Shown here: positions 1 through 54,260 of the stretch, piece by piece
Layout of the letters: every line of letters starts with the position of its first letter
How positions within the stretch are numbered: the first letter of the stretch is position 1
Origin: Candidatus Neomarinimicrobiota bacterium
GTDB taxonomy: Bacteria > Fidelibacterota > Fidelibacteria > Fidelibacterales > Fidelibacteraceae
Assembly: GCA_021157965.1 (NCBI GenBank)
Contig: JAGGVO010000048.1
Span: forward strand, 1 to 54,260
Reading direction: 5' to 3'
Length of the DNA stretch: 54,260 nucleotides
Made by a program: the position numbers and the translations under genes
Notes under the pieces: model-generated
The model's database searches: none
What the model saw: the letters and a program-made list of their open reading frames with translations, nothing else
What the model was told of the DNA's origin: nothing

Positions 1-128
1 CGGGTGACAAGATCACCTTTACGGTGGAACTGATCGTCCCCATCGCCATGGAAAAAGAACTTCGGTTTGCCATCCGTGAAGGCGGACGGACCGTGGGTGC
101 CGGCGTTGTGACGGACATTATTGAATAG
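1..128 (+). CDS. tuf: Elongation factor Tu, C-terminal fragment
   Basis: Only the last 41 codons and the TAG stop are inside the window; the frame starts at base 3. The visible residues [18 protein letters not shown] and the ending [14 protein letters not shown] are the end of domain III of EF-Tu, the GTPase that carries aminoacyl-tRNA to the ribosomal A site. It lies 14 bp before rpsJ, the common str–S10 junction, so it probably shares a transcript with the ribosomal genes. The GTPase domain is outside the window, so gene length and integrity cannot be judged. Confidence 0.96.
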
Positions 129-142
129 GAAAGCAGACCATC

Positions 143-451
143 ATGGCAGGACAAAAAATACGAATAGCATTAAAATCATACGATCATAACCTGTTGGATA
201 AATCCACGGAAAAGATTGTCCAGCGGGCCAAGGCAACCGGAGCCGTTATTGCCGGCCCCATTCCTTTGCCAACCCGCAAATCAGTCTATACGGTTCTTCG
301 TTCACCCCATGTGAACAAGAAATCCCGTGAACAGTTCCAGATGAAGGTTCATAAACGGATCGTGGAAATATTGAATACAACCACAAAAACCATTGATGAA
401 CTGATGAAGCTGGATTTACCCGCAGGTGTTGATATAGAGATAAAGGTATAA
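143..451 (+). CDS. rpsJ: 30S ribosomal protein S10 (uS10)
   Basis: S10 sits in the head of the 30S subunit; in other bacteria it also pairs with NusB/NusG in antitermination. The protein has 102 aa, the normal family length, and carries the typical stretches GPIPLPTRK and [13 protein letters not shown]. The ATG at 143 follows tuf by 14 bp. The gene opens the S10 operon, and rplC begins only 3 bp after its stop, so translation of the two is probably coupled. No promoter can be separated from the upstream tuf coding sequence, which suggests readthrough from tuf. Confidence 0.98.
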
Positions 452-454
452 ACG

Positions 455-1078
455 GTGAACGGAATCATAGGACGAAAAATCGGATTAACCCGAATCTTCG
501 ACCAGTACGGCAAGAATATTCCCGTAACCGTCATTGAAGCGGGTCCGTGTTATGTAACACAGATTAAAACGCAGGAAAAAGACGGATACAATGCAGTACA
601 GCTTGGTTTTGAAGAAGCCCGGGAAAAAGTCTTGAATAAGCCCAGACTTGGGCATTTGAAAAAGAGCGGTAAAGCGCTCAGAATATTGAAAGAGTTTCGT
701 GATTTTGAAGCGGACGGACTGAAAACCGGTTCAGAAATTACCGTGGATATCTTCAAACCCGGGGATGTTGTCGCCGTTACCGGCACATCCAAGGGAAAAG
801 GATTCCAGGGTGGCGTTAAGCGTCACGGTTTCCGCGGCGGACCGAAAACTCATGGTCAGAGCGACCGTTTCAGAGCTCCCGGTTCGATCGGTGCCAGTTC
901 ATCACCCTCCCGGGTGTGGAAAGGGATGCGCATGGCCGGACAGATGGGAAATGAGACAGTCACCATCCGGAATCTGAGAGTCGTCGAAGTGAACACGGAA
1001 AAGAACCTGTTGCTGATCAAAGGCAGTGTTCCAGGCGCGAGAAACGGGATCATCCGCATTACGAAGTTAGAGGATTGA
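455..1078 (+). CDS. rplC: 50S ribosomal protein L3 (uL3)
   Basis: L3 is an early-binding 50S protein whose loop reaches towards the peptidyl-transferase centre. It has 207 aa, the usual size. The conserved loop [15 protein letters not shown] and the segment [15 protein letters not shown] are clear, around residues 105-165. The start is GTG at 455, three bases after rpsJ. The only in-frame ATG codons further in would remove conserved N-terminal residues ([14 protein letters not shown]). The gene is second in the S10 operon. Confidence 0.98.
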
Positions 1079-1083
1079 CGGAC

Positions 1084-1713
1084 ATGAAAATACAAATGCT
1101 GAAAAATGACGGAAGTCCCTTAAACTCAACGGTGGAACTCTCGCCGGACGTTTTCGGTATTGAACCGAATGAACACTGCATGCATGCAGCTGTCCAGGCA
1201 GAATTGGCCAACATGAGACAGGGGACTCACAAGGGCAAGACCCGGGGTGAAGTCCGCGGAGGTGGTCGGAAACCCTGGCGTCAAAAGGGACGCGGAACGG
1301 CCCGTTCCGGAAGTAATCGTTCTCCCGTCTGGGTCGGCGGTGGTAAAGCCTTTGCTCCCAGACCTCATCTGTACACACAAAAGCTCAATAAAAAGGTCCG
1401 ACGTCTTGCCAGACGCAGTGCCTTATCCACAATGCTGAAAAATGAACGGGTAGTTGTGGTGGATGAAATCAAAGTGGAAACCTCCAAAACCCGGGAATTT
1501 GTTGAATTACTGAACAACCTGAAACTTGCCGATAAGAAACTGACAATTCTTGTGGAAGAAATTTCTGATGAATTGTATCTGGCAAGTCGGAATGTTCCCA
1601 ATGTGTACATCATTCCTGTGGAACGGGTATCAACCTTTGACATTCTCGATTGTGACGTGCTTTTGATGGAAAAGAGTGCCACCGAGAAACTGAACACATT
1701 ATTGAAAGCATAG
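1084..1713 (+). CDS. rplD: 50S ribosomal protein L4 (uL4)
   Basis: L4 lines the peptide exit tunnel; in some bacteria it represses its own operon. The tunnel loop GGGRKPWRQKGRGTARSG is visible near residues 57-75. I place the start at ATG 1084, giving MKIQMLKNDGS and 209 aa, with GAGG of the rplC end at 1068-1073 as ribosome binding site. A TTG at 1075 overlapping the rplC stop is an alternative that would add three residues. No leader hairpin of the E. coli L4-repression type is recognisable, but only a short upstream region is in view. Confidence 0.97.
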   Translation: MKIQMLKNDGSPLNSTVELSPDVFGIEPNEHCMHAAVQAELANMRQGTHKGKTRGEVRGGGRKPWRQKGRGTARSGSNRSPVWVGGGKAFAPRPHLYTQKLNKKVRRLARRSALSTMLKNERVVVVDEIKVETSKTREFVELLNNLKLADKKLTILVEEISDELYLASRNVPNVYIIPVERVSTFDILDCDVLLMEKSATEKLNTLLKA

Positions 1714-1720
1714 GTGTAAG

Positions 1721-2044
1721 GTGGAAAAAGAAAGACATGTGATTCTCAGGCCACTCCTCACGGAAAAAATGACATATCTGTCTGAAACGGAACGCAAGTA
1801 CGCTTTCAAAGTCGATATGGCTGCAAATAAAATGACCATAAAAAATGCAGTAGAAAAACGTTTCAACGTTCACGTAGAGAAAGTGGCCGTCGTGAGACTG
1901 AAAGGCAAATCAAAAACTCAGACGGTACGCAGTGGCGGCAAAGTAATCCGGACCAATGGACGGAGAGCTCACTGGAAAAAGGCCATAGTAACCCTGCGTC
2001 CTGACGAACGAATTGACCTGTTTGAAGGTGAAACTGCTGTTTAA
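1721..2044 (+). CDS. rplW: 50S ribosomal protein L23 (uL23)
   Basis: L23 surrounds the tunnel exit, where trigger factor and SRP dock. The 107 aa protein has the family opening [16 protein letters not shown] and the core [15 protein letters not shown]. It starts at GTG 1721, 7 bp after rplD, behind GGTGTAAGG. It is slightly longer than the ~95 aa E. coli protein because of a short C-terminal tail after the rRNA-binding KKAIVTLRP segment. Order and strand match the standard S10 operon. Confidence 0.97.
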
Positions 2045-2055
2045 GGAAAAGATCT

Positions 2056-2883
2056 ATGCCGATTAAAACGTACAAACCGCATACACCCGGATTACGGACA
2101 AAGACGACGCTGGATTTCAGCCATTTGACAAAGAAGGAACCGGAAAAAATGCTTTTAAAAGCAAATCCTTCTTCAGGGGGCAGGAACAATAAAGGCCGTA
2201 TCAGTGTCCGCAGACGGGGGGGCGGTCAAAAAAGACAATACAGAATTATTGATTTTAAACGGAACAAATTCAACATTCCAGCTAAAATCGTGGCTCTGGA
2301 ATATGATCCCAACCGGTCAGCCGATATTGCTCTTTTGCAGTATGCTGACGGTGAAAAGCGCTACATTCTGGCACCTATGGGGCTCAAGGTTGGGGATGAA
2401 GTGGTATCCGGTGAGGATGTAGCAATCAAAGTGGGGAATTCTCTGCCGCTATCTAAAATCCCGTCCGGTACGGTTGTCCATAATATTGAAATGAAGCCCG
2501 GCAAGGGTGGACAAATCGCCCGTGGGGCAGGTGCTGCTGCTCAAATCATGGCCAAAGAGGGAAAATATGTAACCTTGAAACTCCCCTCTGGTGAAATGAG
2601 AATGATTTTGGACAGGTGCTATGCTACAGTAGGAGAAATCGGGAATAAAGAGCATGCCAACATTTCACTGGGAAAAGCCGGACGTAAACGCTGGATGGGA
2701 CAGCGCCCGAAAGTACGGGGTGTTGCCATGAATCCCATCGACCATCCTATGGGTGGTGGTGAAGGAAGAACCAGCGGTGGCGGTCATCCCAGAACTCCCT
2801 GGGGTAAACCGACCAAAGGTTATAAAACACGTAAAAAGAACAAAGCCAGCGATAAATATATCGTGGCCAGGCGTAAAAAATAA
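2056..2883 (+). CDS. rplB: 50S ribosomal protein L2 (uL2)
   Basis: L2 is needed for subunit association and a functional peptidyl-transferase centre. The length of 275 aa is standard. The motif [14 protein letters not shown] near residue 48 and the C-terminal [14 protein letters not shown] with its conserved histidine (near residue 227) are both intact. The C-terminus is lysine/arginine-rich ([19 protein letters not shown]). The ATG at 2056 follows AAGGAAAAG with good spacing. It lies between rplW and rpsS, 11 and 13 bp away. Confidence 0.98.
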
Positions 2884-2896
2884 GGAACCGTAAAAC

Positions 2897-3160
2897 ATGG
2901 CAAGATCACTGAAAAAAGGTCCTTATGTTGATGAAAAAATTTTGGCGAAAATCAAGGCCATGTCCGAGACCGGCAAGAAAAAGGTTATCAAAACCTGGGC
3001 TCGGAGATCCACCATATCGCCGGAATTCGTGGGATATACCTTTGCTGTTCATAACGGGATGAAATTCATTCCGGTTTATGTGACGGAAAATATGGTAGGA
3101 CATAAGTTAGGCGAATTTGCCCCGACGCGGACATATCGCGGGCATGATAAGAAAAAATAA
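2897..3160 (+). CDS. rpsS: 30S ribosomal protein S19 (uS19)
   Basis: S19 contacts S13 in the 30S head near the A and P site tRNAs. The 87 aa product begins [12 protein letters not shown] and ends with the conserved block [15 protein letters not shown], matching the family over its full length. The ribosome binding site AAGGAACC precedes ATG 2897. The gene lies 13 bp after rplB and 16 bp before rplV, as in most bacteria. Confidence 0.98.
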
Positions 3161-3176
3161 CTGATAAGACAGGTAC

Positions 3177-3554
3177 ATGATGGAAGCACGCGCAGTAAAT
3201 AAATATGTACATCACAGTACAAAGAAAATCAAGCCGATGCTGGACCTGGTCCGTGGAAAACGTGTGGACCATGCACTGAATATCCTTCATTTTTTGCCGA
3301 ATAAAGCGGCCAAAATTGTGGAAAGGACCATTCGTTCGGCAGTGTCCAATTATATCGACTCGGATGAAGGAAGTAAAGTCAACCCTGAAGAGTTGATGAT
3401 AAGGGAAGCGTATGTGGATAAAGGACCGATCACCCGCAGGATTCAACCCAGATCCATGGGGAGGGCTTATCTTATTCGCAAACGGTCCAGCCACGTGACA
3501 GTAAAAGTTGGCCTGCCTGAAACAGCTGAAACGGCATCGACAAAAAAGGAGTAG
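3177..3554 (+). CDS. rplV: 50S ribosomal protein L22 (uL22)
   Basis: L22 has a long beta-hairpin that lines the exit tunnel next to L4. The protein has 125 aa. Recognisable parts are the N-terminal RAVNKYVHHSTKKIKPMLDL and the loop RRIQPRSMGRAYLIRKR. A short hydrophilic C-terminal tail (PETAETASTKKE) extends past the conserved core, explaining the extra length over the ~110 aa of E. coli. Two ATG codons (3177 and 3180) are possible starts; the difference is one residue. Confidence 0.97.
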   Translation: MMEARAVNKYVHHSTKKIKPMLDLVRGKRVDHALNILHFLPNKAAKIVERTIRSAVSNYIDSDEGSKVNPEELMIREAYVDKGPITRRIQPRSMGRAYLIRKRSSHVTVKVGLPETAETASTKKE

Positions 3555-3557
3555 AGA

Positions 3558-4187
3558 TTGGGTCAGAAAACACATCCCTACGGATTCCGTCTTGGTATCA
3601 CCAAAAGCTGGTTATCCAACTGGTTTGACGAGAGAAATTTTGCCGGAAAACTGTCTGAAGACCTTATGCTTCGGAAGTATATATCCAAAAGACTCTCAAA
3701 AGGTGGTGTCTCCAAGGTAGAGATTCAAAGGACAACCAAGCTGATCACCATAACGATTCATACATCCAGACCCGGAATTGTTATCGGCGCCAAGGGAAAA
3801 GAAGTCGATCAGCTGAGAGAAGAGATTAGAAAACTCACACAATCCGATGTTCAGGTAAACATTGTTGAGATTAAAAAACCTGAATTGGACGCATATCTGG
3901 TGGGCGAAAATATTGCCCAGCAACTTGAAAGAAAAGTCTCTTTCAGACGTGCGATCAAACGTGCAATCCAGAGCACAATGCGCATGGGTGCTGAAGGTAT
4001 CAGAATTCAGTGTTCAGGACGTTTGGGTGGTGCAGAAATGGCCCGGGTAGAATCTGCCCGTGAAGGACGGGTACCCCTGCACACACTCCGTGCCGATATT
4101 GATTATGCATCTGTTACGGCGAATACCAGTTACGGATGTATCGGCATCAAAGTCTGGATTTGCAACGGTGAAGTAAACACAATTTAA
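3558..4187 (+). CDS. rpsC: 30S ribosomal protein S3 (uS3)
   Basis: S3 forms part of the mRNA entry channel. The 209 aa protein has a type II KH domain with the GXXG loop [11 protein letters not shown] near residue 72, and the C-terminal segment [16 protein letters not shown]. It starts at TTG 3558, giving [13 protein letters not shown], which is the correct family N-terminus. The strong site AAAAAGGAG lies 5-10 bases upstream and explains use of the weak start. It is three bases after rplV. Confidence 0.97.
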
Positions 4188-4211
4188 AACGAAGAACGGA
4201 GATTTTTTCTC

Positions 4212-4631
4212 ATGTTAATGCCTCGTAAGGTAAAATATCGCCGGCAGCACAGAGGACGCAGAACTGGGTTCGCGTTTCGGGGTTCTGAAGTGAACTACGG
4301 AGATTACGGTCTGAAAGCCCTTGAAGCATCCTGGATTACCAGTCGCCAGATTGAGTCCGCCCGTGTTGCCATTTCCCGTGTTGTTCGAAAACACGGAAAA
4401 ATGTGGATTCGGATTTTCCCTCACAAACCCGTGAGCAAGAAACCGCTTGAAACCCGTATGGGGAAGGGAAAAGGCGGACCCGAATTCTGGGTAGCCGTTG
4501 TGAAACCCGGTCGAATCATGTTTGAAGTGGAAGGTGTTTCTGAAGAGATGGCAAAACAGGCTTTTCGCCTTGCTTCCAACAAACTTCCCATCAAGACGAA
4601 AATGGTTTCACGCCGGGAAATAGGAGGATAA
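4212..4631 (+). CDS. rplP: 50S ribosomal protein L16 (uL16)
   Basis: L16 is a late-assembling 50S protein near the A-site tRNA elbow. The 139 aa product starts [15 protein letters not shown], the family signature, and contains [19 protein letters not shown] near residues 80-100. The ATG at 4212 gives the full conserved N-terminus. An unusually long 24 bp gap separates it from rpsC. The upstream sequence ACGGAGATTTTTTCTC supplies a ribosome binding site. rpmC follows after 3 bp. Confidence 0.98.
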
Positions 4632-4634
4632 ATC

Positions 4635-4835
4635 ATGTTGTCTAAAACGGAACTGAAAGAACTCACGCGGGAAGAAGCCGTGATCAAGTTGCGGGATAAT
4701 GAAGAAGCACTGATGAATTTGCGGTTTCAGCTTACCCTGCAACAACTTGATAATCCTCTGCAGATTAAAAAGGTTAAAAAAGAAATTGCCCAACTGAAGA
4801 CCATATTGCGTGAATATGAACTGGGTAAGCGCTAA
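4635..4835 (+). CDS. rpmC: 50S ribosomal protein L29 (uL29)
   Basis: L29 is a small helical-hairpin protein at the tunnel exit next to L23. The 66 aa product has the expected pattern: [26 protein letters not shown], and a second helix [15 protein letters not shown]. Its ATG lies 3 bp after rplP, behind AATAGGAGG, one of the better ribosome binding sites in the operon. Confidence 0.97.
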
Positions 4836-4850
4836 GAACTGGGATGATGC

Positions 4851-5111
4851 ATGAGCACTAAAAATCAAAAAGTCCGAATTGGCAAAGTGGTCAGCGATAA
4901 GATGGATAAATCCGTGACTGTCCTGATCAGCCGAAAAATCAAACATCCGGTTTACGGAAAGTATATCACACGCAGTGTGAAGTTCATGGCCCATGATGAA
5001 AAGAACGAGTGCCGAATCGGCGATACGGTTCGTATCGTTGAAACACGCCCCTTAAGTAAACGTAAAAGATGGCGCCTTGTTGAAATCATAGACCGTGAAC
5101 CTGAAGTTTAA
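4851..5111 (+). CDS. rpsQ: 30S ribosomal protein S17 (uS17)
   Basis: S17 is a primary 16S rRNA-binding protein with an OB fold. The 86 aa product shows [16 protein letters not shown] and [17 protein letters not shown] followed by [11 protein letters not shown], all diagnostic. ATG 4851 is preceded by GGGATGATGC; a second ATG two codons upstream is out of frame. It closes the S10 part of the cluster, and rplN follows after 20 bp, with no terminator between them. Confidence 0.97.
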
Positions 5112-5131
5112 ACTGAGAAAGGCATTGCGAG

Positions 5132-5500
5132 ATGATACAAGTAGAATCCAAATTGCGGGTTGCCGATAATTCCGGGGCGAAAGTCGTCCAGTGCATTAAA
5201 GTCCTGGGCGGAACACGTCGCCGGTATGCAACAGTGGGTGATGTCATTGTTGTCGCTGTGAAGCAGGCGATTCCCGGCGGAACAGCCAAAAAGGGTGATG
5301 TAGCCCAGGCGGTCATTGTCCGTACGAAAAAAGAAGTGGGACGCCCGGACGGATCCTATATCCGTTTCGATGAAAATGCCGCAGTACTGATTAACGCCCA
5401 GGGTGAACCCATCGGGACCCGAATTTTCGGACCCGTAGCCCGTGAACTGCGTGAAAGACAGTATATGAAAATTGTCTCAATGGCACCCGAAGTATTGTAA
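5132..5500 (+). CDS. rplN: 50S ribosomal protein L14 (uL14)
   Basis: L14 forms an intersubunit bridge with 16S rRNA. The length of 122 aa is invariant in bacteria and is matched here. The opening [17 protein letters not shown] and the closing [18 protein letters not shown] are full family signatures. It is the first gene of the spc part of the cluster. The rplX start lies 10 bp after its stop. Confidence 0.98.
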
Positions 5501-5510
5501 GGAGAGACCC

Positions 5511-5825
5511 GTGCACGTAAAGAAAAATGACACAGTTAAAGTCATTACGGGGAAGGACCGGGGGAAAACCGGGAAAATCCTCAAAGTGTTCCCGGTGCGA
5601 AACCGGGTTATCGTTGAGGGTGTGAACCTGGTGAAACGCCACACCCGGCCCAATCAGCAAAATCCTCAGGGCGGTATCGTTGAAAAAGAAGCTCCTATTC
5701 ATGTATCCAATGTGATGCTGATGCAGGACAATCAGGCGACCCGTACCGGGAAACGGATACTTGCTGACGGATCCCGTGTCCGTTATGGAAAGAAAACGGG
5801 CGAACAAGTGGATGAAGGGAAATAA
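5511..5825 (+). CDS. rplX: 50S ribosomal protein L24 (uL24)
   Basis: L24 starts assembly of the 50S 5' domain. The N-terminal KOW motif [15 protein letters not shown] is clear. I place the start at GTG 5511, which gives [11 protein letters not shown] and 104 aa and has TAAGGAGAG just upstream. The open frame continues 13 codons into rplN, but that extension has no family counterpart. The C-terminal half contains [16 protein letters not shown], also conserved. Confidence 0.96.
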
Positions 5826-5830
5826 GGATT

Positions 5831-6400
5831 ATGAATAAGATTCCGAGATTACAGGAAATGTACCAAAAAGAGGTGATCCCTTATCTGACGAAAACTTTCA
5901 GCTATGAAAATGCCATGGAAGTCCCCCGACTGGATAAAATCAGTGTCACTGTCGGATTGGGGAACGCAAAAGAAGAACCGGCTCAGGTTGAAAATTGCGT
6001 CAAAGATCTTGAAATGATTACCGGTCAGCATGCTGTGGTGACACGCGCCAAGAAAGCGATCAGTAATTTCAAGATTCGCGAAGGTGATCCCGTGGGAGTA
6101 CGGGTAACCCTGAGGCGGGCAAAAATGTATGAATTTCTGGACCGACTGATTAACGTGACAATTCCCCGGGTCCGGGATTTTAACGGATTGTCTGATAAAG
6201 CCTTTGACGGATTTGGAAATTATACATTCGGTCTGAAAGAACAGATCATTTTTCCTGAAATTGATTATGACAAGGTGGACCGCGTTCGGGGTATGAATAT
6301 TACCATAACAACCACGGCCAAAAATGACCAGGAATGTTATGAACTTTTAAAAGCATTCGGTTTCCCGTTTAAACGCCGTTCCATGCAAACAGAAGGATAA
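5831..6400 (+). CDS. rplE: 50S ribosomal protein L5 (uL5)
   Basis: L5 binds 5S rRNA in the central protuberance. The 189 aa protein is a little longer than the ~180 aa norm because of a slightly extended N-terminus. Conserved parts include [19 protein letters not shown] near residue 75 and [19 protein letters not shown] near residue 115. ATG 5831 lies 5 bp after rplX behind AAGGATT. The gene is followed by the zinc form of S14, as in many FCB and Gram-positive bacteria. Confidence 0.97.
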
Positions 6401-6408
6401 GGATTCCT

Positions 6409-6594
6409 ATGGCAAAAAAATCCATGATAGCAAAAGCCAAGCGCAAACCAAAGTTCTCAACAAGAGCCTATTCCCGCTGCAGTATTTGCGGACGGCCTAA
6501 AGCCGTTTACCGTAAATTCGGCCTGTGTCGTATATGTTTTCGCGAACTGGCTTTAAAGGGTGAGATACCCGGAATAACAAAAGCAAGTTGGTAA
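6409..6594 (+). CDS. rpsN: 30S ribosomal protein S14, zinc-binding type (uS14)
   Basis: This is the short, zinc-ribbon form of S14 (type Z, 61 aa). Four cysteines in two CXXC pairs are visible, CSICGRP near residue 24 and CRICFRE near residue 40, so the protein should bind one zinc ion. It is placed in the 30S head. The ATG at 6409 lies 8 bp after rplE behind AAGGATTCC. The zinc-free long form is not in this window, so a zinc-responsive paralogue cannot be excluded elsewhere. Confidence 0.97.
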
Positions 6595-6606
6595 AAAGGA
6601 AGATCC

Positions 6607-6999
6607 ATGACTGATCCAATTGCAGATTTCTTAACACGTATTCGCAATGCATCCACAGCTCAGCACCGGTGGGTTGAAATTCCCGCAAGCAAACTGAAAG
6701 CGCGGATTGCATTGATCTTGAAAACAAAAGGTTACATCAAAGATTTCATCCTTGTTGAGGATGGAAAACAGGGGATGCTCCGGCTTTACCTGAAATATCA
6801 GAGCGACGGCCGGCCGGTCTTGTACGGACTCGAACGGGTCAGCAAGCCGGGACGGCGGATTTATGTCAAAGCCCTTGAAATTCCCAGAGTCCGGAACGGA
6901 CTTGGAATTGGAATTCTCTCAACCTCTCAGGGAGTACTTACCGATTTTGAAGCCCGGGAAAAGGGTGTCGGCGGTGAGTATCTTTGTAAAATCTGGTAA
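6607..6999 (+). CDS. rpsH: 30S ribosomal protein S8 (uS8)
   Basis: S8 binds the central domain of 16S rRNA and, in E. coli, represses the spc operon. The product has 130 aa with the family N-terminus [15 protein letters not shown] and the C-terminal [20 protein letters not shown] usual final GG(E/K)xLCxIW motif is present as [12 protein letters not shown] 6607 follows AAAAGGAAG. It lies between rpsN and rplF, 12 and 14 bp away. Confidence 0.97.
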
Positions 7000-7013
7000 G
7001 AAGGGAAGTACTT

Positions 7014-7553
7014 ATGTCACGAATCGGTAAAAACCCAATTCCGGTACCTGAAAATGTCAAAGCGAATATCGCTGATGGAATCCTTTCTGTAAAGGGGCCC
7101 AAAGGCGAACTGACGCTCAATTATCATCCTGAAATGATGGTAGCACTGAAGGATAATACAATTGTGGTAACCCGCCCGTCTGATTCCAGGACTCACAAGT
7201 CCCTTCACGGACTTACTCGTTCTTTGATTCAGAACATGGTTACAGGTGTTGTTGAAGGATATTCAAGACAACTCGAAATCCAGGGTGTGGGTTATTCCGT
7301 TGAACTGCGGGGAAAAAACTTACTCTTAACACTGGGATATTCCCATCAGATTTTGATTGAACCTCCGGAAGGGATCTCTTTTGAGGTCGGCCGCGGCAAT
7401 ATCATCACGGTATCCGGCATCGATAAACAAAAAGTAGGGGCCGTGGCTGCCCAGATTCGTTCCTTCCGCCCCCCGGAACCCTATAAAGGTAAGGGGATAC
7501 GCTATGTGGGCGAAACTGTCCACCGGAAGGCCGGAAAGACGATCAAGAAGTAA
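7014..7553 (+). CDS. rplF: 50S ribosomal protein L6 (uL6)
   Basis: L6 sits near the factor-binding site (sarcin-ricin loop). The 179 aa protein starts MSRIGKNPIPVPENV and ends with the strongly conserved PPEPYKGKGIRYVGE followed by a basic tail. Two similar alpha/beta domains of about 85 residues make up the protein. ATG 7014 is preceded by AAGAAGGGAAG. Length and order are standard. Confidence 0.98.
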   Translation: MSRIGKNPIPVPENVKANIADGILSVKGPKGELTLNYHPEMMVALKDNTIVVTRPSDSRTHKSLHGLTRSLIQNMVTGVVEGYSRQLEIQGVGYSVELRGKNLLLTLGYSHQILIEPPEGISFEVGRGNIITVSGIDKQKVGAVAAQIRSFRPPEPYKGKGIRYVGETVHRKAGKTIKK

Positions 7554-7564
7554 GGGACTGGATT

Positions 7565-7933
7565 ATGAAAAAAATTGTAAATCGAAATGAAATCCGATAC
7601 CGGAAAAAGGCACGGATCCGAAAAAAAGTTTCCGGTACACCCGAGCGGCCCAGACTGGTTGTTTTCAGAAGCAACCGACATATCTCCGCTCAGATTATTG
7701 ACGATATCAATAATCGGGTTTTGGCCCATGCGAATTCCTGCTCCAAAGAGAATAAAGATAAACTCGCATCCAAATCCAAAACAGAAATGAGTGTGGAAAT
7801 TGGCAAACAAATTGCCAATCTTGCTAAAAAACAAAAAATCGAAACGGTGGTTTTTGACCGGAACGGATACATATATCACGGTCGGGTCAAAGCGTTGGCA
7901 GAAGCCAGTCGTGAAGCCGGATTGAAATTCTAA
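7565..7933 (+). CDS. rplR: 50S ribosomal protein L18 (uL18)
   Basis: L18 carries 5S rRNA into the central protuberance together with L5. The 122 aa product has the basic N-terminus RYRKKARIRKKVSGTPERPR and the following RLVVFRSNRHISAQII, then ends VKALAEASREAGLKF, a near-universal ending. ATG 7565 lies 11 bp after rplF. rpsE follows 15 bp later. Confidence 0.97.
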   Translation: MKKIVNRNEIRYRKKARIRKKVSGTPERPRLVVFRSNRHISAQIIDDINNRVLAHANSCSKENKDKLASKSKTEMSVEIGKQIANLAKKQKIETVVFDRNGYIYHGRVKALAEASREAGLKF

Positions 7934-7948
7934 AGAAGGAGTATTGTC

Positions 7949-8461
7949 TTGCATTTGAAAAAGTCAATCAATCCTGCTGAGTTGGAATTACGGGACGAGA
8001 AGGTCGTCAAGATAAATCGCGTTGCCAAGGTGATTACCGGAGGTCGCCGTTTCCGTTTCAATGCTATTGTGGTTGTCGGGGACGGCAATGGACACGTCGG
8101 TGTAGGTCTTGGAAAAGCAAATCAGGTGATCGATGCCATTAATAAAGGACGGGAAGACGCCAAAAAGAATATCATTCGCGTTCCCGTGCTTAAAGGGACT
8201 ATTCCCTATGAGGTGATCGGTCGCTATGGCGCCGCCCGTGTTGTGTTGAAACCGGCTTCTCCCGGTACGGGAATTATTGCCGGCGGACCGGTCCGTGCGA
8301 TCATGGAACAAGTAGGAGTCCATGATATCCTGGCCAAATCCATCGGCAGTGCCAACTCTCACAATGTCATCAAAGCAACCATGAATGCCCTTGCAGAACT
8401 GGAAGATCCTTATATGGTGGCCAAACGTCGGGGTATAACGGTACAGGAGGTATTTAACTGA
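7949..8461 (+). CDS. rpsE: 30S ribosomal protein S5 (uS5)
   Basis: S5 helps shape the mRNA entry tunnel and influences decoding fidelity. The product has 170 aa. The double-stranded-RNA-binding-like N-terminal domain is recognisable by [20 protein letters not shown], and the C-terminal domain by [20 protein letters not shown]. The start chosen is TTG 7949, eight bases after AAGGAG; a second TTG at 7944 is out of frame. The first residues ([16 protein letters not shown]) are the lineage-variable part of S5. Confidence 0.97.
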
Positions 8462-8462
8462 G

Positions 8463-8666
8463 ATGGCTAAAAAAAAAGAAAAGAAACTTAAGGTAACTCA
8501 GATAAAAAGTACTATTGGTTATCGTAAACGGACAGCTCGGACGATTGAAGCCATGGGACTTGGGAAACTTCATAAAACCGTTCTTCTTCCTGATAATGGC
8601 CCCACCCGCGGGATGATCTCTCAGGTCTCACATCTGGTTGAAGTCGAGGAGGTTGAAGAATCATGA
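8463..8666 (+). CDS. rpmD: 50S ribosomal protein L30 (uL30)
   Basis: L30 is a small 50S protein that is missing in some lineages, so its presence here is informative. The 67 aa product shows the typical core LKVTQIKSTIGYRKRTARTI and GLGKLHKTVLLPD. Family members are usually 58-61 aa; here a short lysine-rich N-terminus (AKKKEKK) is added. ATG 8463 is one base after the rpsE stop, and its own stop overlaps the rplO start by 4 bp. Confidence 0.96.
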   Translation: MAKKKEKKLKVTQIKSTIGYRKRTARTIEAMGLGKLHKTVLLPDNGPTRGMISQVSHLVEVEEVEES

Positions 8667-9103
8667 TTTTATCAACACTGAAACCCGCGAACGGATCCCG
8701 CAAAAATACAAAACGCCGCGGGCGTGGCATCGGCTCCGGAAACGGCTGTACGGCCGGACGGGGTTACAACGGACAAAAATCCCGCTCCGGTGCAAAACAC
8801 TATAGTTGGTTTGAAGGCGGACAGATGCCACTTCAGCGCCGGGTTCCAAAACGGGGATTTTCCAATGATAAATTCCGCCAGGAATTTCAGATTGTGAATC
8901 TGAAAGACCTGAATACTCTCGAAACTGAAGAGATTAATGCAGCAGTTCTGAAAGCAAACGGACTGGTGAAAAAGGAAGACAAACCGGTGAAAATACTCGG
9001 TGTAGGCGAAGTGGATAAGGCCTTCACCATTACTGTAGATGCTTTTAGTGCCACAGCAAAAGAAAAAATCGAAAAAGCCGGCGGAAAGGCAATAGAATTA
9101 TGA
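8663..9103 (+). CDS. rplO: 50S ribosomal protein L15 (uL15)
   Basis: L15 is a late-assembly 50S protein. The 146 aa product has the glycine/arginine-rich N-terminal arm with RRGRGIGSGNGCTAGRGYNG and then FEGGQMPLQRRVPKRGF, both diagnostic. The start ATG overlaps the rpmD stop (ATGA), and its own end overlaps the secY start in the same way, so L30, L15 and SecY are likely translationally coupled. Confidence 0.97.
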   Translation: MILSTLKPANGSRKNTKRRGRGIGSGNGCTAGRGYNGQKSRSGAKHYSWFEGGQMPLQRRVPKRGFSNDKFRQEFQIVNLKDLNTLETEEINAAVLKANGLVKKEDKPVKILGVGEVDKAFTITVDAFSATAKEKIEKAGGKAIEL

Positions 9104-10437
9104 TCCAGAGTCTGAAATCCGTTTTCAAGATTCACGAATTGCGACAGAGAATTCTGTTCACTATTCTCATTCTGGTTGTCTACCGTGTGGGTGGACATAT
9201 TCCTCTCCCAGGTGTGGATACAGAAGCCCTCAGTATCGCAGCCCGGAGTTTCCAAAATACACTTCTGGGCCTTTATGATATGTTCGCAGGCGGTGCTTTT
9301 AAAAAAGCAACAGTCTTTGCCTTGGGAATTATGCCCTATATCAGTGCGAGCATTATCATTCAGCTTCTCGGAGCTGTCTTTCCCTATTTCCAGAGACTGC
9401 AAAAGGAAGGGCCGGAAGGAAGAAAAAAACTTACGCAGTTAACCCGCTATGGCACCGTGGCTATCTCAGCGTTGCAAGGCTACGGCGTGGCCATCTTTCT
9501 TCAGCATATGAATGCCGGCACATCGGCTCAGCCTATGCTTGTGGTTCCCAATCCTGGTATGGGGTTTATCCTTTTGACAGTATTAACCCTGATCACCGGA
9601 ACTATGTTTATTATGTGGCTCGGTGAACAGATAACGGACAGAGGTATCGGAAACGGTATTTCCCTGATCATTATGGTCGGTATTATGGTCCGCTTCCCTA
9701 ACGTGATTTTCAAGGAAGCCACCCTTATTTCTGAAGGGGTCAGGAGTCTCTTTGCAGAAGTGATCCTCCTGGGGCTCATGGTTCTGACAATCGGTTTTGT
9801 TATTCTTCTGACACAGGGGACACGCAAGATTCCTGTTCAGTATGCAAAACGGGTTGTCGGACGGAAAATCTACGGCGGCCAATCAACTCATATTCCCCTC
9901 CGGGTGAATACGGCCGGTGTGATGCCGATTATTTTTGCACAATCCCTCATGTTTATTCCAAGCACCATCGCAACTTTTATGGGTGATGCAGAATGGATTC
10001 AGGGTGCCATGCGCATCTTTTCCATTAACCACTGGTTTTACTGGTTGGTTTTTGGATTGCTAATTGTCTTCTTCACCTACTTCTATACGGCGATTGCTTT
10101 CAATCCCACAGAAGTGGCGGACAATATGAAGAAGCACGGGGGATTTGTTCCCGGTATCCGTCCGGGAAAACGAACGGCAGAATATATTGACAATATTCTC
10201 ACACGGGTAACATTACCCGGTTCGATTGCTCTGGCCATCGTGGCGATTTTCCCCTATATCCTGATGAATGTTATGGAGATCGATTATGATCTGGCCAGTT
10301 TTTTTGGCGGTACGTCTCTGCTGATTCTTGTGGGCGTGGCTCTGGATACGCTTCAGCAAATTGAATCACAACTGATTACTCGCCATTATGACGGTTTTTT
10401 GAAATCCGGAAAACTTCGGGGACGGCGCCGTTTTTAA
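9100..10437 (+). CDS. secY: Preprotein translocase subunit SecY
   Basis: SecY is the channel of the Sec translocon in the inner membrane and takes up the secreted proteins seen downstream in this window. The length of 445 aa fits the family. About ten hydrophobic segments are visible, with the signature RVGGHIPLPGVD near the start, the motif GEQITDRGIGNGISLII near residue 178, and the cytoplasmic loop GRKIYGGQSTHIPLRVNTAG. It starts 4 bp inside rplO. No adk follows it; map does instead, which is typical of FCB genomes. Confidence 0.98.
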   Translation: MIQSLKSVFKIHELRQRILFTILILVVYRVGGHIPLPGVDTEALSIAARSFQNTLLGLYDMFAGGAFKKATVFALGIMPYISASIIIQLLGAVFPYFQRLQKEGPEGRKKLTQLTRYGTVAISALQGYGVAIFLQHMNAGTSAQPMLVVPNPGMGFILLTVLTLITGTMFIMWLGEQITDRGIGNGISLIIMVGIMVRFPNVIFKEATLISEGVRSLFAEVILLGLMVLTIGFVILLTQGTRKIPVQYAKRVVGRKIYGGQSTHIPLRVNTAGVMPIIFAQSLMFIPSTIATFMGDAEWIQGAMRIFSINHWFYWLVFGLLIVFFTYFYTAIAFNPTEVADNMKKHGGFVPGIRPGKRTAEYIDNILTRVTLPGSIALAIVAIFPYILMNVMEIDYDLASFFGGTSLLILVGVALDTLQQIESQLITRHYDGFLKSGKLRGRRRF

Positions 10438-10449
10438 TACGGCCTTATT

Positions 10450-11196
10450 ATGATACGCTACAAGTCACAGCATGAAATACATATCATGCGGAAAGCGGGA
10501 AAGCTCGTCCATGATGCCCTCGTGGAAGTCTCAAAATGGATCAAACCCGGCATAACAACGGCAAAACTTGATACGATTGCCGAGGATTTTATCCGGTCCC
10601 ATCACGGGCTCCCCGGTTTTAAAGGGTATAACGGATATCCTGCCACGCTCTGCGTATCTGTCAATGAAGAGGTTGTTCATGGCATTCCCGGTTCGCGTAT
10701 CCTGAAAGAGGGTGATATAGTCAGTATTGACTGTGGAACCATTGTGGAAGGATACTATGGTGATCACGCACGGACATTTGCCGTGGGTGAGATACCTGAG
10801 GATTGGAAACGGCTGATGACCGTCACGGAAGAATGTCTGAATATCGGCATTCGCAAGGCTGTGTCCGGCAATCACTTACTGGATATCGGCTACGCGATTC
10901 AGACACATGCAGAAGGGCAAGGTTTTTCGGTGATCCGGTCCCTGGTTGGACACGGAATCGGACGGAAGCTCCATGAAGAGCCCCAGGTTCCAAATTATGG
11001 ACATTCGGGGCGTGGTATGCGATTAAAACCCGGACTGGTAATCGCGATTGAACCGATGATCAATCTGGGAACTCATGAAGTGGAAACCATGCGGGATGGG
11101 TGGACCATCGTCACACGGGACAGGAAAGCTTCGGCTCACTTTGAGCATACCATTGCAGTAACTGAAAATGAACCGCTTATTCTGACAAACGGGTGA
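10450..11196 (+). CDS. map: Methionine aminopeptidase, type I
   Basis: Map removes the initiator methionine from new proteins and depends on two metal ions. The 248 aa enzyme is a type I form without an N-terminal zinc extension. The five metal ligands can be placed: two Asp in DCGTIVEGYYGDHARTF, His in GHGIGRKLHEEP, Glu in AIEPM, and Glu in FEHTIAV. The gene lies 12 bp after secY and 3 bp before infA, inside the ribosomal operon. Confidence 0.97.
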   Translation: MIRYKSQHEIHIMRKAGKLVHDALVEVSKWIKPGITTAKLDTIAEDFIRSHHGLPGFKGYNGYPATLCVSVNEEVVHGIPGSRILKEGDIVSIDCGTIVEGYYGDHARTFAVGEIPEDWKRLMTVTEECLNIGIRKAVSGNHLLDIGYAIQTHAEGQGFSVIRSLVGHGIGRKLHEEPQVPNYGHSGRGMRLKPGLVIAIEPMINLGTHEVETMRDGWTIVTRDRKASAHFEHTIAVTENEPLILTNG

Positions 11197-11199
11197 AAT

Positions 11200-11418
11200 A
11201 TGGCAAAGCAAAATGCTATCAGAGTTGATGGAACTATACTGGAGACTCTGCCCAACGCATCGTTTAGAGTGGAGTTGGAAAATGGACATGAAGTTCTGGC
11301 ACATATCTCAGGTAAAATGCGTATGCATTTTATCAAAATTTTGCCGGGTGACAAGGTGACTCTGGAACTGTCTCCTTATGATTTGTCCAGAGGCCGTATT
11401 GTCTATCGATATAAGTAA
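11200..11418 (+). CDS. infA: Translation initiation factor IF-1
   Basis: IF-1 binds the 30S A site during initiation. The 72 aa product has a single OB fold with [20 protein letters not shown] and the ending [16 protein letters not shown], which match almost every bacterial IF-1. Unusually the first residues are [11 protein letters not shown] rather than MAKEDxIEVEG, a minor change. It starts 3 bp after map and precedes rpmJ by 10 bp. Confidence 0.98.
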
Positions 11419-11428
11419 AGGGATTAAA

Positions 11429-11542
11429 ATGAAAGTTCGCGCATCAGTAAAAAAAATCTGTGACAAGTGTAAAATTATTCGCAGGGGTGGTGTTGTACGT
11501 GTCATTTGCGAAAACAAAAAGCACAAACAGAGGCAAGGGTAA
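11429..11542 (+). CDS. rpmJ: 50S ribosomal protein L36 (bL36), zinc type
   Basis: This short gene encodes 37 aa starting [15 protein letters not shown] and ending NKKHKQRQG. The zinc ligands C11, C14, C27 and H32 are all present, so it is the C+ (zinc-binding) form of L36. ATG 11429 follows AAAGGGATT. It lies between infA and rpsM, its standard place. Confidence 0.97.
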
Positions 11543-11555
11543 TTAGGAGGTTAAT

Positions 11556-11930
11556 TTGGCTCGAATTGCAGGCGTAGACTTACCGCGTGATAAAAAAGTC
11601 AAAGTGGGTTTGTCTTACATTTATGGTATAGGACGTCCTGTGGCTCTTAAGATCCTGGAAAAAGCAGGGGTTGATCCTGAAATCCGTGTACAGGATCTGA
11701 CAGAAGATCAGGTCAGTTCTATTCGTCAGCTGATTGCCGACGAGTATAAAGTTGAAGGTGCTTTGCGTACCGAAGTAACGATGAATATTAAACGGTTAAT
11801 GGATATCGGCTGCTATCGCGGACTCCGGCACCGCCGGGGACTTCCGGTCAGGGGGCAAAATACCAAAAATAATGCCCGGACCCGGAAAGGCAAGAAAAGA
11901 GCAGCTGTTAAGAAAAAACGGAAAACATAA
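11556..11930 (+). CDS. rpsM: 30S ribosomal protein S13 (uS13)
   Basis: S13 bridges the 30S head to the 50S subunit and contacts the P-site tRNA with its C-terminal tail. The 124 aa product has the N-terminus [15 protein letters not shown], the motif [12 protein letters not shown], and the strongly basic tail after [13 protein letters not shown]. It starts at TTG 11556 behind a perfect TTAGGAGG at 11543-11550. This is the start of the alpha part of the cluster. Confidence 0.97.
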
Positions 11931-11961
11931 GCAATAATTTCCAATTTATCGGAGTCTAAAA

Positions 11962-12357
11962 TTGGCAAAGAAAACACAAGCAACACGCAAAAGAAAGAGA
12001 AAGCTGAGAGTCGATCCTGACGGGATTGCTTTCATCAAAGCTACATATAACAATACGGTGATTACATTAGCCGATCAGTATGGGAATGCTATTGCCTGGG
12101 CTACTGCCGGACGCGCCGGTTTTAAAGGATCCAGGAAAAGTACCCCCTTTGCTGCCGGACAGGCCGCTGAAATTGCAGCAAAAGAAGCCATGGATGCGGG
12201 TCTCGCCCGCGTGGAAGTACGCGTGAAAGGTCCTGGCGGAGGAAGAGAAATGGCTATCAGGTCTCTGGCTGCAGCCGGACTGGAAGTAACCGCAATTAAG
12301 GACGTAACACCCATTCCTCACAATGGATGCCGTCCGCCGAAACGTCGAAGAGTTTAG
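11962..12357 (+). CDS. rpsK: 30S ribosomal protein S11 (uS11)
   Basis: S11 lies on the 30S platform at the mRNA exit. The 131 aa product has a basic N-terminus, then [17 protein letters not shown] and the conserved [15 protein letters not shown] ending. The start is TTG 11962 with ATCGGAG upstream. The gap from rpsM (31 bp) is the longest in the ribosomal cluster, but no hairpin terminator is seen in it. Confidence 0.97.
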
Positions 12358-12366
12358 GAGTTATTT

Positions 12367-12978
12367 ATGGCAAGATATCGTGGCCCAAGAGGAAAGATCT
12401 GTCGTCGTTTGGATTATGCGGCTTTTGAATCTCCGAAATTTATCAATCCAAAGAAAAATTATCCCCCCGGAGAACACGGCCCCACCCATCGACGCCGCCT
12501 CTCAGAATATGGTATTCAAATGCGCGAAAAACAGCGTATCAAATATACGTACGGTGTATTGGAACGTCAGTTCAGAAACTATTTTAAACGGGCTGACCGA
12601 CAGGAAGGGAAAACCGGCGACAACCTGATGAGAATGCTGGAAAGCCGCCTTGATAATGTGGTTTACCGACTGGGTTTTGCACCCACACGGCGCGCTGCAC
12701 GGCAGATTGTCTCACATAAACATGTCCTGGTGAATGATTCCGTGGTCAATATTCCGTCCTATCAGGTTAAACCCGGTGATGTGATTCGCATCCGCGAAAA
12801 AAGTAAACGCCTGGATCTAATCCTGGATTCCGTCAAAAAGGTTCGCGGTGAAAATACCCTGAGCTGGTTGAAACTGGATAAAGCGAAATTAAGTGGCGAA
12901 ATTCTTCATATCCCTGAACGGGAAGAAATCCCTCAGGACTTTAATGAACAATTGGTCGTCGAATTGTATTCTAAATAA
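12367..12978 (+). CDS. rpsD: 30S ribosomal protein S4 (uS4)
   Basis: S4 is a primary 16S rRNA-binding protein and a general autoregulator of alpha operons. The 203 aa protein lacks the N-terminal zinc-binding cysteine set (only one Cys, in GPRGKICRRL), so it is the C- form. The S4 RNA-binding domain lies near residues 95-155 (MLESRLDNVVYRLGFAPTRR). ATG 12367 follows TTTAGGAG. It lies 9 bp after rpsK and 19 bp before rpoA. Confidence 0.98.
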   Translation: MARYRGPRGKICRRLDYAAFESPKFINPKKNYPPGEHGPTHRRRLSEYGIQMREKQRIKYTYGVLERQFRNYFKRADRQEGKTGDNLMRMLESRLDNVVYRLGFAPTRRAARQIVSHKHVLVNDSVVNIPSYQVKPGDVIRIREKSKRLDLILDSVKKVRGENTLSWLKLDKAKLSGEILHIPEREEIPQDFNEQLVVELYSK

Positions 12979-12997
12979 ATAATAGAGGTAATGAGAC

Positions 12998-13981
12998 ATG
13001 CCCAATTTTCAAATACCTGAACAAATAAAAATTGATGAAGACGTTATGCATGAGCGCTTTGGCCGGTTCATTCTGGAACCCCTTGAAAGGGGATTCGGAA
13101 TCACTATCGGAAATGCACTTCGGCGCGTCCTCCTCTCGTCTATACCCGGCTCAGCTGTGACAGCACTGCGGATTGAAGGCGTCCTTCATGAGTTTTCAAC
13201 CATTGACGGAGTGATCGAAGATGTGACCCTGATTATCCTGAATCTTAAGAAAGTCCGCATCCGTCTGACAAATTCCAAGCCTGTCAAGTTGACCCTCAAA
13301 TTGCAGGGACCTGCAGAAATTACTGCGGGAATGCTTAGTGGTGGAAACCCGAATGTGGAAATCATGAATCCCGATCAGCATATTATGACGATTGAGGAAG
13401 AAAAAAACCTGAGCCTGGATCTGTGGATCGGACGAGGTAGAGGGTATTTTACGGCCGATAACAATAAAACCGCCGATGCTCCCCTGGATACAATCTGGAT
13501 TGATTCTATTTTCTCACCTATTGTAAAGGTCAACTATTTTGTAGAAAAACTCCAATCCGGCGTAAAAGAAGATCTGGAAAAGCTGATCCTGGAAGTAACA
13601 ACGGACGGAACCATGACACCTCAGGATGCCATTTCCTATTCCTCTAAACTTCTGGCTGATCACCTGAAACCTTTCTTCGCTCTCCAGTCCACCGATGTGA
13701 TTGAACCGGAACAGCAGATTGATGAAGACAAAATGCGGATACGGAAACAACTGATGCGGAGTATTGATGAACTGGAACTCTCTGTCCGGTCTTACAATTG
13801 CCTTCAGGCTGCTGAAATTAAAACCATTGCCGATCTGGTATCCAAAGAAGAAAACGAAATGCTCCGGTTCAAGAATTTTGGCCGGAAATCCCTGAATGAA
13901 CTCATCGAGAAACTGGACGAACTGGGACTTCGTTTTGGTATGGATATTTCTGAATATGTTAAAGATGTAAACAAGAAGTGA
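12998..13981 (+). CDS. rpoA: RNA polymerase alpha subunit
   Basis: The alpha dimer is the platform for RNA polymerase assembly. The 327 aa subunit has the N-terminal dimerisation domain with FGRFILEPLERGFGITIGNA and RRVLLSSIPGSAVT, then a linker, and a C-terminal domain (residues ~245-315) with SYNCLQAAEIKTIADLV and FGRKSLNELIEKL, the helix-hairpin-helix that touches UP elements and activators. Both domains are intact. It lies between rpsD and rplQ, as usual. Confidence 0.98.
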   Translation: MPNFQIPEQIKIDEDVMHERFGRFILEPLERGFGITIGNALRRVLLSSIPGSAVTALRIEGVLHEFSTIDGVIEDVTLIILNLKKVRIRLTNSKPVKLTLKLQGPAEITAGMLSGGNPNVEIMNPDQHIMTIEEEKNLSLDLWIGRGRGYFTADNNKTADAPLDTIWIDSIFSPIVKVNYFVEKLQSGVKEDLEKLILEVTTDGTMTPQDAISYSSKLLADHLKPFFALQSTDVIEPEQQIDEDKMRIRKQLMRSIDELELSVRSYNCLQAAEIKTIADLVSKEENEMLRFKNFGRKSLNELIEKLDELGLRFGMDISEYVKDVNKK

Positions 13982-13992
13982 AGTGAACGGAT

Positions 13993-14577
13993 ATGAGACA
14001 CGTAAAAAGAGGACGTAAATTAGGGCGTACCCCCAGTCACAGAAAAGCGATGCTCCAGAATATGGCGGCATCTCTGATTCTCCATAAACAGATTAAAACA
14101 ACGGAAGCAAAAGCGAAAGAAGCCCGGCGCCTTGTGGAGCGGTTGATTACATATGCTAAAAAGGATACAACCCATTACCGCCGCCTGGCATTTGCACAGC
14201 TTCGGAATAAAGAAGCCGTGAAAATTCTCTTCGAAGAAATTGCTCCGGTATATATGAACCGCAACGGAGGATATACCCGTATTCTCAAACTTGGGCAACG
14301 CCCCAACGATGCTGCGAAAGTTGTTCTGTTTCAATTGGTAGATATGGTGGGTTCGGACACGGATAAAAAGAAGAAATCACCTAAAAAAACTGCTGCAGCT
14401 AAGAAAGAAAAAGCGAAAAAAAGCAGTAAGGAAACAACAATAACGGAAAAAACGGAAACTGAAAAGAACGAACCCAAAAAAGCAGAACCTGAAACGGCAG
14501 AAGCAAAAGAAGAAATACCTGCGGAAGAAGCAACAGAGTCTGATGACAAATCTTCCGGGGAAGATACAAAATCATAA
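13993..14577 (+). CDS. rplQ: 50S ribosomal protein L17 (bL17) with long charged tail
   Basis: L17 binds near the tunnel exit. The core, residues 1 to about 120, starts MRHVKRGRKLGRTPSHRKAM and ends FQLVDMVGS, as expected. It is followed by about 75 residues made almost only of Lys, Glu, Ala, Ser and Thr: first basic (KKKKSPKKTAAAKKEK), then acidic (EEIPAEEATESDD). The family norm is 115-130 aa; FCB L17 proteins often have tails, but this one is long and probably disordered. The next gene may start inside its last codons. Confidence 0.96.
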   Translation: MRHVKRGRKLGRTPSHRKAMLQNMAASLILHKQIKTTEAKAKEARRLVERLITYAKKDTTHYRRLAFAQLRNKEAVKILFEEIAPVYMNRNGGYTRILKLGQRPNDAAKVVLFQLVDMVGSDTDKKKKSPKKTAAAKKEKAKKSSKETTITEKTETEKNEPKKAEPETAEAKEEIPAEEATESDDKSSGEDTKS

Positions 14578-15760
14578 GCATAAATTGATAAACTCAGCGT
14601 TCATATATGGTGCGTTCAAAAGGGCAGTCGTTGCGGTTGCCCTTTTTTTCTTTTCTTATGGATTTCTTCACGGAGAGGGAATTCACAAAGGACTCTGGGT
14701 TTTGCGCGAAGACCTTGCAGATCAAAAACGGATTGATCAGTTTCTGAAAAATGCAAAAACTCTGGGTTTTACCGATCTCTTTGTTCAGGTCCGAAGCAGA
14801 GGGGATGCCATGTATCACAGTAAATATGTGGAAACATCCCCCATGGTCGGAAACCGGGATTTTGACCCCCTGAAATATGTCTGTTCGGAAGGTCATAAAA
14901 AAGGGCTGAAAATTCATGCCTGGTTTAATACCTATGTCCTCTATTCAAATCGTTCTGAAGATCCGCCGGACCTTCATCTGTTATCCATTTTTCCTGAATG
15001 GATCGAATGGGATGAAAATGCTGTCAGCGACCTTGATAAACTCAAGTCTTCCGGTAATCACCATCTTTTCGAAGGGGTTTATTTGTCACCCCTTCATCCC
15101 CAAGTGAACCGCTATCTGCTGGTTCTGATGAAAGAATTGATCAGTGAATATAATATTGACGGTCTTCATCTGGACTATATCCGGTATCAGGGCCCGGGAT
15201 TCGGTTATAATCCTGATGGGATGGATGCCTTCTATAAAAAATATGGTGTGAATCCCCGCCTTTTTATGAAGGATGCACCATTGTGGAATGATTCTGAATC
15301 CTATAAGCTGTTTAAAAAACTTTACGACCAGTATCGACGGGATGCGATTAATAAGCTCCTGAAAGATCTCTCTGATTTCAACAGACAATTGAATATCCCT
15401 GTAGTACTCTCAGCTGCTGTGAAACCCTCTCCGGCAGCAGCGAAAAATGACTTTTACCAGGACTGGGCAGAGTGGTTGAAACAGGGCTGGCTGGATTATG
15501 CCATTCCTATGAACTATGCAACACGGGACCAGGTGTATCGTGAAAATCTTCTGGAAATCAAGGATATGTTGCCCTCGCAATATACACGTCAGGTTTGGAT
15601 TGGCAACGGGATCTGGAATCAGAACTATCCCGAGTTTGAAAAACAGGCTGCAATTGCCAAATCTCTGAACTTTCCACACTATGTCATTTTTTCCTATAAT
15701 GTTTTAAAAGCCGATAAAGTATATTTTAGCAGGATAAAAACATTTAACCATCAGGATTGA
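14543..15760 (+). CDS. Secreted family-10-like glycoside hydrolase (GHL10/YngK type)
   Basis: The protein resembles the GHL10 (formerly DUF187) TIM-barrel hydrolases of unknown carbohydrate specificity. Near residue 50 it starts KGLWVLREDL; strands follow with FVQVRSRGDAMYHSKYVE, GLKIHAWFNTYVLYSN, IDGLHLDYIRYQGPGFGYN and GWLDYAIPMNYATRD. The LDYIRY and MNYATRD loops carry conserved Asp/Tyr residues. A hydrophobic signal segment (VVAVALFFFSYGFLHGEG) indicates export. With ATG 14543 the gene overlaps rplQ by 35 bp and has a long basic N-region; TTG 14585 would give a tidier signal peptide and no overlap. Neither start has a clear ribosome binding site. hutI begins directly after its stop. Confidence 0.85.
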   Translation: MTNLPGKIQNHKHKLINSAFIYGAFKRAVVAVALFFFSYGFLHGEGIHKGLWVLREDLADQKRIDQFLKNAKTLGFTDLFVQVRSRGDAMYHSKYVETSPMVGNRDFDPLKYVCSEGHKKGLKIHAWFNTYVLYSNRSEDPPDLHLLSIFPEWIEWDENAVSDLDKLKSSGNHHLFEGVYLSPLHPQVNRYLLVLMKELISEYNIDGLHLDYIRYQGPGFGYNPDGMDAFYKKYGVNPRLFMKDAPLWNDSESYKLFKKLYDQYRRDAINKLLKDLSDFNRQLNIPVVLSAAVKPSPAAAKNDFYQDWAEWLKQGWLDYAIPMNYATRDQVYRENLLEIKDMLPSQYTRQVWIGNGIWNQNYPEFEKQAAIAKSLNFPHYVIFSYNVLKADKVYFSRIKTFNHQD

Positions 15761-16972
15761 ATGATGAAAACTGTGTTAAAAAATATCGGACAATTGGTCA
15801 CATGGGATGAGGATAAGGGTCAAATGGTGATCCTGGAAAATCAGGATCTGGAAATTGCATTGGACCGGATTTTTTCTGTGGGGGCGTCCATTAAAACAAA
15901 GGATGCCAGGGAAGTGAATTGTCTCAACTGTGTAGTAACGCCGGCTTTTATTGATCCTCATACACATCCTGTGTTTGCTGATATGAGGCGGAAAGAATTC
16001 GAATTGCGGGTTCAGGGCGCCGATTATGAAACTATTGCCGCTGCCGGCGGAGGGATTTTAAACAGTGTGGCATCCCTGCGGAAAATTTCCGAAGACGAAT
16101 TGTTTGACAGATCCCTTCCCCGGGTCAAAAGATTCCTGGAATATGGAACAGCGACAATTGAAGCAAAAAGCGGGTATGGGCTGACTAAAGACGATGAATT
16201 GAAATCTCTCCGGGTGATACGCCGCCTGAATGAAGCCCTCTCTCTGGATCTTATCCCCACCTTTTTGGGAGCTCATGAAATCCCGGAGGAATATAGGGAT
16301 CAGCGAGAAAAGTATATCCGTCTTATTACAGATGAAATGATCCCTGCCGTGGCCGAAGAAAAATTGGCGGTCTATTGTGATGTCTTTACGGAAAAAACTG
16401 TTTTTTCCCGGGACGAGACGGATAAAATATTTGCCGCCGCTCAGGCTCACGGCCTTCGGCTGAGAATTCATGCCGATGAATTTTCAGCGATCGGGGGGAC
16501 TGAATTGGCAGTGTCGCGACATGCCGATTCGGCCGATCATCTGATGCGGGTTTCAGAAGAAGGAATCCGGGCTTTAAAAAACAGCCATACTACAGCAATT
16601 GTTTTACCGGGAACTACTTTTTTTCTGGGTAAAACTGAATATGCACCAGCCCGGAGAATGTGGGATGAAGGTGTAAGGGTTGCCCTTGCCACCGATTTTA
16701 ATCCCGGCAGTTCCATGACCCAGAATCTCTCCGTCATTCTTACATTGGCCTGTGTTTATATGCATCTGACACCCCTTGAAGCTATCCAGGCAGTGACCTG
16801 GCACAGTGCCTGCTCCCTTGGACTGGAATCAGACAGGGGGATTCTGGCTCCGGGAAAGCGTGCCGATATCGCCGTTTGGAATGTCCGGGATTATCGGGAT
16901 TTGGCCTATTGGTATGGTATGAACCATCTGAAGATGCTTTTTAAAAATGGTGTCCGGGAAGAATATGCTTGA
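15761..16972 (+). CDS. hutI: Imidazolonepropionase
   Basis: HutI opens the ring of 4-imidazolone-5-propionate to N-formimino-glutamate, the third step of histidine degradation, using a metal ion. The 403 aa enzyme belongs to the amidohydrolase superfamily. The metal motif is PAFIDPHTHPVFAD near residue 68, with FLGAHEIPEEY, LRIHADEFS and ATDFNPGSSMT completing the site. Two adjacent ATG codons (15761, 15764) follow the previous stop without a gap. No hutH, hutU or hutG lies in the window, so the rest of the pathway must be elsewhere, or the enzyme is orphaned. Confidence 0.95.
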   Translation: MMKTVLKNIGQLVTWDEDKGQMVILENQDLEIALDRIFSVGASIKTKDAREVNCLNCVVTPAFIDPHTHPVFADMRRKEFELRVQGADYETIAAAGGGILNSVASLRKISEDELFDRSLPRVKRFLEYGTATIEAKSGYGLTKDDELKSLRVIRRLNEALSLDLIPTFLGAHEIPEEYRDQREKYIRLITDEMIPAVAEEKLAVYCDVFTEKTVFSRDETDKIFAAAQAHGLRLRIHADEFSAIGGTELAVSRHADSADHLMRVSEEGIRALKNSHTTAIVLPGTTFFLGKTEYAPARRMWDEGVRVALATDFNPGSSMTQNLSVILTLACVYMHLTPLEAIQAVTWHSACSLGLESDRGILAPGKRADIAVWNVRDYRDLAYWYGMNHLKMLFKNGVREEYA

Positions 16973-17028
16973 AATACAGGTCAGATAAAGATATCTTCAC
17001 ATAGTTCTGAAAGCTTCAGGAGGGTGCC

Positions 17029-17460
17029 TTGAAAAAATATACAGTGCTTAAATATCTTGTGCTTTTATTACTCTTTACCGGTTTTGCCTTTGCACAATCT
17101 CATGGATTGTATGCCCTGATGTACAATATTCAACGGGTGTGCAAAGCCTATCAGATTGATGTGAGCATGAAAGATATTCGGGTTGAGAAAGACTTTGAAG
17201 ATAACCTGGTTCTGATTTTAAAATTGGACGCCAGGAGAACAAATTACAACTCCACCATGATGACCGGGTTTTACGCTGTGGCCAAAGCGATGAGAATGAC
17301 ACCCAACAGCCCGGAAATTGATAAGGCTTCCCTTGAAATCATTGTGGAAGACCGGGAGTTCAATGTGATCCTTTCCACGGTAGCCTTGGAAGACCTGGTT
17401 CTGCTGGAAAACGGCTCCATCACACCAACTGAATTTAGGAAAAGAATAGAAAGTATGTAA
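17029..17460 (+). CDS. Exported protein of unknown function
   Basis: This 143 aa protein begins with a clear signal peptide (MKKYTVLKYLVLLLLFTGFAFAQ, cleavage probably after FAQ or FA). The mature part is about 120 residues, mixed alpha/beta, with no cysteines and no motif that I recognise. It starts at TTG 17029 behind a strong CAGGAGGGTG, so the weak start is well supported. It is followed after 14 bp by a small DUF350-like membrane protein, and a terminator comes after that, so the two probably form a unit. The function is unknown. Confidence 0.8.
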   Translation: MKKYTVLKYLVLLLLFTGFAFAQSHGLYALMYNIQRVCKAYQIDVSMKDIRVEKDFEDNLVLILKLDARRTNYNSTMMTGFYAVAKAMRMTPNSPEIDKASLEIIVEDREFNVILSTVALEDLVLLENGSITPTEFRKRIESM

Positions 17461-17474
17461 TACAGGAGGCATCT

Positions 17475-17702
17475 ATGCTAAGTTTTGTAGAAAGAATTGC
17501 TGAAATGGGATATGCGATTTTATGGGCTATAACGGCATCCATCGGTTTTGCCTTTGGTGTGGGACTGGCCATTAAGGTCTTTGACTGGCTTTCAACGGAC
17601 ATTGACGAATGGGAAGAGATTAAAAAGGGAAATATCGGTGTCGCCCTCATTTTTGTTGCGATGATTGTCGTAATTGGCCTTTTAATTTATCGTGTCCTCT
17701 GA
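17475..17702 (+). CDS. Small DUF350-like inner membrane protein
   Basis: The 75 aa protein has two predicted membrane helices, residues ~12-35 (AILWAITASIGFAFGVGLAI) and ~55-74 (VALIFVAMIVVIGLLIYRVL). A short loop IDEWEEIKKGNIGVAL between them matches the IKKGNxAVA signature of DUF350-type proteins. That family usually has two or more such repeats; this is a single-unit version. ATG 17475 follows ACAGGAGGC. Its stop is 25 bp before a hairpin terminator. The biochemical role is unknown. Confidence 0.8.
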   Translation: MLSFVERIAEMGYAILWAITASIGFAFGVGLAIKVFDWLSTDIDEWEEIKKGNIGVALIFVAMIVVIGLLIYRVL

Positions 17703-17726
17703 TAAATCAATAATATGATTCCTCTG

Positions 17727-17752
17727 AAAAAGCTCCCATGTGGAGCTTTTTT
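17727..17752 (+). terminator. Rho-independent terminator
   Basis: A perfect hairpin AAAAGCTCC / GGAGCTTTT with a short loop ends in a run of six T. It lies 25 bp after the DUF350-like gene and ends that transcript. Its position also argues against a start of the next gene at 17738. Confidence 0.85.
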
Positions 17753-17791
17753 ATTGATGTTCATGTCCGGTGGAATCTTTATTTTTATGTT

Positions 17792-18595
17792 ATGATGAAG
17801 TTACGTATGACTCTGATACTTATTTTGGGATTATCAGGGCTTTTGACGGCCTCACCTCTTGATATTCAGGATATCCTGAAAGGAGAAGATTCGGCGGTAT
17901 TGCGGAGTTATCTGAATGTATACAAAGAATATGCGGCTGCTGATCGGGATGTGCGGCTTCTGGATATCATTTTGGATACAGATGGTCTTTCCTCTGCCCG
18001 GAAAGCCCAGAATTATATCCGTAAATATGGCACGGAGGCTGAATCCAACTGGCTTCTTCTGCTGTTGGCGGATTACTATATTTCTTCAGGCAATGTTGTA
18101 TTGGCCGGAGGAATTCTGGATAAAGCCTTGCGAAGAGACCCAAATATTGCTGAAGACCGGTACTACATTCTTATAAAAAGCCGGATTGATGGAAGTCTTC
18201 CCGATGCTGCTGATCACTCCCGGGATAAAAAACCGGCCGGTATTACTCTCGACCTGAATGAAGCCAATAAAATTCTGGCGCAGAATGATGTACTGATTAA
18301 CCGAACCGTTCAACTGCCGGGCGTCCCGGATAAAGAACCGGTCAAACAAGCACAAAAACCATTCCTGCTCTATCATCTCCAGATTGGTGCTTTTTCCCGT
18401 AAAGCCAATGCGGAAAACCGGCGGGATTATTTTCTGCGTGAAGGATACCCGGCTGTAATCCGGGTCCGGGCAACAGAAAGCGGAACTATGTATGTTGTAT
18501 GGGTCGGTGATTATCCCGACCGCGAAAGCGCCCAAAGCGCCCGGGAATTTCTTTTAAAGCGGTACAGTACGGATAGTTTTATCGTTAAAGACTGA
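17792..18595 (+). CDS. Exported SPOR-domain protein
   Basis: The C-terminal ~75 residues form a SPOR domain, which binds denuded peptidoglycan at division sites. Visible features are LYHLQIGAFSRKANAENRRD, YPAVIRVRATESGTMYVVWV and GDYPDRESAQSAREFLLKRY. The middle part is helical and TPR-like (SNWLLLLLADYYISSGNVVL). The N-terminus MKLRMTLILILGLSGLLTAS is a signal peptide. I chose ATG 17792 (267 aa); the frame stays open up to 17738, but that start lies inside the terminator hairpin. ATG 17795 is equally possible. The protein is likely periplasmic and involved in the cell envelope or division; the exact role is unknown. Confidence 0.85.
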   Translation: MMKLRMTLILILGLSGLLTASPLDIQDILKGEDSAVLRSYLNVYKEYAAADRDVRLLDIILDTDGLSSARKAQNYIRKYGTEAESNWLLLLLADYYISSGNVVLAGGILDKALRRDPNIAEDRYYILIKSRIDGSLPDAADHSRDKKPAGITLDLNEANKILAQNDVLINRTVQLPGVPDKEPVKQAQKPFLLYHLQIGAFSRKANAENRRDYFLREGYPAVIRVRATESGTMYVVWVGDYPDRESAQSAREFLLKRYSTDSFIVKD

Positions 18596-18662
18596 ATTTT
18601 CTCACCCTTCCGGCTGAACAATCCGCTGCATTGAACATATAAAAAGAAAAATCAGGATTTGA

Positions 18663-21035
18663 ATGCGCAAAAAAGCCCTGTGTCTGATATGGATTTTCTT
18701 CCTTCTCATGACCATCCCAACGCTGAATGCGGCTGTGGGGGACTGGCAGTCTGTAGGCCCAACTATAAATGTTAAAAAAGTTGTTGTTAAAGATTCTCAA
18801 ATATTGGGTGCCACCGATGGAGGAATTCTCTCCGTCAATATGCAGGATATATCTTATGATATCCTGACTAATACGGAATTCACCGATCATATTAAAATAT
18901 CGGTTCTCTTGTGGGATGAGCACGGACATCTCTGGATCGGCTATGATCACGCACCGGCCACTATCACCTGTAAAATGAGCAACGGGACAGTCCGTTCTTT
19001 TGATTTCGGCTTTGACCAGATTCTTGCCATGGATACCGAAGGAAATGATTTGATTGTAGCCTATAAGAAAGGGCTCACATACGGACTGGCCCATTTTGTC
19101 ACGACTTCAGAGTATGTTGCTTTTCGGGATACCTATGAAAATTTTCCCGAAACAATCGACCATATATATAGTGTGGCTGTGAGTGATTCCCTGATTCTTT
19201 TTTCATCGTCAACCCGTTTGTATGCCGGAAATCGCCAATCATCCAATTTGAAACCCGCCTCTCAGTGGCAAGAAATGCTGGATGAACGGGTCTTGGCCAT
19301 GACCAGTTTTCGGGATACCCTGTATGTTGCCCTATCCCGGGAAACTCTTCGCCTGGATACCAACGGATGGGTTTCTGTCCCCAATTTTCGCGGATATACT
19401 CCCCTGCGTTTTATTCCCCGGACGAATACCCTCATGCTGGCAGACCGATGGGGAATTTATGAACTGAATGGCAGCTCATGGAGATTGTATTACTCCAGTT
19501 CCAAAGCCCTCAACGATGTAGCCTTTTCCGGTGATACCCTGATTCTTGCCGAACAAAACCTGGGGATTCTCATAAAAGAAAAAACGGGACAATTTTCACG
19601 GAGAATTTTGCCCAATTCTCCCTTTGCCTCATTCTATAATACCGTGGAGGTGGATGAAAAGGGACACGTATACTTTGCAAACCGGGACGGTATCAGTATT
19701 TATTATCCGGAAAACCGGAGCTGGCATAATCTGATTCGTTCCGACACATTGGTGAGTATCGATGAGGAGATGAAAACAGCCTCGTTTAGTGCAGATACCC
19801 TGGCCTATACAACAATTTTGTCCACCAGCACTACGATTTATGACCTGCTTTTAGCTCAAAACGGGTATTTATATGCGACTTTTGAAGGGTTTTACATCGA
19901 CTATCCCCGGCTGAATTATGATCCGGTGGTTAAACCTGGTCCCCTCCTGGTTATAAACAGGGAAGATTATTCCGATTATACCATGATTGATACCACAAAC
20001 GATATCTTTCACGGCTCGGAAGCTTCGGTGGGAGGGGAAGCCCGTTACCTGATTCTCAGGGGGATGACTGAAACCCGGGACGGGTCTATTTGGGTGGCTA
20101 ATGCCCATGCGGCTAATGGCGAACCCCTGGCCCGTTTCAAGCCGGATGGAACGGTGGAAAAATTTTCCGTGTCCGCTTCCGGGAACGTATTGGAAGTGCT
20201 GCCTACCGAATTGACTACCGATCAATATGACCGGGTATGGATTGCTCTTCAAAGCCATCCTCAGAATGACCCTGTAACACAGGGGGGAATTGCCGTATTT
20301 GATTACCGGCGGAATTTGTGGTACCGGATAACATCCGGCCACGGATTGATGAACGACAATGTGCTCAGCATTGACAGAGCCCCCGACGGAACAATCTGGG
20401 TGGTGACAGCGGGCGGCATTCAAAGCATCAATCCCCCCGTTTCTATTACCCGTTTTCTGGAGGATATTATCAGCAACATTTCATCACCACTGCCTGCCGT
20501 TTCAGATGCAGATATTACAAAGGTCCGCATTGACGGCCGTAGCAATAAATGGTTTCTTACAAGCGATGGCGGGGTGAAGGTATACCTTGCGAACAGCACC
20601 TGGTTGAACAGCGGATATGGATATACCCCGGGAAATACACCACTGCTGGATTCCTTTGTTGCTGATGCAGCCTTTGATAAGAAAAGCGGCATGGCATATA
20701 TCGCCACAGCCGGAGGCATCAATATGGTGGAAACGCCTTGGGCTGAAGAAATTCAGGACATATCAGCCATAAAAGTCTATCCACAGCCCTATGATCCACG
20801 CATACATGAACGGGTTATTATCGATGGCCTTCCCGATCAGAGTACAGTCAAAGTCGTAACCCTGGGAGGAGAAGTTCTGTATACTCTGGATCCGTCGTCT
20901 CCCTTCCATTATGGAAGACAAATTATCTGGAACGGTCGGTTGCATGACGGAAATCCCATAAGCCGGGGAGTTTATTACCTCTTTGTATATAATGTGGATG
21001 GCGAAAACAAAACCTTGAAATTTGCGGTGCAATAA
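18663..21035 (+). CDS. Large secreted beta-propeller protein with C-terminal sorting-type domain
   Basis: The 790 aa protein begins with a signal peptide (KKALCLIWIFFLLMTIPTLNA). The main body consists of repeats of the two-component-regulator-propeller type, for example HLWIGYDHAP, GSIWVANAHAANGEP, RVWIALQSHP and NVLSIDRAPDGTIWVVT. The last ~85 residues (from IKVYPQPYDP to YYLFVYNVDGENKTLKFAVQ) resemble the FlgD-like/Por-secretion tail found at the end of many FCB secreted proteins. No kinase or regulator domain is attached, so it is not a sensor kinase. An extracellular or surface role is inferred. ATG 18663 follows TCAGGATTTG. Confidence 0.85.
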   Translation: MRKKALCLIWIFFLLMTIPTLNAAVGDWQSVGPTINVKKVVVKDSQILGATDGGILSVNMQDISYDILTNTEFTDHIKISVLLWDEHGHLWIGYDHAPATITCKMSNGTVRSFDFGFDQILAMDTEGNDLIVAYKKGLTYGLAHFVTTSEYVAFRDTYENFPETIDHIYSVAVSDSLILFSSSTRLYAGNRQSSNLKPASQWQEMLDERVLAMTSFRDTLYVALSRETLRLDTNGWVSVPNFRGYTPLRFIPRTNTLMLADRWGIYELNGSSWRLYYSSSKALNDVAFSGDTLILAEQNLGILIKEKTGQFSRRILPNSPFASFYNTVEVDEKGHVYFANRDGISIYYPENRSWHNLIRSDTLVSIDEEMKTASFSADTLAYTTILSTSTTIYDLLLAQNGYLYATFEGFYIDYPRLNYDPVVKPGPLLVINREDYSDYTMIDTTNDIFHGSEASVGGEARYLILRGMTETRDGSIWVANAHAANGEPLARFKPDGTVEKFSVSASGNVLEVLPTELTTDQYDRVWIALQSHPQNDPVTQGGIAVFDYRRNLWYRITSGHGLMNDNVLSIDRAPDGTIWVVTAGGIQSINPPVSITRFLEDIISNISSPLPAVSDADITKVRIDGRSNKWFLTSDGGVKVYLANSTWLNSGYGYTPGNTPLLDSFVADAAFDKKSGMAYIATAGGINMVETPWAEEIQDISAIKVYPQPYDPRIHERVIIDGLPDQSTVKVVTLGGEVLYTLDPSSPFHYGRQIIWNGRLHDGNPISRGVYYLFVYNVDGENKTLKFAVQ

Positions 21036-21063
21036 CCAGTGTATTCCGGATGCTTGCTTTGAT

Positions 21064-21092
21064 TTGTAATATTCTTGCACACTTCTTACATT
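21064..21092 (+). promoter_or_regulatory. Predicted sigma-70-type promoter of alaS
   Basis: TTGTAA (21064-21069) and TACATT (21087-21092) are separated by 17 bp. Transcription would begin near 21099, about 33 bases before the alaS ATG. The same -10 (TACATT) occurs in the promoter proposed for the sigma factor gene. This is sequence matching only. Confidence 0.45.
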
Positions 21093-21131
21093 TACAATTC
21101 TGATGATCAACTGAAAGGATACTCCGATATT

Positions 21132-23747
21132 ATGAAATCTCAGGAACTTCGACGCAGTTTTATCGATTTCTTTGTAAGACAGCACCAACATACGGAAGTC
21201 CCCAGTTCGCCGGTGGTTCCACTTAACGATCCATCCCTTCTTTTTACCAATGCCGGTATGAATCAGTTCAAACCGGTATTTCTGGATCAGGCCGAACCGG
21301 TTTCTCCCCGGGTGGTAAACTCCCAGAAATGTATCCGGGTCAGCGGAAAACATAACGACCTGGAAGAAGTGGGGAAGGATGACTATCACCACACCTTTTT
21401 TGAAATGCTGGGGAATTGGAGTTTTGGAGATTATTATAAAGCGGAAGCGATAGCATGGGCCTGGGATTTATTGACAAAGGAATGGGGATTCTCCAAAGAT
21501 CGGCTTTTTGCCACGGTGTATCACGAGGATGATGAATCCTATGAATTGTGGAAAAAAATTTCCGGTTTGCCATCTTCAAGAATTCTTCGTTTCGGAGAAA
21601 AAGATAATTTCTGGGAAATGGGCAATACAGGTCCCTGCGGTCCCTGCTCTGAAATTCACTATTTCAGGGGCTCCATGAAAGATGGTATCGATACCGGTCT
21701 GGTGAATGCAGGCGATCCCCGCTATATCGAATTGTGGAATTTGGTGTTTATGCAGTATTTCCGGGATGAAAAAGGCATTCTTCATCCCCTGTCAAAAAAA
21801 CATGTGGATACCGGAGCCGGATTTGAACGACTTTTATGCACACTCAACGGTTTGCAAAGTAACTATGAGACCGATCTTTTTCTGGATATTATACGGGAAA
21901 TCGAATTCAAAAGCGGTAAACCATACGATGAGGGTCCGGGCGGTATGCCCCACAGGGTGATTGCCGATCATTTGAGAATGCTCTCTTTCAGCATTGCCGA
22001 TGGAGCACTCCCGTCCAACGAGGGACGAGGGTATGTCCTTCGGCGCATCCTTCGCCGGGCGGCACGTTATGGTAAGAAAATCGGGCTGAATGCCCCCTTT
22101 ATCCATTCACTGGTGCCCCTATTGATCCGGACCATGGGTGAAGCTTTTCCCGAACTGGAAAAACATTCGGAACAGATTACGGCTGTCATAAGGAATGAAG
22201 AAGAGTCCTTTCTCCAGACACTGGACCGTGGATTGGCCATTTTTGAAGACATTGTATTAAAGGCTAATAAAAAGGGACTTAAAACACTGCCGGGGGACGA
22301 TGTATTCAAACTGTACGACACCTTTGGTTTTCCGGTGGATCTTACACGGCTTCTGGCCGGGGAGAAGGGTTTTACCATTGATGAGGATGCTTTCAATCAA
22401 CACATGGCAAGGCAGAAAAAACGGGCCAGGGCTTCAGGTCAGTTTAAAAATGTATCCAACAGACCCGTGGAATGGAAAACTTTTGCCTCTGATGCCGATA
22501 TGGATGAAACAGAATTTGTAGGGTATGAAAGTCTGACCTGCCGGGCAAGACTTTTAAAGGCTGCCCATGCAAAGGGACAAACACACCTGATTTTTGACAA
22601 GACTCCATTTTATGCCGAATCCGGCGGACAGATCGGAGACAGCGGCATTGTGGTTTTTAACAGAAAAGAATATCCCGTCAAGGATACGCGGAAAGAGGGA
22701 AAGCGCTTTATCCATATAGTTGATGAAACAATTCCCCTGGAGCAGTTACCGAAGACGGCAACACTTCAGGTTATGGAAGCCCGGCGTCTGGATACGGCAC
22801 GGAATCATACAGGGACCCACCTGTTGCATGCAGCTCTCCGGAATGTGTTGGGGCCTCATGTCCGTCAGGCCGGCAGCTATGTGGGACCAGATAACCTCCG
22901 CTTTGATTTTAATCATCCCCGGAAAGTCTCTCCGGAAGAATTGAAAAAAATCCGGTCACTGGTAAATGAAGCAATTCTCCATAACATCCCTCTCACGGTA
23001 AAATATATGTCCTATCAGGAAGCCGTGGACAAAGGGGCCATTGCCCTGTTCGGCGAAAAATATGGCAATGAAGTCCGAACAATCAAAATCGGAGATGTGT
23101 CTTTTGAACTTTGTGGAGGGACTCACGTTCAGGCAACGGGTGATATTGGTTATTTTATCATCCTGAATGAAAGCAGTATTGCCAGCGGAGTCCGGCGGAT
23201 TGAAGCTGTGACAGGCAAAAAGGCCCGGGAATATCTGATCCGCTGGCAGGAAATTGTGGAAAATCTCTGTGCCCGTCTGAAAACGGAGGATACCTCCATC
23301 CTGTCAAAAGTAGAGGATCTGCTGGAACAACTAAAATCCCTGGAAAAGGAAAGGGACAACCTGAAAGCGCAGCAGTTGACGGAATCAGTCGACGATTTTC
23401 TGAAAAATCCCATGGATGCCGGGGGAATTCCGGTCTATACAGCTGTTGTGAATGTGGATTCCATGGATGCAATGAAATATCTTGGAGACAAGGCCCGGGA
23501 AAAATTGAAGACGGGAGTTGTCATTTTTGGTACCCAAAATGATAAAGCAAGTCAGGTCTTGTGTGTGGTCACCGATGATCTGGTGCAGAAGGGTGTGCAC
23601 GCAGGAAACATCGTAAAGCGGATCGGAAAGGAGCTGGGTGGCGGCGGCGGTGGACGTCCTCATATGGCAACTGCAGGCGGGAAAATATCTCCGGATCTGG
23701 CCACGGTCCTGAATAAAGCAGTTACATTTGTAAAGAGAAGCAGGTGA
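21132..23747 (+). CDS. alaS: Alanyl-tRNA synthetase
   Basis: AlaRS charges tRNA-Ala. I place the start at ATG 21132 (MKSQELRRSFIDFF, 871 aa), behind GAAAGGA; the frame is open to a TTG at 21075, but that lies upstream of the predicted transcription start. The class II catalytic domain shows FTNAGMNQFKPVFL and GNTGPCGPCSEIHY. The editing domain has the zinc ligands HTGTHLLHAAL and the CGGTHV motif. The C-terminal DHHA1 domain ends GGGGGGRPHMATAGGK. All three modules are complete. gcvPB begins three bases after its stop. Confidence 0.97.
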   Translation: MKSQELRRSFIDFFVRQHQHTEVPSSPVVPLNDPSLLFTNAGMNQFKPVFLDQAEPVSPRVVNSQKCIRVSGKHNDLEEVGKDDYHHTFFEMLGNWSFGDYYKAEAIAWAWDLLTKEWGFSKDRLFATVYHEDDESYELWKKISGLPSSRILRFGEKDNFWEMGNTGPCGPCSEIHYFRGSMKDGIDTGLVNAGDPRYIELWNLVFMQYFRDEKGILHPLSKKHVDTGAGFERLLCTLNGLQSNYETDLFLDIIREIEFKSGKPYDEGPGGMPHRVIADHLRMLSFSIADGALPSNEGRGYVLRRILRRAARYGKKIGLNAPFIHSLVPLLIRTMGEAFPELEKHSEQITAVIRNEEESFLQTLDRGLAIFEDIVLKANKKGLKTLPGDDVFKLYDTFGFPVDLTRLLAGEKGFTIDEDAFNQHMARQKKRARASGQFKNVSNRPVEWKTFASDADMDETEFVGYESLTCRARLLKAAHAKGQTHLIFDKTPFYAESGGQIGDSGIVVFNRKEYPVKDTRKEGKRFIHIVDETIPLEQLPKTATLQVMEARRLDTARNHTGTHLLHAALRNVLGPHVRQAGSYVGPDNLRFDFNHPRKVSPEELKKIRSLVNEAILHNIPLTVKYMSYQEAVDKGAIALFGEKYGNEVRTIKIGDVSFELCGGTHVQATGDIGYFIILNESSIASGVRRIEAVTGKKAREYLIRWQEIVENLCARLKTEDTSILSKVEDLLEQLKSLEKERDNLKAQQLTESVDDFLKNPMDAGGIPVYTAVVNVDSMDAMKYLGDKAREKLKTGVVIFGTQNDKASQVLCVVTDDLVQKGVHAGNIVKRIGKELGGGGGGRPHMATAGGKISPDLATVLNKAVTFVKRSR

Positions 23748-23750
23748 ATC

Positions 23751-25211
23751 ATGGATCAAAAATTGTTGATTGAATTGTCAAGTGACGGGAAAAACGGTGT
23801 CCGTTTTCCTGCCTGTGATGTAAACGAGCAGAAACTTGAGGACATGTTTCCTTCGGACTATTTGCGTAAATCACCACCGGCCTTGCCCCAGGTGAGTATC
23901 CCCGAAGTGGTTCGGCATTTTGTGAATCTGTCTGCCATGAATCACCATGTGGATAAAGCCATGTATCCCCTGGGATCCTGTACAATGAAATATAACCCGA
24001 AAATCAATGAAGCCGTTGCCGGTATGCCCGGCTTCACGGAGATTCACCCTTTGCAATCCCCCCAAACAGTGCAGGGAGCCCTGAAAATTTATAAGGATGT
24101 GGAAAAGTTCCTCTGTGCCATTACCGGCATGGACGGTTTTACACTCCAGCCGGCAGCCGGTTCACATGGTGAACTAACGGGTGTGATGATCATGCGGCAG
24201 TACCACCGGAAAAAAGGAAACCGGAAAAAAGTCATTCTGATTCCTGATTCAGCCCATGGGACCAATCCGGCATCTGTTACCATTGGCGGGTATGAGGCGC
24301 GGAAGGTGAAATCCACGGCTGAAGGATTGGTGGATATTAAAGATCTGAAAGCTAAAATATCGGATGATGTGGCTGGTTTTATGTTGACCAATCCCAATAC
24401 CGTGGGACTTTTTGAAGAAAATGTTCAGGAAATCAGCCGCCTGATTCATGAAGTGGATGGTCTGATGTACATGGACGGTGCCAATATGAATGCTTTACTG
24501 GGCATTGTGAAAACAAGCCGTGCCGGTTTTGACATTACGCATCTGAATCTGCATAAAACTTTTTCAACCCCCCATGGCGGTGGAGGTCCCGGCAGCGGTC
24601 CCATTGGAGTAAATGAAAAACTCTTGCCCTTTTTACCAATTCCTGTCGTCCGGGAAAAAGACGGGATATACAATTTTGACTGGGATTTGCCTGAATCCAT
24701 TGGAAAAATCCACTCCTTTTGGGGGAACTTCGGGGTTATCCTGAGGGCTTGGGCCTATATCCGGATGTTAGGGGAGGAGGGACTTAAACGGGTGTCCAGG
24801 GGAGCCATTATCAATGCCAATTATCTTAAAACCCGGCTTGAAAAAACCTATCAACTTCCTTATACCAAAACACCCATGCATGAATGTGTATTTTCCGGTG
24901 ACCGTCAGAAGGCAAAGGGAGCCCGGACACTGGATATTGCCAAACGGCTTCTCGATTACGGAGTTCACGCTCCGACCATCTATTTTCCACTTATTGTTCA
25001 TGAAGCGCTTATGATTGAACCTACGGAAACGGAAAGTAAAGCATCTCTCGACTATTTTGCCGATGTGATGCTGAAAATTGATCAGGAAATTGACGAAGAT
25101 CCTGAAATCGTTACCCGTGCTCCCTATACAACGCCTGTATCCCGTCTGGATGAAGGAAAAGCCAACAGGGAACTGAATATTTGCTGGCAGGATATACACA
25201 AGGGAGAATAA
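23751..25211 (+). CDS. gcvPB: Glycine dehydrogenase (decarboxylating) subunit 2
   Basis: This is the PLP-carrying half of a split P-protein of the glycine cleavage system, which decarboxylates glycine and passes the aminomethyl group to lipoyl-GcvH. The 486 aa fit the subunit-2 size. The PLP lysine is in HLNLHKTFSTPHGGGGPGSG near residue 270, and the N-terminal signature YPLGSCTMKYNPK near residue 75. GcvPA, GcvH and GcvT are not in the window. The gene lies 3 bp after alaS and 1 bp before the nucleoside kinase gene, suggesting one transcript. Confidence 0.96.
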   Translation: MDQKLLIELSSDGKNGVRFPACDVNEQKLEDMFPSDYLRKSPPALPQVSIPEVVRHFVNLSAMNHHVDKAMYPLGSCTMKYNPKINEAVAGMPGFTEIHPLQSPQTVQGALKIYKDVEKFLCAITGMDGFTLQPAAGSHGELTGVMIMRQYHRKKGNRKKVILIPDSAHGTNPASVTIGGYEARKVKSTAEGLVDIKDLKAKISDDVAGFMLTNPNTVGLFEENVQEISRLIHEVDGLMYMDGANMNALLGIVKTSRAGFDITHLNLHKTFSTPHGGGGPGSGPIGVNEKLLPFLPIPVVREKDGIYNFDWDLPESIGKIHSFWGNFGVILRAWAYIRMLGEEGLKRVSRGAIINANYLKTRLEKTYQLPYTKTPMHECVFSGDRQKAKGARTLDIAKRLLDYGVHAPTIYFPLIVHEALMIEPTETESKASLDYFADVMLKIDQEIDEDPEIVTRAPYTTPVSRLDEGKANRELNICWQDIHKGE

Positions 25212-25212
25212 T

Positions 25213-26853
25213 ATGCTTATTCGCTATCGTTCCCGGACTTTTAAACATGAACTGAAAAATTCTATAAAAGGAATTGATCTGGTTCAGGATGTTTTTCCGG
25301 AAAGTATGGATCACATTCTGATTATGTCTGTGGATGGTAGTCCCCAAAGTCTGAATACAAAAATCCCCCGTGATGCCCGGATTGTGGATTTTTTTGATAT
25401 ACACAGCTCTGCCGGCGCCAATGCCATGGCTATCAGTGCTACGGCCATCATGCTGTGTGCTGCCGAAAGCCTTTTTCCTGACGTAACGATTTCCGTGGAA
25501 CATTCCTATAGCAGTGGATTTTTCTGCAAGCCCCTCTCTGCGGAATTGCTTCCGGATGATTATATCCTGAAAATATCTTCAAAAATGTCTTCGATTATTG
25601 ACATGGATATCGAATTGGAAGAACGGACGATGTCCATGAATGAAATTCGCGAAATTCCCCTTGGACGCTTTAAAATCCTGAAAAAAGCACCGTTTGAATT
25701 TGTTCAGGTCTATGATATTTGCGGATTCCCCCACTGGTTCCTCTCTCCGCTTATCCCGCGGACAAGCTATCTGAAGCATTACAGACTTCAAAGTTATGCG
25801 GATGGTTTTGTTCTCCAGTTTCCAAACAGCATGTATCCCGATTCGCTGCCTCCCTTTCTTGAATCCCCGAAACTATTTTCCATCTTCCGGGAAAGTGAAA
25901 AGAGGGGAGAATTGTTGGACATTAAATTCACCGATCATCTGAATGAACGAATTGAAAGAGGAAACTTCGTCGATGCCATTCACCTGTATGAAGCCCTCCA
26001 CGAAAAGAAAATTGCTCAGATAGCAGATGCCATAACTTTTAAGCGAAATCATGTAAAATTCATCTTTGTAGCCGGTCCATCATCTTCCGGAAAAACCACT
26101 TTTATGAAACGCCTTTCCATTCAGCTGCGCATCAACGGACTTCATGTAAAAAATATATCCCTGGATGATTACTATATTGACCGGGATAAAATCATTCCGG
26201 ATGAAAACGGTAATATTGACTTAGAACATTTGAACATGATCGACCGCACACTGCTCAGTGAAAACCTCAATGATCTCATGTTGGGGAAAAAAGTTGTATT
26301 ACCCCGATTTAATTTTCATACAGGCAGGAGGGAACTGGCAAAAACCTATACAACACTGGGTCCGGAGGATGTGCTGATTATAGAAGGAATCCACGGACTT
26401 AACCCGGAATTGACAAAGAACCTGGAACCTGAGAGTGTTTTTAAAATTTATATCAGTGCTCTGACCCAGCTTAATTTCAATGTATATAACCGTATCAGTA
26501 CGGCAGACACCCGGCTGCTGCGCCGTATGCTCCGGGATTATCAGTTCCGTTCTTATTCTGTTGAAAATACCCTGAAACGCTGGCCTATGGTTCGTATGGG
26601 TGAAGAACAGTGGATTTTTCCCTTTCAGGAGCATGCGGACATGATGTTTAATAGTGCCTTGGAGTATGAATGGGCTGTGTTCAGGGAAAGGCTTTTACCA
26701 CTCTTAGACAAAATTTCCATAGAATCGGAAGTCAAGGCTGAAGCAGTCCGCATCAGCAGATATCTCCAGCTCTTTTTGCCTTTGCCGCCTGATGATATTC
26801 CACCGACATCCATCCTCCGGGAATTTATTGGTGGAAGTTCTCTTCATAAATGA
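25213..26853 (+). CDS. Nucleoside (uridine-type) kinase with ThrRS-like N-terminal domain
   Basis: The C-terminal half carries a phosphoribulokinase/uridine kinase domain: P-loop GPSSSGKTTFMKRL near residue 285, followed by ISLDDYYIDRDKI and LIIEGIHGLNPEL. The N-terminal ~200 residues resemble the TGS and second additional domains of threonyl-tRNA synthetase; SLFPDVTISVEHSYSSGFFC lines up with the family block. The His residues of the ThrRS editing site (HXXXH) are missing, as expected for this family. The product probably phosphorylates a nucleoside; the substrate cannot be fixed from sequence. ATG 25213 is 1 bp after gcvPB. Total length is 546 aa. Confidence 0.88.
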   Translation: MLIRYRSRTFKHELKNSIKGIDLVQDVFPESMDHILIMSVDGSPQSLNTKIPRDARIVDFFDIHSSAGANAMAISATAIMLCAAESLFPDVTISVEHSYSSGFFCKPLSAELLPDDYILKISSKMSSIIDMDIELEERTMSMNEIREIPLGRFKILKKAPFEFVQVYDICGFPHWFLSPLIPRTSYLKHYRLQSYADGFVLQFPNSMYPDSLPPFLESPKLFSIFRESEKRGELLDIKFTDHLNERIERGNFVDAIHLYEALHEKKIAQIADAITFKRNHVKFIFVAGPSSSGKTTFMKRLSIQLRINGLHVKNISLDDYYIDRDKIIPDENGNIDLEHLNMIDRTLLSENLNDLMLGKKVVLPRFNFHTGRRELAKTYTTLGPEDVLIIEGIHGLNPELTKNLEPESVFKIYISALTQLNFNVYNRISTADTRLLRRMLRDYQFRSYSVENTLKRWPMVRMGEEQWIFPFQEHADMMFNSALEYEWAVFRERLLPLLDKISIESEVKAEAVRISRYLQLFLPLPPDDIPPTSILREFIGGSSLHK

Positions 26854-26869
26854 TTAAATACTATTATCT

Positions 26870-28027
26870 ATGATCGGTAAAGAGAAAATCCGTCAGTTAT
26901 CCAGACAATCCTTTTACGGGCAGTGGACCATTACCCATAAAATTTCCCGGGATGTAATCAATTTTGCTATGTCCGAACCTCATTTTCCCATGCCGGCCAA
27001 TATCCGGAATGCTGCCCAGGAGATTGTTTTGTCTGAGGATTTATCCTATACGGATACGGCCGGATTACCCCGGCTTCGCAATCTGATAGCCCAGGATTAT
27101 AAACTTCCGGAAAAAGGATATGAGGTTTCTGTTACCGGTGGTGCCTCTGAAGCCCTTTTTTCCGGTGTGATGGCTCTGAGTGAACCCGGTGACGAGATTC
27201 TGATACCTGGTCTGGGAAATCCCAGTTATGAAGTGGTTGTCAGACTGGCGGAATGCACCCCTGTCCGTTATCCCATTCAAGCAGATAAACGTATCCCCGT
27301 CCTCCCGGAACGAATATGCAGCCTTTTTACGGATAAAACCCGCATAATCATTCTGAACACCCCCATGGATCCTACAGGACAGGTAATTGATAAAATTGTC
27401 CTGGAAAATATTGCCGATATATGCCTGGAAAAAGGGGTCCTGTGTATGGTTGATGAATCATACCGGGAAATTACTTATGAAAGTAAAGCCTTTTCTCTGT
27501 CCGGATATAACCCCAATGTGATTACCTATACCAGTATATCCAAACTTTTTGCCATGACCGGTTGGCGACTTGGATGGATTATCGGGTCGAAAGAATTGCT
27601 GGAACCGGTTAATTTTCTGAGAAATTACTCCACAACCTGCGCGCCGGCTATCAGTCAGCGCGTGGCTATCCGGATTTTGGAAGGGGCCGGGAGTGAACAC
27701 CGGGATAAAATTATTTCAATACTGGCCAACCGGAAAAAATTAATGCGCGAGCTTCTGACTCAGCATGAATTGTACTCTGCTACAACGCCTTTGGGCGGGT
27801 ATTTTCTTTTTCTTAATTACCAGGAGTATTGTAAAAAAGAGATCAGCAGTATTGATTTTGCTAACCTCCTGCTGGAAAAGTACAAAGTGGCCGTTGTGCC
27901 GGGTGTTTATTTCGGAGAAGAAGGAGAAGGACATATCCGCATTGCCTTTGCCACGAATGAAAAATCCATTCAGGAAGGATTTGCCAGAATCCGACAGTGT
28001 TTGACTGATTTGAATAAAAAGAATTAA
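26870..28027 (+). CDS. Class I/II pyridoxal-phosphate aminotransferase
   Basis: This 385 aa fold-type I enzyme belongs to the AspC-like aminotransferases. Visible are the substrate-side SYTDTAGLPRLRNLIA, the NTPMDPTGQV loop near residue 165, the PLP aspartate in CMVDESYRE, and the Schiff-base lysine in SISKLFAMTGWRLGW near residue 225. The late arginine in GHIRIAFATNE binds the substrate carboxylate. The amino donor and acceptor are not predictable. It begins 16 bp after the nucleoside kinase gene with a poor ribosome binding site, and tadA follows 7 bp later. Confidence 0.92.
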   Translation: MIGKEKIRQLSRQSFYGQWTITHKISRDVINFAMSEPHFPMPANIRNAAQEIVLSEDLSYTDTAGLPRLRNLIAQDYKLPEKGYEVSVTGGASEALFSGVMALSEPGDEILIPGLGNPSYEVVVRLAECTPVRYPIQADKRIPVLPERICSLFTDKTRIIILNTPMDPTGQVIDKIVLENIADICLEKGVLCMVDESYREITYESKAFSLSGYNPNVITYTSISKLFAMTGWRLGWIIGSKELLEPVNFLRNYSTTCAPAISQRVAIRILEGAGSEHRDKIISILANRKKLMRELLTQHELYSATTPLGGYFLFLNYQEYCKKEISSIDFANLLLEKYKVAVVPGVYFGEEGEGHIRIAFATNEKSIQEGFARIRQCLTDLNKKN

Positions 28028-28034
28028 TACCTCT

Positions 28035-28508
28035 ATGACAGAGATGATTAAACCCTTTTCGCATCTCTATTGGATGCGATTTGCGTATCAGGAAGCGGAA
28101 AAAGCCTTCGAAATGGGGGAAGTTCCCGTCGGCGCAGTACTTGTGCTGAATAATCACATTATCGGCAGGGGACACAATATGTGTGAAACGCTTCAGGATG
28201 CCACAGCCCATGCAGAAATCCTGGCCATTACAGCCGCTTCCGACCACCTGAAATCCTGGCGCCTGGAAAAGACAACACTCTATGTTACCCTTGAACCGTG
28301 TCTCATGTGTGCCGGTGCCATGATCAATGCACGAGTTCAAACAGTTGTTTATGGACTGGAAGATCCCAATGCCGGCGCCTGTGATTCCCTCTATCATCTC
28401 TGCGAAGACCCCCGCCTGAATCACCGGCTCCATGTTCACAGCGGCTATATGCGTGATCAGATTAAAGAACTGATGAATATTTTTTTTCAACGGTTGAGAG
28501 GGAAGTAG
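28035..28508 (+). CDS. tadA: tRNA-specific adenosine deaminase
   Basis: TadA converts A34 to inosine in tRNA-Arg(ACG). The 157 aa protein has the zinc deaminase motifs HAEILAI (His ligand and catalytic Glu) and PCLMCAGAM (two Cys ligands), with MGEVPVGAVLV upstream. The final segment VHSGYMRDQIKELMNIFFQRLR is also typical. It ends the + strand run; an 859 bp gene-free stretch with repeats follows. Confidence 0.96.
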   Translation: MTEMIKPFSHLYWMRFAYQEAEKAFEMGEVPVGAVLVLNNHIIGRGHNMCETLQDATAHAEILAITAASDHLKSWRLEKTTLYVTLEPCLMCAGAMINARVQTVVYGLEDPNAGACDSLYHLCEDPRLNHRLHVHSGYMRDQIKELMNIFFQRLRGK

Positions 28509-28877
28509 GGGGCCGTCGACAGTGGACAGTTGGCAGTGAGAAGTGCCGCGTGACGAGGGGGATTGCCTGCCATGTGAAATGGGACCCGGTTTATCGGAAT
28601 ATTTCACAGGAGATTTGACCGACACACCAAGAGCAAAAAGATGACCGGCATCTCGATACGTCCGCCTGGCGGCATTCAATAGCCGCTTTGCGGCTTTCAA
28701 AAGGCACGAGCATGCCCGTGGCAAATCCTCGTTATTCGTCACGCGTTACTCGTCACTATCCCAGACAAACCAGCTCCCCTTTCACAGGGCAGACAATCAT
28801 CCAATCTAATCAATCGCCTGTCGCCTGTCCACTGCCGACTGTGAACCCATAAACAGCGAACGCAGTGAGCTCCCAAC
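28509..28877. repeat. Non-coding mosaic of degenerate inverted repeats
   Basis: No gene is visible. Near the left edge, bases 28516-28538 are three 7-bp units of the CAGTSGR type; bases 28813-28842 contain the same kind of unit in reverse orientation. Nested inside, CGCGTGACGA at 28547-28556 is repeated inverted at 28736-28745. GTGAAAT/ATTTCAC (28574-28606) forms a further inverted pair. Two small perfect hairpins, CCGCC-T-GGCGG (28662-28672) and AGCCGC-TTT-GCGGCT (28681-28695), lie in the centre. The last 35 bases (28843-28877) are the leader shared with the second 8-bp array. Confidence 0.6.
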
Positions 28878-29301
28878 GTCCCAACGTCTCAACGTCTCAA
28901 CATCTCAACATCTCAACATCTCAACATCTCAACGTCTAAACGTCTAAACATCTCAACGTCTCAACGTCTAAACGTCTAAACATCCCAACGTCTCAACGTC
29001 TCAACGTCTCAACGTCTCAACATCTCAACGTCTCAACGTCCCAACGTCTCAACGTCTCAACATCTCAACGTCTCAACGTCTCAACATCTCAACATCTCAA
29101 CGTCTCAACATCTCAACATCTCAACGTCTCAACGTCTCAACGTCTCAACGTCTCAACATCTAAACGTCTCAACATCTCAACGTCTCAACGTCTAAACGTC
29201 TCAACGTCTCAACGTCTAAACGTCTCAACATCTCAACATCTCAACGTCTCAACATCTGAACGTCTGAACGTCTCAACGTCTCAACATCTCAACGTCTAAA
29301 C
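28878..29301 (+). repeat. 8-bp tandem array 1, 53 units, consensus RTCTCAAC
   Basis: The array has exactly 53 contiguous 8-bp units without any insertion or deletion. Base 1 is G in 35 units and A in 18. Base 5 is C in 43, A in 8 and G in 2 units. Base 4 is C in three units, otherwise T. Bases 2, 3, 6, 7 and 8 (T, C, A, A, C) do not vary. Two adjacent 32-bp blocks of four units, 28934-28965 and 28966-28997, differ by one base. There is no start codon, ribosome binding site or continuous frame that would suggest a gene. Confidence 0.97.
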
Positions 29302-29367
29302 CTTCTTTGAGCTTCATAAATAATCTTTTAACTTTCATTTCAATAAAACCCTAAGTGGAGACAGGTT
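29302..29367. other. Short leader before the oxidoreductase gene
   Basis: This 66 bp AT-rich stretch follows the array. The ribosome binding site AGTGGAGACAGG is at its right end. I see no terminator hairpin and no convincing promoter, although the gene to the right needs one if the array interrupts the upstream transcript. Confidence 0.4.
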
Positions 29368-32292
29368 GTGATACAAGCGTTGGATGCTCTGAAAGCTACG
29401 TTAAAAGGTGAATTGTTCACGGATAATGCCACACGGATCATTTATGCCACAGACGGATCTGTCTATCGGGAAAAACCACTGGCAGTCGCATGGCCGAAAG
29501 ATGAAGACGATTTAAAGGAATTGATTCGCTTTGCCCGGTTGAACAGCACATCGCTTATCCCCCGGACTGCGGGGACCTCTCTGGCCGGTCAGGTGGTGGG
29601 AAACGGGATTGTGGTGGATGTATCCAAATATATGACTGAGATTCTGGAAATTAACCCGGAGGAAAAATGGGTCCGGGTTCAGCCGGGTGTAATTCTGGAT
29701 CATTTAAACTTCTTTCTGAAAGATTATGGACTCTTTTTCGGACCGGAAACATCCACTTCCAGCCGCTGTATGATGGGGGGAATGGTGGGAAATAACTCCT
29801 GTGGAGCCCACCTTCCTATTTACGGAAGCACCCGTGAACATACCCTTTCGGTTAAAGCCCTGCTCAGTGACGGTTCAGAAGTGCTTTTTGAACCCCTCTC
29901 GGCAGAAGCCTTTCATGCAAAAACCCGTCTGAATACTCTGGAAGGAAGGCTCTACCGACATATTCAGGAAATGCTTGAAAATCCCGTTAACCGCAATCTA
30001 ATCCGGGATAATTACCCAAAACCCACAATTCCCAGACGGAATATGGGTTATGCCCTGGATATCCTCATGGAAATGCAACCCTTCAATCCACAGGGAAAAC
30101 CGTTTAATTTTTCATCCCTTTTAGCGGGATCGGAAGGGACTCTGGCTTTTTTCACCGAAATCACATTGGGTCTGGTGCCGCTGCCCCCAAGAGAAACAGC
30201 TGTTGTCTGCTGCCATTTTGAAAAACTCGAAGAAGCTTTCCATGCCAATTTAATTGCCCTGAAATACAAACCCGGTGCCGTTGAACTTATGGACAGGTAC
30301 ATCATGGATTGTACTAAAAACAATATCGGTCAACGAAAGAATCGTTTTTTTCTTCAGGGGAATCCTGCCGCTCTGATGATGGTGGAATTTCGCCGGGATA
30401 GCCGGGATGAACTGGATGCATTGACAAATGCCATGGAAAAAGAGATGCGTGCCGCCGGTTATGGATATGCATTCCCTGTTTTATGCAATGACATGGCTGA
30501 CAGGGTGTGGGAACTCAGAAAGGCCGGTCTCGGACTGCTCTCCAATATCCCCGGAGATACCCGGAGTGTCACGGTGATTGAAGATACGGCCGTAGATGTG
30601 GAAGACCTGCCGGCCTATATGAAAGAATTTGATAAGATCCTGAAAAAATACGGTAAAGAAAGTGTTTACTATGCCCATATCGGCTCCGGGGAGCTTCATC
30701 TGCGTCCCATCATTAATCTGAAAGACTGTGATGAAGTGGAAATATTTCGTTCCATCCTTATGGATGTGGCTCAACTGGTGAAAAAGTACCGGGGATCTCT
30801 CAGCGGGGAGCACGGAGACGGTCGCCTGAGGGGAGAGATGATTCCCTTAATGATCGGTGACCACAATTACCGGCTTCTTCGTCAGTTGAAATTTACCTGG
30901 GATCCCAACAATTTATTCAATCCGGGAAAAATTGTAGATACTCCACTCATGAATACACACTTGCGGTATGAACCCGGACTGCCACTCCGGGAGGTTGAAA
31001 CTGTCTTTGATTTTTCACGGGTCCGGGGATTTGTCCGGGCTGCCGAAAAATGTAATGGATCAGGGGATTGCCGCAAAACCGAAGTTTCCGGTGGTACCAT
31101 GTGTCCCAGCTATATGGCAACCCGGGATGAACATCATGTAACCCGCGCCCGGGCTAATATCCTCCGTGAATTTTTAACCTATTCACCTAAAGATGACCCT
31201 CTGGATCATGAAGAAATCTATGGAATCATGGATCTCTGCCTGAGCTGCAAGGCGTGTAAATCTGAGTGTCCATCCGGTGTGGATGTGGCAAAATTAAAAG
31301 CTGAATTTCTTCAACATTATTATGACCTTCATGGAGCGCCTTTTCGTTCCAAATTGATTGCCAATATTACAAAACTCAACCGCCTGGGCTCCCTGTTTCC
31401 CGGATTGACGAATTTCTTTTTTAAAACAGGTTTGTTCCGAAAACCCTTCATGTCCATGATTGGATTTTCGGTTAAGCGGACCCTGCCTTTACTCCACACC
31501 GTAACCCTGGAAAGATGGATGCGACACTATGTCCGCACACTTCAAAAAGATAAAGGGAAAAGGCGGGTCTACCTGTTTAATGATGAATTTACTAATTTTC
31601 AAGATACACCCGTTGGGATTGATGCCATCCGATTGCTGACCCGTTTGGGATATGATGTAAAAATCCCCAGGCATAAGGAAAGTGCCCGGGCAAGTTTATC
31701 CAAGGGGTTTTTGAGAAAAGCAAAGGTTCTGGCTGAAAAAAATGTTTCCATGCTGAAGGAGTTGATTTCGGAGGAATCGCCCCTTATCGGACTTGAACCG
31801 TCAGCTATTCTCACCTTCAGGGATGAATACCCCGAACTGGTGGGAGAGGAGCTGAAAGAAGATGCAAAAAAACTGGCAAATCATGTCCTCATGATTGAGG
31901 AATTTCTGGTACTGGAAATGGATGCAGGACGGATCAACCGGGGAGTTTTCACTACTGAAGAGAAACATATTTTGCTCCATGGTCATTGTCAGCAGAAGGC
32001 TGTGGCTTCTACGGCCCCGACCCTGAAAATGCTTGCCTTTCCGGAAAATTACAAGGTGAAAGAGATTCCCAGCGGATGCTGCGGAATGGCAGGTTCGTTC
32101 GGATATGAGAAGGAACATTATGAGGTGTCCATGAAAGTAGGAGAACTTGTCCTTTTTCCGTCTGTCCGCAACGCTTCTCCTGATACAATCATTGCTGCTC
32201 CGGGGACCAGTTGCCGGCACCAGATTAAAGACGGAACAGGTCGAACTGCTTACCATCCCGTTGAAATACTCTATCAGGCTCTTAAGAAGTAG
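29368..32292 (+). CDS. FAD-linked and Fe-S-binding oxidoreductase (GlcD-GlcF/YdiJ-type fusion)
   Basis: The 974 aa protein fuses an FAD-binding 2-hydroxyacid dehydrogenase (residues ~1-540) to a ferredoxin-like and CCG-domain half (~560-974). The FAD region has IPRTAGTSLAGQVVG and GGMVGNNSCGAH; SLSGEHGDGRLRGE follows near residue 480. The Fe-S region has CLSCKACKSECPSGVDV near residue 625, and two CCG-type elements, HGHCQQKA and PSGCCGMAGSFGYE. D-lactate, glycolate or D-2-hydroxyglutarate are possible substrates. It starts at GTG 29368. Electron acceptors are not encoded nearby. The next gene begins 8 bp after its stop. Confidence 0.92.
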   Translation: MIQALDALKATLKGELFTDNATRIIYATDGSVYREKPLAVAWPKDEDDLKELIRFARLNSTSLIPRTAGTSLAGQVVGNGIVVDVSKYMTEILEINPEEKWVRVQPGVILDHLNFFLKDYGLFFGPETSTSSRCMMGGMVGNNSCGAHLPIYGSTREHTLSVKALLSDGSEVLFEPLSAEAFHAKTRLNTLEGRLYRHIQEMLENPVNRNLIRDNYPKPTIPRRNMGYALDILMEMQPFNPQGKPFNFSSLLAGSEGTLAFFTEITLGLVPLPPRETAVVCCHFEKLEEAFHANLIALKYKPGAVELMDRYIMDCTKNNIGQRKNRFFLQGNPAALMMVEFRRDSRDELDALTNAMEKEMRAAGYGYAFPVLCNDMADRVWELRKAGLGLLSNIPGDTRSVTVIEDTAVDVEDLPAYMKEFDKILKKYGKESVYYAHIGSGELHLRPIINLKDCDEVEIFRSILMDVAQLVKKYRGSLSGEHGDGRLRGEMIPLMIGDHNYRLLRQLKFTWDPNNLFNPGKIVDTPLMNTHLRYEPGLPLREVETVFDFSRVRGFVRAAEKCNGSGDCRKTEVSGGTMCPSYMATRDEHHVTRARANILREFLTYSPKDDPLDHEEIYGIMDLCLSCKACKSECPSGVDVAKLKAEFLQHYYDLHGAPFRSKLIANITKLNRLGSLFPGLTNFFFKTGLFRKPFMSMIGFSVKRTLPLLHTVTLERWMRHYVRTLQKDKGKRRVYLFNDEFTNFQDTPVGIDAIRLLTRLGYDVKIPRHKESARASLSKGFLRKAKVLAEKNVSMLKELISEESPLIGLEPSAILTFRDEYPELVGEELKEDAKKLANHVLMIEEFLVLEMDAGRINRGVFTTEEKHILLHGHCQQKAVASTAPTLKMLAFPENYKVKEIPSGCCGMAGSFGYEKEHYEVSMKVGELVLFPSVRNASPDTIIAAPGTSCRHQIKDGTGRTAYHPVEILYQALKK

Positions 32293-32300
32293 GATTTGTT

Positions 32301-33536
32301 ATGGTATTGAATATTGTCTGGATATCCTTTTTTGTTATTGCATGGCTTGTGGGACTCGGGCGTCTGATTTTTCTTGGGGATACGCAGATTTTTCCTGATT
32401 TGATCAACAGTACCTTTGATATGGCCAAAACAGGACTGGAGATTTCTCTGGGATTGGCCGGCATCATGACACTCTGGCTGGGATTGATGAAAATTGCTGA
32501 AAAATCCGGTTGTATCCAGCTTTTGGCCAGGGGCGTCAATCCCCTTTTCAGCCGGCTTTTTCCCGGAATTCCCTCTGGACACCCGGTTTATGGTTCCATG
32601 TTGATGAATATTGCTGCCAATATGCTTGGACTTGAAAATGCAGCTACTCCTCTGGGACTGAAAGCCATGAAACAGCTTCAGGATCTGAATACGGAAAAAG
32701 ATACGGCCACGGATGCCATGATCATGTTTTTGGTGATGAACACATCGGGACTTATGATTTTACCGGTGGCGATTATGATGTACCGGGCCGAAATGGGCGC
32801 TGCCGCTCCGGCGGATATCTTTATCCCTATCCTGATTGCCACGTTTTTCTCCACCTTTTGCGGGATCTTTGCTGTGGCATTCCACCAGAAAATCCGGCTG
32901 CTGGATAGGGTCCTTCTGGGATATCTTGGCGGATTTCTCCTCTTTGTCGTGGGAATTATTGCCTTTTTCTCAACCTTAACGCCGGAAATGATTAATCAGG
33001 TTTCCCTTATTGCCGGTAATCTGATTCTTTTTTCCGTGATTATTTTTTTTATCGGAATGGGATTCCGGAAAAAACTGAATGTGTATGAAGTCTTTATCGA
33101 CGGTGCAAAGGAGGGATTCAGCACAGCCATTGTCATTATTCCCTACCTCATTGCCATCCTGGTTGCTGTCGGCGTGTTCAGAACTTCCGGTGCCCTGGAA
33201 ATGCTGATTGATCTTTTAGCTAAAGGTTTTGCCGCATTGGGATTAAATACGGAATTTTTACCGGCATTACCTACAGCCCTTATGCGGCCCCTCAGTGGAA
33301 GTGGTGCCCGCGGACTCATGATTGAAGCCATGCAGCATCACGGCCCGGATAGTTTTGTGGGAAGACTGGTTTGTATCATGCAGGGCGCTACGGACACAAC
33401 CTTTTATGTGATTGCCCTTTATTTTGGTTCTGTGGGAGTAAGGAAAACCCGCTATGCCGTTTCAGCCGGACTCACTGCCGATTTTGCCGGTATAATTGCC
33501 GCAATTCTTGTCGCTTATCTCTTTTTTAGCCCGTAA
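32301..33536 (+). CDS. Nucleoside-recognition membrane protein, SpmA-SpmB fusion
   Basis: The 411 aa polytopic protein joins two Gate (nucleoside recognition) domains that are separate SpmA and SpmB proteins in Bacillus. The first half contains NMLGLENAATPLGLKAMKQL and the second ALMRPLSGSGARGLMIEAM and VCIMQGATDTTFYVIALYFG. About nine hydrophobic segments are visible. In spore-formers these proteins take part in spore core dehydration; homologues in non-spore-formers are of unknown, probably transport-related, function. It follows the oxidoreductase by 8 bp, so a shared transcript is likely. Confidence 0.9.
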   Translation: MVLNIVWISFFVIAWLVGLGRLIFLGDTQIFPDLINSTFDMAKTGLEISLGLAGIMTLWLGLMKIAEKSGCIQLLARGVNPLFSRLFPGIPSGHPVYGSMLMNIAANMLGLENAATPLGLKAMKQLQDLNTEKDTATDAMIMFLVMNTSGLMILPVAIMMYRAEMGAAAPADIFIPILIATFFSTFCGIFAVAFHQKIRLLDRVLLGYLGGFLLFVVGIIAFFSTLTPEMINQVSLIAGNLILFSVIIFFIGMGFRKKLNVYEVFIDGAKEGFSTAIVIIPYLIAILVAVGVFRTSGALEMLIDLLAKGFAALGLNTEFLPALPTALMRPLSGSGARGLMIEAMQHHGPDSFVGRLVCIMQGATDTTFYVIALYFGSVGVRKTRYAVSAGLTADFAGIIAAILVAYLFFSP

Positions 33537-33546
33537 TGGAGGTCCT

Positions 33547-34779
33547 ATGAAAAAATATCTTTTTTCACTGTTTGTTTTCTTTCTTTTGAACAATTTGCTT
33601 TTCCCCTGTACATCAGCGGTTATTACGGGGGATGCGAGCCTGACCGGTCGTCCCATGTTGTGGAAACACCGGGATACCGGCTCTCTGGAGAATAAAATTG
33701 TCCGTTTTATGGGGGATAAATATGCCTGCACCGGGATTTTCAATGTATCTGACACCCTGAATAAAGAACTCTGGATGGGGAGCAACGAAGCCGGTTTCAG
33801 TATTATGAATACGGCATCTTATAATGTGAATGCCGGGGTGGAATGGAACAAACAAAAGGATCAGGAAGGGATCTTTATGAAAAAAGCCCTGGGGCAATGT
33901 GCTACCGTGGAAGAATTTGAAGCGTTTCTCAAGTCCCAGTTAGGGGAATGGGGTGTTGAAGCGAACTTTGGTGTTATAGATGCAAAAGGAGGTGCTGCCT
34001 ATTTCGAAACAGGGTTTTATGACTATGTTAAATATGATGCCACCGATAAAAATATTGCCCCGGAAGGCTATCTGATCCGGACAAATTTTTCTTTTTCCGG
34101 TGAACCGGAAGACGGTCAGGGTTACATTCGTTATGCCGAAACAGCGGACCTTTTCCGGCGGGAAATACTGAAAGGTGGATTAAGCGTGGAATTCATCCTG
34201 AAAAAGGCAACACGGAACATGCACCATGGCCTGATGAAACGGGATATTTGGGATTCTTATTTTCCGAAAGATTTTTATGATGAATATATGGTGTCTCTTC
34301 AGGATTATGTGGTTCGATTCTGGTCTGCTTCTGTTTTGGTGGTGGAAGGGGTGAAACCCCATGAAAACCCGGAAGGCACGACATTGTGGACCCTGATTGG
34401 ATTCCCCCTGACTTGTGTCGTAACACCTGTGTGGATTGGTGCGGGAAATGAAATACCTGCCATAATACAATCGGAGAATGGAGAAAATCCTCCCCTGGTC
34501 GATTGGTCTCTGCAACTGAAAGCATATTGTTTCCCCTATGAAAAAGGAAACGGGGAATCCTATATCAATACGGCACCCCTGAAAAATCAGCAAAACACAG
34601 GTTTTTTGCAGAATCTTATTCCCCGGGAAGATATAATTATTTCAAAAGCCAGGGTTTTACAGGAACGATTCTGTAAAAAGGGTGTAAATAAAAAAGATAT
34701 AAAATATTTTAACAAGTGGCTGGATGGCCATATCCGGTCCCTTTATGAGTCAACATTTGAACAAATGGGTAATCCATGA
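33547..34779 (+). CDS. Exported C45-type Ntn hydrolase (acyl-CoA:6-APA acyltransferase-like)
   Basis: The 410 aa product has a signal peptide (KKYLFSLFVFFLLNNLLFP) followed directly by CTSAVITGDASLTGRPML. In the C45 family such a Cys becomes the N-terminal nucleophile after processing, and GRPMLWKHRD plus GSNEAGFSIMN fit the fold. The start is ATG 33547 with GGAGG at 33539-33543; the frame is open further upstream inside the SpmAB gene, but without support. It would cleave or transfer amide-linked acyl groups in the periplasm; the substrate is unknown. A lipoprotein reading of the Cys is possible but the -3 residue (F-P-C) is poor. Confidence 0.8.
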   Translation: MKKYLFSLFVFFLLNNLLFPCTSAVITGDASLTGRPMLWKHRDTGSLENKIVRFMGDKYACTGIFNVSDTLNKELWMGSNEAGFSIMNTASYNVNAGVEWNKQKDQEGIFMKKALGQCATVEEFEAFLKSQLGEWGVEANFGVIDAKGGAAYFETGFYDYVKYDATDKNIAPEGYLIRTNFSFSGEPEDGQGYIRYAETADLFRREILKGGLSVEFILKKATRNMHHGLMKRDIWDSYFPKDFYDEYMVSLQDYVVRFWSASVLVVEGVKPHENPEGTTLWTLIGFPLTCVVTPVWIGAGNEIPAIIQSENGENPPLVDWSLQLKAYCFPYEKGNGESYINTAPLKNQQNTGFLQNLIPREDIIISKARVLQERFCKKGVNKKDIKYFNKWLDGHIRSLYESTFEQMGNP

Positions 34780-36029
34780 AACGTAAAAATCTGATTCTGA
34801 TACTTTTAATTGTTTTAGTTCTTGTCTTTCTGTTTTATCGTTTTCTCCCAACGAATGAGGAAAGTACAGAGATTATCATAACGCCGAAAACCGGACTTTT
34901 CAGGGTGACGATTACAACTACGGGGGAATTGAAGGCGAAAAATTCTACAGAGATCCGTGGACCTGCAAATGCCCGGAGAGCCCGTATTTACGAGATGAAA
35001 ATTTTAAAACTGGTCTCCGAGGGGACCGTGGTGGATTCCGGTGATTTTGTGGCCAGTCTGGACAGGTCAGAGCTGGAGAGTAAGATCAAAGACGTCCAAC
35101 TGGCTATACAAAAGGCAGAAAGTCAATATCAACAGGCTAAGCTGGATTGTACCCTGACCCTTGCAAATGCACGTAATGAACTGATTAACCTGGAATATGC
35201 CCTGGAAGAGCGTCTTTTGATGAAAGAACAGGCGAAATACGAAGCCCCGTCGGTTGCCAGACAGGCTGAGATTGATTATGATAAAGCTGTCCGTGCTCTT
35301 GGGCAGGCAAAGGAAAACTATAAAACTAAAGTGAAGCAGGCCATTGCCAAAATGTCTGAAGTGGATTCCGATCTTCGGAAGAACCGGAATGAATACCAGG
35401 AATATCTGGATCTGATGAAGGAATTTACGATCTATGCCCCTGAAAAAGGGATGGTGATATATAAAAGGGACTGGAACGGGAACAAGATAACGGAGGGTTC
35501 CACCATCAATGCCTGGGATCCGACAATTGCCACTCTGCCTGATTTGAGTGTGATGCAATCCATCACCTATGTCAGCGAGGTGGATATCCAAAAAGTAAAA
35601 ACGGGCATGCCGGTCGAGGTCGGCCTGGATGCCGATCCGTCCAAAAATCTGACGGGGGTTGTCACCTCTATTGCCAATATTGGTGAACAACAGCCCAATT
35701 CAGATTCCAAGGTTTTCGAGGTGGAAATTGAAATCAATGAAGCCGATTCCACTCTCCGGCCGGCTATGACAACCAGTAACACTATTATCATCGCATCCCT
35801 CGACTCTGCACTATATATTCTCCTGGAGGCATATCATGCAGAAGATTCACTGGAATTTGTCTTTAAGAAAAGTTCTTCCGAACCTGTAAAACAAGAGGTG
35901 GAGACTGGATTGAAAAATGAAAATGAAATTGTGATCACCCGGGGATTAAAACCCACAGATAAAATCTTTTTATCAATCCCCGAAAACGATGAAGACCTTG
36001 AAATTATATATTTACCGGATTCCAAATGA
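34776..36029 (+). CDS. HlyD/MacA-type periplasmic adaptor protein
   Basis: The 417 aa protein has one N-terminal membrane helix (LILILLIVLVLVFLFYRFL), a lipoyl-like segment near residue 60, a long coiled-coil region (residues ~95-200, many Lys/Glu/Gln), and a beta-barrel part with EVDIQKVKTGMPVEVGLDAD. It should link an inner-membrane transporter to a TolC-type channel. The start overlaps the preceding stop by 4 bp. The MacB-like permease follows with a 4 bp overlap, and then the TolC protein. Confidence 0.92.
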   Translation: MKRKNLILILLIVLVLVFLFYRFLPTNEESTEIIITPKTGLFRVTITTTGELKAKNSTEIRGPANARRARIYEMKILKLVSEGTVVDSGDFVASLDRSELESKIKDVQLAIQKAESQYQQAKLDCTLTLANARNELINLEYALEERLLMKEQAKYEAPSVARQAEIDYDKAVRALGQAKENYKTKVKQAIAKMSEVDSDLRKNRNEYQEYLDLMKEFTIYAPEKGMVIYKRDWNGNKITEGSTINAWDPTIATLPDLSVMQSITYVSEVDIQKVKTGMPVEVGLDADPSKNLTGVVTSIANIGEQQPNSDSKVFEVEIEINEADSTLRPAMTTSNTIIIASLDSALYILLEAYHAEDSLEFVFKKSSSEPVKQEVETGLKNENEIVITRGLKPTDKIFLSIPENDEDLEIIYLPDSK

Positions 36030-37381
36030 GTTTGCATTATCATTGGTCAGTTCAAACCCTTTTGAATTTACATATAGCCCTGGATGCCATCCGGCAAAAT
36101 AAGCTGAAATCCCTCTTAACATCTTTGGGGATTATTTTTGGGGTTGCCAGTGTGATAGCTATGCTGGCCATTGGATCCGGCGCCCGTCAGGAGATACTGG
36201 AACAAATGTCCCTGTTGGGGGTGAACAATATCATTATCCGGCCGGTCATCAAACAGGAAGAAGGTCGTGTACAGGATGGATCGACCAACCAAAAAACAAA
36301 CAATGGTGAAAAAAAGATTAAATTTACCCGGGGTCTCACACTGGAAGATGCTCAAACCATAAAGACCACTATTCCCCATGTTGATTTTGTCAGCCCCGAA
36401 ATCGTTTTGGAAACAACAATAATCCGCTCCGGGTACCGCCGCTCTGGCAAGCTGGTGGGTGTGAATAATGAATATTTCAAAACAACGGATTTTGAAATAT
36501 GTGAAGGGTCTTTTTTTACTGAAAGTCAGCAGGACCAGGCTTTGCCCGTCTGTGTCATCGGGTATGATATCGGTGTCCGTTTTTTCCCCGGTGAGAATCC
36601 TTTAGGAAAAAAGATAAAATGCGGGAAAAACTGGCTGACTGTTATAGGTGTATTGAAAGAACGAAAGATTGCGGAAGAATCTTTTGAACATCTGGGACTT
36701 AGAAACACCAATCTGGACATCTACGCGCCTGTAAAAACAGTTTTACTCCGCTATATCGACAGATCCCGGATTTCTCCCCGGGATATCATGGCTGTCTCAC
36801 GCCAGCGGAACCGGTCACAGGAAAGTAATTACCACCAGATCGACCGGCTTGTGGTACGGGTTGATGATTCACAATACATCACCACAGTTTCCGAAATTAT
36901 TGCCCGTATGCTGACACGGAGACATTATGATGTGGTTGATTTTGAAGTGATTGTTCCTGAACAATTATTGCAACAGGAACAGCGGACCAAGCGGATTTTC
37001 AATATGGTATTAGGTGCTATTGCTTCCATATCCCTGGTTGTAGGTGGTATCGGAATTATGAATATTATGCTTGCTTCGGTGATGGAGCGGATCAAGGAAA
37101 TCGGCGTCCGCCAGGCACTGGGTGCAACTCGTCTGGATATTATGCTCCAGTTCTTGCTGGAAGCTATTACAATTTCTGTAACAGGGGGGATTATCGGAAT
37201 CTTTCTGGGAATTTTCCTCAGTTATGTGATTGAAGAAATTACAGGTATCACAACCGTTGTTTCGACTATTTCAATTGTAGTATCTTTTGTTGTTTCGATC
37301 TCGGTAGGACTCATTTTCGGCAGCTATCCTGCCAATCAGGCAGCCCGGAGGGATCCCATTGAATCATTAAGATATGAATAA
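36026..37381 (+). CDS. MacB-type ABC transporter permease (no ATPase domain)
   Basis: This 451 aa protein has the MacB core domain plus FtsX architecture: an N-terminal helix with LKSLLTSLGIIFGVASVIAM, a large periplasmic domain of about 270 residues, and three C-terminal helices with GIGIMNIMLASVMERIKEIG and RQALGATRLDIM. The cytoplasmic ATPase that E. coli MacB carries at its N-terminus is absent, and no separate ATPase lies next to it. It should form a tripartite efflux or lipoprotein-type mechanotransmission system with the adaptor and TolC encoded on both sides. The substrate is unknown. Confidence 0.92.
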   Translation: MSLHYHWSVQTLLNLHIALDAIRQNKLKSLLTSLGIIFGVASVIAMLAIGSGARQEILEQMSLLGVNNIIIRPVIKQEEGRVQDGSTNQKTNNGEKKIKFTRGLTLEDAQTIKTTIPHVDFVSPEIVLETTIIRSGYRRSGKLVGVNNEYFKTTDFEICEGSFFTESQQDQALPVCVIGYDIGVRFFPGENPLGKKIKCGKNWLTVIGVLKERKIAEESFEHLGLRNTNLDIYAPVKTVLLRYIDRSRISPRDIMAVSRQRNRSQESNYHQIDRLVVRVDDSQYITTVSEIIARMLTRRHYDVVDFEVIVPEQLLQQEQRTKRIFNMVLGAIASISLVVGGIGIMNIMLASVMERIKEIGVRQALGATRLDIMLQFLLEAITISVTGGIIGIFLGIFLSYVIEEITGITTVVSTISIVVSFVVSISVGLIFGSYPANQAARRDPIESLRYE

Positions 37382-37393
37382 GTGAGTTTTGAT

Positions 37394-38842
37394 ATGCGAT
37401 CTGTCATGCTTTTCTTTGTGTGTTATTGCCTTCTTTTTTTTACGAATGGTACCTGGCTTTATGCCGAAGAGGGGGAACCTTTTGAATTAACTTTGGAGAA
37501 TGCCCTGGACTATGCCCGGGTTCACAGCCCCAATCTGGAAATGGTCAGACAGAACTTTTTGAATGCCCGGTGGAATTATGAAGCTTTTATGAAGGATTTT
37601 TTCCCCGAAATCTCATTGTCGGGAAATATTCCGGGTTTAAACCGGAGCATCAGAAGTGTCCAGCAGCCGGATGGGACTCTCTTATACCGCTCCCAAAGCC
37701 AAACCTATGGGACGGCAGCTTTGGAAATCCGTCAGAAAATTCGATGGACCGGAGGTACCCTCTCTATGAGTAGCGGACTTGAACGCTTTGACAATTTGAA
37801 TACAGATAGTTATTACTGGCGTGCATCTCCCTTTATCGCTTCTTACCGACAACCTTTATTTGCTCCCAATGCCATGAAATGGGAACATAAATTACAGAGC
37901 ATCCAATACGAATTGGCCCGGCAGGCTTTTGAGGAAGATGTCAATACATTGAATGTCCAGATCGTAAACGCATTCTTTAATACCTATATCGATCAGATCA
38001 ATCTGGAAATTGCCCGGATAAACCATACGGTGAATGATACCGTATACAACCTTTCCAAACGGCGATATAGTGTGGGGAAAATCGCTGAAAACGATTTACT
38101 GCAAAGTAAACTGGAACTCATGAAGGCCGAAACAAATCTGGAATCTGCTCAATTTGAGCTGGAAAGATCCATGAATGAACTCAAAATGCTTCTGGGAATG
38201 CCCGAAGATACGGAATTCAGTATTACGGCTCCCCTGCACATCCCGGAAGTGAATATCGACCGGGAAGAATTCCTTTCCAAAGCCCTGACCGGTTCATCTG
38301 AAATATTAAGGGACAGCCTTTCGGTTTTATCTGCCGAACAGGCACTCAAAGATTTGAAATCCAAGAGAAGAATAAGTGCTGATCTGACCATGAGTTTCGG
38401 TTATAACCAAACCGGAGAGAATATTCGGGATTTGTATGAGAATCCCTTTGACCAGGAGCAATTCACCATGGGGCTTGATATTCCCCTTTTTAACTGGGGG
38501 AAAAACCGTGCAGAAATTAAAGCTGGTGAATCAGCCCTGAAATCAGCTCAAATCCGGGGGAATCTAACCCGAAAACAAATCCGGGAAGAATACTCAAATG
38601 TCTTAAAGCGGTTTGACCAACTGAAAAGACAGGTCCACATTGCTGCACAATCTGATACGGTGGCTCAACGCCGTTTTGAGGTGACAAAAAATCGCTACCT
38701 GATCGGGAAAATAGATATTACCCATTTGTTCATGGCTCAGCAGGAACAGGATTTAGCCCGAAGGACCTATATTCAGACGCTGAAAAATTTTTGGATTTCT
38801 TATTATCAGATCCTTGGAATTCTGAATAGCGAGACGGGATGA
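37394..38842 (+). CDS. TolC-family outer membrane efflux protein
   Basis: The protein has a signal peptide (VMLFFVCYCLLFFTNGTWLYA) and two similar halves of long helices typical of TolC: the first begins LENALDYARVHSPNLEMVRQ and ends about residue 270, the second ends SYYQILGILNSE. I place the start at ATG 37394 (482 aa), seven bases behind AAGTGAG. GTG 37382, directly after the permease stop, would add four residues. It is the last gene of the three-gene efflux set and is followed by non-coding repeats. Confidence 0.92.
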   Translation: MRSVMLFFVCYCLLFFTNGTWLYAEEGEPFELTLENALDYARVHSPNLEMVRQNFLNARWNYEAFMKDFFPEISLSGNIPGLNRSIRSVQQPDGTLLYRSQSQTYGTAALEIRQKIRWTGGTLSMSSGLERFDNLNTDSYYWRASPFIASYRQPLFAPNAMKWEHKLQSIQYELARQAFEEDVNTLNVQIVNAFFNTYIDQINLEIARINHTVNDTVYNLSKRRYSVGKIAENDLLQSKLELMKAETNLESAQFELERSMNELKMLLGMPEDTEFSITAPLHIPEVNIDREEFLSKALTGSSEILRDSLSVLSAEQALKDLKSKRRISADLTMSFGYNQTGENIRDLYENPFDQEQFTMGLDIPLFNWGKNRAEIKAGESALKSAQIRGNLTRKQIREEYSNVLKRFDQLKRQVHIAAQSDTVAQRRFEVTKNRYLIGKIDITHLFMAQQEQDLARRTYIQTLKNFWISYYQILGILNSETG

Positions 38843-39056
38843 GAGGACGAAAGGGCGAAGGGGTCGAACTCCAAAGTAATTGAACCCCGAAGGTGCTTGA
38901 ATTTTTAAACGTTACGAAGTAACTATTGAACGCCGAGCCCGGCGAGATATGATAACCCATGAACCCATGCTAGAAACTGCCAATGGCAGGCGGTGCATCG
39001 GGAGACCCATGAACCCATCAAGAGCCCATCAACAGCGAACGAAGTAAGCACCCAAC
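38843..39056. repeat. Non-coding region with small hairpins, leading to array 2
   Basis: No gene is seen. Perfect short hairpins are GTTAC-GAA-GTAAC (38911-38923), CGCCG-AGCC-CGGCG (38931-38944) and CTGCC-AAT-GGCAG (38977-38989). The 8-bp motif AACCCATG or a close variant occurs four or five times between 38954 and 39030. Bases 39022-39056 are the 35-bp leader that matches 28843-28877 at 30 of 35 positions without gaps. Confidence 0.6.
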
Positions 39057-39304
39057 GCCTCAACGTCTCAACATCTCAACGTCTCAACGTCTCAACGTCT
39101 CAACATCTCAACGTCTCAACATCTCAACGTCTCAACGTCTGAACGTCTCAACGTCTCAACGTCTCAACATCTCAACGTCTGAACGTCTCAACGTCTCAAC
39201 GTCTCAACATCTCAACGTCTCAACGTCTCAACGTCTCAACGTCTCAACGTCTCAACGTCTCAACATCTGAACGTCTCAACGTCTCAACGTCTCAACGTCT
39301 CAAC
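39057..39304 (+). repeat. 8-bp tandem array 2, 31 units, consensus RTCTCAAC
   Basis: The array has 31 contiguous 8-bp units with no phase change and the same orientation as array 1. Base 1 is A in six units; base 5 is G in three. Two 40-bp blocks of five units, 39137-39176 and 39177-39216, are identical. The array lies between two convergent genes (TolC on +, the deacetylase on -). Its last partial unit (from 39305) runs into the stop codon of the - strand gene. Confidence 0.97.
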
Positions 39305-39305
39305 G

Positions 39306-40169
39306 TCAAAAAGGATTCTCCAACGCCTTAACGCCTTTCTCTTCCAATAATTGATCGTACATAAGGATATTGATTTTCTTTTTTTTCAGAAGGGATTGAA
39401 AGGCCTCGGATTTCAGAGCATCCAGTTCAGCCTGACGGTGCCGGCTCATTTCTTTGAGTCCCCAGGAGTGTGTATCAGTAAGAGCATTCATTTCAGGCGT
39501 CGTTTTTCCAATATGGCATACAAGCAGGTAAGTCCCCGTGTCCGGCAGATTTTTAATATTAGCGATCAATGAATCGGTTTTACAGTGAAAGTCTACAGCG
39601 TAAATACTTTTCATATCTTCTTCACCATAGAAACGGGAAATGCCAATTTGATATTCCCCGGCCAGCTTCATGAGCAGGTCCTGATACTCCGGTGTTGAGG
39701 CGGCGGTGCCCATGTGATAATCCATATAAGAAATATTTATTCCGGAACGGATAGCCCGTTCTATTTGTGCCCGGAGCTCCTTTTCCACTTCGGAGAAATC
39801 CGGTTTGTTGGCTTCAAAAAGCGCACGGGTTGGAAAGAAAAAACCGTTAGAATCCACCAGACTCGGTACACTTTCCCGTCCCGAAACAGGCCCCCACTTG
39901 TATTCCTGCCACTCACTGTTTAGTACAAGGTGGATTCCCACACTTACATTGTCATATTCTTTTAAGATATTGATACCCTCCAGGTACCACCCGCACGGGA
40001 ACATAACCGAGCAGTTAATGGGAAGCCCGGTGTCCAAAAGCTCCTTGACAGCCAGGTTTACGGAATGGTTCATGCCGATATCATCACAACGGATAATCAG
40101 GTTGGCAGCAGCCATACTATAGGAATGGATAAATAATACGAGTAAAAAACTCATAATGATTCTTTTCAT
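39306..40169 (-). CDS. Exported ChbG/YdjC-type carbohydrate deacetylase
   Basis: The 287 aa protein has a signal peptide (MKRIIMSFLLVLFIHSYSMA) and the ChbG/YdjC fold. The metal-binding motif is in LIIRCDDIGMNHSVN (paired Asp), with VGIHLVLNSEW near residue 80 and MDYHMGTAASTPEYQ near residue 140, where the His ligands lie. The family removes acetyl groups from diacetylchitobiose and related sugars; export is less common and suggests a periplasmic substrate. ATG 40169 follows GGAGG. In the 74 bp upstream a possible -35/-10 (TTGCTG-17-TAATTT) is weak. The TGA stop lies in the truncated last unit of array 2. Confidence 0.88.
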   Translation of the reverse strand: MKRIIMSFLLVLFIHSYSMAAANLIIRCDDIGMNHSVNLAVKELLDTGLPINCSVMFPCGWYLEGINILKEYDNVSVGIHLVLNSEWQEYKWGPVSGRESVPSLVDSNGFFFPTRALFEANKPDFSEVEKELRAQIERAIRSGINISYMDYHMGTAASTPEYQDLLMKLAGEYQIGISRFYGEEDMKSIYAVDFHCKTDSLIANIKNLPDTGTYLLVCHIGKTTPEMNALTDTHSWGLKEMSRHRQAELDALKSEAFQSLLKKKKINILMYDQLLEEKGVKALENPF

Positions 40170-40243
40170 GGAAAATCCTCCGTTTAATTGATTGATTAAA
40201 ATTAAGCAACGGTGATATTTTCAGCAATATTCTTATTTGGGCA

Positions 40244-41656
40244 TTATGTTTTAATCAGGAGTGCCACCGATTCAATATGAGGTGTATGGGGGAACATATC
40301 CACGGGTTGAATTTTAACCAGAGAATAGCCGTTTTCCGCCAACATGGCCGTATCCCTTGCCTGTGTTGCAGGATTGCATGAAACATATACGATTTTCGGC
40401 GGAGCCAGGTGAATCAACTGTTTGACAAAATCGGGATGTAATCCCGCCCTGGGAGGATCTACAACAGCCAGATCAGGTACCGGCAAGGATTGAATCAGAT
40501 CCGGATTTTTTTGAAAAAATTTATCCAGATTGGCTTCAAAAAAGTGGCAATTGGAAATCTTATTTTTCTCTGCGTTTTTCCGTGCGTTTTCTACGGCATC
40601 CCGGATCATTTCAAAACCCAATACCTGTTTTGCTTTTTGGGATAAGTAAAGGGCAATGGACCCGGTCCCGCAATAGAGATCCCAAACCGTTTCCTGTCCC
40701 GTCAATTCGGCAAAGTCTTCCACAAGAGAATAAAGCTGTTCAGCACCGGCAGTATTGGTTTGAAAAAAACTGTTGGCAGAAATTTCATAGTGAATGGGAC
40801 CGATACGGTCATGAATAATACCCGGCCCATGGAGGCGCCACTCCTTTTGACCGAAAGCGGTCATTCCGAGGGAATCATTGATGTTATTTACCACAGTAGT
40901 GACCGATGGAAAACACCGGGTTATATTTTCTACGATCGGTGTCAGTCTTTCAGGCGTGTCATCACGGGTTACAAAATTGACCATGATTTCACCGGTATGG
41001 TATCCTTTTCGGATTACCACATTGCGCAGATAACCCTCATGAGTCCTGGCGTTGTAAAGAGAAAGGCCTTCTGCTTTTACCTGTTTCCGGATTTCCTGAA
41101 ACAGGGCATTTCTTTCCTCATCCTGCAGAAGACAGGATTCAATATCCAGAATTTTATCAAAACGCCGGGGAGCATGAAGGCCCAGAGCAAAATCCCGGGA
41201 GGTTCCGGGATCGTTCTCTTTCATAAACCACCGTTTTGTTCCGGCTGAGAATTCCATTTTATTCCGGTATCCCCACAATACCGGTGATCCCTTGACCGGA
41301 AGTATTTCCGTTTTCAATCCTCCAAGGTGGGTGAATACTTCACGGATTTGCATTTCTTTAATTTGACATTGGGTTTCATAGTCCAGATTTTGGAAGGTGC
41401 ACCCGCCGCAATCGGAAAAATAAGGACAGGGGGGAGGAGTATAATTCGGACTTTCTTTCAAAATTTCTTCAATGATGGCTTCTGCATAATGCGGTTTGCG
41501 TTTAATGATTTTCACGCGGAGTGATTGACCCGGAAGTGCATCACGGACAAAAATCACATAATCATTTAAACGGGCAACACCTTTTCCACCGAAGGCGATA
41601 CTTTCAATGGTAACTTCCCGAATGGAGTTTTTTTTCACCGGACAGGGGTTATTCAT
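40244..41656 (-). CDS. rlmD: 23S rRNA (uracil-5-)-methyltransferase, RlmD/RumA type
   Basis: The enzyme methylates a uracil in 23S rRNA (U1939 in E. coli). The 470 aa have an N-terminal TRAM domain (VTIESIAFGGKGVARL), an Fe-S cysteine cluster CPYFSDCGGCTFQN near residue 75, the SAM site DLYCGTGSIALYLS near residue 315, and the catalytic motifs VDPPRAGLHPDF and YVSCNPATQARD. Some relatives methylate other positions (RlmC, TrmA), so the target is inferred. ATG is at 41656. The upstream 200 bp are AT-rich with a GC-rich patch. Confidence 0.9.
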   Translation of the reverse strand: MNNPCPVKKNSIREVTIESIAFGGKGVARLNDYVIFVRDALPGQSLRVKIIKRKPHYAEAIIEEILKESPNYTPPPCPYFSDCGGCTFQNLDYETQCQIKEMQIREVFTHLGGLKTEILPVKGSPVLWGYRNKMEFSAGTKRWFMKENDPGTSRDFALGLHAPRRFDKILDIESCLLQDEERNALFQEIRKQVKAEGLSLYNARTHEGYLRNVVIRKGYHTGEIMVNFVTRDDTPERLTPIVENITRCFPSVTTVVNNINDSLGMTAFGQKEWRLHGPGIIHDRIGPIHYEISANSFFQTNTAGAEQLYSLVEDFAELTGQETVWDLYCGTGSIALYLSQKAKQVLGFEMIRDAVENARKNAEKNKISNCHFFEANLDKFFQKNPDLIQSLPVPDLAVVDPPRAGLHPDFVKQLIHLAPPKIVYVSCNPATQARDTAMLAENGYSLVKIQPVDMFPHTPHIESVALLIKT

Positions 41657-41859
41657 ACATATCCCGGGTTATAAGGACGGTATTTGTGAATTTGCAAACT
41701 TAAAGATAAAAAATAATATAAATATATTAATAACAATATAAACTTGCCACTTTTGTTGTAGTTCCCTATATTACCCCCGGGGCGGGGGGCGAGGACATGC
41801 GGATTATCATATATGTTCATGACTTTATAATAGACTTTTCCACCTGACGTTGATGTGGT
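41657..41859. other. Intergenic region between rlmD and deoC
   Basis: About 200 bp without a gene. The part next to rlmD is very AT-rich (41700-41755) and could hold its promoter, though no pair of boxes stands out. A GC-rich patch at 41775-41800, containing CCCCCGGGG, is of unknown meaning. No terminator is clear. Confidence 0.4.
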
Positions 41860-42555
41860 TTAGTATGAGTCTGTCCCGGCTTTTTGACCCATGACGATTT
41901 TTACGCCTGATGAAGTTCCTAACCGGGTAGCTCCCGCCTTTATCATGGCCAAAGCCGTTTGGATATCCCGTATGCCTCCGGATGCCTTGACTTCCATTCG
42001 TGATCCAACGGTTTTTTTTAACAGTTTAACATCTTCCACCGTTGCTCCTCCGCTGGAAAAACCCGTAGATGTTTTAATAAAATCTGCACCGGCTTTTTCA
42101 CTGAGTTCACAGGCCAGAATTTTTTCTTCATCACTTAACAGGCAGGCTTCGAGAATCACCTTGACCTTAATCCGGTTATTTTGGGTTGCTTTTTTTACAG
42201 CCTCTGTTACAGCCCGGATATCCGTTTCAACATCGATAAACTTACCGGATTTCAGGGCGTTGATGTTCATTACCATATCCACTTCGTCAGCCCCGTCTTC
42301 AATAGCTTGCAGTGTTTCAGCAACCTTTACAACGGTTGTATTGGCTCCCAAAGGGAAACCGATAACCGTACAGACCTTGACATCAGTATCCTTTAACTGT
42401 CCTTTACATAAAGATACCCAGTAAGGGTTAACACATACTGAAGCGAACTGATATTCCTTTGCTTCCTGACATAGTTGAATAATCTGTTCCTGTGTTGCAT
42501 CAGGTTTCAGCAGTGTGTGATCAATATAACGGGATATGTTTTCATTTTTTGTCAT
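41860..42555 (-). CDS. deoC: Deoxyribose-phosphate aldolase
   Basis: DeoC splits 2-deoxyribose-5-phosphate into glyceraldehyde-3-phosphate and acetaldehyde, part of deoxynucleoside salvage. The 231 aa protein begins with the helix [16 protein letters not shown] and has the Schiff-base lysine in [14 protein letters not shown] near residue 160 and the second conserved lysine in [17 protein letters not shown] is at 42555. No other deo genes are near. The gene lies 175 bp downstream of the sugar-phosphomutase gene on the same strand. Confidence 0.96.
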
Positions 42556-42730
42556 GATGTTATCCTGGTTTTGGTTTGTGGGTTTCCCGATGTACCGTCT
42601 ATATCGGTTTTCGGGGTTGTCGCTTTAGGTTTATGGAAGATTCTGGCACTGCTTTGCAGTGTTCAAAAAAAAACTTAAACGCCGAAGGCCCTGGAATTCT
42701 CTTCATTCAATTCTCAATTCATCCCGACAC
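42556..42730. other. Intergenic region with a small hairpin
   Basis: No gene is visible. CACTGC-TTT-GCAGTG (42647-42661) is a perfect hairpin of the same style as those beside arrays 1 and 2. Read on the - strand, GCC-TTC-GGC (42681-42689) is followed by a run of nine T and could act as a weak terminator for the phosphomutase gene. Confidence 0.4.
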
Positions 42731-44089
42731 TCATAACTCTCTTTTTATTTCTCCAATCATCGCTTCTCCAAGAGATTCGGCTTCTTCAAGGGTCGGTGCT
42801 TCTGAATAGACCCTTAAGATAGGTTCAGTATTGGATTTTCGAAGGTGCACCCACCGGTCTCTATCGAGAATTTTCAACCCGTCAGTCGTATCGATTTCTT
42901 TTTGTGCATACCTTTTTTTCAATGTTGTGATAATGGTATCGGGATCAGATTTGCCAATTTCAACTTTTTTCTTGCTCATCCGGTACTGAGGCAGGGAGGC
43001 AAAAATATCGCTGAGTGGTTTGTCTTCATCGGTCAGTAACTGGAGGATTAAAGCAGCACCAACCAGGCTGTCCCTCCCCAGATGAGAGTCGGGCAGAATC
43101 ACGCCTCCGTTTCCTTCGCCGCCGATGACGGCTTTTTCGGCCTTCATTGTTGCCGAGACATTGATTTCACCAATGGCCGTACGGATGATTCTCCCCCCTA
43201 AATGCTTTGTCACTTTGTCCACGGCCAGGGTTGTAGACAGGTTGGTGACAACCAGAGGTTTTTTTATGGTTGTTTTGGAAAGGACCGTTTTTACAGCCAT
43301 GACCAGTGTATATTCTTCGGAAAGGTATCGCCCGCCTTCATCGACAATGGCCAGACGGTCTGCATCGGGATCTACGGCCATCCCAAGATGGGCTTTGTGC
43401 CTGACAACGGCATCCATTAGGTCCTTCAGATTTTCCGGAAGTGGTTCTGGTGTGTGGGGAAAATATCCGTCCGGCGTGCAATTGATTTCGATGACATCAC
43501 ACCTCAATTCTTTGAGAAGCGCCGGTAGTGCCAGAGAACCTCCCCCGTTGACAGCATCTACCACCACACGGAATTTTTTTTGCCGGATCATTTCCACCTG
43601 GATATAGGGAATCTCAAGGATGTTTTCAATATGGTCCGACAAGGCTGTTCCTTCTTCTCTGTAGGATCCGAATTCCCCGCTTTTTTTAAAGGGCTTATCA
43701 GAGAGGTTTTTCAGGGACATGATTTTCTGCACCTGCTCTGCATTCATAAAGAGTCCCGTATGATCAATATACTTGATTCCATTCCAGGGAAAGGGATTGT
43801 GACTGGCGGTGATGGCAATTCCAGCATCGGCGCCCTTTTTTTCTGTCAGTAGCTGGACAGTAGGGGTGGGGACAATTCCGATATTAATGACGTCAATTCC
43901 CATCCATTGCAGGGTTGCACTGAAAATACGGACGATGGCTTCTCCGGAGGGACGGGAATCCCGACCGATGATCACGGTCCCTTTCGACTGGAGATAGGTC
44001 CCCAGAGCAGAAGCATACTGAACGATATGTGTCGGTTGCAGACTGTCTCCGATGGTTCCACGGACACCGGAAATCGATTCAATGAGCAT
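42731..44089 (-). CDS. glmM: Phosphoglucosamine/phosphomannomutase (GlmM-like)
   Basis: This 452 aa alpha-D-phosphohexomutase interconverts hexose 6- and 1-phosphates. The phospho-serine loop is ITASHNPFPWNGIKY near residue 95, the metal loop DPDADRLAIVDEGG near residue 240, the sugar loop GGEGNGGVILPD near residue 320, and the phosphate site HLRKSNTEPILRVYSEA near the end. The GEGNGG loop matches archaeal-type GlmM/ManB rather than the GEQSGH loop of most bacterial GlmM, so the true substrate (glucosamine or mannose phosphate) is uncertain. It follows rpsU after a terminator. Confidence 0.85.
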   Translation of the reverse strand: MLIESISGVRGTIGDSLQPTHIVQYASALGTYLQSKGTVIIGRDSRPSGEAIVRIFSATLQWMGIDVINIGIVPTPTVQLLTEKKGADAGIAITASHNPFPWNGIKYIDHTGLFMNAEQVQKIMSLKNLSDKPFKKSGEFGSYREEGTALSDHIENILEIPYIQVEMIRQKKFRVVVDAVNGGGSLALPALLKELRCDVIEINCTPDGYFPHTPEPLPENLKDLMDAVVRHKAHLGMAVDPDADRLAIVDEGGRYLSEEYTLVMAVKTVLSKTTIKKPLVVTNLSTTLAVDKVTKHLGGRIIRTAIGEINVSATMKAEKAVIGGEGNGGVILPDSHLGRDSLVGAALILQLLTDEDKPLSDIFASLPQYRMSKKKVEIGKSDPDTIITTLKKRYAQKEIDTTDGLKILDRDRWVHLRKSNTEPILRVYSEAPTLEEAESLGEAMIGEIKREL

Positions 44090-44110
44090 GGTTTATTCTC
44101 CCTGATATGG

Positions 44111-44136
44111 AAAAGTCCGGAATCCTCCGGACTTCT
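44111..44136 (-). terminator. Rho-independent terminator after rpsU
   Basis: On the - strand the stem AAGTCCGGA / TCCGGACTT is followed by TTTT. It lies directly after the rpsU stop and ends the sigma factor–rpsU transcript, although some readthrough to the phosphomutase gene is possible because the T run is short. Confidence 0.65.
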
Positions 44137-44141
44137 CAGGC

Positions 44142-44333
44142 TTACTTACTGTTTCGAAGTCGTCTCAAGCGTCTCTCTGCCTTGGCCCGGCGGATCCGTT
44201 TGTCCTGACTGGGTTTCACATAATAAGAGATCTTATTGATGTCTCTCATGATCCCGGCCTTTTCAAACTTTTTCTTGAAACGCTTCAGTGCTTTTTCCAG
44301 TGGTTCGTCTCTGTGTACAGTTACTTGAACCAT
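44142..44333 (-). CDS. rpsU: 30S ribosomal protein S21 (bS21)
   Basis: S21 is a small basic protein at the 30S platform that promotes initiation. The 63 aa product has the family N-terminus VQVTVHRDEPLEKALKRFK and a C-terminal basic helix (RIRRAKAERRLRRLRNSK). It lies 34 bp downstream of the sigma factor gene. In E. coli the order is rpsU-dnaG-rpoD; here rpsU comes second and dnaG is missing. Confidence 0.96.
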   Translation of the reverse strand: MVQVTVHRDEPLEKALKRFKKKFEKAGIMRDINKISYYVKPSQDKRIRRAKAERRLRRLRNSK

Positions 44334-44367
44334 TGTGAAAAGTCACCACCTTTCTGTTATGTTAACA

Positions 44368-45264
44368 TTAGCCTAAATATGACCTTAATTTCCGGCTTCG
44401 GGACTTATGTCGCAGTCGTCGGATAGCCTTTTCTTTAATTTGCCGCACCCTTTCACGGGTCAGATTGAATTCTTCACCGATTTCATTAAGGGTGAGAGCA
44501 TATTCACGGTCTATTCCGAAATACATCTTGATCACATCCCGCTCCCGGTCTTTTAATGTGTCCAGTGCGGCACGAATTTCAGATTCCAGACTCTCATCCA
44601 TTAAAAGATGATCCGGAGTTTGCTGTCCACTGTCCTCAATAATGTCAATCAGCGAGTTTTTTTCACCATCACGAAATGGAGCGTCCAGAGAGTGGTGCCG
44701 GCGGGAAATCCGGACAGCATCGGAAATCTCGTAGGTTTTGAGTCCTAACTTATCTGCAATCTCATCCGGATTGGGCGTCCGTTCACCTGTCCCTTCCAAC
44801 TCTTCTGCAGCCCGGGTAATCTTGGTGATTGTCCCTACCCGGTTCAGTGGAAGCCGGACAATCCGGCTGTGTTCCGCCAGAGCCTGCAAAATACTTTGCC
44901 GAATCCACCATACGGCATAGGAAATGAATTTGAATCCCCGGGTCTCATCAAAGCGTTCTGCCGCCTTGATCAAACCCAGATTTCCTTCGTTGATCAGGTC
45001 AGTCAGGGGTAAACCCTGTCCCTGATAATCCTTTGCCACACTTACGACAAACCGTAGGTTGGCCTCGCATAACTGCTTTAATGCCCGGCGATCTCCCTGT
45101 TTAACCCGCTTTGCCAGTTCAATCTCTTCTGCCGGTTTTAACGGTTCAAAATGCCCGATTTCATCTAAATACCGGCTCAATGCCCTGTTGGCATCGTTTG
45201 TCGAACGCTGTTTCTTGCGTCTCCGGGTCTTTGGTTTTGTCTCCGTTGTTTTCTTTTTTTGCAT
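44368..45264 (-). CDS. rpoD: Primary RNA polymerase sigma factor (RpoD/SigA family, short form)
   Basis: The 298 aa factor has region 1.2 (ALSRYLDEIGHFEPLKPAEE), region 2 (LRFVVSVAKDYQGQGLPLTD, then YAVWWIRQSILQALAEH), region 3, and region 4.2 (LTRERVRQIKEKAIRRLRH). Region 1.1 and the non-conserved region are absent, as in Bacteroidetes/Chlorobi SigA. The N-terminus is a lysine-rich stretch. I place the start at ATG 45264 behind GGGGA; a GTG at 45282 in frame would lie at the predicted transcription start. rpsU follows it on the same transcript. It is probably the housekeeping factor, given the complete region 2 and 4.2. Confidence 0.95.
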   Translation of the reverse strand: MQKKKTTETKPKTRRRKKQRSTNDANRALSRYLDEIGHFEPLKPAEEIELAKRVKQGDRRALKQLCEANLRFVVSVAKDYQGQGLPLTDLINEGNLGLIKAAERFDETRGFKFISYAVWWIRQSILQALAEHSRIVRLPLNRVGTITKITRAAEELEGTGERTPNPDEIADKLGLKTYEISDAVRISRRHHSLDAPFRDGEKNSLIDIIEDSGQQTPDHLLMDESLESEIRAALDTLKDRERDVIKMYFGIDREYALTLNEIGEEFNLTRERVRQIKEKAIRRLRHKSRSRKLRSYLG

Positions 45265-45290
45265 AATTCCCCATTTTAACACAACAAAGA

Positions 45291-45319
45291 AATGTATTGT
45301 TTCTATCTTATAAATTCAA
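45291..45319 (-). promoter_or_regulatory. Predicted sigma-70-type promoter of the sigma factor gene
   Basis: On the - strand TTGAAT (45319-45314) and TACATT (45296-45291) are 17 bp apart. Transcription would start near 45284, about 20 bases before ATG 45264. This supports the ATG over GTG 45282 and suggests classical -35/-10 promoters in this organism. Confidence 0.5.
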
Positions 45320-45360
45320 TGAATATTTGGGGATTTCGTTACAATTTTACGTTTAGACGT

Positions 45361-45388
45361 TTGGTCAACTAATATTTAGTTGTATAAT
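45361..45388 (+). promoter_or_regulatory. Predicted upstream promoter for the four-helix-bundle gene
   Basis: TTGGTC (45361-45366), a 16 bp spacer and a perfect TATAAT (45383-45388). It overlaps a short reverse-orientation copy of the 8-bp repeat unit at 45351-45366. The leader would be about 140 bases. Confidence 0.35.
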
Positions 45389-45398
45389 GTTAAATAAA

Positions 45399-45426
45399 TT
45401 GATATGGTCGTTTGGAATCATATGAT
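45399..45426 (+). promoter_or_regulatory. Predicted downstream promoter for the four-helix-bundle gene
   Basis: TTGATA (45399-45404), a 16 bp spacer and TATGAT (45421-45426) lie in a very AT-rich 250 bp gap. Transcription would start near 45433, about 100 bases before the start codon. Chance matches are likely in such AT-rich DNA. Confidence 0.4.
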
Positions 45427-45534
45427 ATTAGTGTAAAAAATATAATTAATATTAAATTATAAATATTATAATATCAATTTGCATTCTAATGGTTTTTATT
45501 TTAAGATTTAACAATACAAAAAGAAGGTGTGGTT

Positions 45535-45900
45535 ATGGCTACTCATAAAGATTTGGATGTCTGGAAAGAATCCATCAATTTTGTTGTCAAAATATACAAG
45601 TTTACAGAAACTTTTCCTGATGATGAGCGATTTGGACTTATAAGTCAGATCAGAAGGGCGGCCATTTCAATCCCTTCCAATATTGCTGAAGGTGCTGCAA
45701 GGCAAACGAATAAAGAAAATTTGTATTTTTTATATGTAGCATTAGGCTCAATAACTGAATTAGAAACACAATTAATCATTGCTGAAAAATTAAACTATTT
45801 AAAACAAAATGAAGATTATTTCGATTGGCTTCAAGCAATTAAAGCAAAATTGATTAGTTATATTAGATATGTGAAATCTCTCAAGCCAATCAAAATCTGA
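45535..45900 (+). CDS. Four-helix-bundle protein (23S rRNA intervening-sequence protein family)
   Basis: The 121 aa protein matches the IVP/TIGR02436 family: HKDLDVWKESINFVVKIYKF, GLISQIRRAAISIPSNIAEG and ELETQLIIAEKLNYL are its three conserved blocks. Members were first found in intervening sequences of 23S rRNA genes; here no rRNA is nearby. The function is unknown, although the fold resembles the Avd accessory protein of diversity-generating retroelements. ATG 45535 follows AAGAAGG; GTG 45529 is possible. The gene is more AT-rich than its neighbours, which hints at transfer. Array 3 begins 10 bp after its stop. Confidence 0.9.
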   Translation: MATHKDLDVWKESINFVVKIYKFTETFPDDERFGLISQIRRAAISIPSNIAEGAARQTNKENLYFLYVALGSITELETQLIIAEKLNYLKQNEDYFDWLQAIKAKLISYIRYVKSLKPIKI

Positions 45901-45910
45901 AAATTTTTGC

Positions 45911-45990
45911 ATTCCAACATCTCAACATCTGAACGTCTCAACGTCTCAACGTCTCAACGTCTCAACGTCTCAACGTCTAAACGTCTCAAC
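45911..45990 (+). repeat. 8-bp tandem array 3, 10 units, consensus RTCTCAAC
   Basis: The array consists of ten units in the same orientation as arrays 1 and 2. The first unit is a variant (ATTCCAAC). The next two begin with A, the remaining seven with G. One unit has G and one has A at base 5. It ends in a truncated unit GTCAA like array 2. It has no leader, starting 10 bp after the IVP-type gene. Confidence 0.95.
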
Positions 45991-46061
45991 GTCAATATTC
46001 CCTTGAATTTCCCCCTTATTTTCTTCAATTTCTCACTGACTTAAGAAAAAAAGGACGGATT

Positions 46062-46817
46062 ATGGCTATTTCTTATAAAACGATTATCGGAGCAGGACTG
46101 GGATGGGTCCTTTTGGGACCCATCGGCGCGATTTTGGGAGGTATACTGGGATCTCGGCTGGATGAACGGGAACAGGGAGGAACTTACAGACTAACTGGAG
46201 GGCATCCCTACGGACGGCCTTCAGGACAGACACAAATGGGCGATTTTTATGTGAGTCTGATTATTGTTTTTGCCTATGTCGTCAAGGCCGATTCCAAAAT
46301 CCGCAAAGGGGAAGTGGAATATGTCAAACAATACCTGATGCAGAATATCTCCGATCAGAAATTTGTCCAGGAATTGATGTACCTTTTTAAACAAACTTTG
46401 GAAAGGGATATAGATATTTCCGGTGTGGTCCGTCAAATCTCGATGTACCTGGATTTGTCCTCCCGCATCCAGTTTTTGCACCTTCTTTTTGGCCTGGCTC
46501 AGGCGGACGGACAAATTGATCGGACCGAACGGAATGCCATTGAGAAAATCGCGATGAACCTGGGCTTTTCTATTCAGGACTATGAATCTGTCCTCAATGT
46601 ATATCAACCAAAAAGTGATGATGCCCTTTACAAAATTCTGGAAGTGAGCCCGGATGCCTCCGATGATGAAATCAAAGCCTCCTATAAACGGCTTGCCCGT
46701 CTTTATCACCCTGATAAAGTGGCACATCTCGGACCGGATTTGGTAAAAACGGCCGAGGAAAAGTTTAAAATGATTAATGATGCTTATCAGCAGGTTCGCA
46801 CGATTCGGCAGTTTTAA
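46062..46817 (+). CDS. TerB-DnaJ protein (DjlA-like)
   Basis: The 251 aa protein has a short hydrophobic glycine-rich N-terminus ([20 protein letters not shown]), a TerB-like helical domain (residues ~65-180, with [20 protein letters not shown] and [20 protein letters not shown]), and a C-terminal J domain with the HPD motif in [14 protein letters not shown]. This is the order of DjlA, a membrane-linked co-chaperone that stimulates DnaK. The target is unknown. ATG 46062 is preceded by AAAAGGACGG. The PfkB gene begins directly after its stop. Confidence 0.9.
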
Positions 46818-47753
46818 ATGAGAGCCCGGGAAAAACAGGTTAAGCCAAAGGTTTATGCAACCGGGCTTCTTGTCTATGATCATGTGTTGTTTCTGGATTC
46901 TTATCCTGCCCTGAATGAAAAACGGGTTACATCGGATTTTCACCGTTTTTTCGGCGGTCCTGTATCAAATGCCCTTGCCTTTCTGTCCCGATCCGGTGTG
47001 GAAACAGCATTGTTCACGGCGGTAGGTGATGATGATACAGGCCGCTCGGTTATCCGTGAAATCGGAGAACAAGGTGTCAAGACTGATTTTATACAGTTCA
47101 AAAGGAATACGGCAAATCCGGTCGCCAATATTCTTATTGAAAAATCCAAACACGGAAAACGAACGGCTATTCTGTCCCACGATGAAAGATGTTATCCCGT
47201 GTATCATGCCGGTTTTGTTGAAACCATGACTGCCGGAGATATCCTGCTCCTTGAAGGCTGGTATGTAGAAACCGAATACCGGATTTGCCGGGAGGCTCAT
47301 GAGAAAGGGGTTACAACTGTTCTCGATCCGGGCACCCGTGTGTTAAATCTGGAGAAATGGTCTCCCCACATCGATTACTGGCTTGCACCAAAGGAAGGGG
47401 TAACCAAAACCCTGGGTTCCATCGACCTCTTTACGGCCTGTCAGTTTTTATCCAAACCACCGGTAAAGATGGCAGCCATAACCTTGGGGGCAGGAGGTGT
47501 GGTTTACGGAAACAGGGAAGGGACAGCTTTTCAGCCTGCCTTTCATGTGGATGCTGTGGACAGCAACGGAAGCGGGGATATTTTTCATGCAGGATTTATC
47601 TGGGGACTCCTTCAGGGATGGAATGTGCCTGCCTGTGTGGAATTCGGAACAGCAGCAGGTGCTTTTGCAGCGACTTTTATCGGGACCCATTCACCGGAAC
47701 TGAATGCACAGACTGTGAAGGCCCACTTTGTCTTTAATAATCTCCCTGAATAA
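46818..47753 (+). CDS. PfkB-family carbohydrate kinase
   Basis: The 311 aa protein is a ribokinase-like sugar kinase. The first signature is FFGGPVSNALAFLSRSGVET near residue 40, and the ATP/anion-hole signature is VDSNGSGDIFHAGFIWGL near residue 250. The usual DTxGAGD is DSNGSGD here, so Ala is replaced by Ser while the catalytic Asp is kept. The substrate cannot be assigned. It begins immediately after the TerB-DnaJ gene and lies about 110 bp before pgi. Confidence 0.9.
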   Translation: MRAREKQVKPKVYATGLLVYDHVLFLDSYPALNEKRVTSDFHRFFGGPVSNALAFLSRSGVETALFTAVGDDDTGRSVIREIGEQGVKTDFIQFKRNTANPVANILIEKSKHGKRTAILSHDERCYPVYHAGFVETMTAGDILLLEGWYVETEYRICREAHEKGVTTVLDPGTRVLNLEKWSPHIDYWLAPKEGVTKTLGSIDLFTACQFLSKPPVKMAAITLGAGGVVYGNREGTAFQPAFHVDAVDSNGSGDIFHAGFIWGLLQGWNVPACVEFGTAAGAFAATFIGTHSPELNAQTVKAHFVFNNLPE

Positions 47754-47861
47754 TATCTTTTTCTCCCGTTTCTTTTTCGGAAAGAATGATGAATTTTAAA
47801 AAATCCTGCGACGTTTTGAAAATCGCTGTATCAAACAGATAAAAGAATAAGGATTAAACCC

Positions 47862-49121
<1,260 letters not shown>

Positions 49122-49339
49122 TCTTTTAATCGTCAGTCGGCAGTCGGCAGTCGACAGTCGGCAGTCACCAGTTGTGTGTCAGGACATAGGTAACAGTTTT
49201 GTGTCAAGAGATAGGTAACACTTTTTTGGAAATAAGGTAGCCATCATTCTGGTTTTTGTCATACAATTATTTTACATCAAACAGCTTTAAAAGACATCAT
49301 GTTCTTACAGCATGCAGGAATAAGTCGGGGTTCAATTAT
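49122..49339. repeat. Non-coding region with 7-bp and 25-bp repeats
   Basis: Between the convergent pgi and birA genes lie five 7-bp units, CAGTCGG and variants, at 49134-49168. Two adjacent 25-bp copies (49175-49199 and 49200-49224) with the core ATAGGTAACA then follow, 22 of 25 identical. The remaining ~115 bp hold nothing recognisable; no terminator hairpin serves either gene clearly. Confidence 0.7.
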
Positions 49340-50104
49340 TTACACCATCAAAACAACCATTTCCCCATTTTCTTCACATGTCAGATAACCGTCCTTTGTG
49401 AATTTCCGGGGAATTACAATCCGCTGGCGTTTCCCCTCGGTTAAAATCAGGGGTTTATCTTTACTGTAAATGACACGGTTCAGTTCGGGCAGGTAGCAGC
49501 TGAAGCGCTGATGGATGAAATCCCGGTAGTACGTATTCACCAGGTCCAGTATATCCTCTAAAAAAGATTCAGGAGCTGATGTGTGACCTGTCAATTCATG
49601 GAGCGAGATGGCCGGCGTGCGGAGATTGGGGATATGCTGCATGGGATTGTTGAGGTTGATGCCCATGCCGATAACGGCGCGTGAATCCTGACTTGTGGAC
49701 TGGCTTTGGATCAGGATACCGGCAATTTTGTGATGATCTGCGTAAATGTCATTAGGCCATTTGATCGTGAAAAACGCCTCGTGGGTTCTATCCGCCAGCA
49801 CATTCCGGATAGCCAGGGCACAAAGCAGCACAAAGGGATAAAATGCGCTGAGCCTTGGGATATCCTCAAATAAAATGGAAAAATATAGTCCACCCTCAGG
49901 GGAGTTCCATATCCGGTTGTACCGTCCTCGTCCTTTGGATTGTTTTAAACTCCACAAGACATCTCCGGACCGGAACATTTTTTTCGGATCAGTAAGTAAT
50001 ATATCATTAGTTGATGTAATCTCTCTGATTTTAAAGACCCTTTTTGCAATATGGCGGTGGGGATAGGTAAATAACTTAAATTCAGCAGGGTTCAGATCTG
50101 CCAT
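49340..50104 (-). CDS. birA: Biotin–[acetyl-CoA-carboxylase] ligase
   Basis: The enzyme attaches biotin to biotin carboxyl carrier proteins. The 254 aa protein has the catalytic motifs SKGRGRYNRIWNSPEGGLY near residue 75 and IKWPNDIYADHHKIAGILI near residue 118. There is no N-terminal helix-turn-helix, so it is the class I ligase without repressor function. Its ATG (50104) lies 13 bp inside the end of the aspA gene on the same strand, so the two are co-transcribed and probably translationally coupled. Confidence 0.94.
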   Translation of the reverse strand: MADLNPAEFKLFTYPHRHIAKRVFKIREITSTNDILLTDPKKMFRSGDVLWSLKQSKGRGRYNRIWNSPEGGLYFSILFEDIPRLSAFYPFVLLCALAIRNVLADRTHEAFFTIKWPNDIYADHHKIAGILIQSQSTSQDSRAVIGMGINLNNPMQHIPNLRTPAISLHELTGHTSAPESFLEDILDLVNTYYRDFIHQRFSCYLPELNRVIYSKDKPLILTEGKRQRIVIPRKFTKDGYLTCEENGEMVVLMV

Positions 50105-51942
50105 TGAATCATGGTCTCCGGTTTCAAAATTTTATTCAGTTCCGTTTCGGTCATCAGTTTTTTCTCCAAAACAATTTCCCGGATGCTTTTATCTTTTTCA
50201 AGAGCTTCTCTGGCCAGGGTGGAACACGTCTCATATCCCAGCCGGGGAAGGAGGGCGGTTACAATACCGATGCTACGCTCCACATATCCACGGGTCACCT
50301 CGGGATTGGCGGTGATATTACGGACAGTTCGTTTCGCCAGAACAATGCAGGCCTGACGGAGATGGCTGATACTCTTAAATAAGGACCAGGCAATCACCGG
50401 TTCCATCACGTTCAGTTGCAATTGTCCTGCCCCGGCTGCAAGGGTAATGGTTACATCATTGCCAATCACCTCAAAGGCTACCTGATTTACCACCTCGGGA
50501 ATGACGGGATTTACCTTGCCGGGCATGATAGAGCTTCCGGGCTGGACAGGGGGGAGGTTGATTTCATGGAGTCCGGCACGTGGACCAGAAGCAAGGAGAC
50601 GCAGATCATTGCAGATTTTATTCAGCTTGGTGGCAACCCGTTTCAGCACGCCGCTCACCTGCACATAGGCACCGGTATCCTGTGTGGCTTCCACCAGATT
50701 TTTGGCTGTGGCCATTTTTTTGCCGGTGATAGCCTCCAGGTGTTTTCTCACCGCTTCCGTGTATTCCGGATCGGCATTGAGTCCCGTCCCGATGGCTGTG
50801 GCTCCCATGTTGATCTCTTCCAGCAGTTTATCCAGCTCTTTCACCCGCTCAATATCCTCACTGATCATGATGGAAAAGCTGGAAAATTCCTGTCCAAGGG
50901 TCATGGGGACGGCATCCTGGAGTTGAGTCCGTCCCATTTTAATGATATCCTTAAATTCTTTGCTCTTTGCATTAAAAGCTTTGGAAAGCTGTTTCATGGC
51001 ACCGATGAGAAGCTGCAGACTGAACCGCAGGGCAATACGCAATGCAGTGGGGTACACATCGTTGGTACTCTGGCTCAGATTAACATGATTGTTGGGATGG
51101 CAGTATGTGTACTCACCCCGTTTATGTCCCAAAATTTCCAAAGCCCGGTTGGCAATTACCTCGTTGGCATTCATATTGGTGCTGGTTCCGGCACCACCCT
51201 GGTATACATCCACTACAAAAGCTTCATGATGGCTCCCGTCGATAATTTCATCACATGCCTGAATCATGGCGTTTGCTACGGATTCATCCAGTTTTCCAAG
51301 CTCATGATTGGCCATGGCTGCCGCTTTTTTCACCATCGCCAAAGATTTGACCAGCGCAGGAACCTTGCTGATGCCGATACGTGAGATTGGGAAATTTTCC
51401 AGGGCTCTCAGAGTCTGAATGCCATACAGAGCCTCTTCGGGTACATCCCGTTCACCCAGCAGGTCGTGTTCTTTTCGTGTATGATGAACCACATCCGTCC
51501 CTTCCGGGGACTGCACATGGATCATGCTGTGGGCAAAGGCTTTGTAGGCATTTTTCTGAAGTCTATCGTAAATCTCTTTGTAATGGTTACGCAGCTTTTC
51601 CAGCCCCTGAAAATCCAGTTCCAGGGTTTTCAGCACCGTTGCTGCCTGTCCGGATGTCTTGTGGGGGGAATGATCCTGCCGGAGTATCCGTTCCGATATC
51701 ACGGATCCTGCCTGATACATGGCTTTTGGCATCATTTCATCCCCGATCCCCTGGAGGATGGTCAGGCGTCCGCTGAGAATGATGTACAAGGCTTCCCGGG
51801 GCATGCTTTCGTGAAACAGAAATTCATCTTTCGGATAGGTTTTAACCCGGGAAAGCCTTACCACAATGTCCAGATCCTTTTTTTGAAATGATTTGAAAAG
51901 GGGCTGACTTTCCAGGATTGCCAGGATTTCATTTTTTTTCAT
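50092..51942 (-). CDS. aspA: Aspartate ammonia-lyase fused to an N-terminal cyclic-nucleotide-binding-type domain
   Basis: The 616 aa protein joins a cNMP-binding/CRP-like beta-roll (residues ~10-130: LFKSFQKKDLDIVVRLS, ALYIILSGRLTILQGIG) to a full aspartase (~150-616). The lyase has TSTNMNANEVIANRALEILG, HPNNHVNLSQSTNDVYPTAL and the signature GSSIMPGKVNPVIPEVV, which is typical of aspartase rather than fumarase. The phosphate-binding cassette of the beta-roll is altered: the usual conserved Arg of the R-(S/T)-A-T-V pattern reads Q-A-A-T-V, so cyclic nucleotide binding may be lost or changed. Aspartase makes fumarate and ammonia from aspartate. birA follows with an overlap. Confidence 0.93.
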   Translation of the reverse strand: MKKNEILAILESQPLFKSFQKKDLDIVVRLSRVKTYPKDEFLFHESMPREALYIILSGRLTILQGIGDEMMPKAMYQAGSVISERILRQDHSPHKTSGQAATVLKTLELDFQGLEKLRNHYKEIYDRLQKNAYKAFAHSMIHVQSPEGTDVVHHTRKEHDLLGERDVPEEALYGIQTLRALENFPISRIGISKVPALVKSLAMVKKAAAMANHELGKLDESVANAMIQACDEIIDGSHHEAFVVDVYQGGAGTSTNMNANEVIANRALEILGHKRGEYTYCHPNNHVNLSQSTNDVYPTALRIALRFSLQLLIGAMKQLSKAFNAKSKEFKDIIKMGRTQLQDAVPMTLGQEFSSFSIMISEDIERVKELDKLLEEINMGATAIGTGLNADPEYTEAVRKHLEAITGKKMATAKNLVEATQDTGAYVQVSGVLKRVATKLNKICNDLRLLASGPRAGLHEINLPPVQPGSSIMPGKVNPVIPEVVNQVAFEVIGNDVTITLAAGAGQLQLNVMEPVIAWSLFKSISHLRQACIVLAKRTVRNITANPEVTRGYVERSIGIVTALLPRLGYETCSTLAREALEKDKSIREIVLEKKLMTETELNKILKPETMIQWQI

Positions 51943-52069
51943 GGCTCATTACCTGTTTATAATTGACGGGATAATTTACACAAGCCCCGGCAAAGAGAAA
52001 CAGGACTTTTTTACTTTCTATAATGAACATAAGTTCATAATATAACATCTTATACTTGGAGGAAGAGCG

Positions 52070-52387
52070 ATGAAAATCTTATTTCCATCAACAGGCGAGA
52101 ATCTTGATTCAGAGATGGACAACCGTTTTGCACGGGCGGACTGGTTTGTTGTAGTAGATACGGAAACCATGGAATCTTACGCTTTATGGAACGGAGAAAA
52201 AGAAGGCGGACATGGTGTAGGCCGTGTCGTGGCTCAGTATGTGATGGATGCCGGTGTGGATATGGTTGTGGCTCCCCAGATAGGCCCCAAGGCCATGTCT
52301 GCTCTCGAAAGTGCCGGTGTCCGGACAATAACCGGTAAAAACGGCATAATTCGTCGTATCGTGGAAGATATTGTGGCTGATCAATGA
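52070..52387 (+). CDS. NifX/NafY-like Fe-Mo cofactor-type protein
   Basis: The 105 aa protein has the single domain of the dinitrogenase iron-molybdenum cofactor family: MKILFPSTGENLDSEMDNRF at the start and VVAPQIGPKAMSALESAGV near residue 75. Nitrogenase genes are not present; in anaerobes these small proteins usually stand beside MinD/ferredoxin ATPases, as here. Binding of a metal cluster is inferred. ATG 52070 follows TTGGAGGAAGAG, a strong ribosome binding site. Its stop overlaps the next start by 4 bp. Confidence 0.92.
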   Translation: MKILFPSTGENLDSEMDNRFARADWFVVVDTETMESYALWNGEKEGGHGVGRVVAQYVMDAGVDMVVAPQIGPKAMSALESAGVRTITGKNGIIRRIVEDIVADQ

Positions 52388-53229
52388 ATCTGGCAATCGT
52401 CAGCGGAAAAGGGGGAACAGGTAAAACCACCCTTGCATCAAACCTTGCGGCGTATTTGTCCCGACAGCGGGATGTCCGTCTTTTGGATGCCGATGCCGAG
52501 GAGCCCAATGCCGTTTTGTTTTTTCGGGCGGATATCCATCGGGATGTGGCGGTGTCCGTAATGGTTCCGGAAATCCTTCATGAAAAATGCACCCGTTGCC
52601 GTAAATGTGTGGATATATGTGAATATAATGCCCTGATGATGACCCGGAAAGGAGTCCTGTTGAGTCCGGATTTGTGCCATAGTTGCAAGGCATGTATGTA
52701 TGTGTGTCCCGAAAAGGCAATTCTTGAAAAGCCCCGGGAAATCGGTCGGATACGTGAGTATGTGTGTGACGGTTATCCCCGTCTTCATGTGATTGAGGGA
52801 GATTTGCATCGTGGGGAGAGCCGTGTTACTCCGGTTATTGATGAGGTTTTGAGTTATGCGGGTCCATGTACCATCGTGGATGCCCCACCGGGAACTTCCT
52901 GTCCTGTTGTAGAAACGGTAAAACATGCAGACCGTGTTTTGGTCGTAACGGAATCGACACCTTTTGGTTTGCACGATCTGAAAGGTGTTGCATCCATGCT
53001 TCGTTTGATTCGACGTCCTTTTCAGGTTGTAATTAACCGTCATGGACAGGGGGATAACGGAGTGGAAACCTGGTGCCGGGAAGAGGGGATTCCTGTTTTA
53101 TTGAAAATTCCTTTTCGGGAAGATTATGCCAATGTGATCGCCGGCGGCGGTTTATTGATTGAACATTTTCCCCGGTTTCGGGAGGATATAGCCCGCCTGG
53201 CAAAAGATATGTGCAGAAAGGTATTATGA
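52384..53229 (+). CDS. MinD-superfamily ATPase with ferredoxin insert (first copy)
   Basis: The 281 aa protein is a P-loop ATPase with the deviant Walker A SGKGGTGKTTLASNLA near residue 10. It carries two inserted 4Fe-4S motifs CTRCRKCVDICEYNAL and CHSCKACMYVCPEKAI (residues ~62-105), and the second P-loop motif in VDAPPGTSCPVVETVKHA. The domain order is that of the Mrp-like ATPases found next to NifX-type proteins. It could load or move a metal cluster, but the role is not proven. Its start overlaps the upstream gene by 4 bp and its stop overlaps the next start by 4 bp. Confidence 0.93.
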   Translation: MNLAIVSGKGGTGKTTLASNLAAYLSRQRDVRLLDADAEEPNAVLFFRADIHRDVAVSVMVPEILHEKCTRCRKCVDICEYNALMMTRKGVLLSPDLCHSCKACMYVCPEKAILEKPREIGRIREYVCDGYPRLHVIEGDLHRGESRVTPVIDEVLSYAGPCTIVDAPPGTSCPVVETVKHADRVLVVTESTPFGLHDLKGVASMLRLIRRPFQVVINRHGQGDNGVETWCREEGIPVLLKIPFREDYANVIAGGGLLIEHFPRFREDIARLAKDMCRKVL

Positions 53230-54098
53230 AAGAACTTGTGGTCATCAGTGGAAAAGGGGGAACAGGCAAGACCAGCATCACAGGGGCTCTGGCTGTTTTA
53301 TGGCCCGATGCCGTTTTTGCCGATTGTGATGTGGATGCCTCAAATTTGCCCATCCTCCTGAATCCGGAAATCCGTGAAAAAATGCCCTTCAGCGGTGGGA
53401 AAAAGGCAAGAATTTTGGAGGATAACTGCACAGGATGCGGCTTGTGCGAGTCCTTGTGCAGTTTTCATGCCATTTCTCAGGTGGGTAACGGTATGTACCA
53501 GGTGGACTCTCTTGCCTGTGAAGGGTGCGGTTTGTGTTTTCGTGCGTGTCCCACGAATGCCATCCGTTTTGAACCTGTTATAAACGGGGATTTGTATGTT
53601 TCCCATACAGTCTGGGGAAAACTTATTCATGCAGATTTATACCCCGGTGAAGAGAATTCAGGAAAGCTGGTAACGGCGGTACGGCAGAAAGCCGGGGAAA
53701 TTGCAGATGCGGAGGGGAAAACGTGGATTCTCACGGATGGGGCACCGGGGACAGGTTGCCCGGTCATTGCTTCCCTTACCGGAGCCACAGGTGTCCTTAT
53801 TGTGACTGAACCGGGGGTCTCGGCTATCCATGATCTGGAGCGGATCGTGGAATTGACAAATTATTTTTCTATTCCTGCCATGATACTCATCAACAAGGCA
53901 GATATTTCTCCTGAACAGAGAAAGCGTATCCGGGCCATTGCCAAAAGGGAGTCTATACCGGTTTTGGGAGAGATTCCTTATCATTCGTCCTTTACTCAGT
54001 CCCAGATCAAGGGACAACCTGTCACCCTGGAAGGCGAACCGGAACTGCGCCGGTTGTTTGAGGACTTAAGGCAGGACATCCTGGAAAAACTCGCCTGA
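53226..54098 (+). CDS. MinD-superfamily ATPase with ferredoxin insert (second copy)
   Basis: The second ATPase has 290 aa from ATG 53226, which overlaps the stop of the first as ATGA. It shows SGKGGTGKTSITGALAVLWP, two 4Fe-4S motifs CTGCGLCESLCSFHAI and CEGCGLCFRACPTNAI, and TDGAPGTGCPVIASLTGA. It is a clear paralogue of the first copy, and such pairs probably work as a heterodimer. The frame extends five codons further upstream, but that lacks a ribosome binding site. No gene follows before the tRNA. Confidence 0.93.
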   Translation: MKELVVISGKGGTGKTSITGALAVLWPDAVFADCDVDASNLPILLNPEIREKMPFSGGKKARILEDNCTGCGLCESLCSFHAISQVGNGMYQVDSLACEGCGLCFRACPTNAIRFEPVINGDLYVSHTVWGKLIHADLYPGEENSGKLVTAVRQKAGEIADAEGKTWILTDGAPGTGCPVIASLTGATGVLIVTEPGVSAIHDLERIVELTNYFSIPAMILINKADISPEQRKRIRAIAKRESIPVLGEIPYHSSFTQSQIKGQPVTLEGEPELRRLFEDLRQDILEKLA

Positions 54099-54116
54099 AA
54101 AATCCATCAAAATATT

Positions 54117-54144
54117 TTGTATCATCAGTGAAAAGTCCTATATT
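54117..54144 (+). promoter_or_regulatory. Predicted tRNA-Ser promoter
   Basis: TTGTAT (54117-54122), a 16 bp spacer and TATATT (54139-54144), 26 bp before the tRNA. Transcription would start near 54151. Confidence 0.4.
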
Positions 54145-54170
54145 TTTCGGCTGTTTGAAAGGCAGTCAAA

Positions 54171-54259
54171 GGAGAGGTGGCCGAGTGGCTTAAGGCGACG
54201 GATTGCTAATCCGTTTTGCGGGGTTACCTGCAACCAGGGTTCAAATCCCTGCCTCTCCG
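54171..54259 (+). tRNA. tRNA-Ser (anticodon GCU)
   Basis: The acceptor arms GGAGAGG and CCTCTCC pair fully. The anticodon stem CGGAT/ATCCG encloses TTGCTAA with GCT as anticodon, which reads AGC/AGU. A long variable arm typical of serine tRNAs follows, then the T arm CAGGG-TTCAAAT-CCCTG. The discriminator is G. The window ends one base later, so the 3' CCA encoding cannot be judged. Confidence 0.95.
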
Positions 54260-54260
54260 C

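Follow-up and report, generated by a model that had tools for sequence, protein, structure and literature searches.

A dispersed family of degenerate octanucleotide tandem arrays between the genes of a Neomarinimicrobiota bacterium

Dispersed short tandem repeats have been known in bacteria for decades, and we know of no accepted mechanism for them. In heterocystous cyanobacteria, heptanucleotide repeats of the STRR type consist of short degenerate units arranged head to tail in intergenic regions at many loci. Degenerate heptamers are also found in Xanthomonas (GGGNATC) and Nostoc (GGGGA(C/T)T), where they are dispersed, mostly intergenic and form runs of 2 to 26 units (Rehm et al., 2015; PMC4692102). 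In two Xanthomonas genomes, the heptamers often lie between the same genes with extensive variation in length and sequence; inverted pairs are frequent, and the function is unknown (PMC4692102). The TAACTGA direct repeats of marine Beggiatoaceae are patchy in their taxonomic distribution and occur in many intergenic sets, some genomes having as many as 43 copies; they share no common gene function, and most are only a few nucleotides away from start codons (MacGregor, 2015; PMC4679880). Finally, the IVS of Coxiella carries tandem heptamers in variable number just upstream of the S23p open reading frame (PMC4990558).

The window considered here, the whole analysed stretch of 54,260 bp, contains three arrays of an octamer, which are listed below together with the adjoining features.

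28509-28877, no strand assigned: intergenic leader left of array 1, with nested inverted heptamers and fragments of other dispersed repeats
28843-28877, plus strand: recurring array leader GAACCCATAAACAGCGAACGCAGTGAGCTCCCAAC, also present left of array 2 and of the arrays on contigs C12 and C18
28878-29301, plus strand: array 1, 53 NTCTVAAC units, dominant unit GTCTCAAC
39057-39304, plus strand: array 2, 31 octamer units, between convergent genes
45529-45900, plus strand: S23p (four-helix-bundle, 23S rRNA intervening-sequence protein) gene, left of array 3
45919-45990, plus strand: array 3, 9 octamer units, right of the four-helix-bundle gene

Array 1 extends over 53 x 8 = 424 bp with zero insertions or deletions, the number of units being that assembled in a draft genome. 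Tandem Repeats Finder delimits it at 28874-29301 (period 8, 53.5 copies, 0% indels, score 639), and the base counts are G35/A18, T53, C53 and T50/C3 at unit positions 1 to 4 and C43/A8/G2, A53, A53 and C53 at positions 5 to 8. An earlier note, made from the letters alone, had described 53 indel-free units of RTCTCAAC that vary at positions 1, 4 and 5 only, and both statements hold, with position 4 deviating in just three units. No ORF spans the array, as the note had also maintained; it is bordered by a deaminase gene (28035-28508) on the left and, on the right, by a gene for an FAD-linked oxidase/Fe-S protein (29368-32292), the start codon of which is 67 bp downstream. The order of the unit variants is indistinguishable from random. 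Repeated unit words show no excess over expectation in array 1, which argues against block duplication as its sole mode of growth, and long exact unit repeats give an LRS of 4 versus 5.6 expected, with a nucleotide-level deficit that is not significant (P = 0.07). As RNA, the minus strand of the array folds at -193 kcal/mol, compared to -43 kcal/mol for the plus strand, because GACGUU is self-complementary when G-U pairs are allowed. The intergenic leader contains the nested inverted heptamer pairs GACAGTGGACAGTTGGCAGT / ACTGCCGACTG and GCGTGACGAGG / CGTCACGCG, has pieces matching 31 other places in the genome and, as DNA, folds with z = -2.43; its recurring right-hand part is found in shortened form at the C27 array. 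An Rfam scan of the window recovered one tRNA and nothing else.

The earlier note had overlooked arrays 2 and 3 and had proposed a search for the unit in this and related genomes, which revealed a family of about 16 arrays, a unit characteristic of the species and occupied orthologous sites. A three-unit pattern yields 217 matches in the 2.3-Mb draft genome (61 contigs) and its reversed control none, which excludes chance. Sixteen of the members fetched are arrays with 8 to 53 units, and one more is a remnant of two units; these counts, like all those from pattern searches, are lower bounds. The C6 and C9 arrays have a common flank and may be a single array split by assembly. With one unit shared by about 16 arrays (323 units) and a location between genes, they belong to the dispersed intergenic degenerate short tandem repeats. 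Across the 323 units, positions 1 and 5 account for 201 of the 215 deviations from the commonest base (201/646, ~31%), compared to 14/1938 (0.7%) at the other six; some arrays have C instead of A at position 1. The constraint on unit positions is thus genuine. The order of variants is mostly random across the arrays, and in the longest ones repeated unit words are not in excess. A two-unit period (lag 2) is present in the C12 array (p < 0.001) and, more weakly, in the C41 array (p = 0.019), and higher-order periods of two or three units also occur in the C47 array and in those at 457 kb and 1442 kb of the complete sister genome G004.

None of 13 arrays in this genome and one of 23 in G004 lies inside an ORF. 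For phase variation, in which the copy number of a contingency repeat switches expression from within an ORF or a promoter, this observation bears on the ORF location. The flanking genes encode, besides the deaminase and the oxidase, an efflux protein of the outer membrane and a YdjC-like protein (the convergent pair around array 2), an ABC transporter, Rrf2 and TetR regulators, a 2-oxoacid oxidoreductase and an ECF sigma factor, and no function common to them was found. Several arrays have unique sequence immediately on both sides. Other short repeats occur in the same surroundings. Heptamer arrays of STRR style are present in this genus; at positions 49130-49225, 2.3 copies of a 25-bp repeat, CAGTTTTGTGTCAAGACATAGGTAA, come after a short array of the heptamer TCGGCAG, and a similar stretch, CTTGACACAAAACTGTTAC, is located left of the C27 array (L051). 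Contig C13 (L102, L110) carries an array of ~100 bp with the 6-bp unit AACCTT/AACCTC, a separate short-unit family.

Among 61 related genomes, the three-unit pattern is restricted to the genus and two genomes of another family, which match with a different, TCC-type unit. Within the genus, the NTC..AAC pattern is found 217 times here, 39 times in G001, three times in G005, once each in G003 and G004, and not in G002. The pattern YCNTGARC has the reciprocal distribution, with 347 matches in G003, 197 in G001, 126 in G004, one here and none in G002 and G005, indicating that the octamer dominant at many unrelated loci differs from species to species; judged from these sequence matches, the unit type is species-specific. 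In the single-contig genome G004, the 23 YCNTGARC-type places that were read are short, with T4, A6 and C8 constant and positions 1, 3 and 7 variable. Spread of the unit by phages appears unlikely, as only three viral contigs match a three-unit pattern.

For 12 array sites, we compared the orthologous site in G004, where the DNA of the flanking genes is ~80-90% identical. Each of the 12 has an array of 7- or 8-bp units or a remnant of octamers; the periodicity of 11 is above the 95% line of shuffled sequence, and the twelfth (L054) retains five octamers, inverted and interrupted. At most of these sites the unit differs from NTCTVAAC: site 1 has CCCTGAAC plus heptamers, site 3 and L046 have YCNTGARC, and the units GAGAATT, GACTTTC and GACTGNC are found at L056, L051 and L055, respectively. 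Several sites retain from one to about five degenerate NTCTVAAC units, often at the right-hand boundary. In G002, a comparable array is absent from sites 1 and 3, and site 2 has a weak one. The occupied sites in G004 imply that the addresses predate the split of the two species, whereas the presence there of at most ~5 degenerate NTCTVAAC units implies that the expansion of this unit is recent. Where the earlier note had suggested selection or recent expansion, it is the expansion that is supported. Because the unit has another sequence in sister species while its period stays, conservation does not extend to the letters as such, and selection on TC and AAC is not established by the 14 deviations at six positions versus 201 at two.

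Array 1 is a member of a dispersed intergenic family of degenerate octanucleotide tandem repeats, which we consider likely to be a small bacterial satellite that is passive, grew by slippage and was homogenised between loci. The arrays would then be fast-evolving, probably passive repeat DNA of a type known in other bacteria. According to this scenario, a short ancestral NTCTVAAC run at each of the intergenic addresses, which with their 7- or 8-bp arrays predate the split from the sister species, would have expanded via replication slippage or unequal exchange. One unit type would then have taken over many loci, probably by recombination or copying between them, while YCNTGARC or heptamers would have taken over the equivalent addresses in sister lineages. 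The arrays may persist because they are intergenic and do not disrupt start codons or Shine-Dalgarno sites. The two- and three-unit periods in some arrays are what slippage would give. However, under plain slippage identical units should stand together in local blocks, and in array 1 and most others the variants are in random order; similarly, neutral point mutation after expansion does not account for ~31% deviations at two positions versus 0.7% elsewhere. Random order combined with two-position variation calls either for much shuffling of a few founder variants or for a process that writes the units.

The earlier note had named a passive satellite and a protein-binding array as possible. In a binding array, each octamer, as DNA or in the mRNA leader, would bind a host protein tolerant at positions 1 and 5; a regulator, a nucleoid protein or a factor similar to ribosomal protein S1 may be candidates. 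The strict conservation of six unit positions throughout the genome is consistent with such a role, which MacGregor (2015; PMC4679880) suggested for the TAACTGA repeats, as are the arrays of two operons (L056, L053) that stop 14 and 20 bp before start codons with the Shine-Dalgarno site intact. Of 13 arrays here with a callable downstream gene, nine share its sense direction, which speaks for such a role; in G004 only 8/23 do, which speaks against it. Furthermore, array 2 and the L046 array are located between convergent genes, the flanking genes have no function in common, and the replacement of the unit by other octamers or heptamers at the same sites in sister species would need explaining. 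By established geometry, an 8-bp pitch also puts successive sites off a single face of the helix. A genome-wide, species-specific family at conserved addresses favours the passive satellite; the binding array fits worse, and we regard it as unlikely.

Somewhat less likely still is an origin of the arrays from an insertion element of the IVS/S23p type, with a four-helix-bundle gene flanked by inverted arrays, as its arms or solo remnants. The product of the gene next to array 3 matches PF05635 (E 3.2e-36) and TIGR02436 (E 1.3e-35), and its orthologues in G003 and G004 have inverted octamer arrays on both sides (site-3 S23p loci in the comparison: L068, L115, L118). With its neighbours as reference, the gene has one orientation in this genome and G003 and the opposite one in G001 and G004; G001 shows the array inverted along with the gene, and G002 lacks the gene. 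We compared the left flank of PF05635 genes with the reverse-complemented right flank, taking the 95% line of mismatched pairs as threshold. Inverted similarity was found at 11/29 loci in the genus (P = 7e-8) and at 11/27 phylum-wide (P = 3e-8), with the loci of related species not being fully independent; in direct orientation, only four and three loci, respectively, were above the line. The test is conservative, as the line is raised by those mismatched pairs that are orthologous loci. Most of the inverted alignments are 7- or 8-bp tandem arrays, and inverted degenerate arrays with matching units surround the PF05635 gene at L112, L122, L126, L127, L131 and L136 in the genus and at L161, L168, L169, L171 and L176 in the phylum-wide set. 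This suggests, as the simple reading, that the S23p gene flipped through recombination between inverted arrays, and the recurrent inverted arrays together with the flipping gene provide a concrete hypothesis for gene movement or inversion. The nested inverted heptamers in the leader of array 1 and the heptamers preceding the S23p gene in the Coxiella IVS (PMC4990558) also fit arms of an element. By contrast, an S23p-type gene adjoins only 1 of 17 arrays here and about 3 of 25 in G004, in G004 an inverted partner within 2 kb is rare for gene-free arrays, and several arrays have unique sequence on both flanks. Array 1 itself was not assigned to the IVS/S23p elements, as such a gene is present at array 3 only and absent at arrays 1 and 2.

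The alternative to shuffling, an active process that writes degenerate units at fixed addresses, for example by repeated copying from a short template in which two positions are loosely specified, appears very improbable to us. It would explain the constant period, the random order of variants, the two-position variation and the species-wide replacement of the unit, and it may perhaps be connected with the S23p/Avd-like four-helix-bundle genes that are flanked by inverted arrays across the phylum.

Least probable of all is that the assembler created or distorted the sequence or length of the array, given that independently assembled congeners, one of them in a single contig, also have arrays of the family, that the flanks are syntenic and that no exact repeat in array 1 exceeds 40 nt, a length within the reach of ordinary short reads. 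Assembly is known to suffer from repeats, and 7/17 arrays are no more than 500 bp away from a contig end, compared to 2.6% of the genome (P = 1.4e-7), with the C18 array at ~520-540 bp; this clustering indicates that such arrays break the assembly, and their number and length are possibly underestimated. The earlier note had named an artefact as what would refute it; as regards the existence of the array, an artefact is not supported, and only the exact copy number is to be read as assembled.

Two further candidates were discarded. CRISPR arrays require repeats of ~20-50 bp and unique spacers, whereas the 8-bp units abut without spacers, in agreement with the earlier note. Mutagenesis by a diversity-generating retroelement does not fit either, the variable positions being G and C (in the complement, C and G) and not template adenines.

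Compared with the described systems, the octamers are, like the STRR repeats, intergenic, degenerate, arranged head to tail and present at many loci, but they are octamers from a different phylum, and the likeness drawn here is one of arrangement. With the heptamers of Xanthomonas and Nostoc they share dispersal, intergenic location, fixed degenerate positions and addresses conserved between relatives; they differ in the 8-bp unit, in runs of up to 53 units, in not being G-rich enough for G-quadruplexes and in the replacement of the unit type between sister species at the same address. Membership in either heptamer group can be rejected, since it requires a 7-bp unit and the period here is 8 with 0% indels. 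Like the TAACTGA repeats, the arrays are taxonomically patchy and form many intergenic sets without a common gene function, although their placement is mixed, whereas TAACTGA repeats are heptamers found mainly at start codons. Array 3 adjoins an S23p-family gene, as in the IVS/S23p elements of Coxiella and Leptospira; unlike these, the arrays are intergenic, involve no rRNA, would have tandem arrays as arms and are mostly gene-free. The genus lends itself to a clean comparison, since its intergenic addresses are conserved, the genome of a sister species is complete and the unit has been replaced species-wide, and the likeness of dispersed arrays within a genome thereby becomes a question testable by resequencing. 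Overall, the arrays are best read as an octamer variant of the type of repeat seen in Nostoc, Xanthomonas and Beggiatoaceae.
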